This document shows, in pieces, positions 1 to 64,000 of a stretch of DNA of 64,000 nucleotides. Below the pieces are notes generated by a model, which saw only the letters and a list, made by a program, of their open reading frames with translations, was not told the DNA's origin and searched no databases. Positions within the stretch are counted from its first letter, which is position 1. Each line of letters starts with the position of its first letter. The position numbers and the translations under genes are program-made. Origin of the DNA: Bradyrhizobium sp. CCBAU 53340 (lineage in GTDB: Bacteria; Pseudomonadota; Alphaproteobacteria; Rhizobiales; Xanthobacteraceae); contig NZ_CP030055.1 in the NCBI RefSeq assembly GCF_015291645.1, positions 620,001 to 684,000 of the forward strand, written 5' to 3'.

Positions 1-315
1 ATCGCTGCGGTCCGCGCCATGGTGGCGCCGAAGAAGGTGGCCAAGGGCACGCTGGTGATGGTCGGCGTGGTGCTCGACCGCTCGACGCCTGAGAGCTTTG
101 CCATCTTCGAGCAGGCAATCGCCAAGCTGAAATTCGTGCTCGACTGCCACCTCGTCGCCGGCGATTTCGACTATTTCCTGAAGATCCGCGTCGGCGACAT
201 GGAGGATTTCAACCGCATCCATGGCGAGCAACTGATCGCGCTGCCCGGTGTCCGCCAGACCCGCACCTTCTTCGTGATGAAGGAAGTCGTGGACAACGCG
301 CCGCTGGAGTTTTGA
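1..315 (+). CDS. Lrp/AsnC-family transcriptional regulator, C-terminal part (5' end outside window)
   Basis: The reading frame is open from base 1 and stops with TGA at 313-315, so the gene enters from outside the window. The visible ~104 residues fit the ligand-binding RAM/AsnC domain: a beta strand (LVMVGVVLD), a segment about the distance between transcriptional states (CHLVAGDFDYFLKIRVGD), then GVRQTRTFFVMKEV, the usual closing strand. The N-terminal helix-turn-helix is not visible. Proteins of this type form octamers that sense amino acids and control their metabolism or export. It converges on the MHS transporter with only 6 bases between stops. The effector cannot be told from this fragment. 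Confidence 0.9.
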   Translation: MAAVRAMVAPKKVAKGTLVMVGVVLDRSTPESFAIFEQAIAKLKFVLDCHLVAGDFDYFLKIRVGDMEDFNRIHGEQLIALPGVRQTRTFFVMKEVVDNAPLEF

Positions 316-321
316 GCCGCT

Positions 322-1626
322 TCACGATGCCTGTTTGACGACGCCCTCTGCGATCTGCTCACGCCCGGTATCCTCCGGCCGCATCGCGATCACCGCGATC
401 AGCCCAAGGCCGACGCCGATCATGACATAGAAGATTGGCGCCAGAGGAGAGCCGGTGAGAGCAATCAGCCAGGTCACGAAGAACTGGGCAAAGCCGCCGA
501 AGATCAGCACCGCAACGTTGTTGACGATCGCGAGCGCTGTCGAACGGACCCGGATCGGGAACAGCTCGACCAGCGTGGTGCAGTAGACGCCGAGGAAGAA
601 CGCACTGAAGAAGCCGATCACGACCTGGCACACCAGGAGCTTTGCGACCGACGGATCGGAGATCACCCAGGCATAGAGCGGATAGAGCGAGACGAAATAG
701 CCGATGAGCGAGGCCAGTAGCAGCGGCTTGCGCGGGTAGCGGTCGGAGACGGCGCCGGCGAGGGGAACGACAACGACCATCACGATCGCTGCGATCATCT
801 GGACCAGAAAGCTCTGCATCAATGGCAGTTTCAAGACCTCCTTGGCATAGGTCACGGTGTAGCCGAAGGTGACGTAGAACGAGACCGCGCTTGCGACCAC
901 CATGCCCATTCCGATCAGGAAGTTGCGGCCGGGATGTCTGAGCGCGGCAATGAACTGGTCCTTGTGCACGGTTGCCATGTTGCGTCGGGAAGCTTCGGGT
1001 TCGATGACGCTGGCGCGCATGTAGAGCAGGATCGGAACGATCACGAGGCCGACGAAGAACGGTATACGCCAGGCACCGGCCGCGAGCTGCTCCTGCGTGA
1101 ACGTCAGCGTCAGGATGGCGCCGAGCACTGCGCCCAATACATTTGCCATCAGCTGTCCCGCAATCTGCCAGGAGCCGTAGAGGCCGGTGCGGCCCGGAGG
1201 CGCCGCCTCGATCAGATAGGCGGTCGAGGTGCCGAACTCGCCGCCGACGGAAAAGCCCTGGAGCAACCGCGCCAGCAGCACGATCAGCGGCGCGGCGACG
1301 CCCGCCGTCGCGTAGGTCGGGGTCAGCGCGAGCAGCGCGACCGAGAGCGCCATGATGCCCATGCCGAGCGTCATCGCGGCCTTCCGCCCCTTGTGATCGC
1401 CGAAATAGCCGAGCACGAGCCCGCCGACCGGACGCATGAAGAAGCCCGTGCCGAACAGCGCGGTGGTGAGCAGCAGAGCATTGACCTCGCTGCCCGGTAC
1501 TTTCGGGTCGACTGGAAAGAACAGGTTCTTGATGACCGGTGTCATCAGCGCGAAGACCGTGAAGTCGTACCATTCCATCGCGTTGCCGGCGATCGCCGCC
1601 ACAATGGCCTTTCTGTTCCTCTGCAT
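322..1626 (-). CDS. MFS transporter, metabolite:H+ symporter (MHS) type
   Basis: A 434-residue polytopic membrane protein with about 12 hydrophobic segments. The start NAMEWYDFTVFALMTP is typical of the MHS branch (ProP, KgtP, citrate symporters), as are GYFGDHKGRK in the first cytoplasmic loop and LLQGFSVGGEFG in TM4. Family members import organic acids, osmolytes or aromatic acids with protons. The gene follows the flavoprotein gene by 27 bases on the same strand, so it probably belongs to the LysR-led transcription unit and may import that pathway's substrate. The substrate is not readable from sequence. Confidence 0.9.
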   Translation of the reverse strand: MQRNRKAIVAAIAGNAMEWYDFTVFALMTPVIKNLFFPVDPKVPGSEVNALLLTTALFGTGFFMRPVGGLVLGYFGDHKGRKAAMTLGMGIMALSVALLALTPTYATAGVAAPLIVLLARLLQGFSVGGEFGTSTAYLIEAAPPGRTGLYGSWQIAGQLMANVLGAVLGAILTLTFTQEQLAAGAWRIPFFVGLVIVPILLYMRASVIEPEASRRNMATVHKDQFIAALRHPGRNFLIGMGMVVASAVSFYVTFGYTVTYAKEVLKLPLMQSFLVQMIAAIVMVVVVPLAGAVSDRYPRKPLLLASLIGYFVSLYPLYAWVISDPSVAKLLVCQVVIGFFSAFFLGVYCTTLVELFPIRVRSTALAIVNNVAVLIFGGFAQFFVTWLIALTGSPLAPIFYVMIGVGLGLIAVIAMRPEDTGREQIAEGVVKQAS

Positions 1627-1653
1627 CTCGCGCTTGCCTGTCCGTTTGCTGAA

Positions 1654-3114
1654 TTACCCGGCGTGGTGATGAGCGGCGTCCGCGTCGATCCATTCGTCGC
1701 CGATGATCTCGGGCGTGGCGAACGCCTTGAGATTGGCGAAGTGGATCTCCCGGTCTTCGACAAAGAGGCTGCGGACGATGCCGCGCGCGAGTCGGTCGGC
1801 TCCCTCGCTGATCGCGGGGATATCGCCGGAAAGCTTTCCGTGGCTCAGCGTCGCCGGATAATTGAAACAGTGGAGTCGCGAGAGCGCCGGGCAGGCGCCC
1901 GGCACCTTCTCCTGGAACTGGAACGTGTCGCCGAGATCCGGCGAGCTCTCGAGCTCGGCATTGTCCATGCCCGCCGGCGCCGCAAAGCGATCGCGCCAGA
2001 AACGGATGTGGGGCGCGAACTCGGCGAGCTCGGGCCGCAGCGCGAGGTCGACCTTGAAGCCGGTGCCGAAGATGATGAAGTCGGTCGCGTAACGGCCCTT
2101 GGGCGTCGTCACGACGAGGTGGTCGCCGTCAACGGCGAGATCCTCGATCGGGCTTGCGAGATGGAAATGCGCCTGCGGATAGGCGGAGACGCGCAGCACG
2201 CTCCGGCGCGGCGGCGGCGTCTGCGCGTTCAGCGTGTGATCGAGGAAGCGCCATTTCCAGGCATCGGTGAGACCGGCGAAGCCGTGGACGACACCCTGAC
2301 TGCCGATGCCGGTGAACTTGTTGATGCGCGGAATGTCGCCGCGACGGATGAAGAGGTCGAGCCGCGCAGCGCCGCTCTCGAGCGCCACCGCCGCATTGTC
2401 CATCGCGGATGCGCCCGCGCCGACCACGGCGACGCGCTTGCCGCAAAGACTTTCGAAGCGGATCGCATCGGAGGAATGCGCCCAGAAGCGCCGGTCGATG
2501 CGGTTCGCAAGCGGTGGCACGTAGGCGCCGCCAAGGCCGTCGCGCCCCGTCGCCAGCACGACATGGCGCGCCAGGATCTTTCGCGGGCCGTCGCGCCCAC
2601 TGACATCGAGCTCGAACAATTGGTCCGCTCGCGGATGGATGCGCGCGACCGCGGTCTCGTTGCGAACCGGCAGGTCGAGCACCTTGCGGTACCAGATGAG
2701 GTAATCCATCCACATCGTGCGCGGGGCACGATCGAGCGCCTTCCAGGCCTCGCGGCCGTGTTGCGCTTCGTAGAATGCGCGGAAGGTCAGCGCCGGTAGT
2801 CCCATCGCCGGCCCGGTCAATTCCTTCGGCGACCGCAGCGTGCGCATCCGCGCGTAGGTAACCCATGGCCCCTCTTCGCCGGCCCGCGCCCGGTCGAGCA
2901 CGAGATGGTTGTCGACGCCGAGCCGCTTCAGCATGGCTGAGGCGACGAGGCCGGCCATGCCGGCGCCGATGATCACGACGTCGATGACGGTCCTGTCGTC
3001 CACCACGCGACGCGGCACCCAGGATTTGGCAGGCAATTCCAGCCAGGAGAGGTCCTGCTTGAGGCGCTGCTCGAGCGCCGCGAGGCCGGCTGGAATTGGC
3101 GTCATCGTCGTCAT
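1654..3114 (-). CDS. FAD/NAD(P)-dependent oxidoreductase, flavin monooxygenase-like
   Basis: A 486-residue protein with two dinucleotide-binding sites: GAGMAG at about residues 50-55 for FAD and GAGASA at about 232-237 for NAD(P)H, with the ATG motif (VVLATGRDG) at about 188. This order matches flavin-containing and Baeyer-Villiger-type monooxygenases and related single-component flavoproteins, although the classical FMO/BVMO fingerprint is only loosely present (RRFWAHSSDAIRF). The ATG at 3114 was chosen because it overlaps the LysR stop as ATGA, suggesting translational coupling; upstream extension would run into the LysR gene. The likely role is NAD(P)H-dependent oxygenation of a small organic substrate. 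Substrate unknown. Confidence 0.85.
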   Translation of the reverse strand: MTTMTPIPAGLAALEQRLKQDLSWLELPAKSWVPRRVVDDRTVIDVVIIGAGMAGLVASAMLKRLGVDNHLVLDRARAGEEGPWVTYARMRTLRSPKELTGPAMGLPALTFRAFYEAQHGREAWKALDRAPRTMWMDYLIWYRKVLDLPVRNETAVARIHPRADQLFELDVSGRDGPRKILARHVVLATGRDGLGGAYVPPLANRIDRRFWAHSSDAIRFESLCGKRVAVVGAGASAMDNAAVALESGAARLDLFIRRGDIPRINKFTGIGSQGVVHGFAGLTDAWKWRFLDHTLNAQTPPPRRSVLRVSAYPQAHFHLASPIEDLAVDGDHLVVTTPKGRYATDFIIFGTGFKVDLALRPELAEFAPHIRFWRDRFAAPAGMDNAELESSPDLGDTFQFQEKVPGACPALSRLHCFNYPATLSHGKLSGDIPAISEGADRLARGIVRSLFVEDREIHFANLKAFATPEIIGDEWIDADAAHHHAG

Positions 3115-4091
3115 GAATTGGCTTTCTCGAATTCGTCGGCCGCCCCGTCGGGGTCGAGGCTTGCGGCCGCGCCGCTGTGCAGCTTGGCGCCGGGCATCAG
3201 CGTCACCGCGGCGCGCAGTGCGCCGTTGACGGCCGCGACCGTCGGCGTCAGCTCGCGTCCGGTCGGAGAGAGTGCGGCAAACAGAAAGGGAATGGCGACG
3301 TCGAGACGCCGGGTGACGACGCCTTCCACCGGAAGGCTCGACGTCAGCACCGGTTCGACGATGGCGATGCCGAGCGACTGCTTGGCCATCGCGATGGCCG
3401 TCATCGACGAATTGGTGTCGATGACTTCCGCCGGCACCACGGCCACGCGCTCCAGCGCCTCGTCCACCCGGCGGCGAAGCCGGTAGGGGTTGGCCATCGT
3501 CAGCAGGCGGCCGCCGCCAATATCCTTCAGGCGGATCACCTTCTTCTTGGCGAGGGGATGATCCATCGCGAGGCATGCGACGCATGGCACTTCGCAGACC
3601 CACTGCACGTCGAGGCCGGGATGCTGAACCGGCAGGCTGGCGAGCCCAAAATCCACCGATTGCGACAGCACCGATTGCACGACATTCTCGGCCGAGAGCG
3701 CCTGCACATGCACCTGGCTCGGCAACAGCTCCCGCTCCAACGACGCCAGCGCCGCCGGCACGAAGCCCGCCGCCAGCGCCGGAATCGCGGCGAGGCTGAG
3801 CACGGGCAGGGCGCCGGCGCCGATCGCATTGGCCCGCTGCCGGATGTGTTTCAGGCCCATCAGGAGCCGCTCGACCTCAGCGTGAAACAGCACGCCCTTC
3901 GGCGTCGGGCTGATGCGCGGACCGTTGCGGGAGAACAGGGGATAGCCGACCTCGGCCTCGAGGTCCTGGATCTGCCGTGTGACGACCGGCTGCGAGCGCC
4001 CGAGCAGCCGCGCAGCCCCGGTGATGCTGCCGGCCGACATCACCGCCGCGAAGGCTTCGAGAAGCCGGATGTCGATGACGTCACTGTTCAT
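3111..4091 (-). CDS. LysR-family transcriptional regulator
   Basis: A 326-residue protein. Residues 1-65 form the LysR winged HTH (RLLEAFAAVMSAGSITGAA, then SQPVVTRQIQDLE and FSRNGPRISPTPKG), followed by a periplasmic-binding-like effector domain. It is divergent from the PLP-enzyme gene across 80 bases that contain a T-N11-A motif, so it most likely regulates that operon as well as its own flavoprotein/transporter unit. Its TGA overlaps the flavoprotein ATG. The ATG at 4091 fits the family start; a longer upstream frame would run across the divergent promoter and was rejected. Effector unknown, presumably a pathway metabolite. Confidence 0.92.
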   Translation of the reverse strand: MNSDVIDIRLLEAFAAVMSAGSITGAARLLGRSQPVVTRQIQDLEAEVGYPLFSRNGPRISPTPKGVLFHAEVERLLMGLKHIRQRANAIGAGALPVLSLAAIPALAAGFVPAALASLERELLPSQVHVQALSAENVVQSVLSQSVDFGLASLPVQHPGLDVQWVCEVPCVACLAMDHPLAKKKVIRLKDIGGGRLLTMANPYRLRRRVDEALERVAVVPAEVIDTNSSMTAIAMAKQSLGIAIVEPVLTSSLPVEGVVTRRLDVAIPFLFAALSPTGRELTPTVAAVNGALRAAVTLMPGAKLHSGAAASLDPDGAADEFEKANS

Positions 4092-4171
4092 GGCCGGCCT
4101 GCCTGCATTATTCGAATATAGAATGAACAATATTTCTTGATGCGCAAGTCGAATTATGAGAGATTTTTGCC
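4092..4171. promoter_or_regulatory. Divergent promoter region with candidate LysR operator
   Basis: This AT-rich 80-base spacer lies between the LysR and PLP-enzyme genes. At 4110-4124 the arms ATTC and GAAT are separated by 7 bases, forming a T-N11-A LysR-type box. A second dyad, CTTG-N5-CAAG, lies at 4136-4148. Two dyads in a LysR divergent spacer fit the usual recognition-site plus activation-site layout. The assignment is by pattern only. Confidence 0.55.
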
Positions 4172-5335
4172 ATGCCAACGGAACGAGCCCCTTTCCGCGA
4201 CCAGAACTCGACCGGGCCGGCCTACAGGCGCGGCTGGGTCGACGAGGCGGTGGCGGCAATCGAGGCGGACCAGTGCCGCACTGCGGACACGCATCTGATC
4301 CGCCTGATCGTGCCGGCGCTCTCGGGCATCGACATCTACCTGAAGGATGAATCGACCCATCCGACCGGCAGCCTGAAGCATCGGCTGGCGCGCTCGTTGT
4401 TTCTCTACGCGCTCTGCAACGGTCATATCCGCGAGGGCACGCCCGTGGTCGAGGCGTCGTCCGGCTCCACGGCGGTGTCGGAAGCCTACTTCGCGCAGAT
4501 GATCGGCGTGCTGTTCTATGCGGTGATGCCACGCACGACATCGGCGGAGAAGGTCGCTGCGATCGAGCACTATGGCGGCCACTGCCACCTGATCGACGAC
4601 GGCCGGGCGCTCTATGCCGAGGCGGCCGCGCTCGCCGCGCGGCTGGGCGGTCATTACATGGATCAGTTCACCTTTGCCGAACGCGCGACCGACTGGCGCG
4701 GCAACAACAACATCGCCGAGTCGATCTTCACCCAGCTCAAGGGCGAGCTTCATCCCGTGCCGGAATGGATCGTGATGGGCGCCGGGACCGGCGGCACTTC
4801 GGCGACGATTGGGCGTTACCTGCGCTACCGGCAATATCCAACGCGGCTCTGCGTCGCCGATGTCGAGCATTCCGCCTTCTTCGATTGCTTTCGCCACCAG
4901 GACTGCACGCAAGTCTGCGAGCGGCCGTCCCTGATCGAAGGGGTGGGCCGGCCGCGCTGCGAGCCCTCCTTCGTGCCCGGCGTGGTCGACCGCATGATGA
5001 AGATCCCGGACGCCGCGACGATCGCGGCAATGAACGTGTTGTCGCGCCGGCTGCGCCGCCCCGTCGGAGGTTCCACCGGCACCAACTTCCTCGCACTGTG
5101 CCGGCTCGCGGCGGAGATGCGACGGGAGCACATGACCGGGTCGCTCGTGACGCTGATCTGCGATTCCGGCGAGCGCTACCGGCAGACCTATTACGAGCCC
5201 GCCTGGTTGAATGCGCGCGGCCTCGACCCGGCGCCCGTGGAAGCCGCGCTGTCGTTGTTTCTCGCCACCGGCGAGCCGCCGACGCTCGCGGTCGAAGATG
5301 TCGCAAATCCGCAAAGCGCCAGGAGTATTGCGTGA
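4172..5335 (+). CDS. Fold-type II PLP-dependent enzyme, cysteine synthase / cysteine desulfhydrase-like
   Basis: A 387-residue protein. HPTGSLKHR at about residues 63-71 supplies the PLP lysine (K69), EASSGSTA at about 94-101 is the substrate loop, and [12 protein letters not shown] is the glycine-rich phosphate-binding loop. This is the tryptophan synthase beta/OASS fold. The length and the TGSLKHRLA context resemble the long cysteine synthase-like proteins that act as L-cysteine desulfhydrases (Cds1 type) rather than CysK/CysM. The gene is first in a plus-strand operon with two AhpD-fold proteins overlapping by 4 bases each. A role in breaking down a sulfur- or beta-substituted amino acid is plausible. 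Exact substrate unknown. Confidence 0.85.
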
Positions 5336-5820
5336 CGTTGATCGAAAGCATTGCCGGGGTCGCCGCGGACTCCCGGCTCGGCCAGGCATTGACGACGCGT
5401 GCCGAGATCCTGCGCCTGAGCGAAGCCGCGCATGACGCCGTGCTGGTGCCGCGTGAGCCCGGCGGCCTGAGCCACGGTCTGCGGGCCGCGCTCGCGGCGC
5501 GGATGTGCCGGCACCTCGACGATGCCGAGCTGACCGCGCATTACGAATCCTATCTGGCGCATTCGAGCGACATAGACCTCGCCGGTCTGGCTCATCCCGG
5601 CGGCGTCTGCGGCGATCCCGCACGTGACGCCATGGCGCGTCACGCCGATCTTCTGACGCTCGCGCCACGTAAGGCGATGCGACAGGACATCGATACGTTG
5701 AGGCAGGCCGGTATCGGAGATGCCGACATCGTGCGCCTGTCCGAGCTGGCAGCGTTCGTGAATTATCAGTTGCGCGTCGTCGCGGGCCTGAGGCTGCTGA
5801 AAGACGGTGAAGTCCGATGA
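5332..5820 (+). CDS. CMD-domain protein without redox cysteines (Avi_7170-like)
   Basis: A 162-residue protein starting at GTG 5332, which overlaps the preceding stop as GTGA and has AGGAG at 5321-5325. The helical pattern ([21 protein letters not shown], then [20 protein letters not shown]) suggests a carboxymuconolactone decarboxylase/AhpD fold, but the CxxC-x3-H active site is absent. It resembles the 'CMD domain protein, Avi_7170' family, which is typically encoded beside an Avi_7169-type peroxidase, as here. It may be a structural or heteromeric partner of the next gene product. That role is inference. Confidence 0.75.
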
Positions 5821-6404
5821 GCGACGTCGTCCACGCCTTCACCACCACCGTCCCGACCTGGTCGCCTTATGTCAAGCCGGTCGAGTTCGCATCGGCAACG
5901 CCGGAGCAACTCGCGGCCATGAAGGTGACGCCGTCGAACAAGGGCGTCTCTCCTTACGTGCTCACGCTGGCACACGACCCCGAATCGCTCGCGATACGCT
6001 CACCCCTGTTCAATCTGATCATGTACGGCAAGGATGGCCTGTCTCCGGCCGAGCGTGAGCTCGGCGCGCTCAGCGCCTCCGTGGTGAATCATTGCGTCTA
6101 TTGCGCCGCCGTGCACGCCTCGCGCTTCATCGGCCACTGCGGGCGCCATGATGTCGTCGAGGAGATATTTGCCGGCGAGCGTGAGGCGCAACTCGAAGCA
6201 CGCCAGCAGGCGCTGTTCGATTTCGCCGCAAAGCTATCGACGACACCAATCGAGGCGTCGGCCGATGAAGAGCTTGCGCTCGCCGAGGCCGGATTGAGCC
6301 CGCTCGAGCAACTCGACCTCGTGCTGTCGGCTGCGATCTTCGGCTGGGCCAACCGGCTGATGCACACGCTGGGCGAGCCGCTGGCGCGTCCGGAGTCACC
6401 GTAG
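5817..6404 (+). CDS. Alkylhydroperoxidase-like (AhpD/CMD) protein, Avi_7169-like
   Basis: A 195-residue protein with the AhpD active-site motif NHCVYCAAVH; C93, C96 and H100 are the expected redox pair and proton relay. This indicates a peroxidase-related thiol enzyme rather than a decarboxylase. The start ATG overlaps the stop of the preceding CMD gene (ATGA), so the PLP enzyme and both CMD proteins are probably made in step. It may remove peroxide or an organic hydroperoxide produced by the nearby flavoprotein, or act on a sulfur intermediate. Both are inference. Confidence 0.85.
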   Translation: MSDVVHAFTTTVPTWSPYVKPVEFASATPEQLAAMKVTPSNKGVSPYVLTLAHDPESLAIRSPLFNLIMYGKDGLSPAERELGALSASVVNHCVYCAAVHASRFIGHCGRHDVVEEIFAGEREAQLEARQQALFDFAAKLSTTPIEASADEELALAEAGLSPLEQLDLVLSAAIFGWANRLMHTLGEPLARPESP

Positions 6405-6508
6405 CTGGCTAGACCGGACGGCCTCCCCACCCGGTCGTCACAGCAACTTCACTTGCCATGCGTTCCGACCCGGGCGACGGTGGCCCCTTCTCAACGAGGA
6501 GACCTTCC

Positions 6509-7069
6509 GTGCGACTTCCCATTCTCGATCCGAAGCAGCTGACCGACGAACAGAAGCCGCTCTATGCCGACATGCAAGCGGGCATCAAGGACCACTTCAA
6601 GGGCTTTGTGAACATGCGCGACGACGGCGCGCTGCTCGGTCCCTGGAATCCCTGGATCCGCGAGCCGCGCTTCGGCAAGCCGGTGTGGGAGCTGGTCAAG
6701 GCGATCGCGTCGAATCCGCTGCTGCCGGCGCCGGTCCGCGAGGTGGCGATCCTGGTCACCGGCTCGCATTTCCGCTCCGGCTATGAGCTCTATGCCCATG
6801 TGCTGGTCGCCGAGCAGCGCGGCCTGTCCGACGAGAAGCTCGCGACCATCGTCGCCGGCCAGCGGCCGGTCGACCTCACCAAGCAGGAGGCGGTCGCCTA
6901 CGACATGGCGTCTGCGCTGGTCAGCGGCGGGGTGTTGCCCGAATTGACCTGGCGCGCCGCAGTGAAGGAGTTCGGCGAACACGGCGCGGCCGAGTTGTCC
7001 TATCTCGTCGGCGTCTATTGCATGGTCTCGGTCACACTCAACACCTTCGACGTTCCGGTGCCGGATTAG
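6509..7069 (+). CDS. Carboxymuconolactone decarboxylase-family protein
   Basis: A 186-residue CMD-fold protein. The active-site helix reads HFRSGYELYAHV, so the AhpD cysteines are missing and the E/H pattern is that of the gamma-CMD-like subfamily. The start was put at GTG 6509 because GAGGAGA lies 7 bases upstream and the family alignment begins near LPILDPKQL; an upstream ATG at 6458 has no ribosome-binding site. It lies 104 bases after the peroxidase-like gene and is probably the last gene of the island. It converges on the GGDEF gene with 15 bases between stops. Reaction unknown. Confidence 0.82.
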   Translation: MRLPILDPKQLTDEQKPLYADMQAGIKDHFKGFVNMRDDGALLGPWNPWIREPRFGKPVWELVKAIASNPLLPAPVREVAILVTGSHFRSGYELYAHVLVAEQRGLSDEKLATIVAGQRPVDLTKQEAVAYDMASALVSGGVLPELTWRAAVKEFGEHGAAELSYLVGVYCMVSVTLNTFDVPVPD

Positions 7070-7084
7070 ACGCCGGTTCGGGAT

Positions 7085-8665
7085 TCACTCCGCCGCCTTG
7101 CTTGCCGGCGGCGGAGATGCGAAGGCGATGCAGCGATTGCGGCCTTCGGCCTTGGCCTTGTAGAGCGCCTGGTCGGCCGCGCCCATCAGCGCGTCGATGC
7201 CGGACATGCTGACTGTGGCCTCCGCGATGCCGATGCTCGCGGTCAGGCCGAACTGGATTTTGCCGGCCAGGATCTGCGTGCTCATCACGCGCTTGCGGAT
7301 GCGTTCGGCCACCGTCCTTGCACGCGACAGGCTGGTCTCGGGCAGGAGCACCGCAAATTCTTCGCCGCCGAGGCGGCCGACGATATCCGACTTGCGCTTT
7401 CCATCGAGGCACGCAGCCGCAACCGCCTTGATCGCGGCGTCGCCCACCGCGTGGCCATAGCGATCGTTGACGGACTTGAAATGGTCGATGTCGAGCATCA
7501 ATACCGAGACGGAGCGATAGTAGCGCTGAAAGCGGCTCCATTCCGCATCGAGGCTGTCGAGGAAGTGGCGGCGGTTGTAGAGGCCGGTAAGCGGATCGGT
7601 GGTGGCGAGCGTCTCCAGCATCACCGCTTTTTGCGTCAGATCGGTGATGTCGACATAGGTCAGCATGCGGCCGCCATTCGACATGGTGGTGCAATGCGCC
7701 CTGATGCGTCTTCCGTCCGGCGTTTCGAGGTCGCGCACGTGATCGCCGGCCTTGACCTCCTCGACGCGCCGTGCAGGAAATTTCGCGAGCTCACTGTTCG
7801 GAAGGTTGGGCGCGCTGGCGCGGTGCAGGCGTCGCACCAGCGACGAATAGGCCGGCCGGACCGCAGCCTCCTCTTCGCCGACCTCCCAGAACCGCCGCAT
7901 CCGCCGGTTCATGAAGGTGGCGTTCAAGTCTGAGTCGAGCAGGAGAACGCCGTCCTGAACATTCTCCAGGGCGTCCCGCAGCAGCTTCAGCTCGTCCGAG
8001 GTACGCACAATGTCGGTGACCGGCGTATAGGTCAGCATGCGCCCGCCGTCCGGCAATGGCGTGCATTGGACGCGCACGACGTCGCCATTGGTTTGGCGCA
8101 CATCGACGGGGATCGGATCGCCAGCCTCGATCACGCGGACACGTTCCATCACATGGGCCTCGAGGTCGGGGTCCGGCACCTCATAGGCCCCGATGTCGCG
8201 CCCATGATGAAGCAGCGTGAGAATGGACGGATTGCTGTCGGCGACCTGGTCAGGCAAGTGCCACATCTGGCGAAACGACCGGTTGATGAGGCGCGCCCTG
8301 AGATTGGCATCGAGCAGCACGATTCCGGTCGGCACGTGATCAAGGGCTGCGCGCAGCGCCAGCATCTGGGCGCGCATCAGCGCATCGGATGAGCGCCCCT
8401 CGTCGCTGGCAGGACGATCGATGGCGTCCGGCTGCTCGAAGGCAACCCCGACCTGACGGTCCGATCGCCAGATCACCCGGCAACTCAGGACATCGCGTCC
8501 CTGAAGCCTGAGCTGGAACCGGTCGGGAACGCCGAGGCCGCTCTCCATTTCGAGCGTCGCAGCCTCCTCGGAAAGCCGGCGTACGACGCAGTCGATCGAC
8601 GACTGGCCGAAATTGAAGAAGATCTTCCCGGCAAGGAACGTTCGTTCCGTGACCAAGCGGGACAT
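7085..8665 (-). CDS. Diguanylate cyclase: PilZ-PAS-PAS-GGDEF
   Basis: A 526-residue soluble protein. Residues 1-85 resemble a PilZ domain (TERTF..., CVVRRLSEEAATLEM, RVIWRSDRQVGVAF), PAS domains lie at about 101-220 and 225-343, and GGDEF at about 350-510. The active site is GGEEF at 433-437, and an inhibitory RxxD site (RKSD, 424-427) is intact, so it should make c-di-GMP with product inhibition. There is no EAL domain and no membrane segment. ATG 8665 was chosen because GGAGG lies 6 bases upstream; a longer frame lacks one. The N-terminal domain has no obvious c-di-GMP-binding RxxxR, so it may be degenerate. Confidence 0.88.
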   Translation of the reverse strand: MSRLVTERTFLAGKIFFNFGQSSIDCVVRRLSEEAATLEMESGLGVPDRFQLRLQGRDVLSCRVIWRSDRQVGVAFEQPDAIDRPASDEGRSSDALMRAQMLALRAALDHVPTGIVLLDANLRARLINRSFRQMWHLPDQVADSNPSILTLLHHGRDIGAYEVPDPDLEAHVMERVRVIEAGDPIPVDVRQTNGDVVRVQCTPLPDGGRMLTYTPVTDIVRTSDELKLLRDALENVQDGVLLLDSDLNATFMNRRMRRFWEVGEEEAAVRPAYSSLVRRLHRASAPNLPNSELAKFPARRVEEVKAGDHVRDLETPDGRRIRAHCTTMSNGGRMLTYVDITDLTQKAVMLETLATTDPLTGLYNRRHFLDSLDAEWSRFQRYYRSVSVLMLDIDHFKSVNDRYGHAVGDAAIKAVAAACLDGKRKSDIVGRLGGEEFAVLLPETSLSRARTVAERIRKRVMSTQILAGKIQFGLTASIGIAEATVSMSGIDALMGAADQALYKAKAEGRNRCIAFASPPPASKAAE

Positions 8666-8816
8666 TCGCAGCCTCCAGTGCGAAAATACAAAGCAAAAAG
8701 CCGAATGAGTGTCGCGCAAGGTTACTTGCGGCAATGTAACGCGTTCGACGTTTTCCGATGAGCAGGATTAACGACTGGTTGACGCGGTGTTTACAAAAGT
8801 CCACCGCGCCCCACGG

Positions 8817-9716
8817 TTAGTTGCGCACGGCGTAAAGCGGCGTCCTCAGCGTCACCTGATAGGACGGCTTCGGCATCCATGCGATTTGCGCGGTGATGCC
8901 GAACAGGCGGTTGTCATTGTCGTCCATGCGATCGAGGTCGAGCCGCAGGATCGGTTGGGTGAAGGATTCCGCTAGCGTCCGGCCCGCAAGCTGCGCGCCG
9001 CCGAAAGACTGCACTCCGAGGCGGCCGATGAACTTCCAGTTGCTCGGCCATTGGTAATAGCCGCCGGCATAAAGGATCGTGTTCGGCCGGATGCTGGCGA
9101 ATGGGCTCGCGATCATGGTGTAGGTGTATTGCATGCCGGCAAGCCAGCCGCGCGTCTCGTCCTCGTCGAGCGCGTAGTCGAACTCCAGGATGTTGTTGAA
9201 CGAGTTGGTCATGCCAGGCTCGTTCGGGACCGACTGCGTCACGGTCGATTGCAACGTGATGGTCGGGATCTTGCCGCCGTTCTGCTGATGGAGATCGGCC
9301 TGCATCCCGATGTTCCAGCTGGTGATGTCGAAGGTCGACCAGCCGCCGCCGAGGTCTGTGGTCGAGCCCGACACCCCGCCATAGAGCGAGACGCGATCGC
9401 TGACGTCGACAGTCAGCGGCAGGTCGACCGCAATCGATTTCGCAGCCGAAAATCCGTTCGGCAGCGCCGTGCCCCGTCGAGCCGCCAGCGCCTCGAACGC
9501 CGCCGACAACGACGTGTTGCCAAAGCCGAGCCCGAGTGTGCCCGCGGGAATCGTGGCATAGATCGTGCGCAGATCGAGGTAGATGTTCGGGACAACAGGC
9601 TTTGCCGGCGCTTCCTCATCGGCGGCGAAGGCGGCGCCTGCCGATATCGTCAGGCAAAGCAATCCTGTCGCAACAGCGCGCCAAGCCGTAACATGCAATG
9701 GCCTGCGATGTGACAA
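8817..9716 (-). CDS. Exported protein of unknown function, possibly a small outer-membrane barrel
   Basis: About 299 residues. The N-terminus is a Sec signal peptide (hydrophobic LLCLTISAGAAFAADEE, cleavage after AFA). The rest is rich in Gly, Ser, Thr and aromatics with alternating strands (VSLYGGVSGSTTDLGGGW; ILYAGGYYQWPSNW), as expected for a secreted beta protein or outer-membrane barrel. No catalytic motif is seen. The start is uncertain: the frame holds only TTG candidates (9716 or 9698) and no ATG before the signal peptide. I do not recognise the family. Confidence 0.65.
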   Translation of the reverse strand: MSHRRPLHVTAWRAVATGLLCLTISAGAAFAADEEAPAKPVVPNIYLDLRTIYATIPAGTLGLGFGNTSLSAAFEALAARRGTALPNGFSAAKSIAVDLPLTVDVSDRVSLYGGVSGSTTDLGGGWSTFDITSWNIGMQADLHQQNGGKIPTITLQSTVTQSVPNEPGMTNSFNNILEFDYALDEDETRGWLAGMQYTYTMIASPFASIRPNTILYAGGYYQWPSNWKFIGRLGVQSFGGAQLAGRTLAESFTQPILRLDLDRMDDNDNRLFGITAQIAWMPKPSYQVTLRTPLYAVRN

Positions 9717-9883
9717 GTGACAATCCGATGCGTGGCGTGTGACGACAACGGATTACTAGATGGAACGCGTTCGCGGGTGTGGTCAAGTGGGATCCCAGGC
9801 GAGGAACGCGATGGATGCGCGCAGTTGCCCTGTCGTGGCCGCACCGGCTTGCTCTCCCGCAAGTGGAGAGGCGAGAATGTGCG

Positions 9884-10819
9884 TTACTTCTCCACCGCGC
9901 GTCTGACCTGCTCGCCGATCTGCGACAGCACAAGCTGCGCCTGCGGCAGGATCGCGCCCATGGCGTGGAAATTGTGAACCATGCCGTCGTGGCAGACGTG
10001 CTCGACCACAACGCCCGCGGCGAGCAGCTTGCGGGCATAGGCATTGCCTTCGTCGCGCATCGGGTCGAATTCGGCGGTGTGGATGATCGCGGTCGGCAGG
10101 CCGGCGAGCCGTGTCGCGCGCAAGGGCGAGATGCGGGGATCGGCGGCATCCAGTCCTTCGGGCAGGTAGTCGGACAGATCGGCCTCGATCGTGGCGCGGT
10201 CGATCAGATGACCTTCGGCGAACGCTTCGCGCGAGGGTGAGACCTCCTCGAAATCGAGCACCGGGCAGATCAGGCATTGCGCGACAATGGACAGGCCAGC
10301 GCTCTGCGTCGCCTCCTGGCACACGATCGCGGCCAGCGTGGCTCCGGCAGAATCGCCGCCGATCACCAGCCGTTCGGCATCGATGCCGAGCGTTTCAGCT
10401 TCCCGCGCGACCCATTCCGTCGCTGCGATCGCATCATCGACGGCAGCAGGATACTTGTGCTCGGGCGCGAGGCGGTAGTCGACCGACACGACGCGGCAGC
10501 CGGTCGCATGCGCCAGCGCCGCCGCGATGCGGTCATGCGTCGCAATGCTGCCGGCCACCAGTCCGCCGCCATGAAAGAACACGAAGCCCGGCACGCGTTC
10601 GCCGGCGGAGGCGGGCGAATAGAGGCGGTAGGGCAGCTCTCCGCCCGGACCGGGCAACATGCCGTCGGAGGCCGTCACATCGGGCGCTTCGGCGCGTGCG
10701 AACTGCATCAGCTTCGCCAGCGATTGCCGCCGTACCTCGACGCTTGGCCGGGTCCGTGCCTGAGGTGCAGCCGCAGCCACCATGGTCAACAAGCGCTTTG
10801 CGAGCGGATCGAGCGGCAT
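9884..10819 (-). CDS. Alpha/beta hydrolase, hormone-sensitive lipase (HSL) type esterase
   Basis: A 311-residue protein with the HSL-family oxyanion motif HGGG at 83-86, the nucleophile elbow GDSAG at 155-159 (S157), the acid D252 in EFDPMRDEG and H282 in DGMVHNF, which complete the triad. DYRLAPEHKYPAA is the conserved segment between motif and elbow. No signal peptide is seen, so it probably acts in the cytoplasm on short-chain esters. ATG 10819 has GGAG 6 bases upstream. It is divergent from the aminotransferase gene. Substrate not predictable. Confidence 0.92.
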   Translation of the reverse strand: MPLDPLAKRLLTMVAAAAPQARTRPSVEVRRQSLAKLMQFARAEAPDVTASDGMLPGPGGELPYRLYSPASAGERVPGFVFFHGGGLVAGSIATHDRIAAALAHATGCRVVSVDYRLAPEHKYPAAVDDAIAATEWVAREAETLGIDAERLVIGGDSAGATLAAIVCQEATQSAGLSIVAQCLICPVLDFEEVSPSREAFAEGHLIDRATIEADLSDYLPEGLDAADPRISPLRATRLAGLPTAIIHTAEFDPMRDEGNAYARKLLAAGVVVEHVCHDGMVHNFHAMGAILPQAQLVLSQIGEQVRRAVEK

Positions 10820-10967
10820 GGGAAACTCCGGGACGTGCGCGGCACTATAGCCGGTTTGGTCGCGTTGTTGTCTTATCCTCTGCGGAGGGAGAGGGGTGCT
10901 TTGCCGCAGCAAATCGTTTAGAAATTGGGGCAATAGTGCCCGGATATTTTTCGAGGGAGGCCCTGAT

Positions 10968-11855
10968 ATGGCCGAGATCAAGAAGCCGATCGAATATTCG
11001 CCGAGCTGGACCTTCTTCGAGGGCAAATGGCACGACGGCAATGTTCCGATCATGGGGCCGCGCACGCATGGGGCCTGGCTCGGCTCGGTGGTGTTCGACG
11101 GCGCCCGCGCGTTCGAAGGCGTCGCGCCCGATCTCGATCGACACATCGCCCGCGCCAATCAGTCCGCGATCAATTTCGGCCTGAAGCCAGTGGTCGATGC
11201 CGGCACCTGGCTCACGCTCGCGAACGAAGGCATTGCGCGCTTCGCCGCGAATGCCGAGCTCTATATCCGTCCAATGTACTGGGCGCAGAACGGGTTGGGC
11301 GGCGGCGTGCTGTTTGATCCCGAGACCACCAATTGGTGCCTGTGCATCTACGAGGCGCCGATGCCGAAACCAACGGGCAATGCGATCACGCTGTCGCCGT
11401 TCCGCAGGCCCACCGCCGAATGCGCGCCGGTCGATGCGAAAGCGGCCTGTCTCTACCCGAACAATTCGCGCGCCCTTGCCGAAGCCGCCTCGCGCGGCTT
11501 CCAGAACGCGCTGATGCTCGACCTGCTCGGCAACGTTGCCGAGTTCGGCAATTCCAACGTGTTCATGGCCAAGGACGGTGTCGTCTTCACGCCGGCGCCG
11601 AACGGCACTTTCCTCAACGGGATCACGCGCCAGCGCGTGATCAGCCTGCTCCGCGGCGACGGCGTTGCCGTGGTCGAGACGACCCTGCGCTATCAGGACT
11701 TTCTTGCCGCCGACGAGATTTTCTCGACCGGCAATTTTGCCAAGGTCGCGCCGGTGATTCGTATCGACGAGCGGGAGCTACAGCCGGGTCCCTTCTACAC
11801 CAAGGCGCGCAAGCTCTATTGGGAGTTTGCGCATGCGGTGAAGCTGGCGGCGTAG
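10968..11855 (+). CDS. Branched-chain amino acid aminotransferase (class IV PLP)
   Basis: A 295-residue class IV aminotransferase. DAKAACLYPNN carries the PLP lysine where E. coli IlvE has AAKAGGNY; ALMLDLLGNVAEFGNSNVF and TFLNGITRQRV are the family motifs. The expected reaction is exchange of amino groups between leucine/isoleucine/valine and 2-oxoglutarate. AGGGAGG at 10954-10960 precedes ATG 10968 by 7 bases, overriding an upstream in-frame start. LYPNN in place of GGNY around the cofactor lysine differs from classical IlvE, so specificity could differ. Rhizobia often have several paralogues, so no symbol is given. Confidence 0.85.
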   Translation: MAEIKKPIEYSPSWTFFEGKWHDGNVPIMGPRTHGAWLGSVVFDGARAFEGVAPDLDRHIARANQSAINFGLKPVVDAGTWLTLANEGIARFAANAELYIRPMYWAQNGLGGGVLFDPETTNWCLCIYEAPMPKPTGNAITLSPFRRPTAECAPVDAKAACLYPNNSRALAEAASRGFQNALMLDLLGNVAEFGNSNVFMAKDGVVFTPAPNGTFLNGITRQRVISLLRGDGVAVVETTLRYQDFLAADEIFSTGNFAKVAPVIRIDERELQPGPFYTKARKLYWEFAHAVKLAA

Positions 11856-11877
11856 GCGCGCCCGCCAATCAACCCGC

Positions 11878-11979
11878 TGTCATCGCCCGCGAAGGCGGGC
11901 GATCCAGTATTCCAGAGACGTTGATTGTCGACCGAGAAGCTGAGGCGTACTGGATGCCCCGCCTTCGCGCGGCATGACA
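11878..11979. repeat. Palindromic intergenic repeat (about 100 bp, complementary ends)
   Basis: The ends are inverted copies. The left part runs TGTCATCGCCCGCG and leads to GATCCAGTA; the right part runs TACTGGATG to GGCATGACA. Each end has its own GC-rich hairpin around GCGAAGGCG or CGCCTTCG. It sits between convergent genes (aminotransferase and methyltransferase), where it may also end transcription. The form matches intergenic repeats common in Bradyrhizobium. Confidence 0.75.
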
Positions 11980-11986
11980 CCTGCTT

Positions 11987-12604
11987 CTAACGGCTTCTCC
12001 TAAACCGGCTGTACTGAAACGCCTGCGTCGAATGCCACGGCGTCTGATGCAGCTCGCTTCGCGTCTCGACCAGCTCGAAGTCCGGCCCCAACTCCGCCGA
12101 AAGGCTCGTGCTGTCGTGCCGCTGCACTGGCAGGCCGCTGCATTTCTCCGGGCCGTCGGGCGCGAACGTCGCGATGATCACTTGGCCGCCTGGCGCGACC
12201 GCCGACCGCAGGCGCTCGATGTAGGCGGCTCGGTTGTGCGGATCGGTCAGAAAGTGAAACGCAGCGCGATCGTGCCAGACATCATAGGTCTTCACAGGCC
12301 GCCATGTCGTGGCGTCGGCAACGATCCAGTCGACCGTCGAGGCGGCGGTGCCGATTCGCTGCTTCGTTGCGTCGAGCGCGTTGGCGGAGAGGTCCAGCAC
12401 GGTGAGATTGCGGTATCCGTCCTGCAGGAGCGCGTCCACCAGCCGCGACGCGCCGCCGCCGACGTCGATGATGGCGGCGTCATGATTCGAACTGGCCGCA
12501 CGAATCATGCCGAGCGAGATCGCTGGGCTTTCCTGAAACCAGCTGACCTCGGTCTCGCCCTTGGTGGCGTAGACGTTCTGCCAGTGCGGGGTGCGGTCGG
12601 ACAT
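11987..12604 (-). CDS. Class I SAM-dependent methyltransferase
   Basis: A 205-residue protein with the SAM-binding motif IIDVGGGASRLVDALL, an acidic residue after strand 2 (VLDLSANAL) and motif III (YDVWHDRAAFHFLTD). The opening HWQNVYATKGETEVSWFQ resembles the thiopurine/tellurite-resistance-like small methyltransferases. It is a single gene; its ATG at 12604 faces away from the PHA genes. Substrate unknown. Confidence 0.85.
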   Translation of the reverse strand: MSDRTPHWQNVYATKGETEVSWFQESPAISLGMIRAASSNHDAAIIDVGGGASRLVDALLQDGYRNLTVLDLSANALDATKQRIGTAASTVDWIVADATTWRPVKTYDVWHDRAAFHFLTDPHNRAAYIERLRSAVAPGGQVIIATFAPDGPEKCSGLPVQRHDSTSLSAELGPDFELVETRSELHQTPWHSTQAFQYSRFRRSR

Positions 12605-12666
12605 GGAAGCTCCGGCCTTGGCCGGATGGCCGCGCGGCTGACGGCGCCGCGATCAATTGGTCGTTG

Positions 12667-12691
12667 GCGCGCCCGCCGCATGCGGGCGCGC
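12667..12691 (-). terminator. Hairpin downstream of phaR
   Basis: Perfect 10-bp arms (GCGCGCCCGC and GCGGGCGCGC) enclose a 5-base loop just past the phaR stop. No clear U-run follows on the minus strand, so it is either a weak terminator or a 3'-end stabilising hairpin. Confidence 0.5.
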
Positions 12692-12707
12692 TGGTGCGTG
12701 CGAGAGA

Positions 12708-13298
12708 CTACTCGTCCTTCTTGGACATCCGCTCGAGGCGTTCCTGCATGTCCTTCATCTGCTGGCGCAGATCGTCGATGTTGGTGTCCTTGGGCGCCTC
12801 GGCATTCGCGTCGGGCTCAGGCTCCGGAGTCGCCGAGCGTGCCGGCGAGGCGAAGGGCTTGAACATCGAGAAGGTCTGCTGGAACAGCTCCATGTTGCGG
12901 CGGACCTGCTCCTCCAGCGGGGCAAAAGGCGTGCCGGACAGCGTATTGGCGATCTGCTTGCGGAACTTCTCCTGCTCCTGGGTCAGGGTCGCGATCGACT
13001 GTTCCAGATATTTTGGCACCACCATCTGCATGCTGTCGCCGTAGAAGCGGATCAGCTGGCGCAGGAAGGTGGTCGGCAAGAGGTTCTGGCCGGCCTTGTT
13101 CTCCTGCTCGAAAATGATCTGGGCAAGCACGGAGCGGGTGATGTCGTCGCCGGTCTTGGCGTCGTAAACCAGGAAATCTTCGCCGTCCTTGACCATGGCG
13201 GCGAGATCTTCGAGCGTCACATAGGTGCTCGTTCCGGTGTTATAGAGCCGGCGGTTCGCGTATTTCTTGATCGTGGTGGGTTGGTCTGATTTCGCCAT
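12708..13298 (-). CDS. phaR: Polyhydroxyalkanoate synthesis repressor PhaR
   Basis: A 196-residue protein with the PHB/PHA accumulation regulator DNA-binding domain at the N-terminus (TTIKKYANRRLYNTGTSTYV, about 8-27) followed by the PHB-binding domain (LLPTTFLRQLIRFYGDSMQ). The C-terminus from about 150 is a proline/glutamate linker plus a coiled coil (DLRQQMKDMQERLERMSKK). PhaR represses phasin and PHA genes and is released by binding PHB granules. Its divergent neighbours phaA and phaB fit that role. Length and motif order match rhizobial PhaR. Confidence 0.96.
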   Translation of the reverse strand: MAKSDQPTTIKKYANRRLYNTGTSTYVTLEDLAAMVKDGEDFLVYDAKTGDDITRSVLAQIIFEQENKAGQNLLPTTFLRQLIRFYGDSMQMVVPKYLEQSIATLTQEQEKFRKQIANTLSGTPFAPLEEQVRRNMELFQQTFSMFKPFASPARSATPEPEPDANAEAPKDTNIDDLRQQMKDMQERLERMSKKDE

Positions 13299-13608
13299 GG
13301 GCTCTCACTTGCAAGCGCGGAGAACAGGAACCTGCAGGGCTATGCCGCAGGGCGGGAAGAGTACGCAACGCAACAAAATAAGCATTTTCAAGGGGCTCAC
13401 GCTACCGTTTTGTGCGGCACGGTTAATCGCGGAGCAAAATCCTGCTTGCGAAAGCGCCAAGAACGCTATTTTGAATGCGCTGCGGCATGAATTCGGTCCC
13501 CGGCCGATTGACATGCCTCAACGACGTTAACAGGATGGCTGACGAGACTGGCGAACGCTTTTCCAGCCCGCCCGCCCCCAATAGAACCTCAAGCCTCAGG
13601 AGATGCCC
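13299..13608. promoter_or_regulatory. Divergent phaR-phaA intergenic region (310 bases)
   Basis: This spacer separates phaR (minus) from phaA (plus). It contains an AT-rich stretch at about 13372-13396 and an AGGAG ribosome-binding site just before 13603. No gene is seen. No convincing PhaR operator could be assigned by eye, although TGC/GCA-rich segments occur at 13330-13360. The region presumably carries both promoters. Confidence 0.5.
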
Positions 13609-14787
13609 ATGTCAGACGATGTCGTCATCGTCAGCGCCGCCCGCACCCCGGTCGGAAGCTTCAACGGAGCCTTCGCGACCCTTCCCGCCCATGATCTCGG
13701 TGCCGTCGCCATTAAGGCCGCACTGGAGCGCGGGGGCATCGAGCCCGGCCGGGTCTCGGAAGTCATCATGGGCCAGATCTTGACCGCAGGTCAGGGGCAA
13801 AACCCGGCCCGCCAGGCCTCGATCATCGCCGGCATCCCCGTGGACAGCCCGGCCTGGGGTGTCAACCAACTCTGCGGCTCGGGACTGCGCGCGGTCGCGC
13901 TCGGCTATCAGGCGCTGGTCAACGGCGATTCCGACATCGTGGTCGCTGGTGGGCAGGAGTCCATGAGCATGGCGCAGCACGCCCAGCACCTGCGCGGCGG
14001 CGTCAAGATGGGCAGTCTCGAATTCGTTGACACCATGATCAAGGACGGCCTGTGGGACGCCTTCAACGGCTACCACATGGGCAACACCGCCGAGAACGTG
14101 GCCAAGCAATTCCAGATCACCCGCGCCCAGCAGGACGAGTTCGCGGTCGCCTCGCAGAACAAGGCGGAGGCCGCACAGAAGGCCGGCAAGTTCAAGGACG
14201 AGATCGTTCCGGTCACCGTCAAGAGCCGCAAGGGTGACGTGGTGATCGACACCGACGAATATCCGCGCCACGGCGCAACCATCGACGCGATGGGCAAGCT
14301 TCGGCCGGCCTTCGAGAAGGACGGCACGGTGACGGCCGGCAACGCATCCGGCATCAATGATGGCGCAGCCGCCGTCGTGTTGATGACCGCGAAGCAGGCG
14401 GCCAAGGAAGGCAAGAAGCCGCTCGCCCGAATCGTGTCCTGGGCGCATGCCGGCGTCGATCCGAAGATCATGGGTACCGGCCCGATCCCGGCTTCGCGTT
14501 TGGCGTTGAAGAAGGCCGGCTGGAACGTCGGCGATCTCGATCTGATCGAGGCCAACGAGGCCTTCGCGGCGCAGGCCTGCGCCGTTAACAAGGACCTCGG
14601 CTGGGACACCTCCAAGGTCAACGTCAACGGCGGCGCGATCGCGATCGGCCATCCGATCGGTGCTTCCGGCGCGCGCGTGCTGGTGACGCTGCTGCACGAG
14701 ATGCAGAAGCGCGATTCGAAGAAGGGCCTCGCCACGCTGTGCATCGGCGGCGGCATGGGTATCGCGATGTGTCTGGCGCGCGACTGA
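13609..14787 (+). CDS. phaA: Acetyl-CoA acetyltransferase (beta-ketothiolase)
   Basis: A 392-residue thiolase. The acylation cysteine is C89 in NQLCGSG, H348 lies in [10 protein letters not shown] and C378 in CIGGGMG. It condenses two acetyl-CoA to acetoacetyl-CoA, the first step of PHB synthesis. The start is set at the second ATG (13609): AGGAG directly abuts the ATG at 13603 but is correctly spaced from 13609. A strong terminator separates it from phaB, so phaB probably has its own promoter or is reached by readthrough. Confidence 0.95.
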
Positions 14788-14904
14788 GCTTACACTTGAC
14801 TGACGGGTGCGCTGCACACGTTGGTGAGTGCGTTGCACGCGATTAAAAAGGCAGCGGTTGCAAATCAAATATTCTTCGCAACCGCGCAAGCCTCGACTAA
14901 ATAC

Positions 14905-14934
14905 AAACGCCCGGCTGAACGCCGGGCGTTTTGT
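14905..14934 (+). terminator. Rho-independent terminator after phaA
   Basis: Complementary 11-base arms at 14905-14915 and 14921-14931 (core CGCCCGGC/GCCGGGCG) around a TGAAC loop, followed by a T-rich tail (TTTTGTTCTT). This is the clearest intrinsic terminator in the window. Confidence 0.85.
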
Positions 14935-15023
14935 TCTTGATGTCCGTCAAACCAACCGCATAATCCACCGTTAAAAACGATCACTTCAGAAACGTCCGAA
15001 GAGTCCAAGGGAAGGAATACGAC

Positions 15024-15749
15024 ATGGCACGTGTTGCATTGGTCACGGGTGGTACGCGCGGCATTGGTGCTGCGATCAGCAAGGCGCTGAAAGCGGCTGG
15101 CTACAAGGTCGCGGCGAGTTATGCCGGCAACGATGCGGCGGCGGAGAAGTTCAAGGCCGAGACCGGCATCGCCGTCTACAAATGGGACGTCAGCAGCTTC
15201 GATGCCTGCGCCGAGGGCGTGAAGAAGGTCGAAGCCGACCTCGGCCCGATCGAGGTGCTCGTCAACAATGCCGGCATCACCCGCGACACCGCCTTCCACA
15301 AGATGACGCTCGAGCAATGGAACGCGGTCATCAGCACCAATCTCGGCTCGCTGTTCAACATGACGCGCCAGGTGATCGAGGGCATGCGCGCGCGCAAGTT
15401 CGGCCGCATCATCTCGATCTCGTCGATCAACGGCCAGAAGGGCCAGTTCGGCCAGGTCAATTATTCCGCGGCGAAAGCCGGCGACATCGGCTTCACCAAG
15501 GCGCTTGCGCTCGAGAACGCCAAGGGCGGCATCACCGTCAATGCGATCTGCCCGGGTTACATCAACACTGAAATGGTGCAGGCCGTGCCGAAGGACGTCC
15601 TGGAGAAGAGCGTGATCCCGCAGATCCCGGCCGCCCGGCTTGGCGAGCCCGAGGAGATCGCGCGGGCGGTCGTGTTCCTGGCGGCCGACGAGGCCGGCTT
15701 CATCACGGGATCGACGATGACCATCAATGGCGGCCAGTATCTCGCCTGA
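15024..15749 (+). CDS. phaB: Acetoacetyl-CoA reductase
   Basis: A 241-residue short-chain dehydrogenase. TGGTRGIG at 8-15 binds the cofactor, NNAG at 81-84 is structural, and a serine at about 133-134 with Y147 and K151 (NYSAAKAG) forms the catalytic set. ICPGYINTEM and the C-terminal GSTMTINGGQYL are characteristic of PhbB. It reduces acetoacetyl-CoA to (R)-3-hydroxybutyryl-CoA with NADPH. GGAAGGA precedes the ATG. The PHA synthase gene is not in the window. Confidence 0.95.
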   Translation: MARVALVTGGTRGIGAAISKALKAAGYKVAASYAGNDAAAEKFKAETGIAVYKWDVSSFDACAEGVKKVEADLGPIEVLVNNAGITRDTAFHKMTLEQWNAVISTNLGSLFNMTRQVIEGMRARKFGRIISISSINGQKGQFGQVNYSAAKAGDIGFTKALALENAKGGITVNAICPGYINTEMVQAVPKDVLEKSVIPQIPAARLGEPEEIARAVVFLAADEAGFITGSTMTINGGQYLA

Positions 15750-15802
15750 CGGGGCATCAAGCCTGTAGCGCCAGGCACGACAAGGCGATAGTGAAGACGC
15801 AA

Positions 15803-15825
15803 ATGCCCGGCCTCGCGCCGGGCAT
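15803..15825 (+). terminator. Possible terminator after phaB
   Basis: A 9-bp hairpin ATGCCCGGC / GCCGGGCAT with a 5-base loop follows phaB, but there is no T-tract. Its core resembles the stronger phaA hairpin. Confidence 0.35.
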
Positions 15826-15851
15826 AAGCGTCCTCGGAAGCCTTTTGATTC

Positions 15852-16721
15852 ATGACCCCGCGCACCGCCACACTGATCGGATTGACCGCGATTCTGATGT
15901 GGTCGCTGCTGTCAGTAATGACGGTGGCGACCGGCAAGATTCCGGCGTTCCAGCTCGCGGCCATGACGTTTGCGATCGGCGGTCTCGTTGGGCTCCTGAC
16001 CTGGATCGGCCGCGGTGATGCCGCGAAAAGCCTGCGCCAGCCGCTGGCCGTGTGGGTCGTCGGCGTCGGCGGTCTGTTCGGCTATCACGCGCTCTATTTC
16101 CTCGCATTGCGTTTCGCGCCGCCGGCCGAGGCCGGTCTTCTCAATTACATGTGGCCGCTGCTGATCGTGCTGTTCTCGTCGTTCCTGCCGGGCGAGCGGC
16201 TTGCCGTGCATCACATCATCGGCGCCGTGCTTGGCCTGGTGGGCACCGTGCTATTGTTCGCCGGCAATACCTCGGGCTTTGCGCCGGGTGCGGTGCCGGG
16301 ATTGATCGCGGCCTTCATCGCCGCCTTCGTGTGGGCGACCTATTCGGTGCTGTCGCGGCGGTTGAAGGCCGTTCCGACCGATGCGGTCGCAGGCTTCTGC
16401 CTCGCCACATCGGTGCTCGCCGCGCTGATGCATGGTGCGCTGGAAGCCACGGTGTGGCCCGAGACGCTGCTGCAATGGCTCGCCGTGATCGGGCTCGGCA
16501 TCGGCCCTGTCGGTGCGGCCTTCTACGCCTGGGACATCGGCATGAAGCGCGGCGACATCCGCGTGCTCGGCGCCGCATCTTACGCGACGCCGCTATTGTC
16601 GACCGGCTTCCTCATCGCCGCGGGCTTTGCCAAAGCCAGCGCCAACATCGCCATCGCCGCGATCCTGATCGCCGGCGGTGGCCTGATCGCGGCCAAGGAC
16701 ATGGTGCTGCGAAAGCGCTGA
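15852..16721 (+). CDS. EamA/DMT-family transporter
   Basis: A 289-residue membrane protein with about 10 TM helices in two EamA repeats. The first repeat ends at LGLVGTVLLFAGN; the second shows FVWATYSVLSRR and ends with a basic tail (DMVLRKR). Such proteins export amino acids or other metabolites; the direction and substrate are not visible. It ends 8 bases from the convergent cupin gene. Confidence 0.88.
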   Translation: MTPRTATLIGLTAILMWSLLSVMTVATGKIPAFQLAAMTFAIGGLVGLLTWIGRGDAAKSLRQPLAVWVVGVGGLFGYHALYFLALRFAPPAEAGLLNYMWPLLIVLFSSFLPGERLAVHHIIGAVLGLVGTVLLFAGNTSGFAPGAVPGLIAAFIAAFVWATYSVLSRRLKAVPTDAVAGFCLATSVLAALMHGALEATVWPETLLQWLAVIGLGIGPVGAAFYAWDIGMKRGDIRVLGAASYATPLLSTGFLIAAGFAKASANIAIAAILIAGGGLIAAKDMVLRKR

Positions 16722-16729
16722 CGGTCCGA

Positions 16730-17152
16730 CTACGGCTCCCAGCCTTTCGGCGCGAGCTCGAATTTTGCAAACTCGAAGGCCGGCGCCACGGTGCAGCCGA
16801 CCAGCGTCCACTCGCCTGACGTCTCCGCCATTTGCCAGGCATCCGCCGGCACGATCGCCTGCGGCCGTTCGCCGCTCGCAAGGTCAGTGCCGAGCCGCAC
16901 CTCGTGCTGGGAGCAGCCGTCGTGGGCGATGCGTAGCGTCAGCGGGCTGCCGGCGTAATAATGCCAGGTCTCGACCGCGTCGATGCGGTGCCAGTGCGAG
17001 CGCTCGCCGCGCGCGAGCAGGAAATAGATGAGAGTTGAGCGCGAACGGCCATTGGCGTCCGTGGTCTGGTCGCGAAAGGTCTCGCGGTAGTGCCCGCCTT
17101 CGGGATGGGGTCTGAGTTCAAGGCGCGCGATGATCTCGGCTGCGGTCGGCAT
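16730..17152 (-). CDS. Cupin-superfamily protein (DUF985/Cupin_5-like)
   Basis: A 140-residue single-domain cupin. The pattern LRPHPEGGHYRETFRD, LIYFLLARGERSHWHRID, ETWHYYAGSPLTLRI and the closing GCTVAPAFEFAKFEL is typical of the DUF985 family, whose members resemble sugar-binding or epimerase-like cupins. HWHR and E/H residues could bind a metal. It is a compact stand-alone protein with no clear pathway partner; gloB lies upstream on the same strand, separated by a short tandem repeat. Confidence 0.85.
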   Translation of the reverse strand: MPTAAEIIARLELRPHPEGGHYRETFRDQTTDANGRSRSTLIYFLLARGERSHWHRIDAVETWHYYAGSPLTLRIAHDGCSQHEVRLGTDLASGERPQAIVPADAWQMAETSGEWTLVGCTVAPAFEFAKFELAPKGWEP

Positions 17153-17161
17153 CGATCCCCG

Positions 17162-17217
17162 TCAGGACTTGGTCTTCAGCACTTGGTCTTCAGGATTTGA
17201 TCTTCAGGATTTGTTCT
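17162..17217. repeat. Four tandem 14-base repeats at the 3' end of gloB
   Basis: Four consecutive 14-mers of consensus TCAGGAYTTGRTCT fill 17162-17217, with 1-4 differences between copies. The last copy contains the gloB stop codon (TCA at 17204-17206, TGA on the coding strand), so the array repeats the gene's terminus downstream. Fourteen is not a multiple of three, so each copy places its TGA in a different frame. Confidence 0.85.
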
Positions 17218-17971
17218 TGCGCTCGCGCAGCTCACCGAAGACTGCGGCGGCATCCGCACCCTTCATGTGTAGCCTGGCTGCGACCGCTGGTTCATCGGCG
17301 CGCAGGAACACGTTTGCTCGCTTCTCATCACCAAGCAGTGAGGGAATGGTCGGTTTGTTCTCGGCCCGCAGCTTCGCAACCTCGGCCGCACGCGCCTGCA
17401 GCGCCGCATTGTCGGGCTCGACGGTGAGCGCGAACTTGACGTTGGACGCGGTGTATTCGTGGCCGCAATAGAGCTTGAAGTCGTCGGGCAGGGCTCGCAG
17501 CTTCAAAAGCGAGTCCCACATCATCGGATAGTTGCCTTCGAACACGCGGCCGCAGCCGATCGAGAACAGCGTATCGGCGGCAAACAGCGTCTTCTCGGTA
17601 TCGAACACGTAGGAGATGTGGTCGAGCGTGTGGCCTGGTGTCTCCAGCACGCGCCCGAGCAGCGTGCCGATCTTGATCACGTCGCCGTTGGCGACGCGCA
17701 AATCGACGTTGGCGATCTTCGTCGTCTTGTCATGGGGCGCGATGACGCGGCAATTGTATTTCTGCTTGAGCTCGGCGACCCCGCCGACATGATCGCCATG
17801 ATGATGGGTGATCAGGATGTCGGTGAGCTGCCAGCCCTCGCGCTCCAGCGCGTTGATGATCGGACCGGCCTCGGGCGCGTCGATCGAGGCGGTTGCCTTG
17901 GTTTCCACATCGTGGATCAGATAACCGAAATTGTCGTTTAAACAGGTGAAAGTACGAATTTCGGCGGCCAT
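17204..17971 (-). CDS. gloB: Hydroxyacylglutathione hydrolase (glyoxalase II)
   Basis: A 255-residue metallo-beta-lactamase-fold enzyme. THHHGDH at 55-61 gives the HxHxDH metal site, and further ligands are in ETPGHTLDH, FAADTLF and YCGHEYT. The C-terminal substrate-binding domain (NAALQARAAEVAKLRAENKPTIPS, then NVFLRADEP) is diagnostic for glyoxalase II. It hydrolyses S-lactoylglutathione to lactate and glutathione. ATG 17971 has GGAG upstream and matches the family N-terminus; a start at 18004 is less likely. It is divergent from a methyltransferase gene. Confidence 0.95.
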   Translation of the reverse strand: MAAEIRTFTCLNDNFGYLIHDVETKATASIDAPEAGPIINALEREGWQLTDILITHHHGDHVGGVAELKQKYNCRVIAPHDKTTKIANVDLRVANGDVIKIGTLLGRVLETPGHTLDHISYVFDTEKTLFAADTLFSIGCGRVFEGNYPMMWDSLLKLRALPDDFKLYCGHEYTASNVKFALTVEPDNAALQARAAEVAKLRAENKPTIPSLLGDEKRANVFLRADEPAVAARLHMKGADAAAVFGELRERKNKS

Positions 17972-18079
17972 GACTTCTCCATCGCGCTCAGCCCCGCCAG
18001 ACAAATATGGCGTTAACGTTGCGCAGGCAATGCAATATTGGGCGCGCGGCTGCGCCCCGGCGCATGTTACATTGCCGTC

Positions 18080-18823
18080 ATGACCATCGATGTCGTCGAC
18101 CTCAGAGAATTCTATTCCCGCCGCCTCGGCATCGTGGCGCGGCAGATGATCAATCGCGGCATCAGGGAACGCTGGCCGGGCGCCGAGGGCCAGCGCGTGC
18201 TCGGTGTCGGCTACCCGACGCCCTATCTCGGGCTGTTCCGCGAGGACGCGGAGCGCTGCATCGCCTTCATGCCGGCAGCCCAGGGTGTGTTGAAATGGCC
18301 GACGGGGCGGCCCGCGCTGGCCGCGCTGGTCGACGAATTCTCACTGCCGCTTCCCGAGGCCGCGGTGGACCGCATCCTGCTGGTCCATGCACTCGAGATG
18401 TCGGATGATCCGGCCGCACTGCTGCGTGAGGTCTGGCGGGTGCTGTCGCCGTCCGGCCGCGTCATCGCCGTGATCCCGAACCGGCGCGGGGTATGGACGC
18501 GCAGCGACAACACGCCGTTCGGCCACGGTCGTCCCTATTCCCGCTCGCAGATCACCGACCTGTTGCGCCAGACCTGGTTCACGCCGACCGCCTGGGGCGA
18601 GGCGTTGTTCATGCCCCCCTACGCGGGACGTTGGGTGCTGAAATCGGCGCAGATGTGGGAGCGCGCCGGAGCGGCGCTGTCGCTGCCGTTCGCGGGCGTC
18701 CACATCGTCGAAGCGACCAAGCAGGTCTATCGCGCGATCCCCGCCAAGCGCGAACGGGCGCGGCTGATTCCCTCGTTGAAGCCGGTGCTGGTGCCGTCAT
18801 CGACGACGGTGACGCGGGCCTGA
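18080..18823 (+). CDS. SAM-dependent methyltransferase-like protein beside gloB
   Basis: A 247-residue protein. The SAM motif is atypical (RVLGVGYPTPYLGLF), but the later strands fit a class I methyltransferase (DRILLVHALEMSDDPAALLREVWRVLSPSGRVIAVIPNR, seen in pieces). The C-terminus is basic (AKRERARL). The divergent pairing with gloB is frequent in rhizobia as I recall it. ATG 18080 was preferred to the upstream frame at 18038, which lacks a ribosome-binding site. Substrate unknown. Confidence 0.8.
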   Translation: MTIDVVDLREFYSRRLGIVARQMINRGIRERWPGAEGQRVLGVGYPTPYLGLFREDAERCIAFMPAAQGVLKWPTGRPALAALVDEFSLPLPEAAVDRILLVHALEMSDDPAALLREVWRVLSPSGRVIAVIPNRRGVWTRSDNTPFGHGRPYSRSQITDLLRQTWFTPTAWGEALFMPPYAGRWVLKSAQMWERAGAALSLPFAGVHIVEATKQVYRAIPAKRERARLIPSLKPVLVPSSTTVTRA

Positions 18824-18854
18824 AAACAAATCGTCCCGGCAAAGCCGGGACGAT
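18824..18854 (-). terminator. Terminator of the DUF4167 gene
   Basis: Perfect 11-bp arms at 18830-18840 and 18844-18854 (core CGTCCCGG/CCGGGACG) with an AAA loop. On the minus strand the hairpin is followed by TTGTTTTCAGG, a U-rich tail, so it best serves the minus-strand DUF4167 gene ending at 18885. It may also end the convergent methyltransferase. Confidence 0.7.
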
Positions 18855-18884
18855 GCAGTCCATGAAGATCAGATTTGGTGCGGC

Positions 18885-19682
18885 TTACTCGCCGGGGGCG
18901 AGATCGTCGCTGGTCGCGGCCGGAGCTGCCTCGCGCTCGGGGCGCGGGCCGCCATGCGGCCGGCGGCGCCGTCGCGGATAACGCTCGCCACCGCCGCTGT
19001 TGCCGCCCTCGAAGCCGCCCGGCGCACCGTTCGTCTGCGGCTGAGCGCCGGTGATGAAGGAGGGCAGGCGATCGACGTTGCCGGCGTCGCCGACGACAGG
19101 CTGCGGCTGGTTCTGCGGTTGCGGCTGCTGATGATATTGCGGCTGCGGACGATGGTCGCGTTCGCGATGCTCGCGCGGCTGCTGTTGCTCGCGCTGATAG
19201 GGCTGCTGATTGTCGCGGTTGTCGCGCTGCTGATAGTCACGCTGGTGATGATCGCGCTGGCCGTCGCGGTCGCGCATGAACGGCTGCTGCTGTTGCGGTG
19301 GCTGCGGCACGAAGCCCGGCTCCTGGCCGAAGGCCGAGAAGTTCTCGCCGTCGTCGTCGCCATCGTCGCTGCTGGTGCTGATGGGCTCGTCACCGCGCGG
19401 CTGCTGGTTCTGCCGGAACTGTTCCTGGGCCGCCGCGATCAGGCGGAAATAATGCTCGGCATGCTGGTAGTAGTTTTCGGCGGCAACCGGGTCGCCCGAA
19501 GAGCGCGCGTCCCGCGCAAGCTGAAGGTATTTTTCGGCAATGTGCGAGGCCGTGCCGCGGATCTTGATGTCGGGACCGTTCGATTCGTAGACCCGGGTCA
19601 TCGGGTTCTGGCCGCGGCGGTTGTTGTTATTGTTGTTGTTGTTGCGGTTGCGCATCCGCTGCTTGTTCTGACCGTTTCTCAT
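18885..19682 (-). CDS. DUF4167 domain-containing protein
   Basis: A 265-residue protein. The DUF4167 domain is residues 20-95 (NPMTRVYESNGPDIKIRGTA, HIAEKYLQLARDARSSGD, AENYYQHAEHYFRLI). An Asn run (eight N) precedes it, and from about 120 the protein is low complexity, rich in Gln, Arg, Asp and Pro, ending with an Arg-rich/Gly-rich tail. The disordered basic composition suggests RNA or nucleoprotein binding; that is inference. It lies downstream of prmC on the same strand, a common alphaproteobacterial order. Confidence 0.93.
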   Translation of the reverse strand: MRNGQNKQRMRNRNNNNNNNNRRGQNPMTRVYESNGPDIKIRGTASHIAEKYLQLARDARSSGDPVAAENYYQHAEHYFRLIAAAQEQFRQNQQPRGDEPISTSSDDGDDDGENFSAFGQEPGFVPQPPQQQQPFMRDRDGQRDHHQRDYQQRDNRDNQQPYQREQQQPREHRERDHRPQPQYHQQPQPQNQPQPVVGDAGNVDRLPSFITGAQPQTNGAPGGFEGGNSGGGERYPRRRRRPHGGPRPEREAAPAATSDDLAPGE

Positions 19683-20143
19683 GTCCTGCCTTTAATTCCA
19701 GCCCTAAAGGTTGCACGCATTACTGATTGCTAGGAGTGACCTCATGACAGCGGTTCACAGGCCTCGCGCGCACCGCGCAAGAGCGGGTTGAACCCTGCCA
19801 ATGTTCGTCGACCGTCGCGTTCAACAAAGACGCGTTCCCCACCCGCCAGCATTCATTGCCAGCGAACCCATTCATATCGCCTGCCGAAACAAGCCCAGCT
19901 TTCTTGCGTAAGTCTTCAAGCGCAATATCAGGCTTTCGTTCACGTTGCGGTCGGAGAGCAGCGCAGCTCCACTGGCCATCGCGCTCAACAGGACCTGCGG
20001 CTTGGAACCTATAATCAGTAAAGCTCTCGCCCGAGAGCCCGGCTTTCGCCCGTAGGTCTACGGGGCCGGCACCGATGTGTTGACCGGAACGTAGTCGTTC
20101 CCACGGGATATTCCAAGAGGTTTTTTAGAGCTCAATCCGGCTT
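19683..20143. other. 461-base intergenic region with strong dyads; no assigned gene
   Basis: Between DUF4167 and prmC. Two perfect hairpins lie close together: GCTCTCG-CC-CGAGAGC at about 20024-20039 and CCCGTA-GGTC-TACGGG at about 20050-20065, the latter enclosed by CCGGC/GCCGG. On the minus strand one frame stays open from 20124 down to a TAA at 19720 (134 codons) but has no upstream ATG; the only ATG (19875) would give 51 residues starting MNGFAGNECWRVGN. I could not match it to tmRNA, 6S, RNase P or SRP RNA by eye. It may be a structured RNA or a decayed gene. Confidence 0.4.
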
Positions 20144-21052
20144 TTATGGGGGCATTTTTCGGGCCGAGACGGCCCTGGGAATGCCCCCCAAGTCGGCCTT
20201 GGGCGGCCTCTCGATCGATAACGCGGCGGCTGCCATCAAGGTTTCAATATCTTTCGCCTGGCCCTGTCCGGCCTCGACGACCAGTGCGCCACCGGGCACG
20301 AGCCGTTCGGCCGCTTGCGGGATCAGGACGCGGTAGGCGTCGTAGCCGTCATTGCCGCCGTCGAGCGCCAGATGCGGATCGTGCTCGCGCACCTCGATGC
20401 TCAGCTTCGGGATTTCCCCGGCGGGAATATAGGGCGGGTTCGACACGATCAGATCGAACGGGCCGTGGAGCGCCGCCGCGTAGGAGCAGGCGACAAAGCC
20501 AGCGCGGTCGGCAAGGCCGAGGGCGGCGGCGTTGCCCCTGGCGGTATGAAGCGCGGTCAGGCTGAGATCGGTACCGACGCCAAATGCATCGGGAATCTCG
20601 TGCAGCAGCGCGAGCAGGATGGCACCGGATCCGGTGCCGATATCGGCGATGCGCGGGCGCCGTCCCGCGATCGGGCGCTCGCGAAAAATCTCCAGTGCGA
20701 GCTCGACCACGGTCTCGGTATCGGGGCGCGGCACCAGCGTCGCCTCGGAGAGGCGAAATGGCAGGCCCCAAAATTCCCGCACGCCGAGAATGCGGGCGAC
20801 CGGCTCATGCGCGAGCCGTCGCTGCGCATAGCCTTCGAGCCGCGTAGCCTCCTCGGGCGTGAGACGCCGCGTCGCCTGCGTGATCAGGCCAGTCAGATCG
20901 AGCCCCAGCGCGGCGCCAACGAGCAGCCGCGCATCAAGGGCCGGCTGTTCGAGGCTGGCCGCTTGCAGCCGCGCCGCAAGCGCGCGCCGCGCGCTCTCGA
21001 TGCTATGCCCGGAATCGAAACCTGTCGCCAAGGGAGCCATCCTGCCTGGCAT
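20144..21052 (-). CDS. prmC: Peptide chain release factor N5-glutamine methyltransferase
   Basis: A 302-residue protein. The helical N-terminal domain (residues 20-100) contacts the release factor. The catalytic domain has IADIGTGSGAILLAL and the substrate motif NPPY in FDLIVSNPPYIP. It methylates the glutamine of the GGQ motif of RF1/RF2. Normally it follows prfA directly; here a MarR gene on the opposite strand lies between them. The start at 21052 could instead be ATG 21040. Confidence 0.95.
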   Translation of the reverse strand: MPGRMAPLATGFDSGHSIESARRALAARLQAASLEQPALDARLLVGAALGLDLTGLITQATRRLTPEEATRLEGYAQRRLAHEPVARILGVREFWGLPFRLSEATLVPRPDTETVVELALEIFRERPIAGRRPRIADIGTGSGAILLALLHEIPDAFGVGTDLSLTALHTARGNAAALGLADRAGFVACSYAAALHGPFDLIVSNPPYIPAGEIPKLSIEVREHDPHLALDGGNDGYDAYRVLIPQAAERLVPGGALVVEAGQGQAKDIETLMAAAALSIERPPKADLGGIPRAVSARKMPP

Positions 21053-21131
21053 CGTGGATAGATCGGCGGCCTTGCTTGCGTCAACGAAAAGGAGCGCGTT
21101 TGATCGTGCTTGGCAGCGGAGGAAGGATCGC

Positions 21132-21605
21132 GTGAGTGCTCAACCGAAGCGGGCGACCGAGCGTAAGGCGTCCGCGACATCCTCGAAGGACGGCGCGATG
21201 CGCGAGGCCGACTATGCGGCGCTGGCGCAATTCCGCTACCAGCTCCGCACCTTCCTGGCCTTCAGCGAGACGGCAGCCCAAAACGCGGGATTGACGCCGC
21301 AGCAGCATCAGGCGCTGCTGGCGATCAAGGGACTGGCCGATCCCGGCGGCGCCAGCGTCGGCGACATCGCGGGCTTTCTCCTGATCCGGCACCACACCGC
21401 CGTCGAGCTTGTCGATCGCATGGCGAAACTGAAGCTGATCGGCCGGGAGGCCGATCCGGAAGATGCGCGCCGCGTCCTGGTCAAGCTGACGGCCAAGGGC
21501 GAGCAGAAGCTGCGCTCACTCTCGCGCATCCATTTGGATGAGCTGGGTGCTGCCGCGCCGGCCCTGGCCAAGATCCTGCGATCGTTCAAAGCCAGGGCGC
21601 GCTGA
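21132..21605 (+). CDS. MarR-family regulator inserted between prfA and prmC
   Basis: A 157-residue protein with a MarR winged HTH: LTPQQHQALLAIKG, VGDIAGFLLIRHHTAVELVDRM (recognition helix) and the wing GREADPEDARRVLVKLTAKG. GTG 21132 was chosen because GGAGGAAGGA precedes it; ATG 21198 is a shorter option that still keeps the domain. It is transcribed toward prfA, ending 10 bases from the prfA stop, and divergent from prmC. No operator was identified and its target is unknown. Confidence 0.85.
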   Translation: MSAQPKRATERKASATSSKDGAMREADYAALAQFRYQLRTFLAFSETAAQNAGLTPQQHQALLAIKGLADPGGASVGDIAGFLLIRHHTAVELVDRMAKLKLIGREADPEDARRVLVKLTAKGEQKLRSLSRIHLDELGAAAPALAKILRSFKARAR

Positions 21606-21615
21606 CGTCCGAAGT

Positions 21616-22701
21616 TTAGGCCGCGGCTCCCTGCGCGGCAAGCTGGGCGGCCTGGTGCTCGGTGGTGAGCGCATCGGTGAGTTCGCCGAGCGCTTCGCCT
21701 GCGATCACCTGCGGCAGCTTGTAGAGCGTCAGGTTGATGCGATGGTCGGTGACGCGTCCTTGCGGAAAATTATAGGTGCGGATGCGCTCGCTGCGGTCGC
21801 CGGAACCGACTTTCTCCTTGCGATCGGCCGAGCGCGCGGCTTCCAGTCGCTGCCGCTCGGCATCGTAGATGCGCGAGCGCAGGATGTTCATGGCCGATGC
21901 GCGATTCTTGTGCTGCGAGCGGCTGTCCTGCATCATCACCACGATCCCGGTCGGAATGTGGGTGATTCGAATCGCCGATTCCGTCTTGTTGACGTGCTGA
22001 CCGCCGGCGCCTCCTGCGCGCATGGTCTCGATGCGCAGATCCTCGTTCTTGATGTCGACGTCGACGTCCTCGACCTCGGGCAGCACGGCAACGGTAGCCG
22101 CCGACGTGTGGATGCGCCCCTGCGTCTCGGTGTCGGGCACGCGCTGCACGCGGTGCACGCCGGACTCGAACTTCAGCTTGGAGAATGCGCCGCGGCCCTG
22201 CACCTCCGCGATGATTTCCTTGTAGCCGCCGACGGTCCCTTCGCTCGCCGAGATCACCTCGACCTTCCAGCCCTGCAAGGCGGCAAAGCGCTCATACATC
22301 CGGAACAGATCGCCGGCGAACAGCGAGGCCTCGTCGCCGCCGGTGCCAGCGCGGATTTCCAGCACCACGTTGCGGTCGTCCATGGCGTCCTTGGGCAAGA
22401 GCGCGATGCGGATCTTCTGGACCAGTTCCTCGATCCTCGGATTGAGTTCGTCGCGCTCGGCCTCCGCCATGCTGCGCATCTCGGCATCGGTCGCGGGATC
22501 GGCGATCAGCGCTTCGGTGTCGGCGAGCTCCTTGACCGCAGACCGATACGTCTTCACGGCCTCGATCAAGGGGGTGATTTCGGCGAGCTCGCGCGTCACC
22601 TGCACGTAGCGCTCGGAGGAGAGCTGCCCCAGCGATTCGGCTTCGAGCGAAGCGTGATGCGCGAGCAGAAGGTCCAGTTTGGCTTCGGGGAGTGACGACA
22701 T
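21616..22701 (-). CDS. prfA: Peptide chain release factor 1
   Basis: A 361-residue RF1. The stop-codon tripeptide has the RF1 form P-x-T ([14 protein letters not shown]), and [12 protein letters not shown] contains the GGQ loop that triggers peptide release. RF1 recognises UAA and UAG. It lies 57 bases downstream of ptsP on the same strand, so lysC-ptsP-prfA may be partly co-transcribed. PDT in place of the common PAT/PVT is a normal variant position. Confidence 0.98.
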
Positions 22702-22758
22702 GGATTCAGTCTCAAATGGCGGAGGGAAACGAGGCGGCGATGGCGAGCGGCAGGCCCG

Positions 22759-25026
22759 CTACAACGCCAGGCCTTCGGCCTCGGCAAATTCCGTCAGCTT
22801 CTGCCGGATCGAGACGCTGCCGCTCGGCGCATCCAGGAGCGGCCCGAGCATCGCGGCGGCCTTCTTGACGTCGAGGTCGATCACCATCGCCTTGACCGGG
22901 CCGAGCGCGGTCGCCGACAACGACAGCGAGCGATAGCCCATCGCGAGCAGCGCGAGCGCGCCGATCGGCTTCGAGGCCATCTCGCCGCAGAGCGACAGCG
23001 ATTTCTTCGCGGCCTGCGTCTTTTGCGCGATGTCGCGCAGCGCCCGCAGGATCGGCGTCGACATGGTGTCGAAGCGCTCGGAGACCTTGGCGTTGCCGCG
23101 GTCGACCGCGAACAGGAACTGGAACAGATCGTTGGAGCCGACCGAGATGAAGTCGACCTTCTTCAGGAGTTCGTCGAGCTGGTAGAGCAGCGCCGGCACC
23201 TCGACCATGGTGCCGATGTCGATGCGCTCCGGCAGCGTGTGGCCATGCTGGCGCAGATATGTCAGCTCGCGCTCGACCAGCGCCTTGGCTGAATCGAACT
23301 CGGCGACCTCCGAAATCATCGGGAACATGATGCGCAGCGCACGGCCGCCGCCGGCACGCAAGAGCGCGCGGATCTGGCCGCGCAGCAGGCCGGGACGGTC
23401 GAGCCCGAGCCGAATCGCGCGCCAGCCGAGCGCGGGATTTTCCTCGATCACCGTCTCCATATAGGGCAGGGCCTTGTCGCCGCCGATGTCGAGGGTGCGG
23501 AAGGTCACGGGCTTGGGGCCCGCGGCATCCAGCACGGCGCGGTAGAGGGCGAGCTGGTCGCTGGTGCGCGGCAGGCTCTGGCCGACCATGAATTGCAGCT
23601 CGGTGCGGAACAGGCCGATGCCGGCGCTGCCGGTGTCGTCGATATGGGGCAGGTCGATGGCGAGGCCTGCATTGATCAAGAGCTCGACCTTCTCGCCGTC
23701 CTTGGTGACGCAGGGCCGGTCGCGCAGCGCCAGATATTGCGCCTGGCGGCGGGCGCGGAAGCGCACCCGCTCGGCATAGGCCGCTTCGATTTCCTGCGAG
23801 GGGCGCACATAGATCGCACCCGAGGTGCCGTCGACGATGATGGCATCGCCGGGGTCGGCAATGCCGGGTGCATTCGGCACCTCGCCGACGGCGGGAATGC
23901 CGAGCGCGCGCGCCACGATCGAGACGTGGGAATTGGCGGTGCCTTCCTCCAGCACGATGCCGCGCAGGCGCTTGCGGTCGTAGTCGAGCAGCGCCGCCGG
24001 GCCCATCGCGCGCGCGATGACGATGGCATTGTCGGGCATCTGCTCGCGCGAGGGCGCGTGGTCCTGGCCGACCAGCTGCCGCATCAGGCGGTAGCCGAGA
24101 TCTTCGAGATCGTGCAACCGGTCGCGCAAGTAAGGATCGGTCACGCGCAGCATGCGGGCGCGGGTGTCGGACTGGACGCGCTCCACGGCGGCTTCCGCCG
24201 TGAGGCCGGTGGCGACCGCCTCGTGCAGCTTGTGCGACCAGCCCTGGTCGTTGGCGAACATGCGATAGGCTTCCAGCACGTCGCGATGCTCGCCGCCCTC
24301 GGCGACGTCGCCGCGCTCCAGCATGCGGTCGAGATCCGAGCGCAGCTTGGCGAGCGCGGCGTCGAGCCGCTTGATCTCCTTTGGCAGGTCCTCGGCGATG
24401 TAGTCCTTGATGACCACGCGCGGCTCGTGCAGCACGACATGGCCGAGCGCGATGCCTTCCGAGAGGATCGCGCCGGCCTTCTGCGTGGAATGGCGCGCGG
24501 CCGGCTCGAGGCCGGGCTGCGCCAGCGCGGACAATTCGCCTGACGCAATCAGCTCCGCCAGCACCATGGCGGTGGTCTGCAGCGCCTCGAGCTCCTCCTC
24601 GACATAGGTGCGCTTGGCGCGGTTCTGCACCACCAGCACGCCGAGCGTGTTGCCGGCGCGCAGGATCGGCACGCCGAGGAAGGAATGGTAGATCTCTTCG
24701 CCGGTCTCCGGGCGGAACGAGAAGGCCGGGTGGCTTTGGGCGTCGTTCAGATTGAGCGGCGTCGCCTCGCTGGCGACGAGGCCGACCAGGCCTTCATGGG
24801 CACTCAGCACGGTATGGTGAACGGCCTCGCGGTTGAGGCCTTCGGTGGCGTAGAGCTCGAGGGTGTTGTCGATGCGCAGCACATAGACCGAGCACACCTC
24901 GGCCACCATGTTGGCGGCGATCAGCACCACGATCTTGTCCAGCCGCTCCTGGGCCGAGACCTGCTCCGCCATGGTTTCGCGGAGCCGTCTCAACAAGACG
25001 CGGGGACCTCCCGACGCGCTCCGCAT
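22759..25026 (-). CDS. ptsP: PTS enzyme I-Ntr (phosphoenolpyruvate-protein phosphotransferase)
   Basis: A 755-residue protein: N-terminal GAF domain (about 25-165), the PTS EI N-terminal domain, the phosphohistidine domain with H367 in GTANSHVSIVARALG, and the C-terminal PEP-binding TIM barrel (FRTEL, TLDIGGDK, GSNDLFQF, LCGEMAS). It phosphorylates NPr and starts the nitrogen PTS, which controls K+ transport, nitrogen and stress responses. The GAF domain may sense glutamine or another nitrogen signal; that is known for some rhizobial homologues. It follows lysC after a 340-base spacer. Confidence 0.97.
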   Translation of the reverse strand: MRSASGGPRVLLRRLRETMAEQVSAQERLDKIVVLIAANMVAEVCSVYVLRIDNTLELYATEGLNREAVHHTVLSAHEGLVGLVASEATPLNLNDAQSHPAFSFRPETGEEIYHSFLGVPILRAGNTLGVLVVQNRAKRTYVEEELEALQTTAMVLAELIASGELSALAQPGLEPAARHSTQKAGAILSEGIALGHVVLHEPRVVIKDYIAEDLPKEIKRLDAALAKLRSDLDRMLERGDVAEGGEHRDVLEAYRMFANDQGWSHKLHEAVATGLTAEAAVERVQSDTRARMLRVTDPYLRDRLHDLEDLGYRLMRQLVGQDHAPSREQMPDNAIVIARAMGPAALLDYDRKRLRGIVLEEGTANSHVSIVARALGIPAVGEVPNAPGIADPGDAIIVDGTSGAIYVRPSQEIEAAYAERVRFRARRQAQYLALRDRPCVTKDGEKVELLINAGLAIDLPHIDDTGSAGIGLFRTELQFMVGQSLPRTSDQLALYRAVLDAAGPKPVTFRTLDIGGDKALPYMETVIEENPALGWRAIRLGLDRPGLLRGQIRALLRAGGGRALRIMFPMISEVAEFDSAKALVERELTYLRQHGHTLPERIDIGTMVEVPALLYQLDELLKKVDFISVGSNDLFQFLFAVDRGNAKVSERFDTMSTPILRALRDIAQKTQAAKKSLSLCGEMASKPIGALALLAMGYRSLSLSATALGPVKAMVIDLDVKKAAAMLGPLLDAPSGSVSIRQKLTEFAEAEGLAL

Positions 25027-25234
25027 GAACCGTCAATCTCCTCCGTCTGCCCGGCCCGGCGATATTGGCCGGCGGCTGGCCCAAAATTCCAGAAAAACAA
25101 TCAAATTGTTTGTCCGGCGCAGGCGCAAACCCAAATCTTCCTGAGATTTAGGACTTGCGCCGAATCAGCGCCGCCTGAACTGGGACACAGTCTGCGGCAG
25201 CCCACCCTGTTCGCCGTATAGCGAATTGAGGCTT

Positions 25235-25289
25235 GTTTTGCCAAGCAAAACGCCTGCCAAACGCGAAGGTGTTTACACCTTCGCGTTTG
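25235..25289 (-). promoter_or_regulatory. Hairpins in the lysC-ptsP spacer
   Basis: Arms of 15 bp at 25258-25272 and 25275-25289 are perfectly complementary with a 2-base TT centre. Next to it GTTTTGC-CAA-GCAAAAC (25235-25251) forms a 7-bp hairpin. On the minus strand the large hairpin is followed by GGCAGGCGTTTTGC, not a clean U-run. It could attenuate transcription from lysC into ptsP or stabilise a 3' end. The rest of the 25027-25366 spacer shows no gene. Confidence 0.55.
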
Positions 25290-25315
25290 CTGCGACCGCT
25301 AAGAGAAAATTAGTG

Positions 25316-25360
25316 CAGGCATGATCCGGAAAAGTGCGAACCGGTTTTCCGGACCGTGCT
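25316..25360. repeat. Rhizobial intergenic palindrome (TCCGGAAAA type)
   Basis: TCCGGAAAA at 25325-25333 and TTTTCCGGA at 25345-25353 are perfect 9-bp inverted arms within a GCATGATCCGGAAAAGTG context. That sequence recurs between genes in many Rhizobiales. It lies just downstream of lysC. Only this copy was noticed in the window. Confidence 0.65.
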
Positions 25361-25366
25361 TGAGCT

Positions 25367-26623
25367 TCAGGCCTGATCGAGGCCGTAGAGCGTGTGCAGC
25401 GTGCGCACCGCAAGCTCGGTATAGGCGGTGTCGATCAAAACCGAGAACTTGATCTCGGAGGTTGTGATGGCCCGGATGTTGATATTCCGTCCGGCGAGGG
25501 CCGAAAACGCCTGGGCGGCGACGCCGGCATGGCTGCGCATGCCGCTTCCGATCACCGAGATCTTGGCGACGTCGGTCGCGGTATCCAGCCGTGCATACCC
25601 GATCTTGGCCTTGGCGCCGGTAATGGTGTCCTTGGCCCTGACATAGTCGGCGGCCGGCACCGTGAAGGTCAGGTCGGTGGTCTTGCCGTCCTCGGACACG
25701 TTCTGAACGATCATGTCGACGTTGATATTGGCCTCCGCCAGCGGGCCGAAGATCGACGCGGCAACGCCGGGCTTGTCCTCGATCTGGCGTACCGAGATCT
25801 GGGCCTCGTCCTTCGAAAAGGCGATGCCGGTGACGACGTGATTTTCCATGATCTCCTCCTCGCCGCAGATCAGGGTGCCGGGCGGCTGGTTGGCATGCGG
25901 GTCGATATCCTCGGGCTTGTCGAAGCTCGAGCGGACGAAGATCGGCATGTTGTGGACCATGCCGAGTTCCACCGAGCGGACCTGGAGCACCTTGGCGCCC
26001 TGGGAGGCCAGTTCCAGCATGTCTTCGAACGCGATCTTGTCGAGCCGCTTGGCCTTCGGCACGATTCGCGGGTCGGTGGTGTAGACGCCGTCGACGTCGG
26101 TGTAGATGTCGCAGCGATCGGCCTTGACGGCGGCAGCGACCGCCACGGCGGAGGTGTCGGAGCCGCCGCGGCCGAGCGTGGTGATGCGGCCCGTCCTGGG
26201 ATCGATGCCCTGGAAGCCGGCGATGACCGCGACCTCCTTGCGATCCTTGAACCGGGAGATGATCTCGCTGCCGTCGATGTCCTCGATCCGGGCCGAGGCA
26301 TGGGCGTCGCTGGTCTTGATCGGGATCTGCCAGCCCTGCCAGGAGCGGGCCTGGATGCCCATGCTCTGGAGCACGATGGCCAAAAGGCCCGAGGTCACCT
26401 GCTCGCCGGAGGCGACGACGGCGTCGTATTCGCGCGCGTCGTGCATCGGCGAGGCCTCGGTGCACCAGGCCACCAGTTCGTTGGTCTTGCCCGACATCGC
26501 CGAGACGACCACAGCCACTTCATGGCCGGCGTCGACCTCACGCTTCACATGGCGTGCGACGTTGCGGATGCGTTCGATGTTGGCGACGGACGTGCCGCCG
26601 AATTTCATCACGAGACGGCTCAT
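25367..26623 (-). CDS. lysC: Aspartate kinase (ACT-regulated)
   Basis: A 418-residue protein. KFGGTSV at 7-13 is the phosphate-binding start of the kinase domain; LGRGGSDTSAVAVAAA and DIYTDVDGVYTTDPR complete it. Two ACT domains follow from about 265 (QISVRQIEDKPGVAASIFG; SVIGSGMRSHAGVAAQAF), so lysine and/or threonine feedback is expected. It makes aspartyl phosphate for lysine, threonine and methionine synthesis. It is divergent from a PH-domain protein gene. Confidence 0.97.
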   Translation of the reverse strand: MSRLVMKFGGTSVANIERIRNVARHVKREVDAGHEVAVVVSAMSGKTNELVAWCTEASPMHDAREYDAVVASGEQVTSGLLAIVLQSMGIQARSWQGWQIPIKTSDAHASARIEDIDGSEIISRFKDRKEVAVIAGFQGIDPRTGRITTLGRGGSDTSAVAVAAAVKADRCDIYTDVDGVYTTDPRIVPKAKRLDKIAFEDMLELASQGAKVLQVRSVELGMVHNMPIFVRSSFDKPEDIDPHANQPPGTLICGEEEIMENHVVTGIAFSKDEAQISVRQIEDKPGVAASIFGPLAEANINVDMIVQNVSEDGKTTDLTFTVPAADYVRAKDTITGAKAKIGYARLDTATDVAKISVIGSGMRSHAGVAAQAFSALAGRNINIRAITTSEIKFSVLIDTAYTELAVRTLHTLYGLDQA

Positions 26624-26775
26624 GACGACGCGTGCATTCCCTCTTGAGGATCAGTATGGTGACCCGCGCCGGACGGATGCCCTGGGGGATACCGACCGCG
26701 CGTATACAGAGGGGCGGGGCCGGGGGCAAGCGGGTTCCTGCACCGGCCAATCCAGGCAATGGGTTATCAGAGGTT

Positions 26776-27243
26776 ATGGCGCGCTATATTGACGAAATCC
26801 TGCAGCCCGGCGAGCGGGTGCTGTATTCGACCAATGCGCACTGGATCTTCTATTTCCCGGCCATTCTGGCCTGGATCGTGGCGATCGCCCTGTTCGCGGT
26901 CTCCCGCCAGAGCGACATCTACAGCATCATGATCCTCAGCCTGTTCGGCTCCGGCCTGGTGGCGCTGGCGGCCCTGTACTGGACCGTGAAGGGCTGGTTC
27001 CATCGCTTCACCACCGAGACCGACGTCACCAACCTGCGGGTGGTGCACAAGACCGGGTTCATCAAGCGCCGCACCTTCGAAATGGCGCTGGACAAGGTCG
27101 AGAGCGTCGACGTCGACCAGACCATACTTGGACGAATTCTCAACTACGGCGACGTGACCATTCGCGGTGTCGGCGAGGGAATCGAGACGATCAAGACTAT
27201 CGCCTCGCCGCTGGCCTTCCGTAGTTCGATCACCACGCGGTAG
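26776..27243 (+). CDS. PH-domain (bPH2) membrane protein
   Basis: A 155-residue protein with two TM helices (about 23-43 and 50-70) followed by a bacterial PH domain: RFTTETDVTNLRVVHKTGFIK, MALDKVESVDVDQTILGRIL and GDVTIRGVGEG. This resembles YdbS/YdbT-like proteins of unknown membrane role. ATG 26776 directly precedes the family start (MARYIDEILQPGERVLYSTN). It lies 14 bases upstream of ubiG and is probably co-transcribed with it. Confidence 0.85.
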   Translation: MARYIDEILQPGERVLYSTNAHWIFYFPAILAWIVAIALFAVSRQSDIYSIMILSLFGSGLVALAALYWTVKGWFHRFTTETDVTNLRVVHKTGFIKRRTFEMALDKVESVDVDQTILGRILNYGDVTIRGVGEGIETIKTIASPLAFRSSITTR

Positions 27244-27257
27244 GACCGCGCCTGACC

Positions 27258-28031
27258 ATGAGCATGCAGCAAGATACTTCCGCATCACCAAGTCCCCCGC
27301 AGGGCTCGACCGTCGACGCCGCCGAGATCGCGAAATTCTCAAAACTCTCGGCCGAGTGGTGGGACCCCAAGGGCAAGATGGCGCCGCTGCACCGGATCAA
27401 TCCGCTGCGGCTCGGCTATATCCGTGACGCCGCCTGCCGCAAGTTCGAGCGCAACGTGCGCAGCCTCAACTGCCTCGGTGGTCTGCGCGTGCTCGACATC
27501 GGCTGCGGCGCCGGCCTGCTCTGCGAGCCGCTCTCGCGCTTGGGCGCGCAGGTCATCGGCGTCGACCCGTCGGCCAGCAACATCGCCGCGGCGAAGCTGC
27601 ATGCCGCCAAGAGCCATTTGTCGATCGACTATCGCTGCACCACGGTGGAGGAGATCGACCCGCGCGAGCGCTTCGACATCGTGCTGGCGATGGAGGTGGT
27701 CGAGCACGTCGTCGATGTCGGCATCTTCCTCAAGCGCTGCGCCTCGATGCTGAAACCGAACGGCCTGATGGTGGTGTCCACGCTCAACCGCAATTGGAAG
27801 AGCTTCGCGCTCGCCATCGTCGGCGCCGAATACGTCCTGCGCTGGCTGCCGCGCGGCACCCACGAATGGAACAAGTTCGTCACGCCGGACGAACTGACCA
27901 AATATCTCCTCGACAACCGCCTCGTCATCACCGAGCAGACCGGCGTCGTTTACTCCCCCTTCGCCGACAAATGGACGCTCTCGTCCGATATGGACGTGAA
28001 CTACATGGTGGTGGCGGAAGGGATGGTGTGA
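27258..28031 (+). CDS. ubiG: Ubiquinone biosynthesis O-methyltransferase UbiG
   Basis: A 257-residue protein. It carries the UbiG opening KFSKLSAEWWDPKGKMAPLHRINPLR (seen in pieces), the SAM motif VLDIGCGAGLLCEPLSRLG, and VLAMEVVEHVVDV. It methylates both ring hydroxyls of ubiquinone intermediates. A polar, Gln/Ser-rich N-terminus of about 20 residues precedes the domain. Length and motifs are standard for alphaproteobacteria. Confidence 0.96.
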   Translation: MSMQQDTSASPSPPQGSTVDAAEIAKFSKLSAEWWDPKGKMAPLHRINPLRLGYIRDAACRKFERNVRSLNCLGGLRVLDIGCGAGLLCEPLSRLGAQVIGVDPSASNIAAAKLHAAKSHLSIDYRCTTVEEIDPRERFDIVLAMEVVEHVVDVGIFLKRCASMLKPNGLMVVSTLNRNWKSFALAIVGAEYVLRWLPRGTHEWNKFVTPDELTKYLLDNRLVITEQTGVVYSPFADKWTLSSDMDVNYMVVAEGMV

Positions 28032-28071
28032 GCTGAAGTGAGTGAGGTGCGAGTTCGTGCCCCTCGAACGG

Positions 28072-28101
28072 TGTCGTCCCTGCGAACGCAGGGACCCATA
28101 A
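28072..28101 (+). repeat. Left 30-bp inverted repeat bracketing the GIY-YIG gene
   Basis: This 30-base segment contains the hairpin GTCCCTGCG-AA-CGCAGGGAC and ends CCATAA. It is the exact reverse complement of 28550-28579. The same arm type with GGC in place of TGC bounds the gene-less element at 40921-41065. Confidence 0.9.
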
Positions 28102-28140
28102 CCACAGGCCCTGGTTGCTAGCTGAGACAGGGGCCCGAGC

Positions 28141-28422
28141 ATGTACTACGTCTACATCCTCGCCAGCCGCCATCACGGAACGCTCTATATCGGCGTCACT
28201 AACTCGCTGCAGAAGCGGCTGGACCAGCACCGCGCCGGCAAAGGCTCGGAGTTCGTCAAGCGATACGGAGTATATCGGCTCGTCTACGCCGAATCCTTCG
28301 AGCGGGCGGAAGAGGCGATTGCCTGCGAAAAGCAGCTCAAACGCTGGAAGCGCGATTGGAAGATCGAGTTGATCGAGCGTGACAATCCGGAATGGCGCGA
28401 TTTGAGCGATCTGCTGGTTTGA
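28141..28422 (+). CDS. GIY-YIG endonuclease-family protein inside an inverted-repeat unit
   Basis: A 93-residue single-domain GIY-YIG protein: YYVYILAS and TLYIGVT form the GIY..YIG strand pair, R31-region QKRLDQH supplies the arginine, and AIACEKQLKRWKR the glutamate expected in the active site. No separate DNA-binding domain is present. Such UPF0213/YhbQ-like proteins are widespread and mostly uncharacterised. Its position inside perfect 30-bp inverted repeats (28072-28101 and 28550-28579) and next to a third copy (28448 onward) suggests it travels with, or acts on, those repeats. That link is inference. Confidence 0.88.
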   Translation: MYYVYILASRHHGTLYIGVTNSLQKRLDQHRAGKGSEFVKRYGVYRLVYAESFERAEEAIACEKQLKRWKRDWKIELIERDNPEWRDLSDLLV

Positions 28423-28445
28423 CTCCCTGGCGCTGCCAAGCAAAC

Positions 28446-28581
28446 GCTGTCGTCCCTGCGAACGCAGGGACCATACCGCGGAATCTATCGGGTGGACGGA
28501 AGGTGTTTGATGCGTGGGTTGGCCGCCTTCGCAAAACTGCTCCCTGGGATTATGGGTCCCTGCGTTCGCAGGGACGACAGC
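28446..28581. repeat. Composite palindromic repeat, family A, copy 2
   Basis: The ends are inverted copies: GCTGTCG-GTCCCTGCG-type hairpin at 28452-28471 and its mirror at 28556-28575, ending CGACAGC. The spacer begins CATACCGCGG and contains TCTATCGG, like copies at 40921 and 62746. The left arm lacks one C compared with the right. The right arm doubles as the right end of the GIY-YIG unit. Confidence 0.85.
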
Positions 28582-28683
28582 TTGCTTGTCGCGAGAGCAT
28601 CGCACCCATGACGTCCATGTAGTTGACCAGCGAGTCTGTTCCCGTCACCCTCACAAACTGCCTCCCTAACTCCACCCCACCCC

Positions 28684-29583
28684 ATGTTCACCGTCACCAG
28701 CCTCTGGATTCCATTCACCGTCGTCGCTGCGCTCGGCCAGGTCGCGCGCAATGCGATGCAGCGGTCGCTGACGAAGCCGCTGGGGACGTGGGGCGCGACC
28801 AATATCCGCTTTCTGTTCGGCTTTCCCTTCTCGCTGCTGTTTCTGGGGTTGGTGCTGGTCGCGACCGGCGACCATATCGGCATGCCGCCGTCGGTGTTCT
28901 GGCCGTGGCTGCTGTTGGGGGCGCTCAGCCAGATCGTTGCGACCGGCCTGATGCTGCTGGCGATGAACGACCGCTCTTTCGTGGTGACGACGGCCTATCT
29001 GAAAACGGAGGCGATCCAGACCGCGATCTTCGGCTTCGTCTTTCTCGGCGATCACCTGACCTGGCTGAAGGTGCTGGCGATCGTGATCGCGACCGTCGGC
29101 GTCGTCATCACCGCGCTGCGTCCGGGCGGCGAGAAGAGCTTTGCGGAGATGAAGCCGACCATCACCGGCCTCGTCGCTGCGGCGGCGTTCGCGCTGTCGG
29201 CTGTTGGCTTCCGCGGCGCGATCATCAACGTTCCCGGCGTATCCTTCGTGACTGCGGCCTCGTTCACGCTGGTGCTTGGGTTGTTCGTGCAGACGCTGGT
29301 GCTGACCATCTATTTGCTGTGGCGTGCGCCAAAGGTGCTTCAATCGATTCTGGGGCTATGGAAGCCGTCTCTGCTCGCCGGCTTCATGGGCGCCTTCGCC
29401 TCGCAATTCTGGTTCCTGGCGTTCGCGCTGACGGCCGCTGCCAATGTTCGCACCCTCGCTTTGATCGAGGTGCTGTTCGCGCAGGGCGTGGCGTATTACT
29501 CGTTCAAGCAGCCGATCGCGCTTCGCGAGATCATCGGCATCGCGCTGATCGTGGTGGGCGTGGCGGTGCTGGTGGGGGTGTAG
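28684..29583 (+). CDS. EamA/DMT-family transporter
   Basis: A 299-residue protein with about 10 TM helices in two halves (LLLGALSQIVATGLMLLAM; AFALSAVGFRGAII; IIGIALIVVGVAVLVGV). It differs from the EamA protein at 15852, so this is a second, unrelated member. The N-terminus FTVVAALGQVARNAMQRSL is that of the 'EamA family/multidrug DMT transporter permease' group. Substrate unknown. It stands alone between two palindromic repeats. Confidence 0.88.
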   Translation: MFTVTSLWIPFTVVAALGQVARNAMQRSLTKPLGTWGATNIRFLFGFPFSLLFLGLVLVATGDHIGMPPSVFWPWLLLGALSQIVATGLMLLAMNDRSFVVTTAYLKTEAIQTAIFGFVFLGDHLTWLKVLAIVIATVGVVITALRPGGEKSFAEMKPTITGLVAAAAFALSAVGFRGAIINVPGVSFVTAASFTLVLGLFVQTLVLTIYLLWRAPKVLQSILGLWKPSLLAGFMGAFASQFWFLAFALTAAANVRTLALIEVLFAQGVAYYSFKQPIALREIIGIALIVVGVAVLVGV

Positions 29584-29600
29584 CCAAGTCCCTCAACCGC

Positions 29601-29690
29601 CGTCATGCCCGGGCTTGTCCCGGGCATCCACGTTCTTCGTTGTCACAGGAAGGAAAGGCGTGGATGGCCGGGACAAGCCCGGCCATGACG
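29601..29690. repeat. Palindromic repeat, family C
   Basis: CGTCATGCCCGGGCTTGTCC opens the left arm (29601-29632) and the right arm (29659-29690) is its near-perfect inverted copy ending GGCCATGACG. Each arm also folds on itself (CCGGGC-TTGT-CCCGG type). It lies between convergent genes and could act as a transcription stop. Confidence 0.8.
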
Positions 29691-29703
29691 AAGACAGCAA
29701 CGC

Positions 29704-30180
29704 CTAATTCCTGTCTTCCGGCAGTGTCGGCAACGGCGACACTTCGATACCTTCCTCGATCAGCGATTTTGCCTCGTCCGGCGAGGCCTCGCCGTAGATC
29801 GGGCGGTGCTCCTTGTCGCCGTAATGCATCGCGCGGGCTTCGGTCGCGAAGCGCTCGCCGACATTGTCGGCGTTCTTGACGATGTGGTCGCGCAGCTCCT
29901 TCAGCTTGGCGCGCAGCTCGCGCTCCTGCGCCATCATCAGCGAGGTCGGTCCGGACGGTGCAGCCTCGGGCGCGGTGGCCGCGACAGGCTCTGCCGGCGG
30001 CGTTGCACGTCCCTTCTTGCCGACGATGCGCGGCGCCATGATCGCCTTGTCGACCTTGGCCGAGCCGCAGATCGGACAGGTCACGAGCTTGCGCTTCACC
30101 TGCGAATCATAGGCCGACGAGCTCTGAAACCAGCTCTCGAACTCGTGGTTGCGGTCGCAGTGAAGCGCGTAGCGGATCAT
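29704..30180 (-). CDS. DUF1178 family protein, zinc-ribbon-like
   Basis: A 158-residue protein. [21 protein letters not shown] at the start with C8 and CPIC at 35-38 suggests a zinc ribbon, then a Pro/Ala linker and a helical C-terminal half (RELRAKLKELRDHIVKNADN). The end GEASPDEAKSLIEEGIEVSPLP is typical of DUF1178. The start ATG overlaps the nitrilase stop (ATGA), so the two are translationally coupled. Function unknown. Confidence 0.92.
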   Translation of the reverse strand: MIRYALHCDRNHEFESWFQSSSAYDSQVKRKLVTCPICGSAKVDKAIMAPRIVGKKGRATPPAEPVAATAPEAAPSGPTSLMMAQERELRAKLKELRDHIVKNADNVGERFATEARAMHYGDKEHRPIYGEASPDEAKSLIEEGIEVSPLPTLPEDRN

Positions 30181-31055
30181 GCCGAGCCCCGCACCAGGTG
30201 CAGATGATCCGGCCCGGCCTTTGAATCGGAGACGCCGAAGCGGCGGCCGTGCTGGAGCGAGGGGATCGCGCGGCGCGCCGTCTCGACCTTGGCCGGATCG
30301 ATCTTGGCCATGATGATGCCGGGCTCGACATCGCCCTCGGCGAGGATCTCGCCCCAGGGGTCGATGATCAGCGAGTGACCATAGGTCTCGCGCTTGTTCT
30401 CGTGGGTGCCGGCCTGGGCAGCTGCGAAGATGAAGCAGCCGGTCTCGATCGCACGCGACCGCAGCAGGATGTGCCAGTGCGCTTCGCCGGTCTTGCGGGT
30501 GAAGGCCGACGGCACGGTGATGAAAGAGGCGCCGCTTTCGGCGAGCGCGCGGTAGAGCGCCGGGAAGCGCACGTCGTAGCAGATCGTGAGGCCGACGCGG
30601 CCCCAGGGCAGGTCGGAGATCACGGCGGTCTCGCCCGGCTGGTAATTGGCGGATTCGCGATAGCTCTCGCCGTCCGGCAGCTCGATGTCGAACATGTGGA
30701 TCTTGTCGTAGCTCGCGAGCACATCGCCCTCGGGCCCGATCAGGAAGGAGCGGTTGACCGCCTTTTCAGGCGAGAAGCGCAGTGCCAGCGAGCCGACATG
30801 GAGGTGGATCTTCAACTCCGCTGCGAGGGCGCGATAGGCCTTCAGCGAAGTGTCGTCCTCCTCGCTCTGGAGATGCTCGAACAGCGCCTTGCGGTTCAGC
30901 TGCATCATGTTGCTGACTTCGGGCGTCTGCACATAGTCCGCGCCGTTGGCGGCCGCTTCCCGGATGAGTTTCGTCGCCTGAGCGAGGCTGGGCCCCGGCA
31001 TCAGGCCGGTGCGCATCTGCACCATGGCGGCGGTGAAGGTCCTGTCCTCGCTCAT
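30177..31055 (-). CDS. Carbon-nitrogen hydrolase (Nit/omega-amidase-like)
   Basis: A 292-residue nitrilase-superfamily protein with the triad E46 (QTPEV), K118 ([14 protein letters not shown]) and C159 (TICYDVRFP). The YDKIHMFD and [16 protein letters not shown] context matches the Nit1/Nit2 branch, whose members repair deaminated glutathione or hydrolyse omega-amides. Its neighbour is a glutaredoxin gene overlapping by 4 bases, which supports a link with glutathione. Start ATG 31055 fits the overlap; the longer frame was rejected. Confidence 0.92.
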
Positions 31056-31327
31056 GAGACCGCCTTGACGCTTTCGAGCAGGCCGTCGAGCTTGCCCTCG
31101 CGATCGAGCGCATAAAGATCGTCGCAGCCGCCGACATGGGCTCCGCCGATCCAGATCTGCGGGAAGGTCGAGCCTTGGCCGGCGCGGTCGTACATCTCCT
31201 CGCGCCAGGACGGGTTCTTGGCGACGTCGAATTCCGTGAAGGTCGCCTTCTTGCGGGTCAGAAGCGACCTGGCAGCGGAACAATAGCCGCATCCCGGCCT
31301 GGTATAGATCTCGACAGCAGCGGTCAT
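31052..31327 (-). CDS. grxC: Glutaredoxin 3
   Basis: A 91-residue monothiol/dithiol-size glutaredoxin with active site CGYC (C13, C16) instead of the usual CPYC, then the GSH-binding segments TFPQIWIGGAHVGGCDDL. It reduces disulfides with glutathione. The start is ATG 31327 (MTAAVEIYTR) by family length; ATG 31345 would add six residues. Its stop overlaps the nitrilase ATG. Confidence 0.94.
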   Translation of the reverse strand: MTAAVEIYTRPGCGYCSAARSLLTRKKATFTEFDVAKNPSWREEMYDRAGQGSTFPQIWIGGAHVGGCDDLYALDREGKLDGLLESVKAVS

Positions 31328-31374
31328 GGTATCAAGCGCTCTCATGTCACGAATTTATTGAATTATATGGGGGT

Positions 31375-32172
31375 TTACCTGATCTCGACAACCCGGGCAA
31401 AGACCAGCACGTCGACCTGGGCGGCCTTGGCGCGCAGCAGGGCACGTGCGCAGGCATCCAAAGTGGCACCCGATGTCAGGACATCGTCGACCAGGACGAT
31501 ACGCTGGCCCTGGATTTCGGCCTGACGGTCGGGGGATACCTGGAATGCGCCCTGTACATTGGTGGCGCGCTGGGCCCGCGACAGGCCGATCTGCTGCTTG
31601 GTGGCGCGCACCCGGCGCAGCACCTCAGCTCTCACCTTCACCCCGCTCTGGCGCGCGATGATGTGCGCCAGCGCGCCGGACTGGTTGTAGCGCCTCCGCC
31701 AGGCCCGCCGCCAATGCAGAGGCACCGGCACCAGCATGTCGGCGCCCGCCAGCAGCTCGCCGCCCGCGCGCGCCATCCAGCGGCCCATGGCGGGCGCCAG
31801 ATCCGTGCGGTCCTGGTATTTCAGCGCATGCACCAGCGTGCGCGCGACGTCGTCGTAGCGTACGGCCGCGCGCGCCCGCATATAGGCCGGCGGGCTCGCG
31901 ATGGCCTCCATCGACAGCATGTCGGGGCCGGGGTCGTAGACGAAGGGAATGCCAAGCCGCGGGCAGTAAGGCCGCTCGATGAAGGACAGCTTTGCCCAGC
32001 ACGTCGCGCACACTCCCTCGCCATCGACTGGTTCGCGGCAGGCCACGCACAAGGTCGGCAGCGCGATGTCGAGCGCGAGTTTTGCCACGCGCGACACGAC
32101 GTGGCGGCCGACGGTCCACACCGTGCGCAGCGGTGCAGTGATGGAGCGGGAAGGGGCGGCGTCGGCTTCCAT
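31375..32172 (-). CDS. ComF-family phosphoribosyltransferase-like protein
   Basis: A 265-residue protein. A zinc site (LCVACREPVDGEGVCATCW, four Cys) precedes a PRTase domain whose PRPP loop is VLVDDVLTSGAT. YNQSGALAHIIARQSG and LSRAQRATNVQGAFQV are conserved in ComF/GntX proteins, linked to DNA uptake or utilisation. The N-terminus from 1 to 35 is a polar leader. It is followed by grxC after 47 bases, probably an operon. Confidence 0.93.
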   Translation of the reverse strand: MEADAAPSRSITAPLRTVWTVGRHVVSRVAKLALDIALPTLCVACREPVDGEGVCATCWAKLSFIERPYCPRLGIPFVYDPGPDMLSMEAIASPPAYMRARAAVRYDDVARTLVHALKYQDRTDLAPAMGRWMARAGGELLAGADMLVPVPLHWRRAWRRRYNQSGALAHIIARQSGVKVRAEVLRRVRATKQQIGLSRAQRATNVQGAFQVSPDRQAEIQGQRIVLVDDVLTSGATLDACARALLRAKAAQVDVLVFARVVEIR

Positions 32173-32213
32173 GAGGGAAGGGTAGCGCTATGGGGACAAC
32201 CGCTCAAGCCACG

Positions 32214-32359
32214 CTCTCGTGCCCCGGACGCGGCGCAGCGCCTCTTTGGCGGTGCGCCGCTGAGCCGGGGCCCATCTCTCCGCATCGTACTGTGTTGCTT
32301 TCTGGGTCCCGGCTCAGCGGAGCGTCACTGCGTGCCGCTCTGCGTCCGGGACACGAGAG
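32214..32359. repeat. Palindromic repeat, family D, copy 1
   Basis: CTCTCGTG at the left end and CACGAGAG (imperfect) at the right end bound about 146 bases. The centre holds inverted copies of GCTGAGCCGGGGCCCA and TGGGTCCCGGCTCAGC. It separates comF from the divergent methyltransferase gene. A related but more degenerate copy lies at 33250-33403. Confidence 0.75.
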
Positions 32360-32397
32360 AGATTGCAATCGCCTGTATGATCGGCGTAACCAGCGGC

Positions 32398-33246
32398 ATG
32401 GCTCAGCCTCCGCAAACCCCGCCCGCATTGTTCGATCGTGTCTTGCTGCATGCGCGGCAGCAGCGCGCGCAGACGCAAGATCCGGTCTCTTTCCTGCTCG
32501 ACCGGGTCGCCGAAGACATGGCCGACCGGCTGGCCGCGGTGATGCGGGAGTTTCACGCGCCGGCCGATCTCTGGACGCCAGGTGAGGGGCTCGCGGGGCT
32601 TCGCGCGCGGCTGCCGTCCATTCAACGGATCGCGCTCGATGCTGCAGGTTCGGAAAAATTGCCGTTCGCGCCGGAGAGTCTCGATCTCGTCGTCTCGGCG
32701 CTGGCGCTGCAATTCGTCAACGATCTGCCGGGCGTGCTCGCGCAAATCCGTCGCGCGCTGAAGCCGGACGGGTTGCTGCTCGCCGCCATGATCGGTGGCG
32801 ACAGCCTGACGGAGCTGCGCCAATCCTTTGCCGCAGCGGAAGCTGAATGCGAGGGCGGCGTGTCGCCGCGCGTCGCGCCGTTCGCCGATCTGCGCGACAT
32901 CGGCGCGCTGTTGCAGCGGGCGGGCTTTGCGCTGCCGGTCACTGACGTCGACCGCGTCGTGGTGCGTTATTCCAGCGCATTCGTCTTGATGCAGGATCTC
33001 CGCCGCATGGGCGCGGCCAACGTGCTGATCGAACGGCGCCGCACGCCGAGCCGGCGCGCGACATTGCTGCGCATGGCCGAAATCTACGCCGAGCGCTTCG
33101 CCGATGCCGACGGCCGCATCCGTGCGACGTTCGACATCATCTGGCTCTCAGGCTGGGCGCCGCATGCCAGCCAGCAGCAGCCGCTGAAGCCGGGTTCGGC
33201 GAAAGCGAGCCTGGCTGAAGCGGTGAAGAAGGCGGGGGAGGGGTGA
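32398..33246 (+). CDS. SAM-dependent methyltransferase, NDUFAF5/BioC-like
   Basis: A 282-residue protein. PPALFDRVLLHARQQRA is the typical N-terminus of NDUFAF5-like proteins; FAPESLDLVVSALALQFVND and QIRRALKPDGLLLAAMIGGDSL are methyltransferase strands 4-5, and the C-terminal LMQDLRRMGAANVL is conserved. The mitochondrial relatives assist complex I assembly. The glycine-rich SAM motif is not obvious. The start is set at ATG 32398; ATG 32377 would add MIGVTSG. The gene lies between two family D repeats. Confidence 0.82.
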   Translation: MAQPPQTPPALFDRVLLHARQQRAQTQDPVSFLLDRVAEDMADRLAAVMREFHAPADLWTPGEGLAGLRARLPSIQRIALDAAGSEKLPFAPESLDLVVSALALQFVNDLPGVLAQIRRALKPDGLLLAAMIGGDSLTELRQSFAAAEAECEGGVSPRVAPFADLRDIGALLQRAGFALPVTDVDRVVVRYSSAFVLMQDLRRMGAANVLIERRRTPSRRATLLRMAEIYAERFADADGRIRATFDIIWLSGWAPHASQQQPLKPGSAKASLAEAVKKAGEG

Positions 33247-33249
33247 TCT

Positions 33250-33403
33250 GTGTCCCGGACGCGGTGCGGCACCATAAGCGCGTTTACGCGCGTCTTCGAC
33301 GCGCCACGGTGACGCTCCGCAGCGCCGGGACCCAGCTCTGTTGCTAACATGGGCCCCGGCTCTGCAGCGCACCGCGGAAGACGCGCTGCGCTGCGTCCGA
33401 GGC
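33250..33403. repeat. Palindromic repeat, family D, copy 2 (degenerate)
   Basis: Starts TGTCCCGGACGC, ends GCGCTGCGTCCGAGG, and contains CCGGGACCCAGCTCTG and GGGCCCCGGCTCTGCAGCG in the middle as in copy 1. An extra hairpin GCGCG-TTTA-CGCGC lies at about 33278-33291. It fills the whole spacer between convergent genes. Confidence 0.65.
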
Positions 33404-33412
33404 AAGCAAGCC

Positions 33413-33823
33413 TCACATCAGCAAATCAATCAAATGCGGGATCAGCGGAATGTCCGCAGGCGGCATCGGGTAGTCGCGCAGCTTGTTGGCGCGGACCCAG
33501 GCGAGGGTCTGGCCTTCGCGCGGCGTGACCTGGCCTTCCCAGCGACGGCAGATGTAGAGCGGCATCAACAGATGAAAGGTCTCGTAGCCGTAGCTCGCAA
33601 AGGTGAGCGGCGCGAGGCACGGTTCGGCGACGGTGATGCCGAGCTCCTCGTTGAGCTCGCGGATCAGGCTCTGCTCGGGCCGTTCGCCGGGTTCGAGCTT
33701 GCCGCCGGGAAATTCCCAGAGGCCAGCCAGCGTCTTGCCTTCGGGGCGCTGCGCGATCAGGACGCGCTTGTCGGTGTCGACGAGCGCGCACGCCACCACC
33801 AGGGTCAGTTTCAAATCGGCCAT
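33413..33823 (-). CDS. mutT: Nudix hydrolase, MutT-type (8-oxo-dGTP diphosphatase)
   Basis: A 136-residue protein. The Nudix box reads GGKLEPGERPEQSLIRELNEELGI, given here as G-x5-E-x7-REL-x-EELGI. LIAQRPEGKTLAGLWEFPGG and the C-terminal YPMPPADIPLIPHL match MutT, which hydrolyses 8-oxo-dGTP and prevents A:T to C:G mutations. ATG 33823 gives the family length; the longer frame starts 28 codons upstream without support. It converges on the preceding methyltransferase. Confidence 0.9.
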   Translation of the reverse strand: MADLKLTLVVACALVDTDKRVLIAQRPEGKTLAGLWEFPGGKLEPGERPEQSLIRELNEELGITVAEPCLAPLTFASYGYETFHLLMPLYICRRWEGQVTPREGQTLAWVRANKLRDYPMPPADIPLIPHLIDLLM

Positions 33824-33963
33824 GCGTGATTGTCGTTCGGTGAATATTGTCCGTAACCGTCTGTTAACCTCGTTATGGCCCCCGTTTCTACGGTCTCCAT
33901 AAGTCATATTTAATCGACGGTTCCTAGGGTGGGAACTCCTAAAAACCCTTCCAGGACCAAGCT

Positions 33964-35313
33964 ATGCGCGCTGCGCTTCGCACTCTCACTCGCCGGTTCG
34001 TCCGCGACAACAGCGGCAACATCGCGGTGATCTTTGCAATTGCCTGCGTCCCGCTGATCACCGTGATCGGCTGTGCCATCGACTATTCCCGCGCCACCCA
34101 GACGCGGTCCAAGCTGCAGGCCGCGGCCGATGCAGCCAGCGTCGGCTCGATCGCCAAGGCCTCGGCGGCCTTCGCGGCGGCGGGCTCGATGACGTCGGAC
34201 GGCCCGATTCCCGCCGGGGCGACCGATGCTCAGAACATCTTCGATGCCAACCGCGCCAATTTGACCGGCTACACGCTCAACAGCGTCACGCCGACCGTGG
34301 TCAAGAGCGGCTCGACCGTCACCTCGACCGTGACGTACAGCGCCAACATCAACACGATGTTCCTTGGCCTGATCGGCAAGAGCGGGCTGACCGTGACCGG
34401 CACGTCGACCTCGACGGTCAACATGCCCCTCTATGTCGATTTCTATCTGCTGCTGGACAATTCACCGTCGATGGGGGTGGCGGCGACACCGACGGACGTC
34501 ACCAAGATGGTCAACAATACGTCGGACAAATGCGCCTTCGCCTGCCACGATCTCTCGACTTCGAACAATTACTACAATCTCGCCAAGACGCTCGGGGTGA
34601 CGACGCGGATCGACGTGCTGCGCCAGGCGACCCAGAACCTGATGGACACGGCGGCTGCGACCGAAACCTATTCGAATCAATTCCGCATGGCGATCTACGA
34701 TTTCGGTGCGTCGTCGGCGACCATCGGCCTGCGAGCATTGTTCTCGCTGTCCTCTAGCCTGTCGAGCGCCAAGTCTGCGGCTGGCGCAATCGACTTGATG
34801 GGCGTCTACGGCAACAACGATGCCTACACCGCCGACAAGGATACCCAGTTCAGCAATGTATTCCCGGCGATCAACACGGCGATCTCGTCGCCGGGCGCGG
34901 GCACGTCGGCGGCGCCGATGAAGTATCTGTTCTTCGTATCCGACGGCGTTGCCGACGAAAGCAACACCGCCTGCCTCAAGACGATGTACAACTCAACATT
35001 CGGCAACATCTCGCCACGTTGCCAGTCGCCGCTCAATCCCGCACTCTGCAAGACGTTGAAGGACCGCGGCGTCAAGGTCGCGGTGCTCTACACCACTTAT
35101 CTGCAGCTGCCGACCAACACCTGGTACATGGCCTGGATCGACCCGTTCAACAAGGGGCCGTACGGGCCCTCGCCGAACAGCGAGATCGCGCAGAACATGC
35201 AGGCTTGCGCCTCGCCCGGGCTCTATTTCGAGGTCAGTCCCACCCAGGGCATCTCGGACGCGATGAACGCGCTGTTCAAGAAGGCCGTCGCCGACGCGCG
35301 GATTGCCAGCTGA
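33964..35313 (+). CDS. TadE/TadG-like pilus protein with vWA domain
   Basis: A 449-residue protein. A TadG-type N-terminus (RRFVRDNSGNIAVIFAIACV, TM about 19-40) is followed by QTRSKLQAAADAASV, the Flp/TadE motif. From about 157 there is a von Willebrand A domain with MIDAS DNSPS at 165-169. Such proteins are secreted by the Tad/Flp machinery and assemble or tip the pilus. Cys pairs in KCAFAC and QSPLNPALC could form disulfides. No other tad genes are in the window, so it is an orphan copy. Its promoter region has an AT-rich tract around 33901-33915. Confidence 0.87.
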   Translation: MRAALRTLTRRFVRDNSGNIAVIFAIACVPLITVIGCAIDYSRATQTRSKLQAAADAASVGSIAKASAAFAAAGSMTSDGPIPAGATDAQNIFDANRANLTGYTLNSVTPTVVKSGSTVTSTVTYSANINTMFLGLIGKSGLTVTGTSTSTVNMPLYVDFYLLLDNSPSMGVAATPTDVTKMVNNTSDKCAFACHDLSTSNNYYNLAKTLGVTTRIDVLRQATQNLMDTAAATETYSNQFRMAIYDFGASSATIGLRALFSLSSSLSSAKSAAGAIDLMGVYGNNDAYTADKDTQFSNVFPAINTAISSPGAGTSAAPMKYLFFVSDGVADESNTACLKTMYNSTFGNISPRCQSPLNPALCKTLKDRGVKVAVLYTTYLQLPTNTWYMAWIDPFNKGPYGPSPNSEIAQNMQACASPGLYFEVSPTQGISDAMNALFKKAVADARIAS

Positions 35314-35332
35314 GACCCGACGCGCGTCGTGC

Positions 35333-35359
35333 CGGGGGCGAAGCGGCGTATCGCCCCCG
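35333..35359. terminator. Bidirectional terminator between TadG-like gene and argJ
   Basis: Perfect 9-bp arms CGGGGGCGA (35333-35341) and TCGCCCCCG (35351-35359) with a 9-base loop, between convergent stops. No T-tract follows, so efficiency is uncertain. Confidence 0.55.
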
Positions 35360-35373
35360 AATGACGGCCTGAA

Positions 35374-36615
35374 CTACGACCTGTAATCCCCGTTGATCGC
35401 GACATACTCCTTGGTGAGGTCGCAGGTCAGCACGCGGTCGCGGCCCTTGCCGAGGCCGAGCGAGACCTTGATCGCGATCTCCGGGGCCTTCATCGCCTCC
35501 GACACCTGCGCTTCGTCATAGGATGGATCGCGCGCGCCGCTCTTGGCGACGCGGATGCCGTTGAAGGAGATCGACAGCTTGTCGCGATCGGCCGGTTCGC
35601 CGGCCTTGCCGACCGCCATCACCACGCGGCCCCAATTGGCGTCCTCGCCGGCGATCGCGGTCTTCACCAGCGGCGAGTTGGCGATCGACATCGCGATCTT
35701 GCGCGCCGAGGCCTTGGTCTTGGCACCCTCGACGGTGATCTCGACCAGCTTGCGCGCGCCTTCGCCGTCGCGGGCGACCTGCTCGGAGAGATTGGCGAGG
35801 ATCTGGTTGAACGCCTTGACGAAGGCCTTCAGGCGCGGATCGCTGGCGCGGCTGATCTTCGGTGCACCGTGTTCGGCGGCAGCGCCCGTCGCGAACGCCA
35901 GCAGCGTGTCCGAGGTCGAGGTGTCGCCGTCGATCGTGACCGCATTGAAGGTATCCTCGACACCGGCCTTGAGCAGGGCCTGCAGCGCAGCCGGCGCGAT
36001 CGGGGCGTCGGTGAAGATGAAGGACAGCATCGTCGCCATATCGGGGGCGATCATGCCGGCACCTTTGGCCATGCCGTTGATGGTGACCTTGGCCTTGCCC
36101 AGCTTCACGGTCGCGGTCGCAACCTTGGGGAAGGTGTCGGTGGTCATGATCGCTTTCGCTGCGGCGAGGTAATCGCCGGCTTCCGCTGATGCGGCGAGAC
36201 GGCCGAGCACGCCGTCGAACTTGGTCGCATCCAGCGGCTCGCCGATCACGCCGGTCGAGGCCAGGAAGATCTCGCTCTCGCTGCAGCCGACCGCCTTGGC
36301 CGCGATCTTCGCGGTTAGCGCGGTGGAGGCGCGGCCGGTCTTGCCGGTGAAGGCATTGGCATTGCCGGAATTGACCACCAGCGCGCGCGCCTTGCCGCCC
36401 TTCAGCTTGGCGCGGCACCATTCCACCGGGGCGGACGGGCACTTCGACTTGGTGAAGACGCCGGCGACCGCAGTGCCCTTGTCCATGATCGCCAGCAGCA
36501 CGTCGGTGCGGTTCTTGTAGCGGATGCCGGCCTCGGCCGTCGCAAGACGGACGCCCGCGATCACGGGCATATCAGGAACATTCTTCGGGGCGAGCGGGGA
36601 GACTGATGAGGACAT
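35374..36615 (-). CDS. argJ: Bifunctional glutamate N-acetyltransferase / amino-acid acetyltransferase ArgJ
   Basis: A 413-residue Ntn-type protein. [14 protein letters not shown] contains the self-cleavage site A194/T195; T195 becomes the nucleophile of the beta chain. It transfers acetyl from N-acetylornithine to glutamate, the recycling step of arginine synthesis. [16 protein letters not shown] and the C-terminal [15 protein letters not shown] are conserved. It lies downstream of the parvulin gene on the same strand. Confidence 0.97.
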
Positions 36616-36649
36616 CGCGGGGGCGCCTTGGTGAGGTCTGGATATGCAG

Positions 36650-36680
36650 ATGCCCGGCCCCTCTTTGCGGGGCCGGGCAT
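36650..36680 (-). terminator. Hairpin after the parvulin gene
   Basis: A 12-bp GC-rich stem (ATGCCCGGCCCC and its complement) with a 7-base loop sits between the parvulin stop and argJ start. No U-run is seen on the minus strand. It probably ends or attenuates the parvulin transcript before argJ. Confidence 0.5.
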
Positions 36681-36727
36681 CAGGTAGGCTTAAATACTCT
36701 TCGCGTCACCGAAGTGACAGCGAATTC

Positions 36728-37678
36728 TTACTTCTTGGCGGGAGGCGCCATTTTGCTGTCGGCGGGCTTCGCATCGGCAGGCTTCGCATCGGCAGGCTTG
36801 GCCGCGTCAGCCGGCTTGGCGTCCTTGGACGCGTCCGCCTGGTCCATGCGCTCGACCTTCGCGTCGGCGCGGAGCTTGGCGACGTAGTCGGCCTGGGCCT
36901 TGCGGGTGACGTACTGCTCGATCTGGGCCTTGACCTGCTCGAAGTCGGGCGCCTTGCGGTTGCGCTTTTCCTCGACCTTGATGACATGCCAGCCGAACTG
37001 GGACTTCACGGGGTCGGAGATCTTGCCCGGCTCCAGCGCGAATGCGACGGCCGAGAATTCCGGCACCATCTGTTCCTTGGTGAAGAAGCCAAGGTCGCCG
37101 CCGTCGGCGGAGCCCGGATCCTTGGACTTCTTCTTGGCGAGTTCGGCGAAATCGGCGCCCTTGTCGAGCTCGGCCTTCACCGCCTTGGCCTCGTCCTCGG
37201 TCTCGACCAGGATGTGACGGGCCCGCACTTCCTGCTCGCCGGAGATCTGCTTGGCGGCCTCTTCATAGACCTTCTTCATGGCATCCGGGGTCGTGGCGGC
37301 CTTGCCCTCGTTGGCGAGCAGGCTGTCCATCAGCAGGCGGTTGCGGGCGAACGCCATCCGCTTCTTGAACTCGTCGCCATCGGCGACCTTCTTGTCCTCG
37401 GCGGCCTTGGCCACGATCTTCATGTCGATCAGGAACGACAGGACGTTCTCGTCCTTGGTCGCCGGATCCATCTGGGCAAGGCTTGGTCCGAGCTCTTCCT
37501 CGGCCATGGTGACGTCGCTCTTCTTGATTTCAGCGCCATTGACCTTGGCCAGAACGGGATCGTCGGCCGCCCGGAGCGGGCCCGCGAAGGCCAGGGTCAG
37601 CGCCAGGGCGAGGCTGCCAGCCAGGGCGGACGCATGGCGGAAACGCAGGCCGGTGGTTACCGGGAACGAGGTGGTCAT
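36728..37678 (-). CDS. Exported peptidyl-prolyl isomerase, parvulin type
   Basis: A 316-residue protein with a Sec signal peptide (about 1-37, SLALALTLAFAGPLRA). A SurA/PpiD-like N-terminal helical domain is followed by the parvulin domain at about 146-235 (RARHILVETEDEA, DGGDLGFFTKEQMVPEF, FGWHVIKVEEK). The tail is a KPADA/AKPAD repeat of about 6 units, encoded by imperfect 15-base repeats at about 36766-36825. It folds proteins in the periplasm. ATG 37678 has AAGGA upstream. Divergent from secA, both being export functions. Confidence 0.9.
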   Translation of the reverse strand: MTTSFPVTTGLRFRHASALAGSLALALTLAFAGPLRAADDPVLAKVNGAEIKKSDVTMAEEELGPSLAQMDPATKDENVLSFLIDMKIVAKAAEDKKVADGDEFKKRMAFARNRLLMDSLLANEGKAATTPDAMKKVYEEAAKQISGEQEVRARHILVETEDEAKAVKAELDKGADFAELAKKKSKDPGSADGGDLGFFTKEQMVPEFSAVAFALEPGKISDPVKSQFGWHVIKVEEKRNRKAPDFEQVKAQIEQYVTRKAQADYVAKLRADAKVERMDQADASKDAKPADAAKPADAKPADAKPADSKMAPPAKK

Positions 37679-38033
37679 GGAAAATCCTTTTGTTGAAGCA
37701 GGGGGCTGCTCGAGCGGGGCGGACACTCGCCCAATTCAGGGGGGCTTGGCAACGCGAAAAGTCTGTCAAAATGATGAATTAGCCGCAATGCGCCCGCCGT
37801 TGACAAGGCCCTGACCGGGCCATATCTCTGCGCGGTCGCGACCATGGCGATGGCGTTTATTTTGCTGCGTTTTTGGCCGTTGAACCCAAACTAGCCCAAT
37901 TCCCACCCATATGGCGGATGACCCCCCGATAGTCCGGGCTCTGGCGCCATAAGGCGTCACGGTGAGTTGATTGGCCGGAGGGTGACAACTTCTTGGCTGC
38001 AACGCGGTTAAATCGCGAACACAGGAACTAGGC
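37679..38033. promoter_or_regulatory. Divergent parvulin-secA intergenic region (355 bases)
   Basis: No gene is seen. A sigma70-type promoter candidate for secA lies on the plus strand: TTGACA at 37800-37805, 17 bases, then TATCTC at 37823-37828, about 205 bases before the start. The region overlaps a GGCCC-TGACC-GGGCC hairpin. An AGGA ribosome-binding site precedes secA. The long leader leaves room for regulation of secA translation. Confidence 0.5.
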
Positions 38034-40874
<2,841 letters not shown>

Positions 40875-40891
40875 GGCTTGGATGAGTTTTT

Positions 40892-40912
40892 GAGGCGCGA
40901 CGTTGGCGCCTC
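40892..40912 (+). terminator. Candidate secA terminator
   Basis: GAGGCGC and GCGCCTC form a 7-bp stem with a 7-base loop, 18 bases after the secA stop. It is preceded by a T-run (GTTTTT) but not followed by one, so the T-run could instead serve the minus strand. Confidence 0.45.
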
Positions 40913-40920
40913 ATTCTCCC

Positions 40921-41065
40921 CTGTCGTCCCGGCGAACGCCGGGACCCATACCGCGTGGTCTATCGATGGCGCGCAGTCGTCGTATCGCGTGAGACACCGC
41001 AACTACTAATCTTCGAAACAATCACACCCTGTGGTTATGGGTCCCGGCGTTCGCCGGGACGACAG
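40921..41065. repeat. Composite palindromic repeat, family A, copy 3 (perfect 30-bp ends)
   Basis: Bases 40921-40950 and 41036-41065 are exact reverse complements, each containing GTCCCGGCG and CGCCGGGAC separated by AA or TT. The 85-base spacer begins CCGCGTGGTCTATCG and ends CACCCTGTGG. The end sequence matches the arms around the GIY-YIG gene apart from two symmetric base pairs in the hairpin. It contains no gene. Confidence 0.9.
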
Positions 41066-41102
41066 TCTTTGTTGAGCTGCATCGCGAGCCTTGCGATACG
41101 CG

Positions 41103-41537
41103 TCAATTCGAGCTGTCGATCAAGCTCTCCAGCAGCCGCTTCAGTTCGCTTGTCGACTTGTCGCCGTAGCTCTCCAGGATGTGCTCTTCCTGGTCCACCG
41201 CGAGCGAGTTGAGCTTCTTGCACAACACCTTGCCGCGGTCGGAGATGAACATCAGAACCTTGCGGCGGTCGTTGGGGTCCTGCACGCGATAGACCAGCGT
41301 GTCGGAGACCATGCGGTCGATCATCTTGGTCAGCGTCGGATGGTTGAGCAGCACGGCTTCCGCAAGCTCGCCCATCGAATGGCCGTCGCCGTCCGACAGC
41401 ACTTTCAGGATGCGCCATTGCTCGACGGGAACTCCTTCCTTGCTCAGCCGCAGTTCCAGCTGCCGGTTGATCTCGCGGTTGGCTTGCGCGAGCAGGTAAG
41501 CGAGGTGTTCGGTGATGGGAGCGTTCGATTTTGCCAC
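41103..41537 (-). CDS. MarR-family regulator of the amidase/ABC cluster
   Basis: About 144 residues from GTG 41537, or 152 from TTG 41561; no ATG is available. Winged HTH: GVPVEQWRILKVLSDGDG, MGELAEAVLLNHPTLTKMIDRM (recognition helix), RVQDPNDRRKVLMFISDRG (wing). The frame is divergent from the AmiC-like gene, across a spacer dense in TTGAA/TTCAA dyads. It is therefore the likely repressor of the amide-uptake unit, probably sensing an amide or acid. Ligand unknown. Confidence 0.87.
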   Translation of the reverse strand: MAKSNAPITEHLAYLLAQANREINRQLELRLSKEGVPVEQWRILKVLSDGDGHSMGELAEAVLLNHPTLTKMIDRMVSDTLVYRVQDPNDRRKVLMFISDRGKVLCKKLNSLAVDQEEHILESYGDKSTSELKRLLESLIDSSN

Positions 41538-41587
41538 GGCTAAGACTTCGTCTTGACCCAAATGAGTGAATGTCTTGCAATCAATGC

Positions 41588-41622
41588 TGCATCTATATGC
41601 ACTTCAATTGTTGAATATTCAA
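41588..41622. promoter_or_regulatory. Candidate MarR operator: overlapping dyads
   Basis: TGCAT-CTAT-ATGCA at 41588-41601, TTCAA-TTG-TTGAA at 41603-41615 and the perfect 12-bp palindrome TTGAATATTCAA at 41611-41622 overlap in the AT-rich spacer between the two divergent genes. A further TTCAA lies at 41627. MarR proteins commonly bind 16-20 bp dyads of this kind, so it is a strong operator candidate. Confidence 0.6.
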
Positions 41623-41716
41623 TATTTTCAAATTAGGATGATTGCCCAACAAAAGGGCGGATGCCGCGGCCGCCTGCTCAATGTGCTTTCAGGTCTGGTG
41701 CCAGACAGGAGTTGGC

Positions 41717-42901
41717 GTGCACGCGACGGTAAACTTCCCGGCTCACGGCGGTCCGGCGTTGCCGCCGTCCCTGCTGTTCAGGAATCTGTCGTCATCGGCG
41801 GCTGACGGTACGTTGTTGCCGAGCGATCACGCGCTCTTCAAGCGGCGTGGCCCGAACAAGCTGCGCATCGGGGGCTTCATCTGCTGCTCCGGCTCGCCCG
41901 GGATCTGGGGGCCCTGCGCCACCAATAGCGCGCAGCTCGCGGTCGCCGAGATCAACAAGCGTGGCGGCATTCTCGGCCGCGAAATCGAGCTATCGATCTA
42001 CGATGCCGGCGGGCCGCTCGACGAGGTGCTGAACCGTGCCGAGCAGGCGATCGCCTTCGACGAGGTCGATCTGATCCTGGGCCTGCACACCAGCGCGGTC
42101 CGCGTCGCCCTGCGGGACATCACCACGCGGCATTGCATCCCCTACATCTACACGCCGGTCTATGAAGGCGGCGAGCGCACGCCGGGCGTGATGGCGATCG
42201 GCGAGACGCCGCGCTGGCAGAGCCGGCCCTCAATCCACTGGCTCGCCGACGTCAAGAAGGCGCAGCGCTGGTACCTGATCGGCAGCGATTATGTCTGGCC
42301 CTGGCAGTCGCACCGGGCCGTGAAGCGCTACATCAAGGAAACCGGCGGCCATGTCGTCGGCGAGGAGTTCGTTCCCTTAGGCGAGGACAATCACGAGCCG
42401 CATCTGGCGCGCATCCGCGCCGCGCGGCCCGACGTGGTGCTGATCTCGCTGATCGGCACCGACAGCAGCACCTTCAATCGCGCCTTCGGCGAATGCGGCC
42501 TGGGAGCCACCACGCTGCGGCTTGCCGGCGCCATGGACGACACCGTGCTGCTCGGCATCGGCGCCGACAACAGCGAGAACATGTTCTGCGCCTCCGGCTA
42601 TTTCACCGGCACCGGCACGCGCGCCAATGACGACTTCCAGAGCCGCTATCGCGCGATGTTCGGACCGAATGCGCCGCCGATCGGCTCGGTCGGGCAGTCC
42701 AGCTACGAGGGCCTGCGCTTTCTCGAAGCAGTCGCCAACAAGGCCGGCACATTGGCGATCGGGCCGATGCTCAAAGCCGGCCGCAACATCGTCTACAGCG
42801 GCGCGCGCGGATCGGTCACCGTTCGCGATGGGCGCGCGCGAATGTCGATGCATCTCGCCGAGGCCGACGGTCTCGACTTCAAGCTGATCAAGCCGATCTG
42901 A
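41717..42901 (+). CDS. Amide/urea-type binding protein without signal peptide (AmiC-like sensor)
   Basis: A 394-residue type I periplasmic-binding-fold protein. It begins at GTG 41717 with AGGAG at 41707-41711; the N-terminus (VHATVNFPAHGGPALPPS) is not a signal peptide. RIGGFICCSGSPGIWGPCATN and the YVWPWQSHRAVKRYIKETGG segment place it with AmiC, UrtA and FmdD. Lack of export suggests a cytoplasmic ligand sensor like Pseudomonas AmiC rather than a transport component. The transport SBP (45517) is a separate Tat-exported protein. No AmiR-type ANTAR partner is visible. Confidence 0.8.
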   Translation: MHATVNFPAHGGPALPPSLLFRNLSSSAADGTLLPSDHALFKRRGPNKLRIGGFICCSGSPGIWGPCATNSAQLAVAEINKRGGILGREIELSIYDAGGPLDEVLNRAEQAIAFDEVDLILGLHTSAVRVALRDITTRHCIPYIYTPVYEGGERTPGVMAIGETPRWQSRPSIHWLADVKKAQRWYLIGSDYVWPWQSHRAVKRYIKETGGHVVGEEFVPLGEDNHEPHLARIRAARPDVVLISLIGTDSSTFNRAFGECGLGATTLRLAGAMDDTVLLGIGADNSENMFCASGYFTGTGTRANDDFQSRYRAMFGPNAPPIGSVGQSSYEGLRFLEAVANKAGTLAIGPMLKAGRNIVYSGARGSVTVRDGRARMSMHLAEADGLDFKLIKPI

Positions 42902-43055
42902 CCCCGCGCGGCAATCCGCCGGGGAGGCTTTTGCAAAATAATACTTGAAAAGGAAAATATTTCCGTTTTGAATGTTTCGGCGAGCTCGCCGGTGCGGTGC
43001 GTCGCGCCGGGGCGGCCACGCCCACGTTCGTTTCAAGAAACTTCAGGAGAGCGCC

Positions 43056-44570
43056 GTGACAGTTGTCCTTCCCACGCCAGCCCAGCTTCGCAGCGTCGCC
43101 GAGCAATGCGGCCTTTCGCTGACCGATGACGACGTCGCCTCGTTCCGCGGCCTGATGCAGGGTTCGATCGAGGCCTACAATCTCGTCGCCGCCATGCCCG
43201 ACGAGGTGCCCGAGGTGAAATACCCGCGCACGCCGGGCTACCGGCCCTCAGCCGAAGAGAACCCCCGCAACGCCTGGTATCGCAAGTCGACGGTGAAGGG
43301 CGCCGCCAGCGGCAAGCTCAAGGGCAAGACGGTTGCGCTCAAGGACAACATCATGCTGGCCGGCGTGCCCATGACCAACGGCTCATCGACGCTGGAAGGC
43401 TATGTGCCCGATTTCGACGCCACCATCGTCACGCGCATGCTGGATGCCGGCGCCGAGATCAAGGGCAAGGTGCATTGCGAGCATTTCTGCCTGTCCGGTG
43501 GCAGCCACACCGGCTCCTACGGGCCGGTGCACAATCCGCACAAGATGGGCTACTCGGCCGGTGGTTCGTCGTCGGGCTCGGGCGTCGTGGTCGCGCTCGG
43601 CGAGGTCGACATGGCGATCGGCGGAGATCAGGGCGGCTCGATCCGCATGCCGTCCTCGTTCTGCGGCATCTATGGCATGAAGCCGACCTGGGGCCTCGTG
43701 CCCTACACTGGCATCATGCCGATCGAGATCTATGTCGATCATACCGGCCCGATGACCGCGACCGTCGCCGACAACGCGCTGCTGCTCGAAGTGCTCGCCG
43801 GCGATGACGGCTACGATCCCCGCATCAAGGCGCCGAAGGTCGAGGAATACACCAAGGCGCTCGGCCAGGGCGTCAAGGGCATGAAGATCGGCATCCTCAA
43901 GGAAGGCTTCGAGCAGCCGGGCGCGGAGGCCGCGGTGAATGAAAGCGTGCGCGAAGCGACGAAACGCTTCAAGGATCTCGGCGCCAGCGTCGAGACGGTG
44001 TCGATCCCGATGCATCTCCTCGGCGGCGCGATCTGGACCCCCATCGGCACCGAAGGTCTGACCCAGACCATGATGTTTGGCGACGGCTACGGGCTCAGCC
44101 GTGGCGATCTCTATTCGACCTCGCTGATGGATTTCCATCGCGGCTGGCGCCGGCAGGCCGACTCGCTGTCCGAGACCACGAAGCTGTTCATGATGCTCGG
44201 CACCTACATCAACAACAATTTCGGCCCACGTTTCTATGGCAAGGCGCTCAACATTTCGCGACGGCTCACCGCGGCCTACGACAAGGCCTTTGCGGATTAT
44301 GACCTGCTGCTGATGCCGACCACGCCGATGAAGGCAACCAAGCTGCCGGAGCCCAATGCCAGCCGCGAAGACTACGTCGCCCGCGCGCTTGAGATGATCT
44401 CCAACACCGCGCCGTTCGACATCACCCATCATCCCGCGATGTCGCTGCCCTGCGGCATGGTCGACGGCCTGCCGGTCGGCCTGATGCTGGTCGGCCGCAT
44501 GTTCGCGGAATCCACCATCTACCGTGCCGCGCACGCCTTCGAGCAGATCGGCGACTGGAAGAAGATGTGA
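43056..44570 (+). CDS. Amidase (amidase signature family)
   Basis: A 504-residue protein with the Ser-cisSer-Lys triad at the canonical spacing: K96 (VALKDNI), S171 (SAGGSSSGS) and S195 (GDQGGSIRMPS). The long N-terminal region and the segment GSSTLEGYVPDFDATIVTRM resemble enantioselective amidases of nitrile-degrading actinobacteria. It releases ammonia from an amide in the cytoplasm. GTG 43056 has AGGAG 6 bases upstream; no ATG lies near the family start. The gene is followed by the ABC transporter. Confidence 0.9.
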   Translation: MTVVLPTPAQLRSVAEQCGLSLTDDDVASFRGLMQGSIEAYNLVAAMPDEVPEVKYPRTPGYRPSAEENPRNAWYRKSTVKGAASGKLKGKTVALKDNIMLAGVPMTNGSSTLEGYVPDFDATIVTRMLDAGAEIKGKVHCEHFCLSGGSHTGSYGPVHNPHKMGYSAGGSSSGSGVVVALGEVDMAIGGDQGGSIRMPSSFCGIYGMKPTWGLVPYTGIMPIEIYVDHTGPMTATVADNALLLEVLAGDDGYDPRIKAPKVEEYTKALGQGVKGMKIGILKEGFEQPGAEAAVNESVREATKRFKDLGASVETVSIPMHLLGGAIWTPIGTEGLTQTMMFGDGYGLSRGDLYSTSLMDFHRGWRRQADSLSETTKLFMMLGTYINNNFGPRFYGKALNISRRLTAAYDKAFADYDLLLMPTTPMKATKLPEPNASREDYVARALEMISNTAPFDITHHPAMSLPCGMVDGLPVGLMLVGRMFAESTIYRAAHAFEQIGDWKKM

Positions 44571-44654
44571 GGGGCGCGCTGGTGCAGGCGGGTTGCAGAG
44601 CGAAGTGGATGCCGGTTCGCGTCAAGAAAACGCGTCAAAATAAGAACCAAACGT

Positions 44655-45512
44655 ATGGCTAACGCATTCGTCGCGGCGTTCGAAATCCTGAGCTTTGGCG
44701 CGATCATCGTCCTAATCGTGCTGGGGCTCGGGATCATTGCCAGCATGATGGGCATCTTCAACTTCGCGCAGGGCGAGTTCGTCCTGCTCGGGGCCTACAT
44801 CACCTATCTCGCTTACGCCAAGGGCCTGCCGATCTGGGCCGGCATGGTCGCCGCGCCCTTCCTGGTCGGCGCCCTCGGCTTCGTGCTGGAGGCGCTGATC
44901 ATCCGCCGCTTCTATGCCGCGCCTGTTGTCGCCATGCTCGGCACCTACGCGCTCGGCCTGATCATCCGCGAATCCGTGCGCGGGCTGATCGGCGGCTTCT
45001 ATCTCACCGTGCCCGAGCCGATCGGCGGTTCGATCGATATCGGCACCATGCACATCTCGGCGTGGCGCTTCACCATCATTGTCATCACGCTCCTGGTGAT
45101 GGCGGGCTGCTATCTCTTGCTGTCGCGCACCAGCTTCGGCCTGCGCATGCGCGCCACGCTGGAGAATCCGTCGCTGGCGCGGGCGTCAGGCATTTCCACG
45201 CCTCTGATGTACGGCGCCACCTTTGCCTTCGGGTCGGCGTTGGCCGGCCTTGCCGGCGCGCTGATCGTGCCGGTGTTCAGCCTCTATGCCGATCTCGGCA
45301 TCCGCTTCCTGATCCAGGGCTTTGTCGCCGTGATGGTCGGCGGTGTCGGCTCCTTCATCGGCCCGGTCGCCGGTGCCGGCGTCATCGGCACGCTCAGCGC
45401 CGCGCTGCCGTGGATCATGGCGCCGGTGGTTGCCGATGTCCTCGTCTTCGTCCTCGCCATTGCCTTCATCAAATTCCGCCCGCAGGGCCTCGTCGCTGGA
45501 AAAGGGGTTTAG
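44655..45512 (+). CDS. ABC transporter permease, LivH/UrtB type
   Basis: A 285-residue inner-membrane protein with about 8 TM helices. FNFAQGEFVLLGAYITYLAY is the LivH signature, and the end VADVLVFVLAIAFIKFRPQGL is the usual C-terminus. With the 46738 permease it forms the heterodimeric channel. It lies 84 bases after the amidase and 4 bases before the Tat-exported binding-protein gene; the order permease-binding protein-permease-ATPase-ATPase is complete here. Confidence 0.93.
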   Translation: MANAFVAAFEILSFGAIIVLIVLGLGIIASMMGIFNFAQGEFVLLGAYITYLAYAKGLPIWAGMVAAPFLVGALGFVLEALIIRRFYAAPVVAMLGTYALGLIIRESVRGLIGGFYLTVPEPIGGSIDIGTMHISAWRFTIIVITLLVMAGCYLLLSRTSFGLRMRATLENPSLARASGISTPLMYGATFAFGSALAGLAGALIVPVFSLYADLGIRFLIQGFVAVMVGGVGSFIGPVAGAGVIGTLSAALPWIMAPVVADVLVFVLAIAFIKFRPQGLVAGKGV

Positions 45513-45516
45513 TCAT

Positions 45517-46731
45517 ATGTTCGATCGTCAGCTCTCTCGCCGCCGCTTTCTGTCCAATTTCGCCTTCGCCTCCGGCGCGGTCGCGACCGGAGTCGGCAGC
45601 TGGGTGATCCCGGCACCCTGGGCCAACGCGGCGGAAGCCCCGATCAAGGTCGGTATCGCGACCGATCTCACCGGCCCGATCGCCTATGCCGGCAACGCCG
45701 ACGCAAACGTTGCCAAAATGGTCATCAAGGAGATCAACAATGCCGGCGGCCTGCTAGGCCGGCCGCTGGAGCTCTATATCGAGGACACCGCCTCGAACGA
45801 ATCCGTCGCGGTCGGCAACGTGCGCAAGCTGATCCAGCGTGACAAGGTCGACATGGTGCTGGGAGGCATCACCTCGTCGATGCGCAACGCGATCAAGGAC
45901 CCGATCGTGGCACGCGGCAAGACGCTCTATATCTATCCGCAGCTCTACGAAGGCAAGGAGTGCACGCCCTATCTGTTCTGCACCGGCCCGACGCCCGCGC
46001 AGCAATGCGACGAGTTCATTCCCTGGCTGATCAAGAACGGCGGCAAGAAATTCGCGCTGCCGAGCGCCAACTATGTCTGGCCGCACACGCTCAACGTCTA
46101 CGCCCGCAAGGTGATCGAATCCAACGGCGGTGAGGTCGTGTTCGAGGAATACTATCCGCTCGATCAGATCGACTTCTCCTCGACCGTCAACCGCATCATC
46201 TCCAACAAGGTCGACGTCGTCTTCAATACGGTCATCCCGCCCGGCGTCGGCCCGTTCTTCAAGCAGCTCTATGAAGCCGGTTTCCTCAAGAACGGCGGTC
46301 GTCTGGCCTGCGTCTACTACGACGAGAACACGCTCAACATCAATCAGGCGAACGAGATCGAGGGCCTTGCGAGCTGCCTCGATTACTTCAAGGTCCTGAC
46401 CAAGGAGAACCCGTTCGACGCAAAAATCCAGGCGGCCTACGAGAAGGATTTCCCGGGCAACTTCCTGTTCGCCGCCGGCAGTGCCGCGACCGGCACCTAT
46501 CGCGGCCTCAAGCTGTGGGAAGCCGCCGTGAAGGAAGCCGGCAAGATCGATCGCGAATCGGTCGCCGCCGCGCTCGACCATGCCAAGATCGCCGAAGGTC
46601 CCGGTGGACCTGCCGAGATGGTGCCGGGCAAGCGGCACTGCAAGATGAAGATGTACACGGCCGTGGCCAAGGGCGGGAATTACGAGATTGTCGGACGCAG
46701 CGACGGTCTCGTCGATCCCAAGGAATGCTAA
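45517..46731 (+). CDS. Tat-exported ABC transporter substrate-binding protein (urea/amide type)
   Basis: A 404-residue Leu/Ile/Val-binding-fold protein. The Tat signal is SRRRFLSNFAFASGAVATG, cleaved after ANA. Core motifs KVGIATDLTGPIAYAG and YVWPHTLNVYARKVIESNGG are shared with the AmiC-like protein upstream, so both may bind related ligands. It delivers solute to the two permeases. RBS GGGG lies upstream; the start ATG is 4 bases past the previous stop. Likely substrate: an amide or urea derivative, inferred from the amidase. Confidence 0.92.
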   Translation: MFDRQLSRRRFLSNFAFASGAVATGVGSWVIPAPWANAAEAPIKVGIATDLTGPIAYAGNADANVAKMVIKEINNAGGLLGRPLELYIEDTASNESVAVGNVRKLIQRDKVDMVLGGITSSMRNAIKDPIVARGKTLYIYPQLYEGKECTPYLFCTGPTPAQQCDEFIPWLIKNGGKKFALPSANYVWPHTLNVYARKVIESNGGEVVFEEYYPLDQIDFSSTVNRIISNKVDVVFNTVIPPGVGPFFKQLYEAGFLKNGGRLACVYYDENTLNINQANEIEGLASCLDYFKVLTKENPFDAKIQAAYEKDFPGNFLFAAGSAATGTYRGLKLWEAAVKEAGKIDRESVAAALDHAKIAEGPGGPAEMVPGKRHCKMKMYTAVAKGGNYEIVGRSDGLVDPKEC

Positions 46732-46737
46732 GATCGC

Positions 46738-47832
46738 ATGTCGAAGTCGATGAGCGCAGTGAAACAGGCGATCTCCGCCGAACTCGACGGGGACACGGAC
46801 GTCGGAATGACGGAACGCGTAGCGGCGACACAGGCTGTCGCGGGACGTAAAGTCCTGCCGATCGTGGAGGGCGTGGTGCTCGTCGCCGCGCTCATCGCGC
46901 CGCTGGTGCTGCAGGACTACCTGACGGTGTTCGCGACGCGCGTGATCATCCTCGCGCTGTTCGCGCTGTCATTTGATCTGGTCTGGGGCTACGCCGGCAT
47001 CATGAGTTTCGGTCAGGCCCTGTTCTTCGGTTCGGCCGGCTACGGCGTGGCGCTGCTCGCGCGCGACCTCGATATCACCAACATCTTCCTGGTGCTGCCG
47101 GCGGGCACGCTGATCGGTCTCGCCGTTTCGCTTCTGCTCGGCGGCTTTCTGCTGCTGGGCCGCCATCCCTCCAGCGTGATCTTTGTCTCGCTCGGCACCT
47201 TGACCGGCTCCTATGCCGCCGATCGCCTGGCGCGCGGCTGGTATTATCTCGGCGGCCAGAACGGCATTCCCTCGATCGCGCCGATGACATCGGGCGGTTA
47301 CGAGTTCTCGGAAGGGCCGGCGTTCTATTATCTCGTGCTTTGCATCCTCGTCGTCGTCTATCTGCTCTGCCGCTTCCTGGTGCGCTCGCAGTTCGGGCTC
47401 GCGCTCGCAGGCTTGCGCGAGAACGAGCAGCGCATTGCCTTCTTCGGCTACAAGGCGCAGCATTTGAAAGCGATCATCTTCGCGATCGGCGGTGCCATCG
47501 CCGGACTTGCCGGCAGCCTCTATGCCTTCCACGAAGGTTTTGTCTGGCCCAACATGGTCGGCGTCGTCGTCTCGACGCAGGTCGTGCTCTATGTGCTGTT
47601 CGGCGGCTCCGGCACGCTGATCGGCGCCGTCATCGGCACGGTGATCGTCGAGGGCGTCAGCTTCTGGCTGTCGGACAACTACCGCGATATCTGGCCGATC
47701 ATTCTGGGGCTGTTGCTGCTGCTGGTGATCCTGTTCCGGCCGCTCGGCCTGATCAGCTTTGTCCTCGGCGAGCGCGAGCGGGTCGGCAGCTTCGGTGCCA
47801 AATCCAGGGAGAAGCGCAATGCCGCTCCTTGA
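46738..47832 (+). CDS. ABC transporter permease, LivM/UrtC type
   Basis: A 364-residue permease with about 10 TM helices; the region FALSFDLVWGYAGIMSFGQALFFG is the LivM signature. A 40-residue polar leader precedes TM1. It pairs with the 44655 permease. Its end overlaps the start of the next ATPase gene by 14 bases. Confidence 0.93.
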   Translation: MSKSMSAVKQAISAELDGDTDVGMTERVAATQAVAGRKVLPIVEGVVLVAALIAPLVLQDYLTVFATRVIILALFALSFDLVWGYAGIMSFGQALFFGSAGYGVALLARDLDITNIFLVLPAGTLIGLAVSLLLGGFLLLGRHPSSVIFVSLGTLTGSYAADRLARGWYYLGGQNGIPSIAPMTSGGYEFSEGPAFYYLVLCILVVVYLLCRFLVRSQFGLALAGLRENEQRIAFFGYKAQHLKAIIFAIGGAIAGLAGSLYAFHEGFVWPNMVGVVVSTQVVLYVLFGGSGTLIGAVIGTVIVEGVSFWLSDNYRDIWPIILGLLLLLVILFRPLGLISFVLGERERVGSFGAKSREKRNAAP

Positions 47833-48553
47833 AGCCGCGGACATTTCGAAGATCTTCGGCAAGCTCACTGCGCTCGACGGCGCCGCGCTCACCGTCGGCG
47901 AGAACGAGTTTCACGGCCTGATCGGCCCAAACGGCTCCGGCAAGAGCACGCTGATGAAGTGTATCGCCGGCGCGGAAGTTCCGACGCAGGGCAAGGTGAG
48001 CTTCGTCAACACCGACATCACCGCGTTCACGCCGACTGAGCGGGCGCGGGCCGGCATGAGCCTGAAGTTCCAGATCACCTCAGTGCTGCCCTCGCTGACG
48101 CTCTACGATAACATCCTGCTCGCGCTGCAGGCGCAGTCCTCGCTGCTCGATCTCGTGTTCTCGCGCACGAGGAGCGCGCTGCATGATCAGGTCATGACCA
48201 TGCTGACGCAATTTCGTCTTGCGAACCGCGCCTTCGATGCGGCCGCCGCGCTGTCGCACGGCCAGCAGCAATGGTTGGAGATCGCGATGGCACTGGCGGG
48301 CAAACCAAAACTATTGCTGCTCGACGAGCCGACAGGCGGCATGAGTCTTGAGGAGCGCCGCGTCACCGGCGAGTTGCTCCAGCCGATCAAACAACATTGC
48401 TCGCTCGTCATCGTCGAGCACGACCTCGATTTCATCCGCGACATCTGCGATCGTCTGACCGTGCTGGACCAGGGCAAGGTGCTGGCGTCGGGCACGGTAT
48501 CCGAGATCCAGGCCAACACATCCGTTCAGGAGATCTATCTGCGCCGTGCCTGA
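47819..48553 (+). CDS. ABC transporter ATP-binding protein, LivG/UrtD type
   Basis: A 244-residue ATPase. Walker A GPNGSGKST, signature LSHGQQQ, Walker B LLLLDEPTGGMS and the H-loop VEHDLDF. Start ATG 47819 overlaps the permease gene. The loop LKFQITSVLPSLTLYDNI marks the branched-chain/urea subfamily. It powers transport with the next gene product. Confidence 0.94.
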   Translation: MPLLEAADISKIFGKLTALDGAALTVGENEFHGLIGPNGSGKSTLMKCIAGAEVPTQGKVSFVNTDITAFTPTERARAGMSLKFQITSVLPSLTLYDNILLALQAQSSLLDLVFSRTRSALHDQVMTMLTQFRLANRAFDAAAALSHGQQQWLEIAMALAGKPKLLLLDEPTGGMSLEERRVTGELLQPIKQHCSLVIVEHDLDFIRDICDRLTVLDQGKVLASGTVSEIQANTSVQEIYLRRA

Positions 48554-49241
48554 ATTTTTGGACATCAAGCATCTCGACGCCGGCTATGGCCGCAGCCAGG
48601 TCCTGTTCGACGTCAACCTCGGCATCCCCTGGCGTGGCGGCGTCGCCGTGCTCGGGCGTAACGGCGCCGGCAAGACCACGCTGATGAAGACCATCGTCGG
48701 CGAGCTGCCGGCGTGGAAGGGCGAGCTCGGCTTCGACGGCCGCGACATCAGCCGTCGCCGGCCGGAGGAGCGCGTCCGCGCCGGCATCGGCTATGTGCCG
48801 CAGGAGCACTCGGTGTTCGCGCGCCTGTCGGTGCGCGACAATCTCGCGGTCGGCTCGCTCTTCAACAAGGATGCCACCGCGGTCGATCGCGTGCTGACGA
48901 TCTTCCCGAAGCTCGGTCAGCGCCTCGACCAGCCCGCCGGCACGCTCTCCGGCGGCGAGCGCAAGATGCTCGCCATCGGCCGCGCCATGCTGGGCGATCC
49001 CAAGCTGCTGCTGCTGGACGAGCCGACCGAGGGCGTCTGGATCGGTGTGATCGAGGAGATCACCGAGCGCTTGATCGAGCTGGCGAAGACGATCGCCGTC
49101 ATCATCGTCGAGCAGCATCTCGATCTCGCGCTCCGCGTCGCCGACTACGCCTACGTGCTCGACCGAGGCCGCGTCGCCCTGCAAGGCGAGGCGGGCGAGG
49201 TGAGGGGCAATCCCGAACTGATGCGATATCTGGCGCCGTAG
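48546..49241 (+). CDS. ABC transporter ATP-binding protein, LivF/UrtE type
   Basis: A 231-residue ATPase starting at GTG 48546, which overlaps the previous gene by 8 bases. Walker A GRNGAGKTT, YVPQEHSVFARLSVRDNL (Q-loop region), signature LSGGERKM, Walker B LLLLDEPTEGVW, H-loop VEQHLDLA. The usual UrtE/LivF protein. It ends the cluster; the next gene is on the other strand after a repeat. Confidence 0.94.
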   Translation: MPEFLDIKHLDAGYGRSQVLFDVNLGIPWRGGVAVLGRNGAGKTTLMKTIVGELPAWKGELGFDGRDISRRRPEERVRAGIGYVPQEHSVFARLSVRDNLAVGSLFNKDATAVDRVLTIFPKLGQRLDQPAGTLSGGERKMLAIGRAMLGDPKLLLLDEPTEGVWIGVIEEITERLIELAKTIAVIIVEQHLDLALRVADYAYVLDRGRVALQGEAGEVRGNPELMRYLAP

Positions 49242-49294
49242 GGATCGGGGCAGCTGCTAGCTTTCAGATTCCTCGTAACGCCCCCGCTGCTAGT

Positions 49295-49428
49295 CCCGTC
49301 ATCCTGAGGCGCGAGTGACGCGATGCGGAGCATCGCGCCGGGAGCCTCGAAGGATGCACGGTCGAGCTGGCAGCCGGGCCGTCGCCCTTCGAGGCGCGCC
49401 GAAGAGGCGAGCACCTCAGGGTGACGGG
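49295..49428. repeat. Palindromic repeat, family E
   Basis: CCCGTCATCCTGAGGCGCGAG opens it and CACCTCAGGGTGACGGG closes it; the interior has GCCTCGAAGGATG and CCTTCGAGGC as a second inverted pair. The form is well known in Bradyrhizobium genomes as I recall. It ends the ABC cluster and could stop transcription from both sides. Confidence 0.75.
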
Positions 49429-49463
49429 GAGAGATTGTCGATCGAGGAGAGTCCTAGGCCCGC

Positions 49464-51002
49464 CTACTTCACCGCCGAGAACCGGTTGTCGAACGAGCTC
49501 GACGAGACCACCGGTGCAGCACCCGCCATTTGCGTATCCTTGCTCCCGGCGTCGGCCTGCGCGTTGCCCGACACCGACGGCTTGAGCGGCGCGCGCGTCT
49601 GTGTCTCGGGCTGCTTCGGCTCGGCGGGTTTGGCCGATGCGACGGACTTGGTCTTGGACGCATCATAGCCGGGCACGAACCGCGTCACAGCCGCCTTCAG
49701 TCGGGAAGCCGCGGTGGGCGGCGTCGTGGGCGCGGTGGTTGGGGCGACAGATGCGGTTGCTTGCGGCGGCGGCGTGGTCGCGGTCGTGTCCGCCGTGCCA
49801 AGGCCCATCTTGCGGCCGAGATTGGAGAAGAAGCCGCCGGACTTTTCGGAGGCTTGCGCCGAAGCGACGCGGGTGTTGGCCGCGGGTGCGGCAACGACAG
49901 GCTCTTCCTTCGGCGCGGCGGCGACCGCTTCGAGATTCGGCTTCGGCGGGTTGACGGTGCCGGGGATGGTGCCCGGCGCCTTCGACATCGCCAGCATCTG
50001 CAGCGTGGTGCCTTCGGCGCTCTCCGACAGGCCGGTCGAGCCTTCCGGAATCTTCGCGGCGAAGATCTTGTTCATGCCGCCGTCGATGCCGGTGTTCATG
50101 CGCGCGACCGGCGTGCCCTTGGCGACGAGCTTGGCGTACTCGGCCTCGTCGCGCTGCTCCTTCTCGCGCACGGCGCTGGCGATGTCCTCGGGGACGATAT
50201 AGGCGGGGCATTTCGCCGAGGCGTCGAACACGGGATCGCGCTTGGCGTCGGGCGCCTTCGCCGCGTCGAACACGTACTTCTTCTCGCAGAAATCGACCTT
50301 CGGCTCCTGCCGCGTCACCTCGAAATGATCATAGCCTTCCTTGATCATCTTCCAGAAGGCCATGTTCGGATTGTTGCGGTGCTTGGCCATGTTCACCGGC
50401 GTCATCCGGAAAGGATAGGCCTGGAACTGGAACGCCTTTTGACCGCCGAAGAAGGACTCGCGGCCGAGCGAATAGATCTCCGCGATCTGCTCGTCCGTCA
50501 TCGCGTAGCAGCCGCGCGAGGAGCAATCGCCGTGCACCATCAGCTGCGAGCCGGTGCGGCCCAGAGCGCGGTCGAACGCGTTGGGGAAGCCGGTGTTGAA
50601 CGAGAGGTAATAGGCCGACTGCGGATTCATCTGGCTCGGATTGATCGAGTAGAATCCTTCCGGCGCCTGGCGGTCGCCTTCGCGCACCTTCGGACCGAGG
50701 TCGCCCGACCAGCGGCAGATCGGATAGGTCTTGAGCAGCGCGAATTGGCCGCTGCGGGTCTGCTTCCAGATTTCGAGCTCGGCTTCCTGCTTGAACAGGC
50801 GGATCAGGATCGGCGAATTCAGATCCATGTCCTTTTCGCCCATCGCGGCGACGAGTTTCGGCGGGACCGGCTGGTTGGCCTTGGCATTGGTCGCCAGCGA
50901 CACCTGATCGGTATCGCAGCCGGCGAGCACAATGCTGGCGGCAAGCGCAACCGAAGCCAAGAGCGCGCGAGCAAGCGAACGAGAATTCAAGATGGACCCC
51001 AC
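49464..51002 (-). CDS. L,D-transpeptidase lipoprotein (YafK-like)
   Basis: About 512 residues with a lipoprotein signal (SVALAASIVLAGC). The YkuD-type domain is in the first 250 residues: LMVHGDCSSRGCYAMTDEQI gives the catalytic H and C (SRGC). The enzyme cross-links peptidoglycan or anchors proteins to it. From about residue 330 the protein is a low-complexity Ala/Pro/Thr/Lys tail with no recognised domain. Start is GTG 51002 or TTG 50990, both without ATG; the lipobox position argues little between them. Confidence 0.85.
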   Translation of the reverse strand: MGSILNSRSLARALLASVALAASIVLAGCDTDQVSLATNAKANQPVPPKLVAAMGEKDMDLNSPILIRLFKQEAELEIWKQTRSGQFALLKTYPICRWSGDLGPKVREGDRQAPEGFYSINPSQMNPQSAYYLSFNTGFPNAFDRALGRTGSQLMVHGDCSSRGCYAMTDEQIAEIYSLGRESFFGGQKAFQFQAYPFRMTPVNMAKHRNNPNMAFWKMIKEGYDHFEVTRQEPKVDFCEKKYVFDAAKAPDAKRDPVFDASAKCPAYIVPEDIASAVREKEQRDEAEYAKLVAKGTPVARMNTGIDGGMNKIFAAKIPEGSTGLSESAEGTTLQMLAMSKAPGTIPGTVNPPKPNLEAVAAAPKEEPVVAAPAANTRVASAQASEKSGGFFSNLGRKMGLGTADTTATTPPPQATASVAPTTAPTTPPTAASRLKAAVTRFVPGYDASKTKSVASAKPAEPKQPETQTRAPLKPSVSGNAQADAGSKDTQMAGAAPVVSSSSFDNRFSAVK

Positions 51003-51432
51003 AACGTGCCGGGCGGAAGCGCGAACCCCGATTTGTGGAGCTTGGCCTGACCGGACAGCCGGACTTTTTCAGACCAAGCCCCAGCGCTTATGCCCTGAAG
51101 CCATTGATTAAAATTCTAACCTCCGCCCTTTGAGGTCGCAACCCGACCGGGGATCACGAGCCCGTTGGCGCGGCAGCGTGGTCAACAGAGACTTAAACTG
51201 GGCCGGAACTTGGACTTTGCAGCGGAACCAGTACTGAGATCGCCGATTTGGGCAAAAAAAGGGTTAACGCGGGGTTACTACCCTCTCTCTTCACCTCCCC
51301 CGCTTGCGGGGGAGGTCGGGAGGGGCTCGCGCCGCATTGGGAGTGTCGCGAGAGGAGACACCCTCTCCCCGACCCTCCCCCGCAGGCGGGGGAGGGAGCA
51401 CACCGCCGATGCGGACCCGGAATCGGGGCGAA
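51003..51432. promoter_or_regulatory. Intergenic region upstream of the L,D-transpeptidase, with repeat (430 bases)
   Basis: An AT-richer stretch (TTGATTAAAATTCTAAC) lies at about 51101-51120 and could carry the promoter of the minus-strand transpeptidase gene. No gene is seen. Bases 51281-51399 hold the palindromic repeat listed separately, then accA ends at 51433. Confidence 0.4.
51281..51399. repeat. Palindromic repeat, family F, copy 1
   Basis: Pyrimidine-rich left end (CTCTCTTCACCTCCCCC) and its inverse at the right (GGGGGAGGGAGC). Each end has a hairpin: CCCCCGC-TT-GCGGGGG and CCCCCGCAGGCGGGGG. A much shorter relative occurs at 56975-57001. Confidence 0.7.
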
Positions 51433-52395
51433 TCAGCCCAGCTTCCGGCCGATATCGAGGAATTTCTGCCGGCGCTGCTTGCGGATGGCGTCGCCGTCCA
51501 TGCCGCGGAGCTCGTCAAAGGCCTTGGCGATGGCGTCCCCGGTGGTGGCGATCATGGCGGCGGGGTCGCGATGGGCGCCGCCGACCGGCTCCTTCAGGAT
51601 GGCGTCGATCACCCCGAAGCGCAGCATGTCCTGGGCGGTGATCTTCATGTTGTTGGCGGCTTCCTGCGCCTTGGAGCCGTCGCGCCACAGGATGGAGGAG
51701 GCGGCTTCCGGCGAGATGACGCTGTAGATTGCGTGCTCCAGCATCAAGACCTTGTTGGCGGTGGTGATGGCGATGGCGCCGCCCGACATGCCCTCGCCGG
51801 TGATGATGGCAACGTTCGGCACCGTCAGTGCCATGCAGGCATCGGTCGAGCGCGCGATGGCTTCAGCCTGGCCGCGCTCCTCGGCGCCGATGCCGGGATA
51901 GGCGCCGGCGGAATCGGCGAGCGACAGCACCGGCAGGCCGAACCGCTCGGCCATCTCCATCAGCCGCACGCATTTGCGGTAGCCCTCGGGGCGCGCCATG
52001 CCGAAATTGTGCTTGATGCGGCTCTCGGTGGAATCGCCCTTTTCCTGGCCCATCACGCAGATGGCCTCGCCGCGGAAGCGGCCGAAGCCCGCGACCAGCG
52101 CCTCGTCCTCGCCGAACTTGCGGTCGCCGGCGAGCGGGGTGAATTCGGTGATCAGGCCCTTGATGAAGTCGTTGAAATGCGGCCGTTGCGGGTGCCGCGC
52201 GACCAACGTCTTCTGCCACGGCGTCAGGTTCAGATAGAGGTCGGCCAGCGCTTGCGCCGCCTTGTCCTCGATCCGGCCGATCTCCTCGGCGATGTCGGTG
52301 CCGGAGGCAGCCAGCGTCCTGAGCTCGTCGACCTTGGAGTCGAGCTCGGCGACGGGCTTTTCGAAGTCGAGATAGCTGCGCATCTGGTCTGGCAT
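51433..52395 (-). CDS. accA: Acetyl-CoA carboxylase carboxyltransferase subunit alpha
   Basis: A 320-residue protein. MRSYLDFEKPVAELDSKV is the standard start; the central crotonase-fold region has SLADSAGAYPGIGAEERGQ, MSGGAIAITTANKVLMLEHA and SPEAASSILWRD. It transfers CO2 from biotin-BCCP to acetyl-CoA, the first step of fatty-acid synthesis. It is separated from xerD by a 188-base gap without a clear gene. Confidence 0.97.
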   Translation of the reverse strand: MPDQMRSYLDFEKPVAELDSKVDELRTLAASGTDIAEEIGRIEDKAAQALADLYLNLTPWQKTLVARHPQRPHFNDFIKGLITEFTPLAGDRKFGEDEALVAGFGRFRGEAICVMGQEKGDSTESRIKHNFGMARPEGYRKCVRLMEMAERFGLPVLSLADSAGAYPGIGAEERGQAEAIARSTDACMALTVPNVAIITGEGMSGGAIAITTANKVLMLEHAIYSVISPEAASSILWRDGSKAQEAANNMKITAQDMLRFGVIDAILKEPVGGAHRDPAAMIATTGDAIAKAFDELRGMDGDAIRKQRRQKFLDIGRKLG

Positions 52396-52583
52396 CGTTT
52401 CAATATAGGGGGACGGGACGACGAGGCGAAGCGGGGTTGGCTTCAGTCAAAGAAGTGTAGCTTCTTCAAGAGGTTGACCTGTGCGCTCCCGGGAGCGCGG
52501 CAAATCACTGACAAGGCCCCGGCTCTTTCTGCGGAGATGTGGCGGAAGTCAAGGCGGTTTCGCCCGCCGCCACACGGCGGTGG

Positions 52584-53552
52584 TTACTTCTCCGCCAGCG
52601 GGTGCAGGTCGCGCACCAGGCTCTTCAGCCGCTCCTCGACCACATGGGTGTAGATCTGCGTGGTCGAGATGTCGGTATGGCCGAGCAGGGTCTGCACGAT
52701 GCGCAAATCGGCGCCGTTGTGCAGAAGGTGGCTGGCAAAGGCGTGCCGCAGCACGTGCGGAGAGACCAGGCGCGCCTGCAGCCCCGAGGCGACCGCGAGC
52801 TCCTTGAGGTCGCGGGCAAAATGCTGCCGCGTCAGATGCCCGCTCTCGCCGAACGACGGAAACAGCCATTTGGAGGCGGCGAGGCTGCCCTTCTTCTCGC
52901 CTTTCGCGGCTTCCGTCGCGGCGAGATAATCCGCCATCGCTTGGCGCGAGGCCTCGTTCAGCGGCACCAGGCGCTCCTTGTCGCCCTTGCCGCGCACCAC
53001 GATCATGCGGGCGTCGCGCTTGGCCGCCGAGCGCGGCAGCGACATCAGCTCGGAGACGCGCAGGCCCGTGGCGTAGAGCACCTCGAGCAGGCAATAGAGC
53101 CGCAAGGCCCGCAGCCGCTGCGATGGCGAGGCATCCGCCGCCTCGCTCATCTCCTTGGCGCGGCGGAGCATGCGATCGACATCCGAGATCGACAGCACCT
53201 TTGGCAGGCCGCGGCCGCGCTTCGGACCGGAGAGGATCGCCGCGGGATCTTCGGTTCGAATGCGCTCGTTGAGCAGAAAGCGGAACAGGTGCCGCATCGC
53301 CGACAGCCGCCGCGCGACGCTGGAGGATTTGAAGCCGCGCGCATCGAGATCGGCGAGATAGTCGCGCAGGACTTGTGTCTCGGCGTCCGTAAAGCTGTGG
53401 CCGCCGCGGCCGAGAAACTCGGAGAAATCGGTGAGGTCGCGCCTGTAAGCATCGAGCGTGTTGGCGCCGGCGCCCTGTTCCGCCGCGAGCATGTCGAGGA
53501 ACAGGCCGGTGAGCTTGGCGTCTGAGGGCTTGCTGGCGGGGGATTTGCGCAT
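52584..53552 (-). CDS. xerD: Site-specific tyrosine recombinase XerD
   Basis: A 322-residue recombinase. The catalytic pattern is R (ATGLRVSELM), K in the beta hairpin (VVRGKGDKERLVPL), H-x-x-R (SPHVLRHAFASH), H (LLGHTDIS) and the nucleophile Y (QIYTHV). LRVSELMS and THVVEERLKSLVRDLHPLA are XerD-like. It resolves chromosome dimers at dif with XerC. It is a chromosomal housekeeping gene beside aroK, not a prophage or integron integrase. Confidence 0.95.
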   Translation of the reverse strand: MRKSPASKPSDAKLTGLFLDMLAAEQGAGANTLDAYRRDLTDFSEFLGRGGHSFTDAETQVLRDYLADLDARGFKSSSVARRLSAMRHLFRFLLNERIRTEDPAAILSGPKRGRGLPKVLSISDVDRMLRRAKEMSEAADASPSQRLRALRLYCLLEVLYATGLRVSELMSLPRSAAKRDARMIVVRGKGDKERLVPLNEASRQAMADYLAATEAAKGEKKGSLAASKWLFPSFGESGHLTRQHFARDLKELAVASGLQARLVSPHVLRHAFASHLLHNGADLRIVQTLLGHTDISTTQIYTHVVEERLKSLVRDLHPLAEK

Positions 53553-53569
53553 GCCCGTCAGGCTAGCTC

Positions 53570-53716
53570 CTATTTCTTGAGAAATTTATCCGGCGGGATC
53601 GTCACCGTCATTTCTCGCGGCTTCGGATTGACGAAATTGGCCAGCGCGAACACCACGCCATAGACGATGCCGGCGATCACGGCGACGACCGTCAGGAAGC
53701 GGAACAGGCTGGGCAT
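53570..53716 (-). CDS. 48-residue single-pass membrane protein between xerD and aroK
   Basis: A small ORF that is easily missed: ATG at 53716, TAG at 53570. The protein is MPSLFRFLTVVAVIAGIVYG followed by VVFALANFVNPKPREMTVTI and PPDKFLKK. Residues 7-27 form one TM helix, the C-terminus is polar and ends basic. Codon choice and a start 18 codons from the aroK side fit a real gene; a homologue between these genes is expected in related genomes, by recollection. Function unknown. Confidence 0.72.
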   Translation of the reverse strand: MPSLFRFLTVVAVIAGIVYGVVFALANFVNPKPREMTVTIPPDKFLKK

Positions 53717-53874
53717 CGGGCAAGGTCTCGGCGAGGGTCTTGAACAGGCAAATTAACCAATGAAATCATCCAACATGTTCGCCGGGTCATAGCAAGAGTC
53801 CTCTGGCGAGGGCCCCGAGGGGGTCGTATAGGTGGCCGGGATGCCGCCTTTGGCGGCAGATTGAGCGAGATCCA

Positions 53875-54498
53875 ATGCCCGACGCCGCGCTGCCTGCACA
53901 ACCGAACCCCGAGGCCGACATCCTGTCGGCGCTGGGGACGCGTTCGATCGTGCTCGTCGGCATGATGGGCGTCGGCAAATCGACCATCGGCCGCCGCATG
54001 GCTCTCAGGCTCAAGCTGCCCTTTGTCGATGCCGACACCGAGATCGAGGCCGCGGCCGGCATGACCATACCGGAGATTTTCGAGCGCCACGGCGAGCCGC
54101 ATTTCCGCGATGGCGAGGCGCGGGTGATCGCGCGCCTGCTGGACGGTGGGCCGGTGGTGCTGGCGACCGGCGGCGGTGCCTATATGCGCGAGGATACCCG
54201 CGCCCGCATCGCGGCCAAGGCGATCTCGATCTGGCTCAGGGCGGATCACGACGTCATCATGCGCCGGGTGCGACGCCGCGCCGACCGGCCACTGCTCAAG
54301 ACCGCCGATCCCGAAGGAACCGTGACGCGCCTGCTCACCGAGCGCGAGCCGATCTACAGCCATGCCGATCTCACCATCGCCTCGCGCGATGTGCCGCACG
54401 ACAAGATCGTCGAGGAGTGCATCGAGACGCTGCATGCCTATCTCTGCGGTCAACAGACCGCCCAACCACCTGCCGACGTCGCGAGTGCCGTACGATGA
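53875..54498 (+). CDS. aroK: Shikimate kinase
   Basis: A 207-residue kinase. P-loop GMMGVGKST at about 29-37, shikimate-binding DADTEIE and GGGAYMRED, lid RRRADRPLLKT. It phosphorylates shikimate at O3 in aromatic synthesis. Its TGA overlaps the aroB ATG (ATGA), the usual aroK-aroB coupling. Confidence 0.96.
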   Translation: MPDAALPAQPNPEADILSALGTRSIVLVGMMGVGKSTIGRRMALRLKLPFVDADTEIEAAAGMTIPEIFERHGEPHFRDGEARVIARLLDGGPVVLATGGGAYMREDTRARIAAKAISIWLRADHDVIMRRVRRRADRPLLKTADPEGTVTRLLTEREPIYSHADLTIASRDVPHDKIVEECIETLHAYLCGQQTAQPPADVASAVR

Positions 54499-55643
54499 CC
54501 GCGCCTCTGAAACATTCCGATCCTGTCAATGTCGAGGTCGCGCTGGAGAATCGCGCCTACGACATCGTCATCGGCCGCGGCGTGCTGGCCTCGCTCGGCG
54601 AGCGGGTCGCGGCGTTGCGCCCCGGCGTGCGCACGGCCATCGTCACCGACCGCACCGTCGCCAAATACTGGCTCGAGCCGACGGAAGCCTCGCTTGCCGC
54701 CACCGGCATTCCGACCTCGCGCGTCGTCGTTGAGGAAGGCGAGATTTCGAAAACCTATGCCGGCCTTGAAAAGGTCAGCGAAGCCCTGATCGCCGCCAAG
54801 ATCGAGCGCAACGATCTCGTCATCGCGCTCGGCGGCGGCGTCGTCGGCGATCTCGCCGGCTTTGCTGCCGCGATCCTGCGCCGCGGCGTCGATTTCGTGC
54901 AGGTGCCGACCTCGCTGCTGGCGCAGGTCGATTCATCCGTCGGCGGCAAGACCGGCATCAACTCGCCGCAGGGCAAGAACCTGCTCGGCGCTTTCCACCA
55001 GCCGGTGCTCGTCATCGCCGACACCGCCGTGCTCGATACGCTGTCGCCGCGGCAATTCCGCGCCGGCTATGCCGAGGTCGCCAAATATGGCGTGCTCGGC
55101 GACGAGGCCTTCTTCACCTGGCTGGAGAAGAACCACGCCGATATCTTCAAGGGCGGCGCCGCTCGCGAGCATGCGATCGCGACCTCCTGCCGCGCCAAGG
55201 CCGGCGTGGTCTCGCGCGACGAGCGCGAGACCGGCGAGCGCGCGCTGCTCAATCTCGGCCACACCTTCGGCCACGCGCTGGAAGCCGCGACCGGTTTCTC
55301 CGACCGCCTGTTCCACGGTGAGGGCGTCGCCATCGGCATGACGCTCGCGGCGCAATTTTCCGCAAAGCTCGGCATGATCGGCGAGGCCGATGCGGCCCGC
55401 GTCGAGCATCACCTCATCGAAGCCGGACTTCCGACGCGCCTGCAGGACATCGCCGGTTTCGCCCAGGAGGGCCTTGCGGATGCCGACGCGCTGATGGCGC
55501 TGATGGCGCAGGACAAGAAGGTTAAGCGCGGCAAGCTCACCTTCATTCTGCTGGAAGCCGTGGGGCGCGCAGTCATCGCCAAGGACGTCGAGCCGACGCC
55601 GGTGCGCGACTTCCTGAAGGACAAGCTCGCCTGCAAGGCGTGA
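54495..55643 (+). CDS. aroB: 3-dehydroquinate synthase
   Basis: A 382-residue enzyme. NAD-binding GGGVVGDLAGFAAA, PTSLLAQVDSSVGGKTG and NLGHTFGHALE with metal ligands H, H and E. It converts DAHP to 3-dehydroquinate with NAD+ and a divalent metal. ATG 54495 was chosen by the overlap with aroK. The CorC-family gene follows after 18 bases. Confidence 0.97.
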   Translation: MTAPLKHSDPVNVEVALENRAYDIVIGRGVLASLGERVAALRPGVRTAIVTDRTVAKYWLEPTEASLAATGIPTSRVVVEEGEISKTYAGLEKVSEALIAAKIERNDLVIALGGGVVGDLAGFAAAILRRGVDFVQVPTSLLAQVDSSVGGKTGINSPQGKNLLGAFHQPVLVIADTAVLDTLSPRQFRAGYAEVAKYGVLGDEAFFTWLEKNHADIFKGGAAREHAIATSCRAKAGVVSRDERETGERALLNLGHTFGHALEAATGFSDRLFHGEGVAIGMTLAAQFSAKLGMIGEADAARVEHHLIEAGLPTRLQDIAGFAQEGLADADALMALMAQDKKVKRGKLTFILLEAVGRAVIAKDVEPTPVRDFLKDKLACKA

Positions 55644-55661
55644 TACGTTGTTGAGTGCTGC

Positions 55662-56966
55662 ATGGACTGGCTCGGCTTCACCATCGTCATCATCTGCCTG
55701 CTGGTCTCGGGCTTCTTCGCCGCGAGCGAGACCGCGCTGACCGGCGCCTCGCGCGCCAGCATGCTCAGGCTCTCCAAGCAGGGTAATCGCGACGCCGACG
55801 TGGTCTCGCAGCTGCTCGACATGCGCGAGCGCCTGATCGGCGCGCTGCTGCTCGGCAACAACATCGCCAATATCACCGCCTCGGCGCTCGCAACCTCCAT
55901 CTTCACCGGCTGGTTCGGCGATGTCGGCGTGCTCTATGCCACCGGCGTCATGACGGCGCTGGTCGTGATCTTCGCCGAGGTGCTGCCCAAGACCATCGCC
56001 ATCAACGCGCCGGACCGTATGGCGCTTGCGGTCGCGCGCCCGATGCGGCTGACCATGTATGTGCTGGGGCCGCTGCTGCGGGTGGTGGAAGTCATCGTGC
56101 GTCTGTTGATGCGCGGCTTCGGCCTCGCCGGCGAGCACCAGGCGATCCTGTCGCCGACCGAACGCCTGCGCGGTGCGGTCGACCTGTTGCACCACGAGGG
56201 CAAGGTCGAGAAGCAGGACCGCGACATGCTCGGTGGCCTCTTGGATTTGCGCGAGCTCCAGGTCTCCGACGTCATGATCCATCGCACCGAGATGATGATG
56301 ATCAACGCCGACATGCCGCCGGACGATCTGGTGCGCGAGGTGCTGGCGACCGAATACACCCGCATTCCGCTTTGGCGCGAGAAGCCGGAAAACATCATCG
56401 GCGTGCTCCACGCCAAGGACCTCCTCCGCGCGATCCGCGCCTCCGACGGCGACACCTCGCGCATCGACGTCTCCACCATCGCGTTGCCGCCCTGGTTCGT
56501 GCCGGAGATGCGGCCGCTAGCCGAGCAGCTCAAGGCGTTCCGCCGCCGCAAGACCCATTTCGCGCTCGTGGTCGACGAGTATGGCGAAGTTGAAGGTCTC
56601 GTGACGCTGGAAGACATTCTGGAGGAGATCGTCGGCGACATCTCCGACGAGCACGATGTCGTGGTTGCGGGCGTGCGCGCCCAGCCTGACGGCTCGGTCG
56701 TGGTCGACGGCTCCGTGCCGATCCGCGACCTCAACCGCGCCATGGACTGGCGCCTGCCTGATGAAGAGGCAACCACGGTCGCCGGCCTCGTCATTCACGA
56801 GGCGCGCTCGATCCCCGACCGCGGCCAGAGCTTTACGTTCCACGGCTTCCGCTTTCGCGTCCTCCGCCGCGAACGCAACCGCATCACCGCACTCCGTATT
56901 TCTCCGGTCACGCGCGAGGCGGAGCTGGAAGAGGCGAAGCCGAGAAGGGCCGGGAAATCGTTTTGA
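55662..56966 (+). CDS. HlyC/CorC-family (CNNM + CBS) transporter
   Basis: A 434-residue protein. CNNM/DUF21 membrane domain in the first 150 residues (SGFFAASETALTGASRASM, LLLGNNIANITASALATSI), paired CBS domains at about 205-330 (VSDVMIHRTEMMMINADM, FALVVDEYGEVEGLVTLEDILEEIVGDI), CorC_HlyC C-terminal domain. These proteins are implicated in Mg2+/Co2+ efflux. It lies directly after aroB in an apparent operon. Confidence 0.92.
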   Translation: MDWLGFTIVIICLLVSGFFAASETALTGASRASMLRLSKQGNRDADVVSQLLDMRERLIGALLLGNNIANITASALATSIFTGWFGDVGVLYATGVMTALVVIFAEVLPKTIAINAPDRMALAVARPMRLTMYVLGPLLRVVEVIVRLLMRGFGLAGEHQAILSPTERLRGAVDLLHHEGKVEKQDRDMLGGLLDLRELQVSDVMIHRTEMMMINADMPPDDLVREVLATEYTRIPLWREKPENIIGVLHAKDLLRAIRASDGDTSRIDVSTIALPPWFVPEMRPLAEQLKAFRRRKTHFALVVDEYGEVEGLVTLEDILEEIVGDISDEHDVVVAGVRAQPDGSVVVDGSVPIRDLNRAMDWRLPDEEATTVAGLVIHEARSIPDRGQSFTFHGFRFRVLRRERNRITALRISPVTREAELEEAKPRRAGKSF

Positions 56967-56974
56967 TTTTCTCT

Positions 56975-57001
56975 TTACCCTCCCCTGGAGGGGGAGGGTA
57001 A
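56975..57001. repeat. Palindrome, family F core
   Basis: TTACCCTCCCC and GGGGAGGGTAA form perfect 11-bp arms with a 5-base loop between the CorC and bolA ends. It likely terminates both converging genes. Confidence 0.6.
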
Positions 57002-57008
57002 GCGAAGG

Positions 57009-57287
57009 TCACCCTTCCCCCGGCGCCAGCGCGTGGATCGCCAGCGCGTGCACGCCGCCGGAAAGTTCCGCGGCCAGCGCCGCATTTATCATGCGGTGAC
57101 GGTCGACCCGGCTCTTCCCTTTGAAGGCCTGAGACACGATATAAACACGGAAGTGCGTCTCGCCGCTTGGCCGATGGCCGGCGTGACCCTCATGCAAATG
57201 TGACTCGTCGACGACTTGCAGGCTTTCCGGTGTGAAAGCTTCCCGCAACTTGTTGCTGATAGTGTCTTTCATAACCATGAGTGCCAT
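57009..57287 (-). CDS. bolA: BolA family transcriptional regulator
   Basis: A 92-residue BolA protein: ISNKLREAFTPESLQVVDES, HLHEGHAGHRPSGETHFRV with conserved His and SQAFKGKSRVDRHRMINAALAAEL. It probably partners with a monothiol glutaredoxin in Fe-S handling. ATG 57287 was chosen for length; ATG 57278 or 57272 are alternatives. It is divergent from the DnaJ-domain gene. Confidence 0.93.
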   Translation of the reverse strand: MALMVMKDTISNKLREAFTPESLQVVDESHLHEGHAGHRPSGETHFRVYIVSQAFKGKSRVDRHRMINAALAAELSGGVHALAIHALAPGEG

Positions 57288-57320
57288 TAAGGGACGCGAT
57301 CGCACCCCGTCAACTGCATA

Positions 57321-57370
57321 GGCCGCCCCTTGGGGCGGCCGTTCTAAGAACGCCGAAGTAAAACTTCGGC
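57321..57370. promoter_or_regulatory. Three perfect palindromes in the bolA-dnaJ spacer
   Basis: In order: GGCCGCCCC-TT-GGGGCGGCC (57321-57340), GTTCT-A-AGAAC (57341-57351) and GCCGAAGT-AAA-ACTTCGGC (57352-57370). They lie head to tail with no gap, between two divergent genes. They could be a pair of terminators, a regulator site or a folded leader. No promoter could be assigned among them. Confidence 0.6.
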
Positions 57371-57437
57371 TACCGGTGGTCAGCTAATTGCAATGTCAAG
57401 ACTTGAAGGTTTTTGCATTGCGTAGTCAAAGTCAGCC

Positions 57438-58070
57438 ATGCCGATCGATTCATCAAAGTTCTTCGACTCCATCCGCGTCAAGCCGCGCGGCAAGCAGCCG
57501 GAAGCGAAGCCGCGCGAGACCGTGGTCGCTTGCGAATGGACCGGCTGCCAGAACAAGGGCAGCCACCGCGCGCCGAAGGGGCGCGAGAATTCGCGCGAGT
57601 ACTGGCACTTCTGCCTCGACCATGTGCGCGAGTACAACCAGAACTACAATTTCTTCTCCGGCATGAATGCCGAAGCCGTCGCGCGCTATCAGAAGGATGC
57701 GCTGACCGGCCATCGCCCGACCTGGAAGATGGGCGCCAATGGCGGCAAGAAGGGTGCGGAAGCCGAGATCGACATGGCGTCCGATCCGTTCAGCATGTTC
57801 TCGGAGATCAACGGCCGCGCCAGCTGGCGGAAAGGCCCCGAGGCCGAGCCCAAGGCGGAAACGCGCAAGGTCATGAATGCCGAGCGCAAGGCGCTCCAGG
57901 TGATGGGCCTCGGCCCGAACTCGACGCTCGCCGACGTCAAGAGCAAGTACAAGGCGCTGGTCAAGCAGCATCACCCCGACGCCAACGGCGGCGACCGCTC
58001 CACCGAGGATCGCCTGATCGAGATCATCAAGGCGTATAATTATCTGAAGACCGTGGTGCGGGAGGCCTGA
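57438..58070 (+). CDS. DnaJ-domain protein (BolA-adjacent)
   Basis: A 210-residue protein. N-terminal half is a distinct domain (VACEWTGCQNKGSHRAPKG, YWHFCLDHVREYNQNYNFF) with Cys/His that may bind zinc. The C-terminal J-domain has LADVKSKYKALVKQHHPDAN with HPD and DRLIEIIKAYNYLK. It likely stimulates an Hsp70. This bolA-dnaJ pair near cobS/cobT is typical of alphaproteobacteria as I recall; here citrate synthases and DedA lie between it and cobS. Confidence 0.9.
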   Translation: MPIDSSKFFDSIRVKPRGKQPEAKPRETVVACEWTGCQNKGSHRAPKGRENSREYWHFCLDHVREYNQNYNFFSGMNAEAVARYQKDALTGHRPTWKMGANGGKKGAEAEIDMASDPFSMFSEINGRASWRKGPEAEPKAETRKVMNAERKALQVMGLGPNSTLADVKSKYKALVKQHHPDANGGDRSTEDRLIEIIKAYNYLKTVVREA

Positions 58071-58104
58071 GGGCTTCTTGCCTCAGTTGTAGCCAAACTC
58101 CCGG

Positions 58105-58294
58105 TGTCGTCCCGGACAAGCGCAGCCTTGGCAACGCGTAGCGTTGTCCAGGGCGGAGCGCAGATCCGGGACCCATACGCCGCAGCAACAGTTTGGCGAA
58201 GACAGGCAATGACCAGCTCGCGAAAAAACTGCTGCTGCGGCGTATGGGTCCCGGCCCCCCCGCGCGCAATTGCGCGTTAGGCCGGGACGACAGC
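58105..58294. repeat. Composite palindromic repeat, family A, copy 4 (divergent)
   Basis: Starts TGTCGTCCCGG and ends CCGGGACGACAGCA, with GGGACCCATACGCCG facing CGGCGTATGGGTCCC inside. A long inner inverted pair (CGCCGCAGCAACAGTTT and AAACTGCTGCTGCGGCG) differs at one position. An extra CGCGCAATTGCGCG palindrome lies in the right arm. It fills the spacer between convergent genes. Confidence 0.8.
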
Positions 58295-58336
58295 AGAGTT
58301 TTGGATCCGCTGTCGTGTCTCATCCGGGCGACTTCC

Positions 58337-59431
58337 TCACCCCTTCGGCATCGCCCCCACATAGGACGAGCTCGGCCGGATCAGTCGTCCCGTCCGCTGC
58401 TGCTCGCGTGCATGCGCGGTCCACCCGGCGCTGCGGGCTACCGCGAAGATCGGCGTGAAAGCCTGCCTTGGAATCGCCAGCGCATCGAGCAGGATCGCGG
58501 TGAAGAACTCGACATTGGTCTCCAGCGGCCGTTCCGGATTCTTCTTGCGAAGCGCTGCGCGGATATAGGCCTCGACCTCGCCGGCAAAGGGCAGATCGGT
58601 GCCGTTGGAGGCGAGTGCCTCGACCGCGGTCTTGAGCACGTCGGCGCGCGGATCGCGCACGCGATAGACGCGGTGACCGAAGCCCATCATCCGCTCACCG
58701 CGGGCGAGCGCCGCATCGACCCAGGGCTGGATGCGCTCGCGCGAGCCGATCGCATCCAGCATTTCCAGCACCGGCTCCGGCGCGCCGCCATGCAGCGGGC
58801 CCGTGAGCGCACAATAGCCGGCGGTGACGGCCGCGAACAGGTCGGCCTGCGTCGAGGCCACCACGCGCGCGGTGAAAGTCGAGGCGTTCATGCCGTGATC
58901 GCTGGCGGTGACGAGATAGGCGTCGAGTGCGGTGACCTCGCGTGCCGCGGGCGAGCGTCCGTGCAGCATGCGAAGTGTATCGGCCGCGTGGCTCATGGTC
59001 GGATCAGGCGCGACCGGGTCGAACCCTTTTGTGCGACGGACCAGTGCGCCCGCGATCACTGGAAACGCGCCGACGATGGTCGCCTCGTGCTCCAGCCCGT
59101 GCTCGGCGCGTAAGCCTGCCACGGCCGCGCGAAAACCGTCGACGATGCCCATGCCTTGCGTCGCTGCCAGCAGCTGGGGCAGTCGCGCAAAGGCGCGTTC
59201 GCGCGCCGCGCCCAGGCTCGCCCGGACATTGGCTTCGCTGAGCGTGGTCTGGCTGGCGCCGTTCCAGAGCCGGGCGGTGACGCCCTCGAAGCTCGACGTG
59301 GCGGCCAGTCGGCCGACATGCTCGCCGGCGATGATCAATTCGCCGCGCTCGCCGTCGACATGGCTCAGCACCGTCTCGGCCGCGGGAACGCCGTCCAGCC
59401 CGATCTGACTTTTGGTGAGGTGGATGTTCAT
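58337..59431 (-). CDS. Citrate synthase-family protein with catalytic Asp replaced by Glu
   Basis: A 364-residue protein of the citrate/methylcitrate synthase family: HGMNASTFTARV, GPLHGGAPEPV (His), GFGHRVYRVRDPRADVL (His, Arg), ARSAGWTAHAREQ (Arg) and IRPSSSYVG (Arg). The residue at the catalytic Asp is Glu (ETNVEFFTAILLDALAIP, NVDFY in the family). It may be slow, have another acceptor, or be regulatory. ATG 59431 has GGGAG upstream. It is divergent from the HTH-citrate synthase fusion, and the pair should be read together. Confidence 0.85.
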   Translation of the reverse strand: MNIHLTKSQIGLDGVPAAETVLSHVDGERGELIIAGEHVGRLAATSSFEGVTARLWNGASQTTLSEANVRASLGAARERAFARLPQLLAATQGMGIVDGFRAAVAGLRAEHGLEHEATIVGAFPVIAGALVRRTKGFDPVAPDPTMSHAADTLRMLHGRSPAAREVTALDAYLVTASDHGMNASTFTARVVASTQADLFAAVTAGYCALTGPLHGGAPEPVLEMLDAIGSRERIQPWVDAALARGERMMGFGHRVYRVRDPRADVLKTAVEALASNGTDLPFAGEVEAYIRAALRKKNPERPLETNVEFFTAILLDALAIPRQAFTPIFAVARSAGWTAHAREQQRTGRLIRPSSSYVGAMPKG

Positions 59432-59481
59432 GGTCCAAATCTCCCTTTGCACTGCACCAGAGGAAATTCGGACGTCTCGAC

Positions 59482-59510
59482 AGATTGATCAATCTTGATT
59501 ACATAAATCA
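59482..59510. promoter_or_regulatory. Operator candidate between the two citrate synthase genes
   Basis: The perfect 14-bp palindrome AGATTGATCAATCT (59482-59495) is followed immediately by TGATT-N5-AATCA (59496-59510). The second dyad ends 2 bases before the fusion's ATG (59513), leaving no room for a Shine-Dalgarno. The 81-base spacer holds both divergent starts, so a protein bound here would block both. The HTH domain of the fusion is the obvious candidate to bind it. Confidence 0.6.
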
Positions 59511-59512
59511 AT

Positions 59513-60733
59513 ATGAAAAATTCTGATGGCCTCTACCTCTCCGCCCGGGAAGCCGCAGCCGAGCTCGCGATCTCACCGGCCACGCTCTACGCCTATGTCA
59601 GCCGCGGCCTGATCCGCTCCGAGCCAACGCCGGACTCGCGCAAGAACCGTTATCGCGCCGAGGACGTCCGTGCCCTGAAGGAGCGCCGCGTGCCGTCGCC
59701 GGAGCCGCGCGGCTTGCGCAGCTTCGACGCCGATCTGCCCGTCATGGACACCGAGATCTCGACCATCACCGAGGAGGGGGCGATCTATCGCGGCGTCAAC
59801 TGCGTCGATCTCGCCGAGAACGACACGCTGGAGCACGCCGCGACGCTGCTGTGGGACGTCGCCGACGTCGACCCCTTCGCTCCGGACAACCAGCCAAAAG
59901 TCTCCGACGAGATGCGCGCGATTGCGCAAGCTGCGCGGCGCGCGGCGCCGATCGACCGGGCCATCGCCGTGCTTGCGCTGGCAACCAGCGCCGATTCCCG
60001 CGCCTTCACCCGCGCCCCCGATGGCCGCGCGCTGGTCGGCGCGCGCATCGTCCGGCTCCTCGTCGCCACGATGCTGAATTCCGAGCCGTCGGCCGAGCCG
60101 CTGCATCATCAGATCGCGCGCGCCTGGGCGCCCGATAACAAGCACGCCCCCGATCTGATCCGGCGCCTGCTGGTGTTGCTGGCCGACCATGAACTGAACG
60201 CCTCGACCTTCACCGCGCGTTGCGCGGCCTCGACCGGACTCAGTCTTTACGACGCCGTCATCGCCGGACTTGCCGCGCTGAAAGGGCCGAAGCACGGCGG
60301 CGCCGGCGTGCTGGCCTCGCAGCTCGTCAAGACGCTGATCGACCGCGACGTCGAGCCGATGGTGCGCGAGCGCGTTGCGCTGGGCGAACGTTTCCCCGGC
60401 TTCGGCCATGGCGTCTACAAGCGCGGCGATCCCCGCGCGCAATCGCTGTTGAACGCCCTGGCCCGCGCCGGCGCGCCGCGCAAATTCACCAAAGAGGTGC
60501 CGGAGCGGATCGCGGAGGCGACCGGCGAGTTCGTCAACATCGACTATGTCCTCGCCGTGCTCGTCCACGCGTTGCGCCTGCCTGCAGGCAGCGAGCTCGC
60601 GCTGTTCGCCATGGCCCGCAGCGTCGGCTGGATCGCGCATGCCAGCGAGCAACTGCAGTTCGGCAAGCTGATCCGGCCGCGGGCAAGATATGTGGGACCG
60701 GCGCCGGGGCGGAGGGCGGGAGCGGGCGGCTAG
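59513..60733 (+). CDS. HTH-citrate synthase fusion
   Basis: A 406-residue protein. Residues 5-65 resemble a MerR-type/excisionase HTH (YLSAREAAAELAISPATLYA, YVSRGLIRSEPTPDSRKNRY, RAEDVRALKERR). From about 75 it is a full citrate synthase domain: HELNASTFTAR, GPKHGGAG, FGHGVYKRGDPRAQS, NIDYVLAVLVHALRLP with the catalytic Asp, ARSVGWIAHASEQ and RPRARYVG. The residue after the catalytic His in FGH is G rather than R. The fusion could use its synthase domain as a metabolite sensor. Start codon has no visible Shine-Dalgarno. Confidence 0.87.
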   Translation: MKNSDGLYLSAREAAAELAISPATLYAYVSRGLIRSEPTPDSRKNRYRAEDVRALKERRVPSPEPRGLRSFDADLPVMDTEISTITEEGAIYRGVNCVDLAENDTLEHAATLLWDVADVDPFAPDNQPKVSDEMRAIAQAARRAAPIDRAIAVLALATSADSRAFTRAPDGRALVGARIVRLLVATMLNSEPSAEPLHHQIARAWAPDNKHAPDLIRRLLVLLADHELNASTFTARCAASTGLSLYDAVIAGLAALKGPKHGGAGVLASQLVKTLIDRDVEPMVRERVALGERFPGFGHGVYKRGDPRAQSLLNALARAGAPRKFTKEVPERIAEATGEFVNIDYVLAVLVHALRLPAGSELALFAMARSVGWIAHASEQLQFGKLIRPRARYVGPAPGRRAGAGG

Positions 60734-60747
60734 CACAAATGTTTCCG

Positions 60748-60777
60748 CCGTCGTCGTGGCTTTCGCCAGGACGACGG
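60748..60777. terminator. Bidirectional terminator between the fusion gene and dedA
   Basis: A 13-position stem (CCGTCGTCGTGGC and GCCAGGACGACGG, one mismatch) with a TTTC loop lies between convergent stops at 60733 and 60778. Confidence 0.6.
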
Positions 60778-61437
60778 TTACGCCCGCGGCTTCGCCTCCG
60801 CCACCACGCCGTTCTGCCGCCGGCGATAGAGCCAGATGCCGAAGCCGCCGATGATCGCTACCGCCGTCACGGTCAAAATCCACATGTGCTTGTAGGGATG
60901 CCCATGGTGCGGCAGCCCGGCATATTGATGTAGGGCCGATACCGCCAGCACGCCCGGCAGCACATGGGCCGGCGCCCAGACCAGGATGGCCGGAATGTTG
61001 ACCGCGTAGAATTTCGCTGGGGCCATGTCGAGCGCACCGGCGGTCACAGGCACGAAGGCGCGGATCGGCGGCACGAAGCGGGCGAAGAACACGGCCCAGG
61101 TGCCGAAGCGGTGGAAGAAGCTCTCGCTCTCCTCGACCACGCGCGGATAATTGGTCAGCGGCCAGGTGTTGAGGATCTTGCGCTGCTGCCGGTGCCCGAG
61201 CCAGAAGGCCGAGCCGTCGCCGAGCACGGCGCCGATGGCGGCCGCCAGCAGCACCCATTGCAGTTTCAGGTCCCCGCCGGGAACCAGCGCGCTCAGCGCC
61301 AGGATGATGGTCGAGCCGGGGATGACCGACCCCACCACCGGGACCGCCTCGAGCAGCGCCGCCAGGAACAGGGTCAGATAGGCCAGCCACGCATGGACTG
61401 AAACGAAGGATATCAGGGGGTCAAGGAAGGACGTCAC
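60778..61437 (-). CDS. DedA-family membrane protein
   Basis: A 219-residue protein with about 5 TM helices. LFLAALLEAVPVVGSVIPGSTIIL and FHRFGTWAVFFARFVPPIRAFVPVTAGALDM are the DedA (VTT/SNARE-associated) motifs, including FxxR-(F/V)-x-P-x-x-R. Members recycle undecaprenyl phosphate or flip phospholipids. Start is GTG 61437. It is divergent from cobS. Confidence 0.88.
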   Translation of the reverse strand: MTSFLDPLISFVSVHAWLAYLTLFLAALLEAVPVVGSVIPGSTIILALSALVPGGDLKLQWVLLAAAIGAVLGDGSAFWLGHRQQRKILNTWPLTNYPRVVEESESFFHRFGTWAVFFARFVPPIRAFVPVTAGALDMAPAKFYAVNIPAILVWAPAHVLPGVLAVSALHQYAGLPHHGHPYKHMWILTVTAVAIIGGFGIWLYRRRQNGVVAEAKPRA

Positions 61438-61732
61438 GTGGTCTCTGTAGCGGGCTGGGGCATTCGGGTTCAGACCCTACATAAGTAAGGACAGCCGCCG
61501 AAAGTGCCATCCGCTTGGGCAGGTGGCTATCCGGGGCGAAATTTGGGCGAGATTTGCAGGGCAGCCTTCCCAAAATCGCGTTCCTTGCCTATCTAAATGA
61601 AAAGACAACGGAACTTTGATTGGGGCGCGGGCTTCTGCCGGCCGGTCGTCTCTGATAGGTTCGCAGCCGCACCCAGCCGCAGCCAACGTGCAAATAACTG
61701 GTCTCGGGACCGCCCGGGGCCTCGGAGGATTG

Positions 61733-62731
61733 ATGACGACCGCCGCCATGTCCAAAGTTGAGGAAGTTTCCGGTTTGCCCGACATGAAGGTGTCGGTGCG
61801 CCAGGTGTTCGGGATCGACAGCGATCTCGAAGTGCCGGCCTATTCCGAAGTCGATCCTCACGTCCCTGAAGTCGATTCCGACTACCGTTTCGACCGCGCC
61901 ACCACGCTCGCCATTCTCGCCGGCTTCGCCAAGAACCGCCGCGTCATGGTCACCGGCTATCACGGCACCGGCAAATCCACCCATATCGAACAGGTCGCCG
62001 CCCGCCTGAACTGGCCCTGCGTGCGCGTCAACCTCGACAGCCACATCAGCCGTATCGACCTCGTCGGCAAGGACTCCATCGTGGTCCGCGACGGCAAGCA
62101 GGTCACCGAATTCCGTGACGGCATCCTGCCCTGGGCGTTGCAGCACAACGTCGCGCTGGTGTTCGACGAATACGATGCCGGCCGCCCCGACGTGATGTTC
62201 GTGATCCAGCGCGTGCTGGAAGTCTCCGGACGCCTGACGCTGCTCGACCAGAACAAGGTCATCAAGCCGCACCCGGCATTCCGCCTGTTTGCGACCGCCA
62301 ATACGGTCGGTCTCGGCGACACTTCGGGCCTCTATCACGGCACCCAGCAGATCAACCAGGGCCAGATGGACCGCTGGTCGATCGTCACCACGCTGAACTA
62401 TCTCAGCCACGACGAGGAAGTGGAGATCGTGCTGGCTAAGGCCAAGCACTATCGCACCCCCGAAGGCCGCGACATCGTCAACAAGATGGTGCGCCTTGCC
62501 GATCTCACCCGCAACGCCTTCGCCAATGGCGATCTGTCGACGGTGATGAGCCCGCGCACGGTGATCACCTGGGCCGAAAACTCCGATATCTTCGGTGATA
62601 TCGGCTTCGCCTTCCGCGTCACCTTCCTCAACAAGTGCGACGAGCTCGAGCGTCCCCTGGTCGCCGAGTTCTACCAGCGCTGCTTCAACGCGGAGCTGCC
62701 GGAATCGGCGGTCAACGTGGCGCTGAGCTGA
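61733..62731 (+). CDS. cobS: Aerobic cobaltochelatase subunit CobS
   Basis: A 332-residue AAA+ protein. Walker [10 protein letters not shown] at 75-83, Walker [11 protein letters not shown], sensor [10 protein letters not shown] and a C-terminal part with [12 protein letters not shown]. It forms the ATPase of the CobNST chelatase that inserts cobalt into hydrogenobyrinic acid a,c-diamide in B12 synthesis. GGAGGAT at 61724-61730 sits upstream of ATG 61733. The 295-base spacer with dedA shows no B12 riboswitch. cobT follows after a 138-base palindromic repeat. Confidence 0.97.
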
Positions 62732-62745
62732 TATCTCTCGCGGCA

Positions 62746-62883
62746 TGTCGTCACGGCCTTGTGCGCAATTGCGCACTGGAGCCGGGACCCATACCGCGAG
62801 GTCTCTCGATGAAGCGACGCTGATAGTTTTCCCTGACGCACCAACCGTCGGTGGCTATGGGTCCCGGCCTTCGCCGGGACGAC
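62746..62883. repeat. Composite palindromic repeat, family A, copy 5, between cobS and cobT
   Basis: Left end TGTCGTCACGG with a GTGCGCAATTGCGCAC palindrome and GGGACCCATACCGCGAGG; right end CTATGGGTCCCGG to GGGACGAC. The spacer start (CATACCGCGAGGTCTCTCG) matches copies 2 and 3. It separates two genes of one enzyme. Confidence 0.85.
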
Positions 62884-62895
62884 GGTGAGATCGAG

Positions 62896-64000
62896 ATGAG
62901 CACCACCTCCAACTCCAAGTTCCGCAACAGCAAGGAAGCGCCGACCGAGCCGTTCAAGCGCTCGGTGGCGTCCTGCCTGAAGGCGATCGCCAAGTCGCCC
63001 GAGCTCGATGTGAGCTTCGCCGCCGAACGCCCGGGCCTCGCGCCGGGCAAGGCGCGGCTGCCCGAGCCGGCGCGGAAGATGACCAAGCGCGATGCGGCGA
63101 TCGTGCGCGGCCACGCCGATTCCATCGCGCTTAAGATCGCCTGTCACGATCCCAAGGTTCACCGCAAGCTGATGCCCGGCAATCCGCAGGCGCGTGGCGT
63201 ATTCGAGGCGGTGGAGCAGGCGAGGGTCGAGGCGATCGGCGCGCGCCGCATGGCGGGCGTTGCCAAGAATCTCACCGCGATGCTCGACGACCATTTCCAT
63301 CGCGGCAAGTTCGACGAGATCACCGACCGCGCCGATGCGCCGCTCGCCGACGCGCTGGCGATGCTGGTGCGCGAGCGCCTCACCGGCATGGCGCCGCCGG
63401 CAGCCGCCAAGAAGATGGTCGATCTCTGGCGTCCCATCCTCGAAGACAAGATCGGCAAGCGGCTCGACCGGCTCGACGGCGTGGTCGAGGACCAGACCAA
63501 GTTCGGCGACGCCGTGCATGATTTGCTGACCGCGCTCGAACTCGGCGACGAGCGCAGCGCCGACAGCGAGGACAACGACGACAACGACGAGAACCAGGAC
63601 GGCGACAACGATCAGTCCGGTGCCGAGGGCTCGCCCGATTCCGACGCCGCGCAGGAGATGAGCGCCGACCAGGCGCAGGCTTCAAGCGAGGAGATGAGCG
63701 AGAGCGCGATGGAAAGCGCGCAGGCCTCGACCTCCGACACCTTCGACGACGGCGAGCTCGGCGACGACGAGACGCCGGGCGAGGCGACGCGCCCGAACCA
63801 GCACGGCAAGAACGAGCCGCGCGGGCCGGAATATCACGCCTTCGCGCCGAAATTCGACGAGGTCATCGCCGCCGAGGACCTCTGCGACCATGACGAGCTG
63901 GAGCGCCTGCGCGCCTATCTCGACAAGCAGCTCGCGCATCTTCAAGGAATCGTCGCCCGCCTCGCCAACCGCCTGCAGCGCCGTCTGATGGCGCAGCAGA
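62896..64000 (+). CDS. cobT: Aerobic cobaltochelatase subunit CobT (3' end outside window)
   Basis: The frame runs from ATG 62896 to the window end, 368 codons without a stop. [20 protein letters not shown] starts the protein; [20 protein letters not shown] and a region to about residue 214 precede a strongly acidic linker (about 215-300, rich in D, E, S, such as [20 protein letters not shown]). The start of the following part ([21 protein letters not shown]) is also seen. The C-terminal MIDAS domain lies outside. CobT joins CobS in the chelatase complex. Confidence 0.95.

Follow-up and report, generated by a model that had tools for sequence, protein, structure and literature searches.

A small gene for a putative GIY-YIG endonuclease in Bradyrhizobium sp. 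CCBAU 53340 lies between inverted copies of a CGTC-tagged REP. Related genes are bracketed by such repeats in many genera, an association that goes far beyond chance and of which we have next to no doubt. We propose that the unit is a REP-enzyme element, in which CGTC REPs have a small GIY-YIG endonuclease as their dedicated partner, and consider this the probable explanation of the data. The gene was found in a stretch of 64,000 nucleotides (contig NZ_CP030055.1, positions 620,001 to 684,000), here called the window, to which coordinates refer unless a locus or genome is named.

Organization of the unit in the window

A preliminary description of this DNA had reported perfect inverted repeats, each itself a hairpin, around a 93-residue GIY-YIG gene, together with a gene-less copy elsewhere in the window; all of this was borne out. 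By alignment, 28072–28101 and 28550–28579 are exact reverse complements of 30 bases, and the pairing widens to 37 nt at 95% (28072–28108/28543–28579). Each arm is a hairpin, GTCCCTGC-GAAC-GCAGGGAC, with TGTC as outer tag and CCA as inner tail. The ORF between the arms matches Pfam GIY-YIG with an E-value of 3.3e-18, and the 30 nt ends of the gene-less pair are 100% complementary (Table 1). A third copy of the arm, overlooked in the preliminary description, lies in + orientation downstream of the gene, which gives the arrangement REP(+) – gene – [REP(+) ... REP(−)]. The right-hand pair (28446–28581) is an ordinary complete REP dimer that resembles the gene-less dimer at 40921–41065, and a single REP stands upstream of the gene. 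The unit is flanked by a methyltransferase gene, which we take to be ubiG, and an EamA-family gene; the gene-less dimer sits between secA and a MarR-family gene. Searching the window for known non-coding RNAs gave no Rfam match at gathering scores.

Table 1. REPs and the GIY-YIG gene in the window.
Feature	Position	Strand	Remarks
Upstream CGTC-type REP	28072–28108	+	Left arm of the gene-bearing unit, extended on the inner side
Sub-parts of the upstream REP	28072–28075 (tag); 28076–28095 (hairpin)	+	Followed by tail CCA
GIY-YIG nuclease gene	28141–28422	+	93 aa
Third REP copy	28446–28472	+	Left half of the downstream dimer; tail short by one base
Downstream inverted REP	28543–28579	−	Right arm of the unit and right half of dimer 28446–28581
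Left REP of gene-less dimer	40921–40950	+	Like design; secA/MarR-family interval
Right REP of gene-less dimer	41036–41065	−	secA/MarR-family interval
Gene-less dimer, other CGTC subtype	29602–29689		ATGCCCGG stem, gcttgtc loop; past the EamA-family gene
Gene-less pair, further CGTC-like subtype	11879–11978		Stems ATCGCCCG and ATGCCGCG/CGGGGCAT
Lone CGTC-type REP	62858–62883	−	

In the excerpts of Di Nocera (2013; PMC3733652) available, CGTC REPs are defined by a CGTC or TGTC tag, a stem of 8–9 bp, a loop of 4–5 nt, a CCA tail and their occurrence as inverted dimers. They are described there as commonest in alphaproteobacteria, with Bradyrhizobium among the reported hosts, and as present also in Neisseria and Rickettsia; the class includes neisserial dRS3 and the R. 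conorii elements RPE-4 and RPE-6. The same excerpts state that these repeats “apparently lack a dedicated transposase” and propose other transposases as their movers. The window arms fit this class. Both have the tag (as TGTC), and the hairpin GTCCCTGC-gaac-GCAGGGAC-cca has a stem of 8 bp, a loop of 4 nt and the CCA tail; in the host genome the repeat is multi-copy and mostly arranged in inverted dimers. They differ in having a GIY-YIG gene between them, where the available text of PMC3733652 gives no dedicated enzyme, and in a stem that starts GT/AC instead of the AT found “almost invariably” at its first and second bases. The latter difference is not decisive, since the same source permits exceptions, and many arms in other clades begin with AT.

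The REP core occurs 92 times with at most one mismatch in the 8.7 Mb host genome and the reversed pattern not once; the core is therefore more than a chance sequence. Counted from the listed positions of these 92 copies, 29 inverted pairs are spaced 97–118 nt start to start, the right-hand pair of the window among them. One wider inverted pair within 2 kb was found in the host genome, and it holds the GIY-YIG gene.

The GIY-YIG protein

The 93-residue protein matched GIY-YIG and T5orf172 in Pfam and nothing else there, and no NCBIfam family above cut-off. Residues Y5, Y16, G18, R26, H30, E63 and N82 are conserved in the family: across 88 family loci Y5 is present in 87 and Y16, R26, E63 and N82 in all 88. 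The core catalytic residues of GIY-YIG enzymes are Tyr, Arg, Glu and Asn, and judged by these residues the active site of the family is intact. Among solved structures, the branched-DNA nuclease Slx1 and the UPF0213 proteins 1zg2 and 1ywl are some of the closest in fold, and the protein shares the UPF0213 fold; I-TevI is a further structural match. For the gene beside the methyltransferase, the one examined for selection, a dN/dS of about 0.062 (13 orthologs; 61 of 78 pairs kept, dS 0.05–2) indicates purifying selection; one of the 13, L140, has an internal stop. Since its conservation (dN/dS 0.06) resembles that of a host gene, the gene at this site may be domesticated.

Of the three GIY-YIG matches in the host genome, one lies in a 690-codon frame that was taken as uvrC. 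The other small gene (L031:1501–1716, genome position 113663) belongs to another subfamily (EYIGATEDLKRRIPEHNAG), and the region upstream of it seems to hold other palindromic repeats. No CGTC pair was detected at this second gene or at the uvrC-like gene (L033).

GIY-YIG genes are bracketed by REPs in many genera

Of 149 genomes from the same taxonomic family, 116 had homologs with E ≤ 1e-6, up to 12 in a single genome. Bracketing was scored by aligning the 250 nt 5′ of a gene to the reverse complement of the 250 nt 3′ of it, with 18 as the lowest accepted score; flanks were 250 nt in the family, ORF-control, phylum and named-genome sets and 300 nt in the small-GIY-YIG, second-subfamily and plasmid-collection sets. 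By this measure 73 of 88 family loci were bracketed, compared with none of 580 control intervals of equal length placed elsewhere in the same stretches. The family set comprised 30 loci and 60 more by rank, from at least about 160 matches listed; two of the 90 were too short to score, and seven within the rank range had been passed over (three at a contig edge, four for no recorded reason). Control ORFs were bracketed once in 272 cases; short ORFs (0/125) and ORFs with intergenic flanks (0/59) never were.

Bracketing was also seen at 20 of 30 loci in the phylum set (the best 30) and at 63 of 78 in the named-genome set (the best 80 of 589, two lying too near a contig end), with joint controls at 0/355. 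Eleven of these 108 loci, six and five respectively, repeat the family set, and their exclusion leaves 14/24 and 59/73. The unbracketed loci at this threshold number 15/88, 10/30 and 15/78 in the family, phylum and named-genome sets; L047 stops at a contig edge. Homologs in the named genomes, bracketed in part, come from Bradyrhizobium, Bosea, Parvibaculum, Roseibium, Sphingomonas, Sphingobium, Caulobacter, Methylobacterium and Kaistia. Others occur in metagenome bins that carry the names of other phyla and may be mis-binned. A plasmid collection held 37 matching records, and seven of eight chosen ones were bracketed within 300 nt, S. meliloti exactly at the score of 18; the Photobacterium gene was not bracketed. 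One of the seven bracketed records, of chromosome size and filed as a plasmid, is from Neisseria gonorrhoeae and contains a family member (L365:1501–1755) amid dRS3-like repeats; Azospirillum lipoferum is another of the seven.

The units are compact, with medians over the 73 bracketed loci of 24 nt from arm to start codon, 10 nt from stop to arm and 423 bp in total. When the upstream flank of one locus was paired with the downstream flank of another, 9.7% of pairs still scored at least 18, because arm types are common to several loci. A detector restricted to a stem of 8 and loops of 3–5 saw the repeats mainly in the close subfamily; wider loops and the arm-agnostic local alignment of the flanks revealed the remainder. 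Enrichment of GIY-YIG genes between arms had been set beforehand as a test in the preliminary description, which had also raised the doubt that the nuclease is a chance neighbour. The family and named-genome sets pass the test, and together with the interval, ORF and joint controls they dispose of the doubt.

We also scored a set of 30 small GIY-YIG loci, whose subfamily labels were given by eye and one of which (L322) was clipped and left unscored. Beyond two bracketed subfamilies, none of 17 genes in this set was bracketed (15 YhbQ-like genes, L317 and L326), L317, with a score of 15.5, being countable either way. L314 and L315 (9.0 and 12.0) fall in neither group, and L316 and L337 are one broken family member (23.5). 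The second bracketed subfamily (YILRCADGSYYVG-like) scored at least 18 at six of eight loci here and at 13 of 20 in a set of its own, the two sets sharing L345 and L362; controls were 0/28, few and all upstream. Its palindrome is mostly of the CATCCTGAG...CGAAGGATG kind, which has neither GTC tag nor CCA tail, and at L350, L353 and L360 this kind of repeat is present below the threshold. Members of the second subfamily are L318, L319, L323, L327, L330, L339 and most of L344–L364, with the match at about position 1501 in each unclipped locus. Since this subfamily is bracketed mostly by another palindrome, the pairing of small GIY-YIG genes with palindromes seems to extend beyond CGTC REPs.

Arm type and REP number follow the enzyme

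A tag of the form GTC[AGC][TC] was present in 65 of 73 upstream arms and absent from eight; among 1460 random segments its frequency was 30%. Stems and loops vary by clade, with GTCCCNGC-type, ATCGCCCGG-type, ATTCCGGGGC-type and other arms. Over 2606 locus pairs, all from different genomes, arm similarity correlated with protein identity (Mantel rho 0.267, compared with at most 0.132 in 2000 permutations). Genes within one genome gave 22 further pairs. All 12 below 57% identity had unlike arms (similarity ≤ 0.42), and the arms were similar in eight of the ten pairs at or above 57% and dissimilar in two. Arm type therefore follows protein clade.

REP numbers also follow the gene. With genomes counted as independent, the median number of exact REP-pattern copies among the 149 family genomes was 52 in the 14 that carry the close subfamily (E ≤ 1e-35) and 0 in the 135 others; counted in the same way, at least 25 copies were found in 12/14 and 7/135. 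Across 398 phylum genomes, again treated as independent and with matches weaker than 1e-20 scored as gene-absent, the CGTC-1 pattern reached at least three copies in 45 of 99 gene-positive and 23 of 299 other genomes. The REP-rich family genomes without a close homolog are G129 (143 copies), G112 (86), G106 (44), G064 (41), G087 (40), G025 (35) and G033 (33); in G129 there was no GIY-YIG family match at 1e-6. Eleven gene-negative phylum genomes have ten or more copies, namely G261 (154), G386 (110; assembly 75% complete), G545 (55), G277 (47) and seven with 10 to 29. Loss of the enzyme, an incomplete assembly or another enzyme are possible reasons for genomes with 47 to 154 copies in which no close GIY-YIG gene was detected. 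RAYT/IS200 genes were considered as the driver of CGTC REPs and rejected: Y1/RAYT-type genes, present in 36 of 149 genomes, occurred in 6/19 REP-rich and 30/130 other genomes (p 0.40), which is no correlation.

Occupied, gene-less and collapsed sites

Comparison of empty orthologous sites, which the preliminary description had suggested, yielded occupied, gene-less, collapsed and empty alleles of a single site. In a search of 80 genomes the gene beside the methyltransferase was present at 17 of 30 loci and absent from 13. The gene-less alleles comprise a plain REP dimer (L141, L145, L146), a dimer of another subtype (L144), a palindrome fused head-on (L142), remnants (L143, L147, L148, L149, L152) and sites with no REP (L150, L151, L153). 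The simplest occupied allele, REP – gene – REP, is that of L139; at L154 the gene adjoins the methyltransferase in the opposite orientation. Twenty further copies from the genus (L154–L173) are flanked by CGTC REPs to the left and right; the detector found these in 18, and inspection by eye in L171 and L172. Their flanks, judged by eye, place these related copies at several distinct sites.

Two cases come from other genera. In Azospirillum lipoferum 4B the gene lies between sufB and sufC, with a complete REP dimer both before and after it (L367:1489–1782); this insertion is absent from A. ramasamyi, A. oryzae and sp. B510, where the flanks are about 96% identical. A Sphingobium plasmid site is occupied in TomMM15, TomMM7A and TomTYG46. 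In TomTYG64 a single perfect palindrome stands at this site, with a left half resembling that of the left REP and a right half resembling that of the right REP, as though the two had been joined; TomTYG74 has a slightly changed version of it, and TomTYG72 and TomTYG65 have other sequences. L142 and L378 are single, collapsed or fused palindromes where relatives carry two REPs and the gene. These are possible footprints of excision or slippage: either the action of the enzyme or slippage between short direct repeats could produce such a collapse.

The secA–MarR site (window 40875–41102; L284–L313) carries REP dimers of two or more CGTC types in different genomes of the genus, as though repeats had landed there more than once behind a terminator-like hairpin. 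This sample comprised 30 loci, of which six without anchor and five with intervals longer than 700 nt fell outside the set judged by eye. At the methyltransferase, secA–MarR, sufB–sufC and Sphingobium plasmid sites, where flanks are too diverged or too rich in REPs, no target-site duplication was established and no exact insertion junction was resolved.

Discussion

The preliminary description had suggested a unit of nuclease and palindromes laid out like RAYT/REP systems and built on a different enzyme family, and the bracketing tests support this suggestion; what the enzyme does is our inference. We lean towards the view that action of the nuclease on REPs drives their spread. In such a scheme the full unit would be REP – gene – REP, and the gene-less REP dimers would be its dispersed, non-autonomous form. 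The nuclease may recognize the REP as a hairpin or cruciform, as the presence of Slx1 among the nearest folds suggests, and may nick or cut near the base of the REP. The cut ends would then be copied or lost through host replication or repair, with the outcome that REP dimers spread in trans and the gene in cis, as is thought for RAYTs and REPINs. Binding, cutting and mobilization by the GIY-YIG protein are thus presumed steps. GIY-YIG enzymes hydrolyse DNA and are not known to form a covalent intermediate, and for that reason a RAYT-like strand transfer is not an obvious route; we know of no strand-transfer activity in a GIY-YIG enzyme of this kind.

Some of the data would also suit a homing nuclease that targets REPs, a selfish rider that cuts existing REPs and homes into REP dimers when repair uses the REP arms; the spread of REPs would then follow another route. 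GIY-YIG is a known homing-nuclease fold, with I-TevI among the structural matches, and REP-rich genomes without the close gene exist. At the methyltransferase site, moreover, some relatives have a REP dimer only and others REP – gene – dimer, alleles that look as if a REP with the gene had entered the left REP. However, a late rider alone would not cause arm type to track protein clade or REP numbers to track the gene, and the allele in L139 is a simple REP – gene – REP unit; we regard this explanation as unlikely. Free-standing GIY-YIG homing endonucleases do exist, and the likeness lies in a GIY-YIG catalytic domain within a selfish-looking unit. The present unit differs from them in its terminal palindromes and unrelated sites, and no intron or separate DNA-binding domain was seen in it.

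Purifying selection (dN/dS 0.062), the Slx1-like fold and the collapsed or fused REP remnants at the same sites (L142, L378) would be expected of an enzyme useful to the host, one that trims or resolves REP hairpins or cruciforms during replication and whose gene is kept near its targets because REPs regulate its expression. A 3 Mb genome with as many as 12 copies, and presence or absence among close relatives, look like the marks of a mobile element instead, which makes a host function of this sort improbable. It is harder still to believe that the small genes are bracketed by accident and that RAYT/IS200-type enzymes mobilize CGTC REPs in trans. Mobilization by other transposases was suggested in the available text of Di Nocera (2013; PMC3733652), but REP richness does not correlate with Y1 transposase genes, and neither control ORFs with intergenic flanks nor the other small GIY-YIG genes were bracketed. 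The family and named-genome counts with their controls already contradict this reading.

The REP-enzyme element that we favour can be set beside several known systems. It shares with RAYTs and REPINs a single small nuclease gene flanked by short palindromic REPs of a kind that is dispersed through the genome, gene-less inverted REP dimers at other places, and an enzyme lineage matched to the REP type (for the RAYT side, in part, the available text of PMC3733652). RAYTs are HUH/Y1 tyrosine transposases with GTAG REPs; the enzyme here is a GIY-YIG protein and the tag CGTC, and so the unit is not a member of the RAYT/REPtron group. UPF0213/YhbQ-like proteins have the fold and size of the family protein (1zg2, 1ywl), but the 17 small GIY-YIG genes examined outside the two bracketed subfamilies, 15 of them YhbQ-like, are unbracketed. 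The Tsy transposon is another bacterial mobile element with a GIY-YIG nuclease gene, moved, unlike our unit, by a tyrosine recombinase; as far as the accessible part of PMC10293859 goes, loss of the nuclease impaired transposition, yet the authors call it non-essential. Br-REP1 and Br-REP2 are described as 3′-UTR repeats of B. japonicum in the portion of PMC5082802 at hand, in which the word “endonuclease” is absent; by eye, the Bradyrhizobium consensus of Br-REP2 resembles the ATTCCGGGGC-type arms of the L179 clade. An earlier link between GIY-YIG proteins and REPs was not found in the available text of open-licence papers, preprints being outside the scope, and the word GIY is absent from the accessible parts of the later REP papers PMC12306157 and PMC6006769. 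There is a fair chance that REPs with a GIY-YIG gene are a separate class of mobile element. More tentatively, and we would sooner doubt than assert it, small GIY-YIG nucleases might be the missing enzymes of whole palindrome superfamilies (CGTC REPs including dRS3, and the CATCCTGAG...CGAAGGATG kind), which would jointly form a minimal, transposase-free class of mobile elements (REP – GIY-YIG – REP together with gene-less dimers) that spreads by structure-specific cutting of hairpins or cruciforms and host repair.

Because it sits between CGTC REPs in many bacteria, the GIY-YIG gene is a strong candidate for the missing enzyme partner of these repeats, and its place between cognate REPs puts a name to an enzyme candidate for a widespread repeat class. 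The cognate pairs are ready-made sets of enzyme and substrate from many lineages, with which the origin of the repeats can be tested in vitro and in soil bacteria. The proposed reading would explain what a large group of small GIY-YIG proteins does and would provide a second, unrelated solution to the RAYT/REPIN layout.
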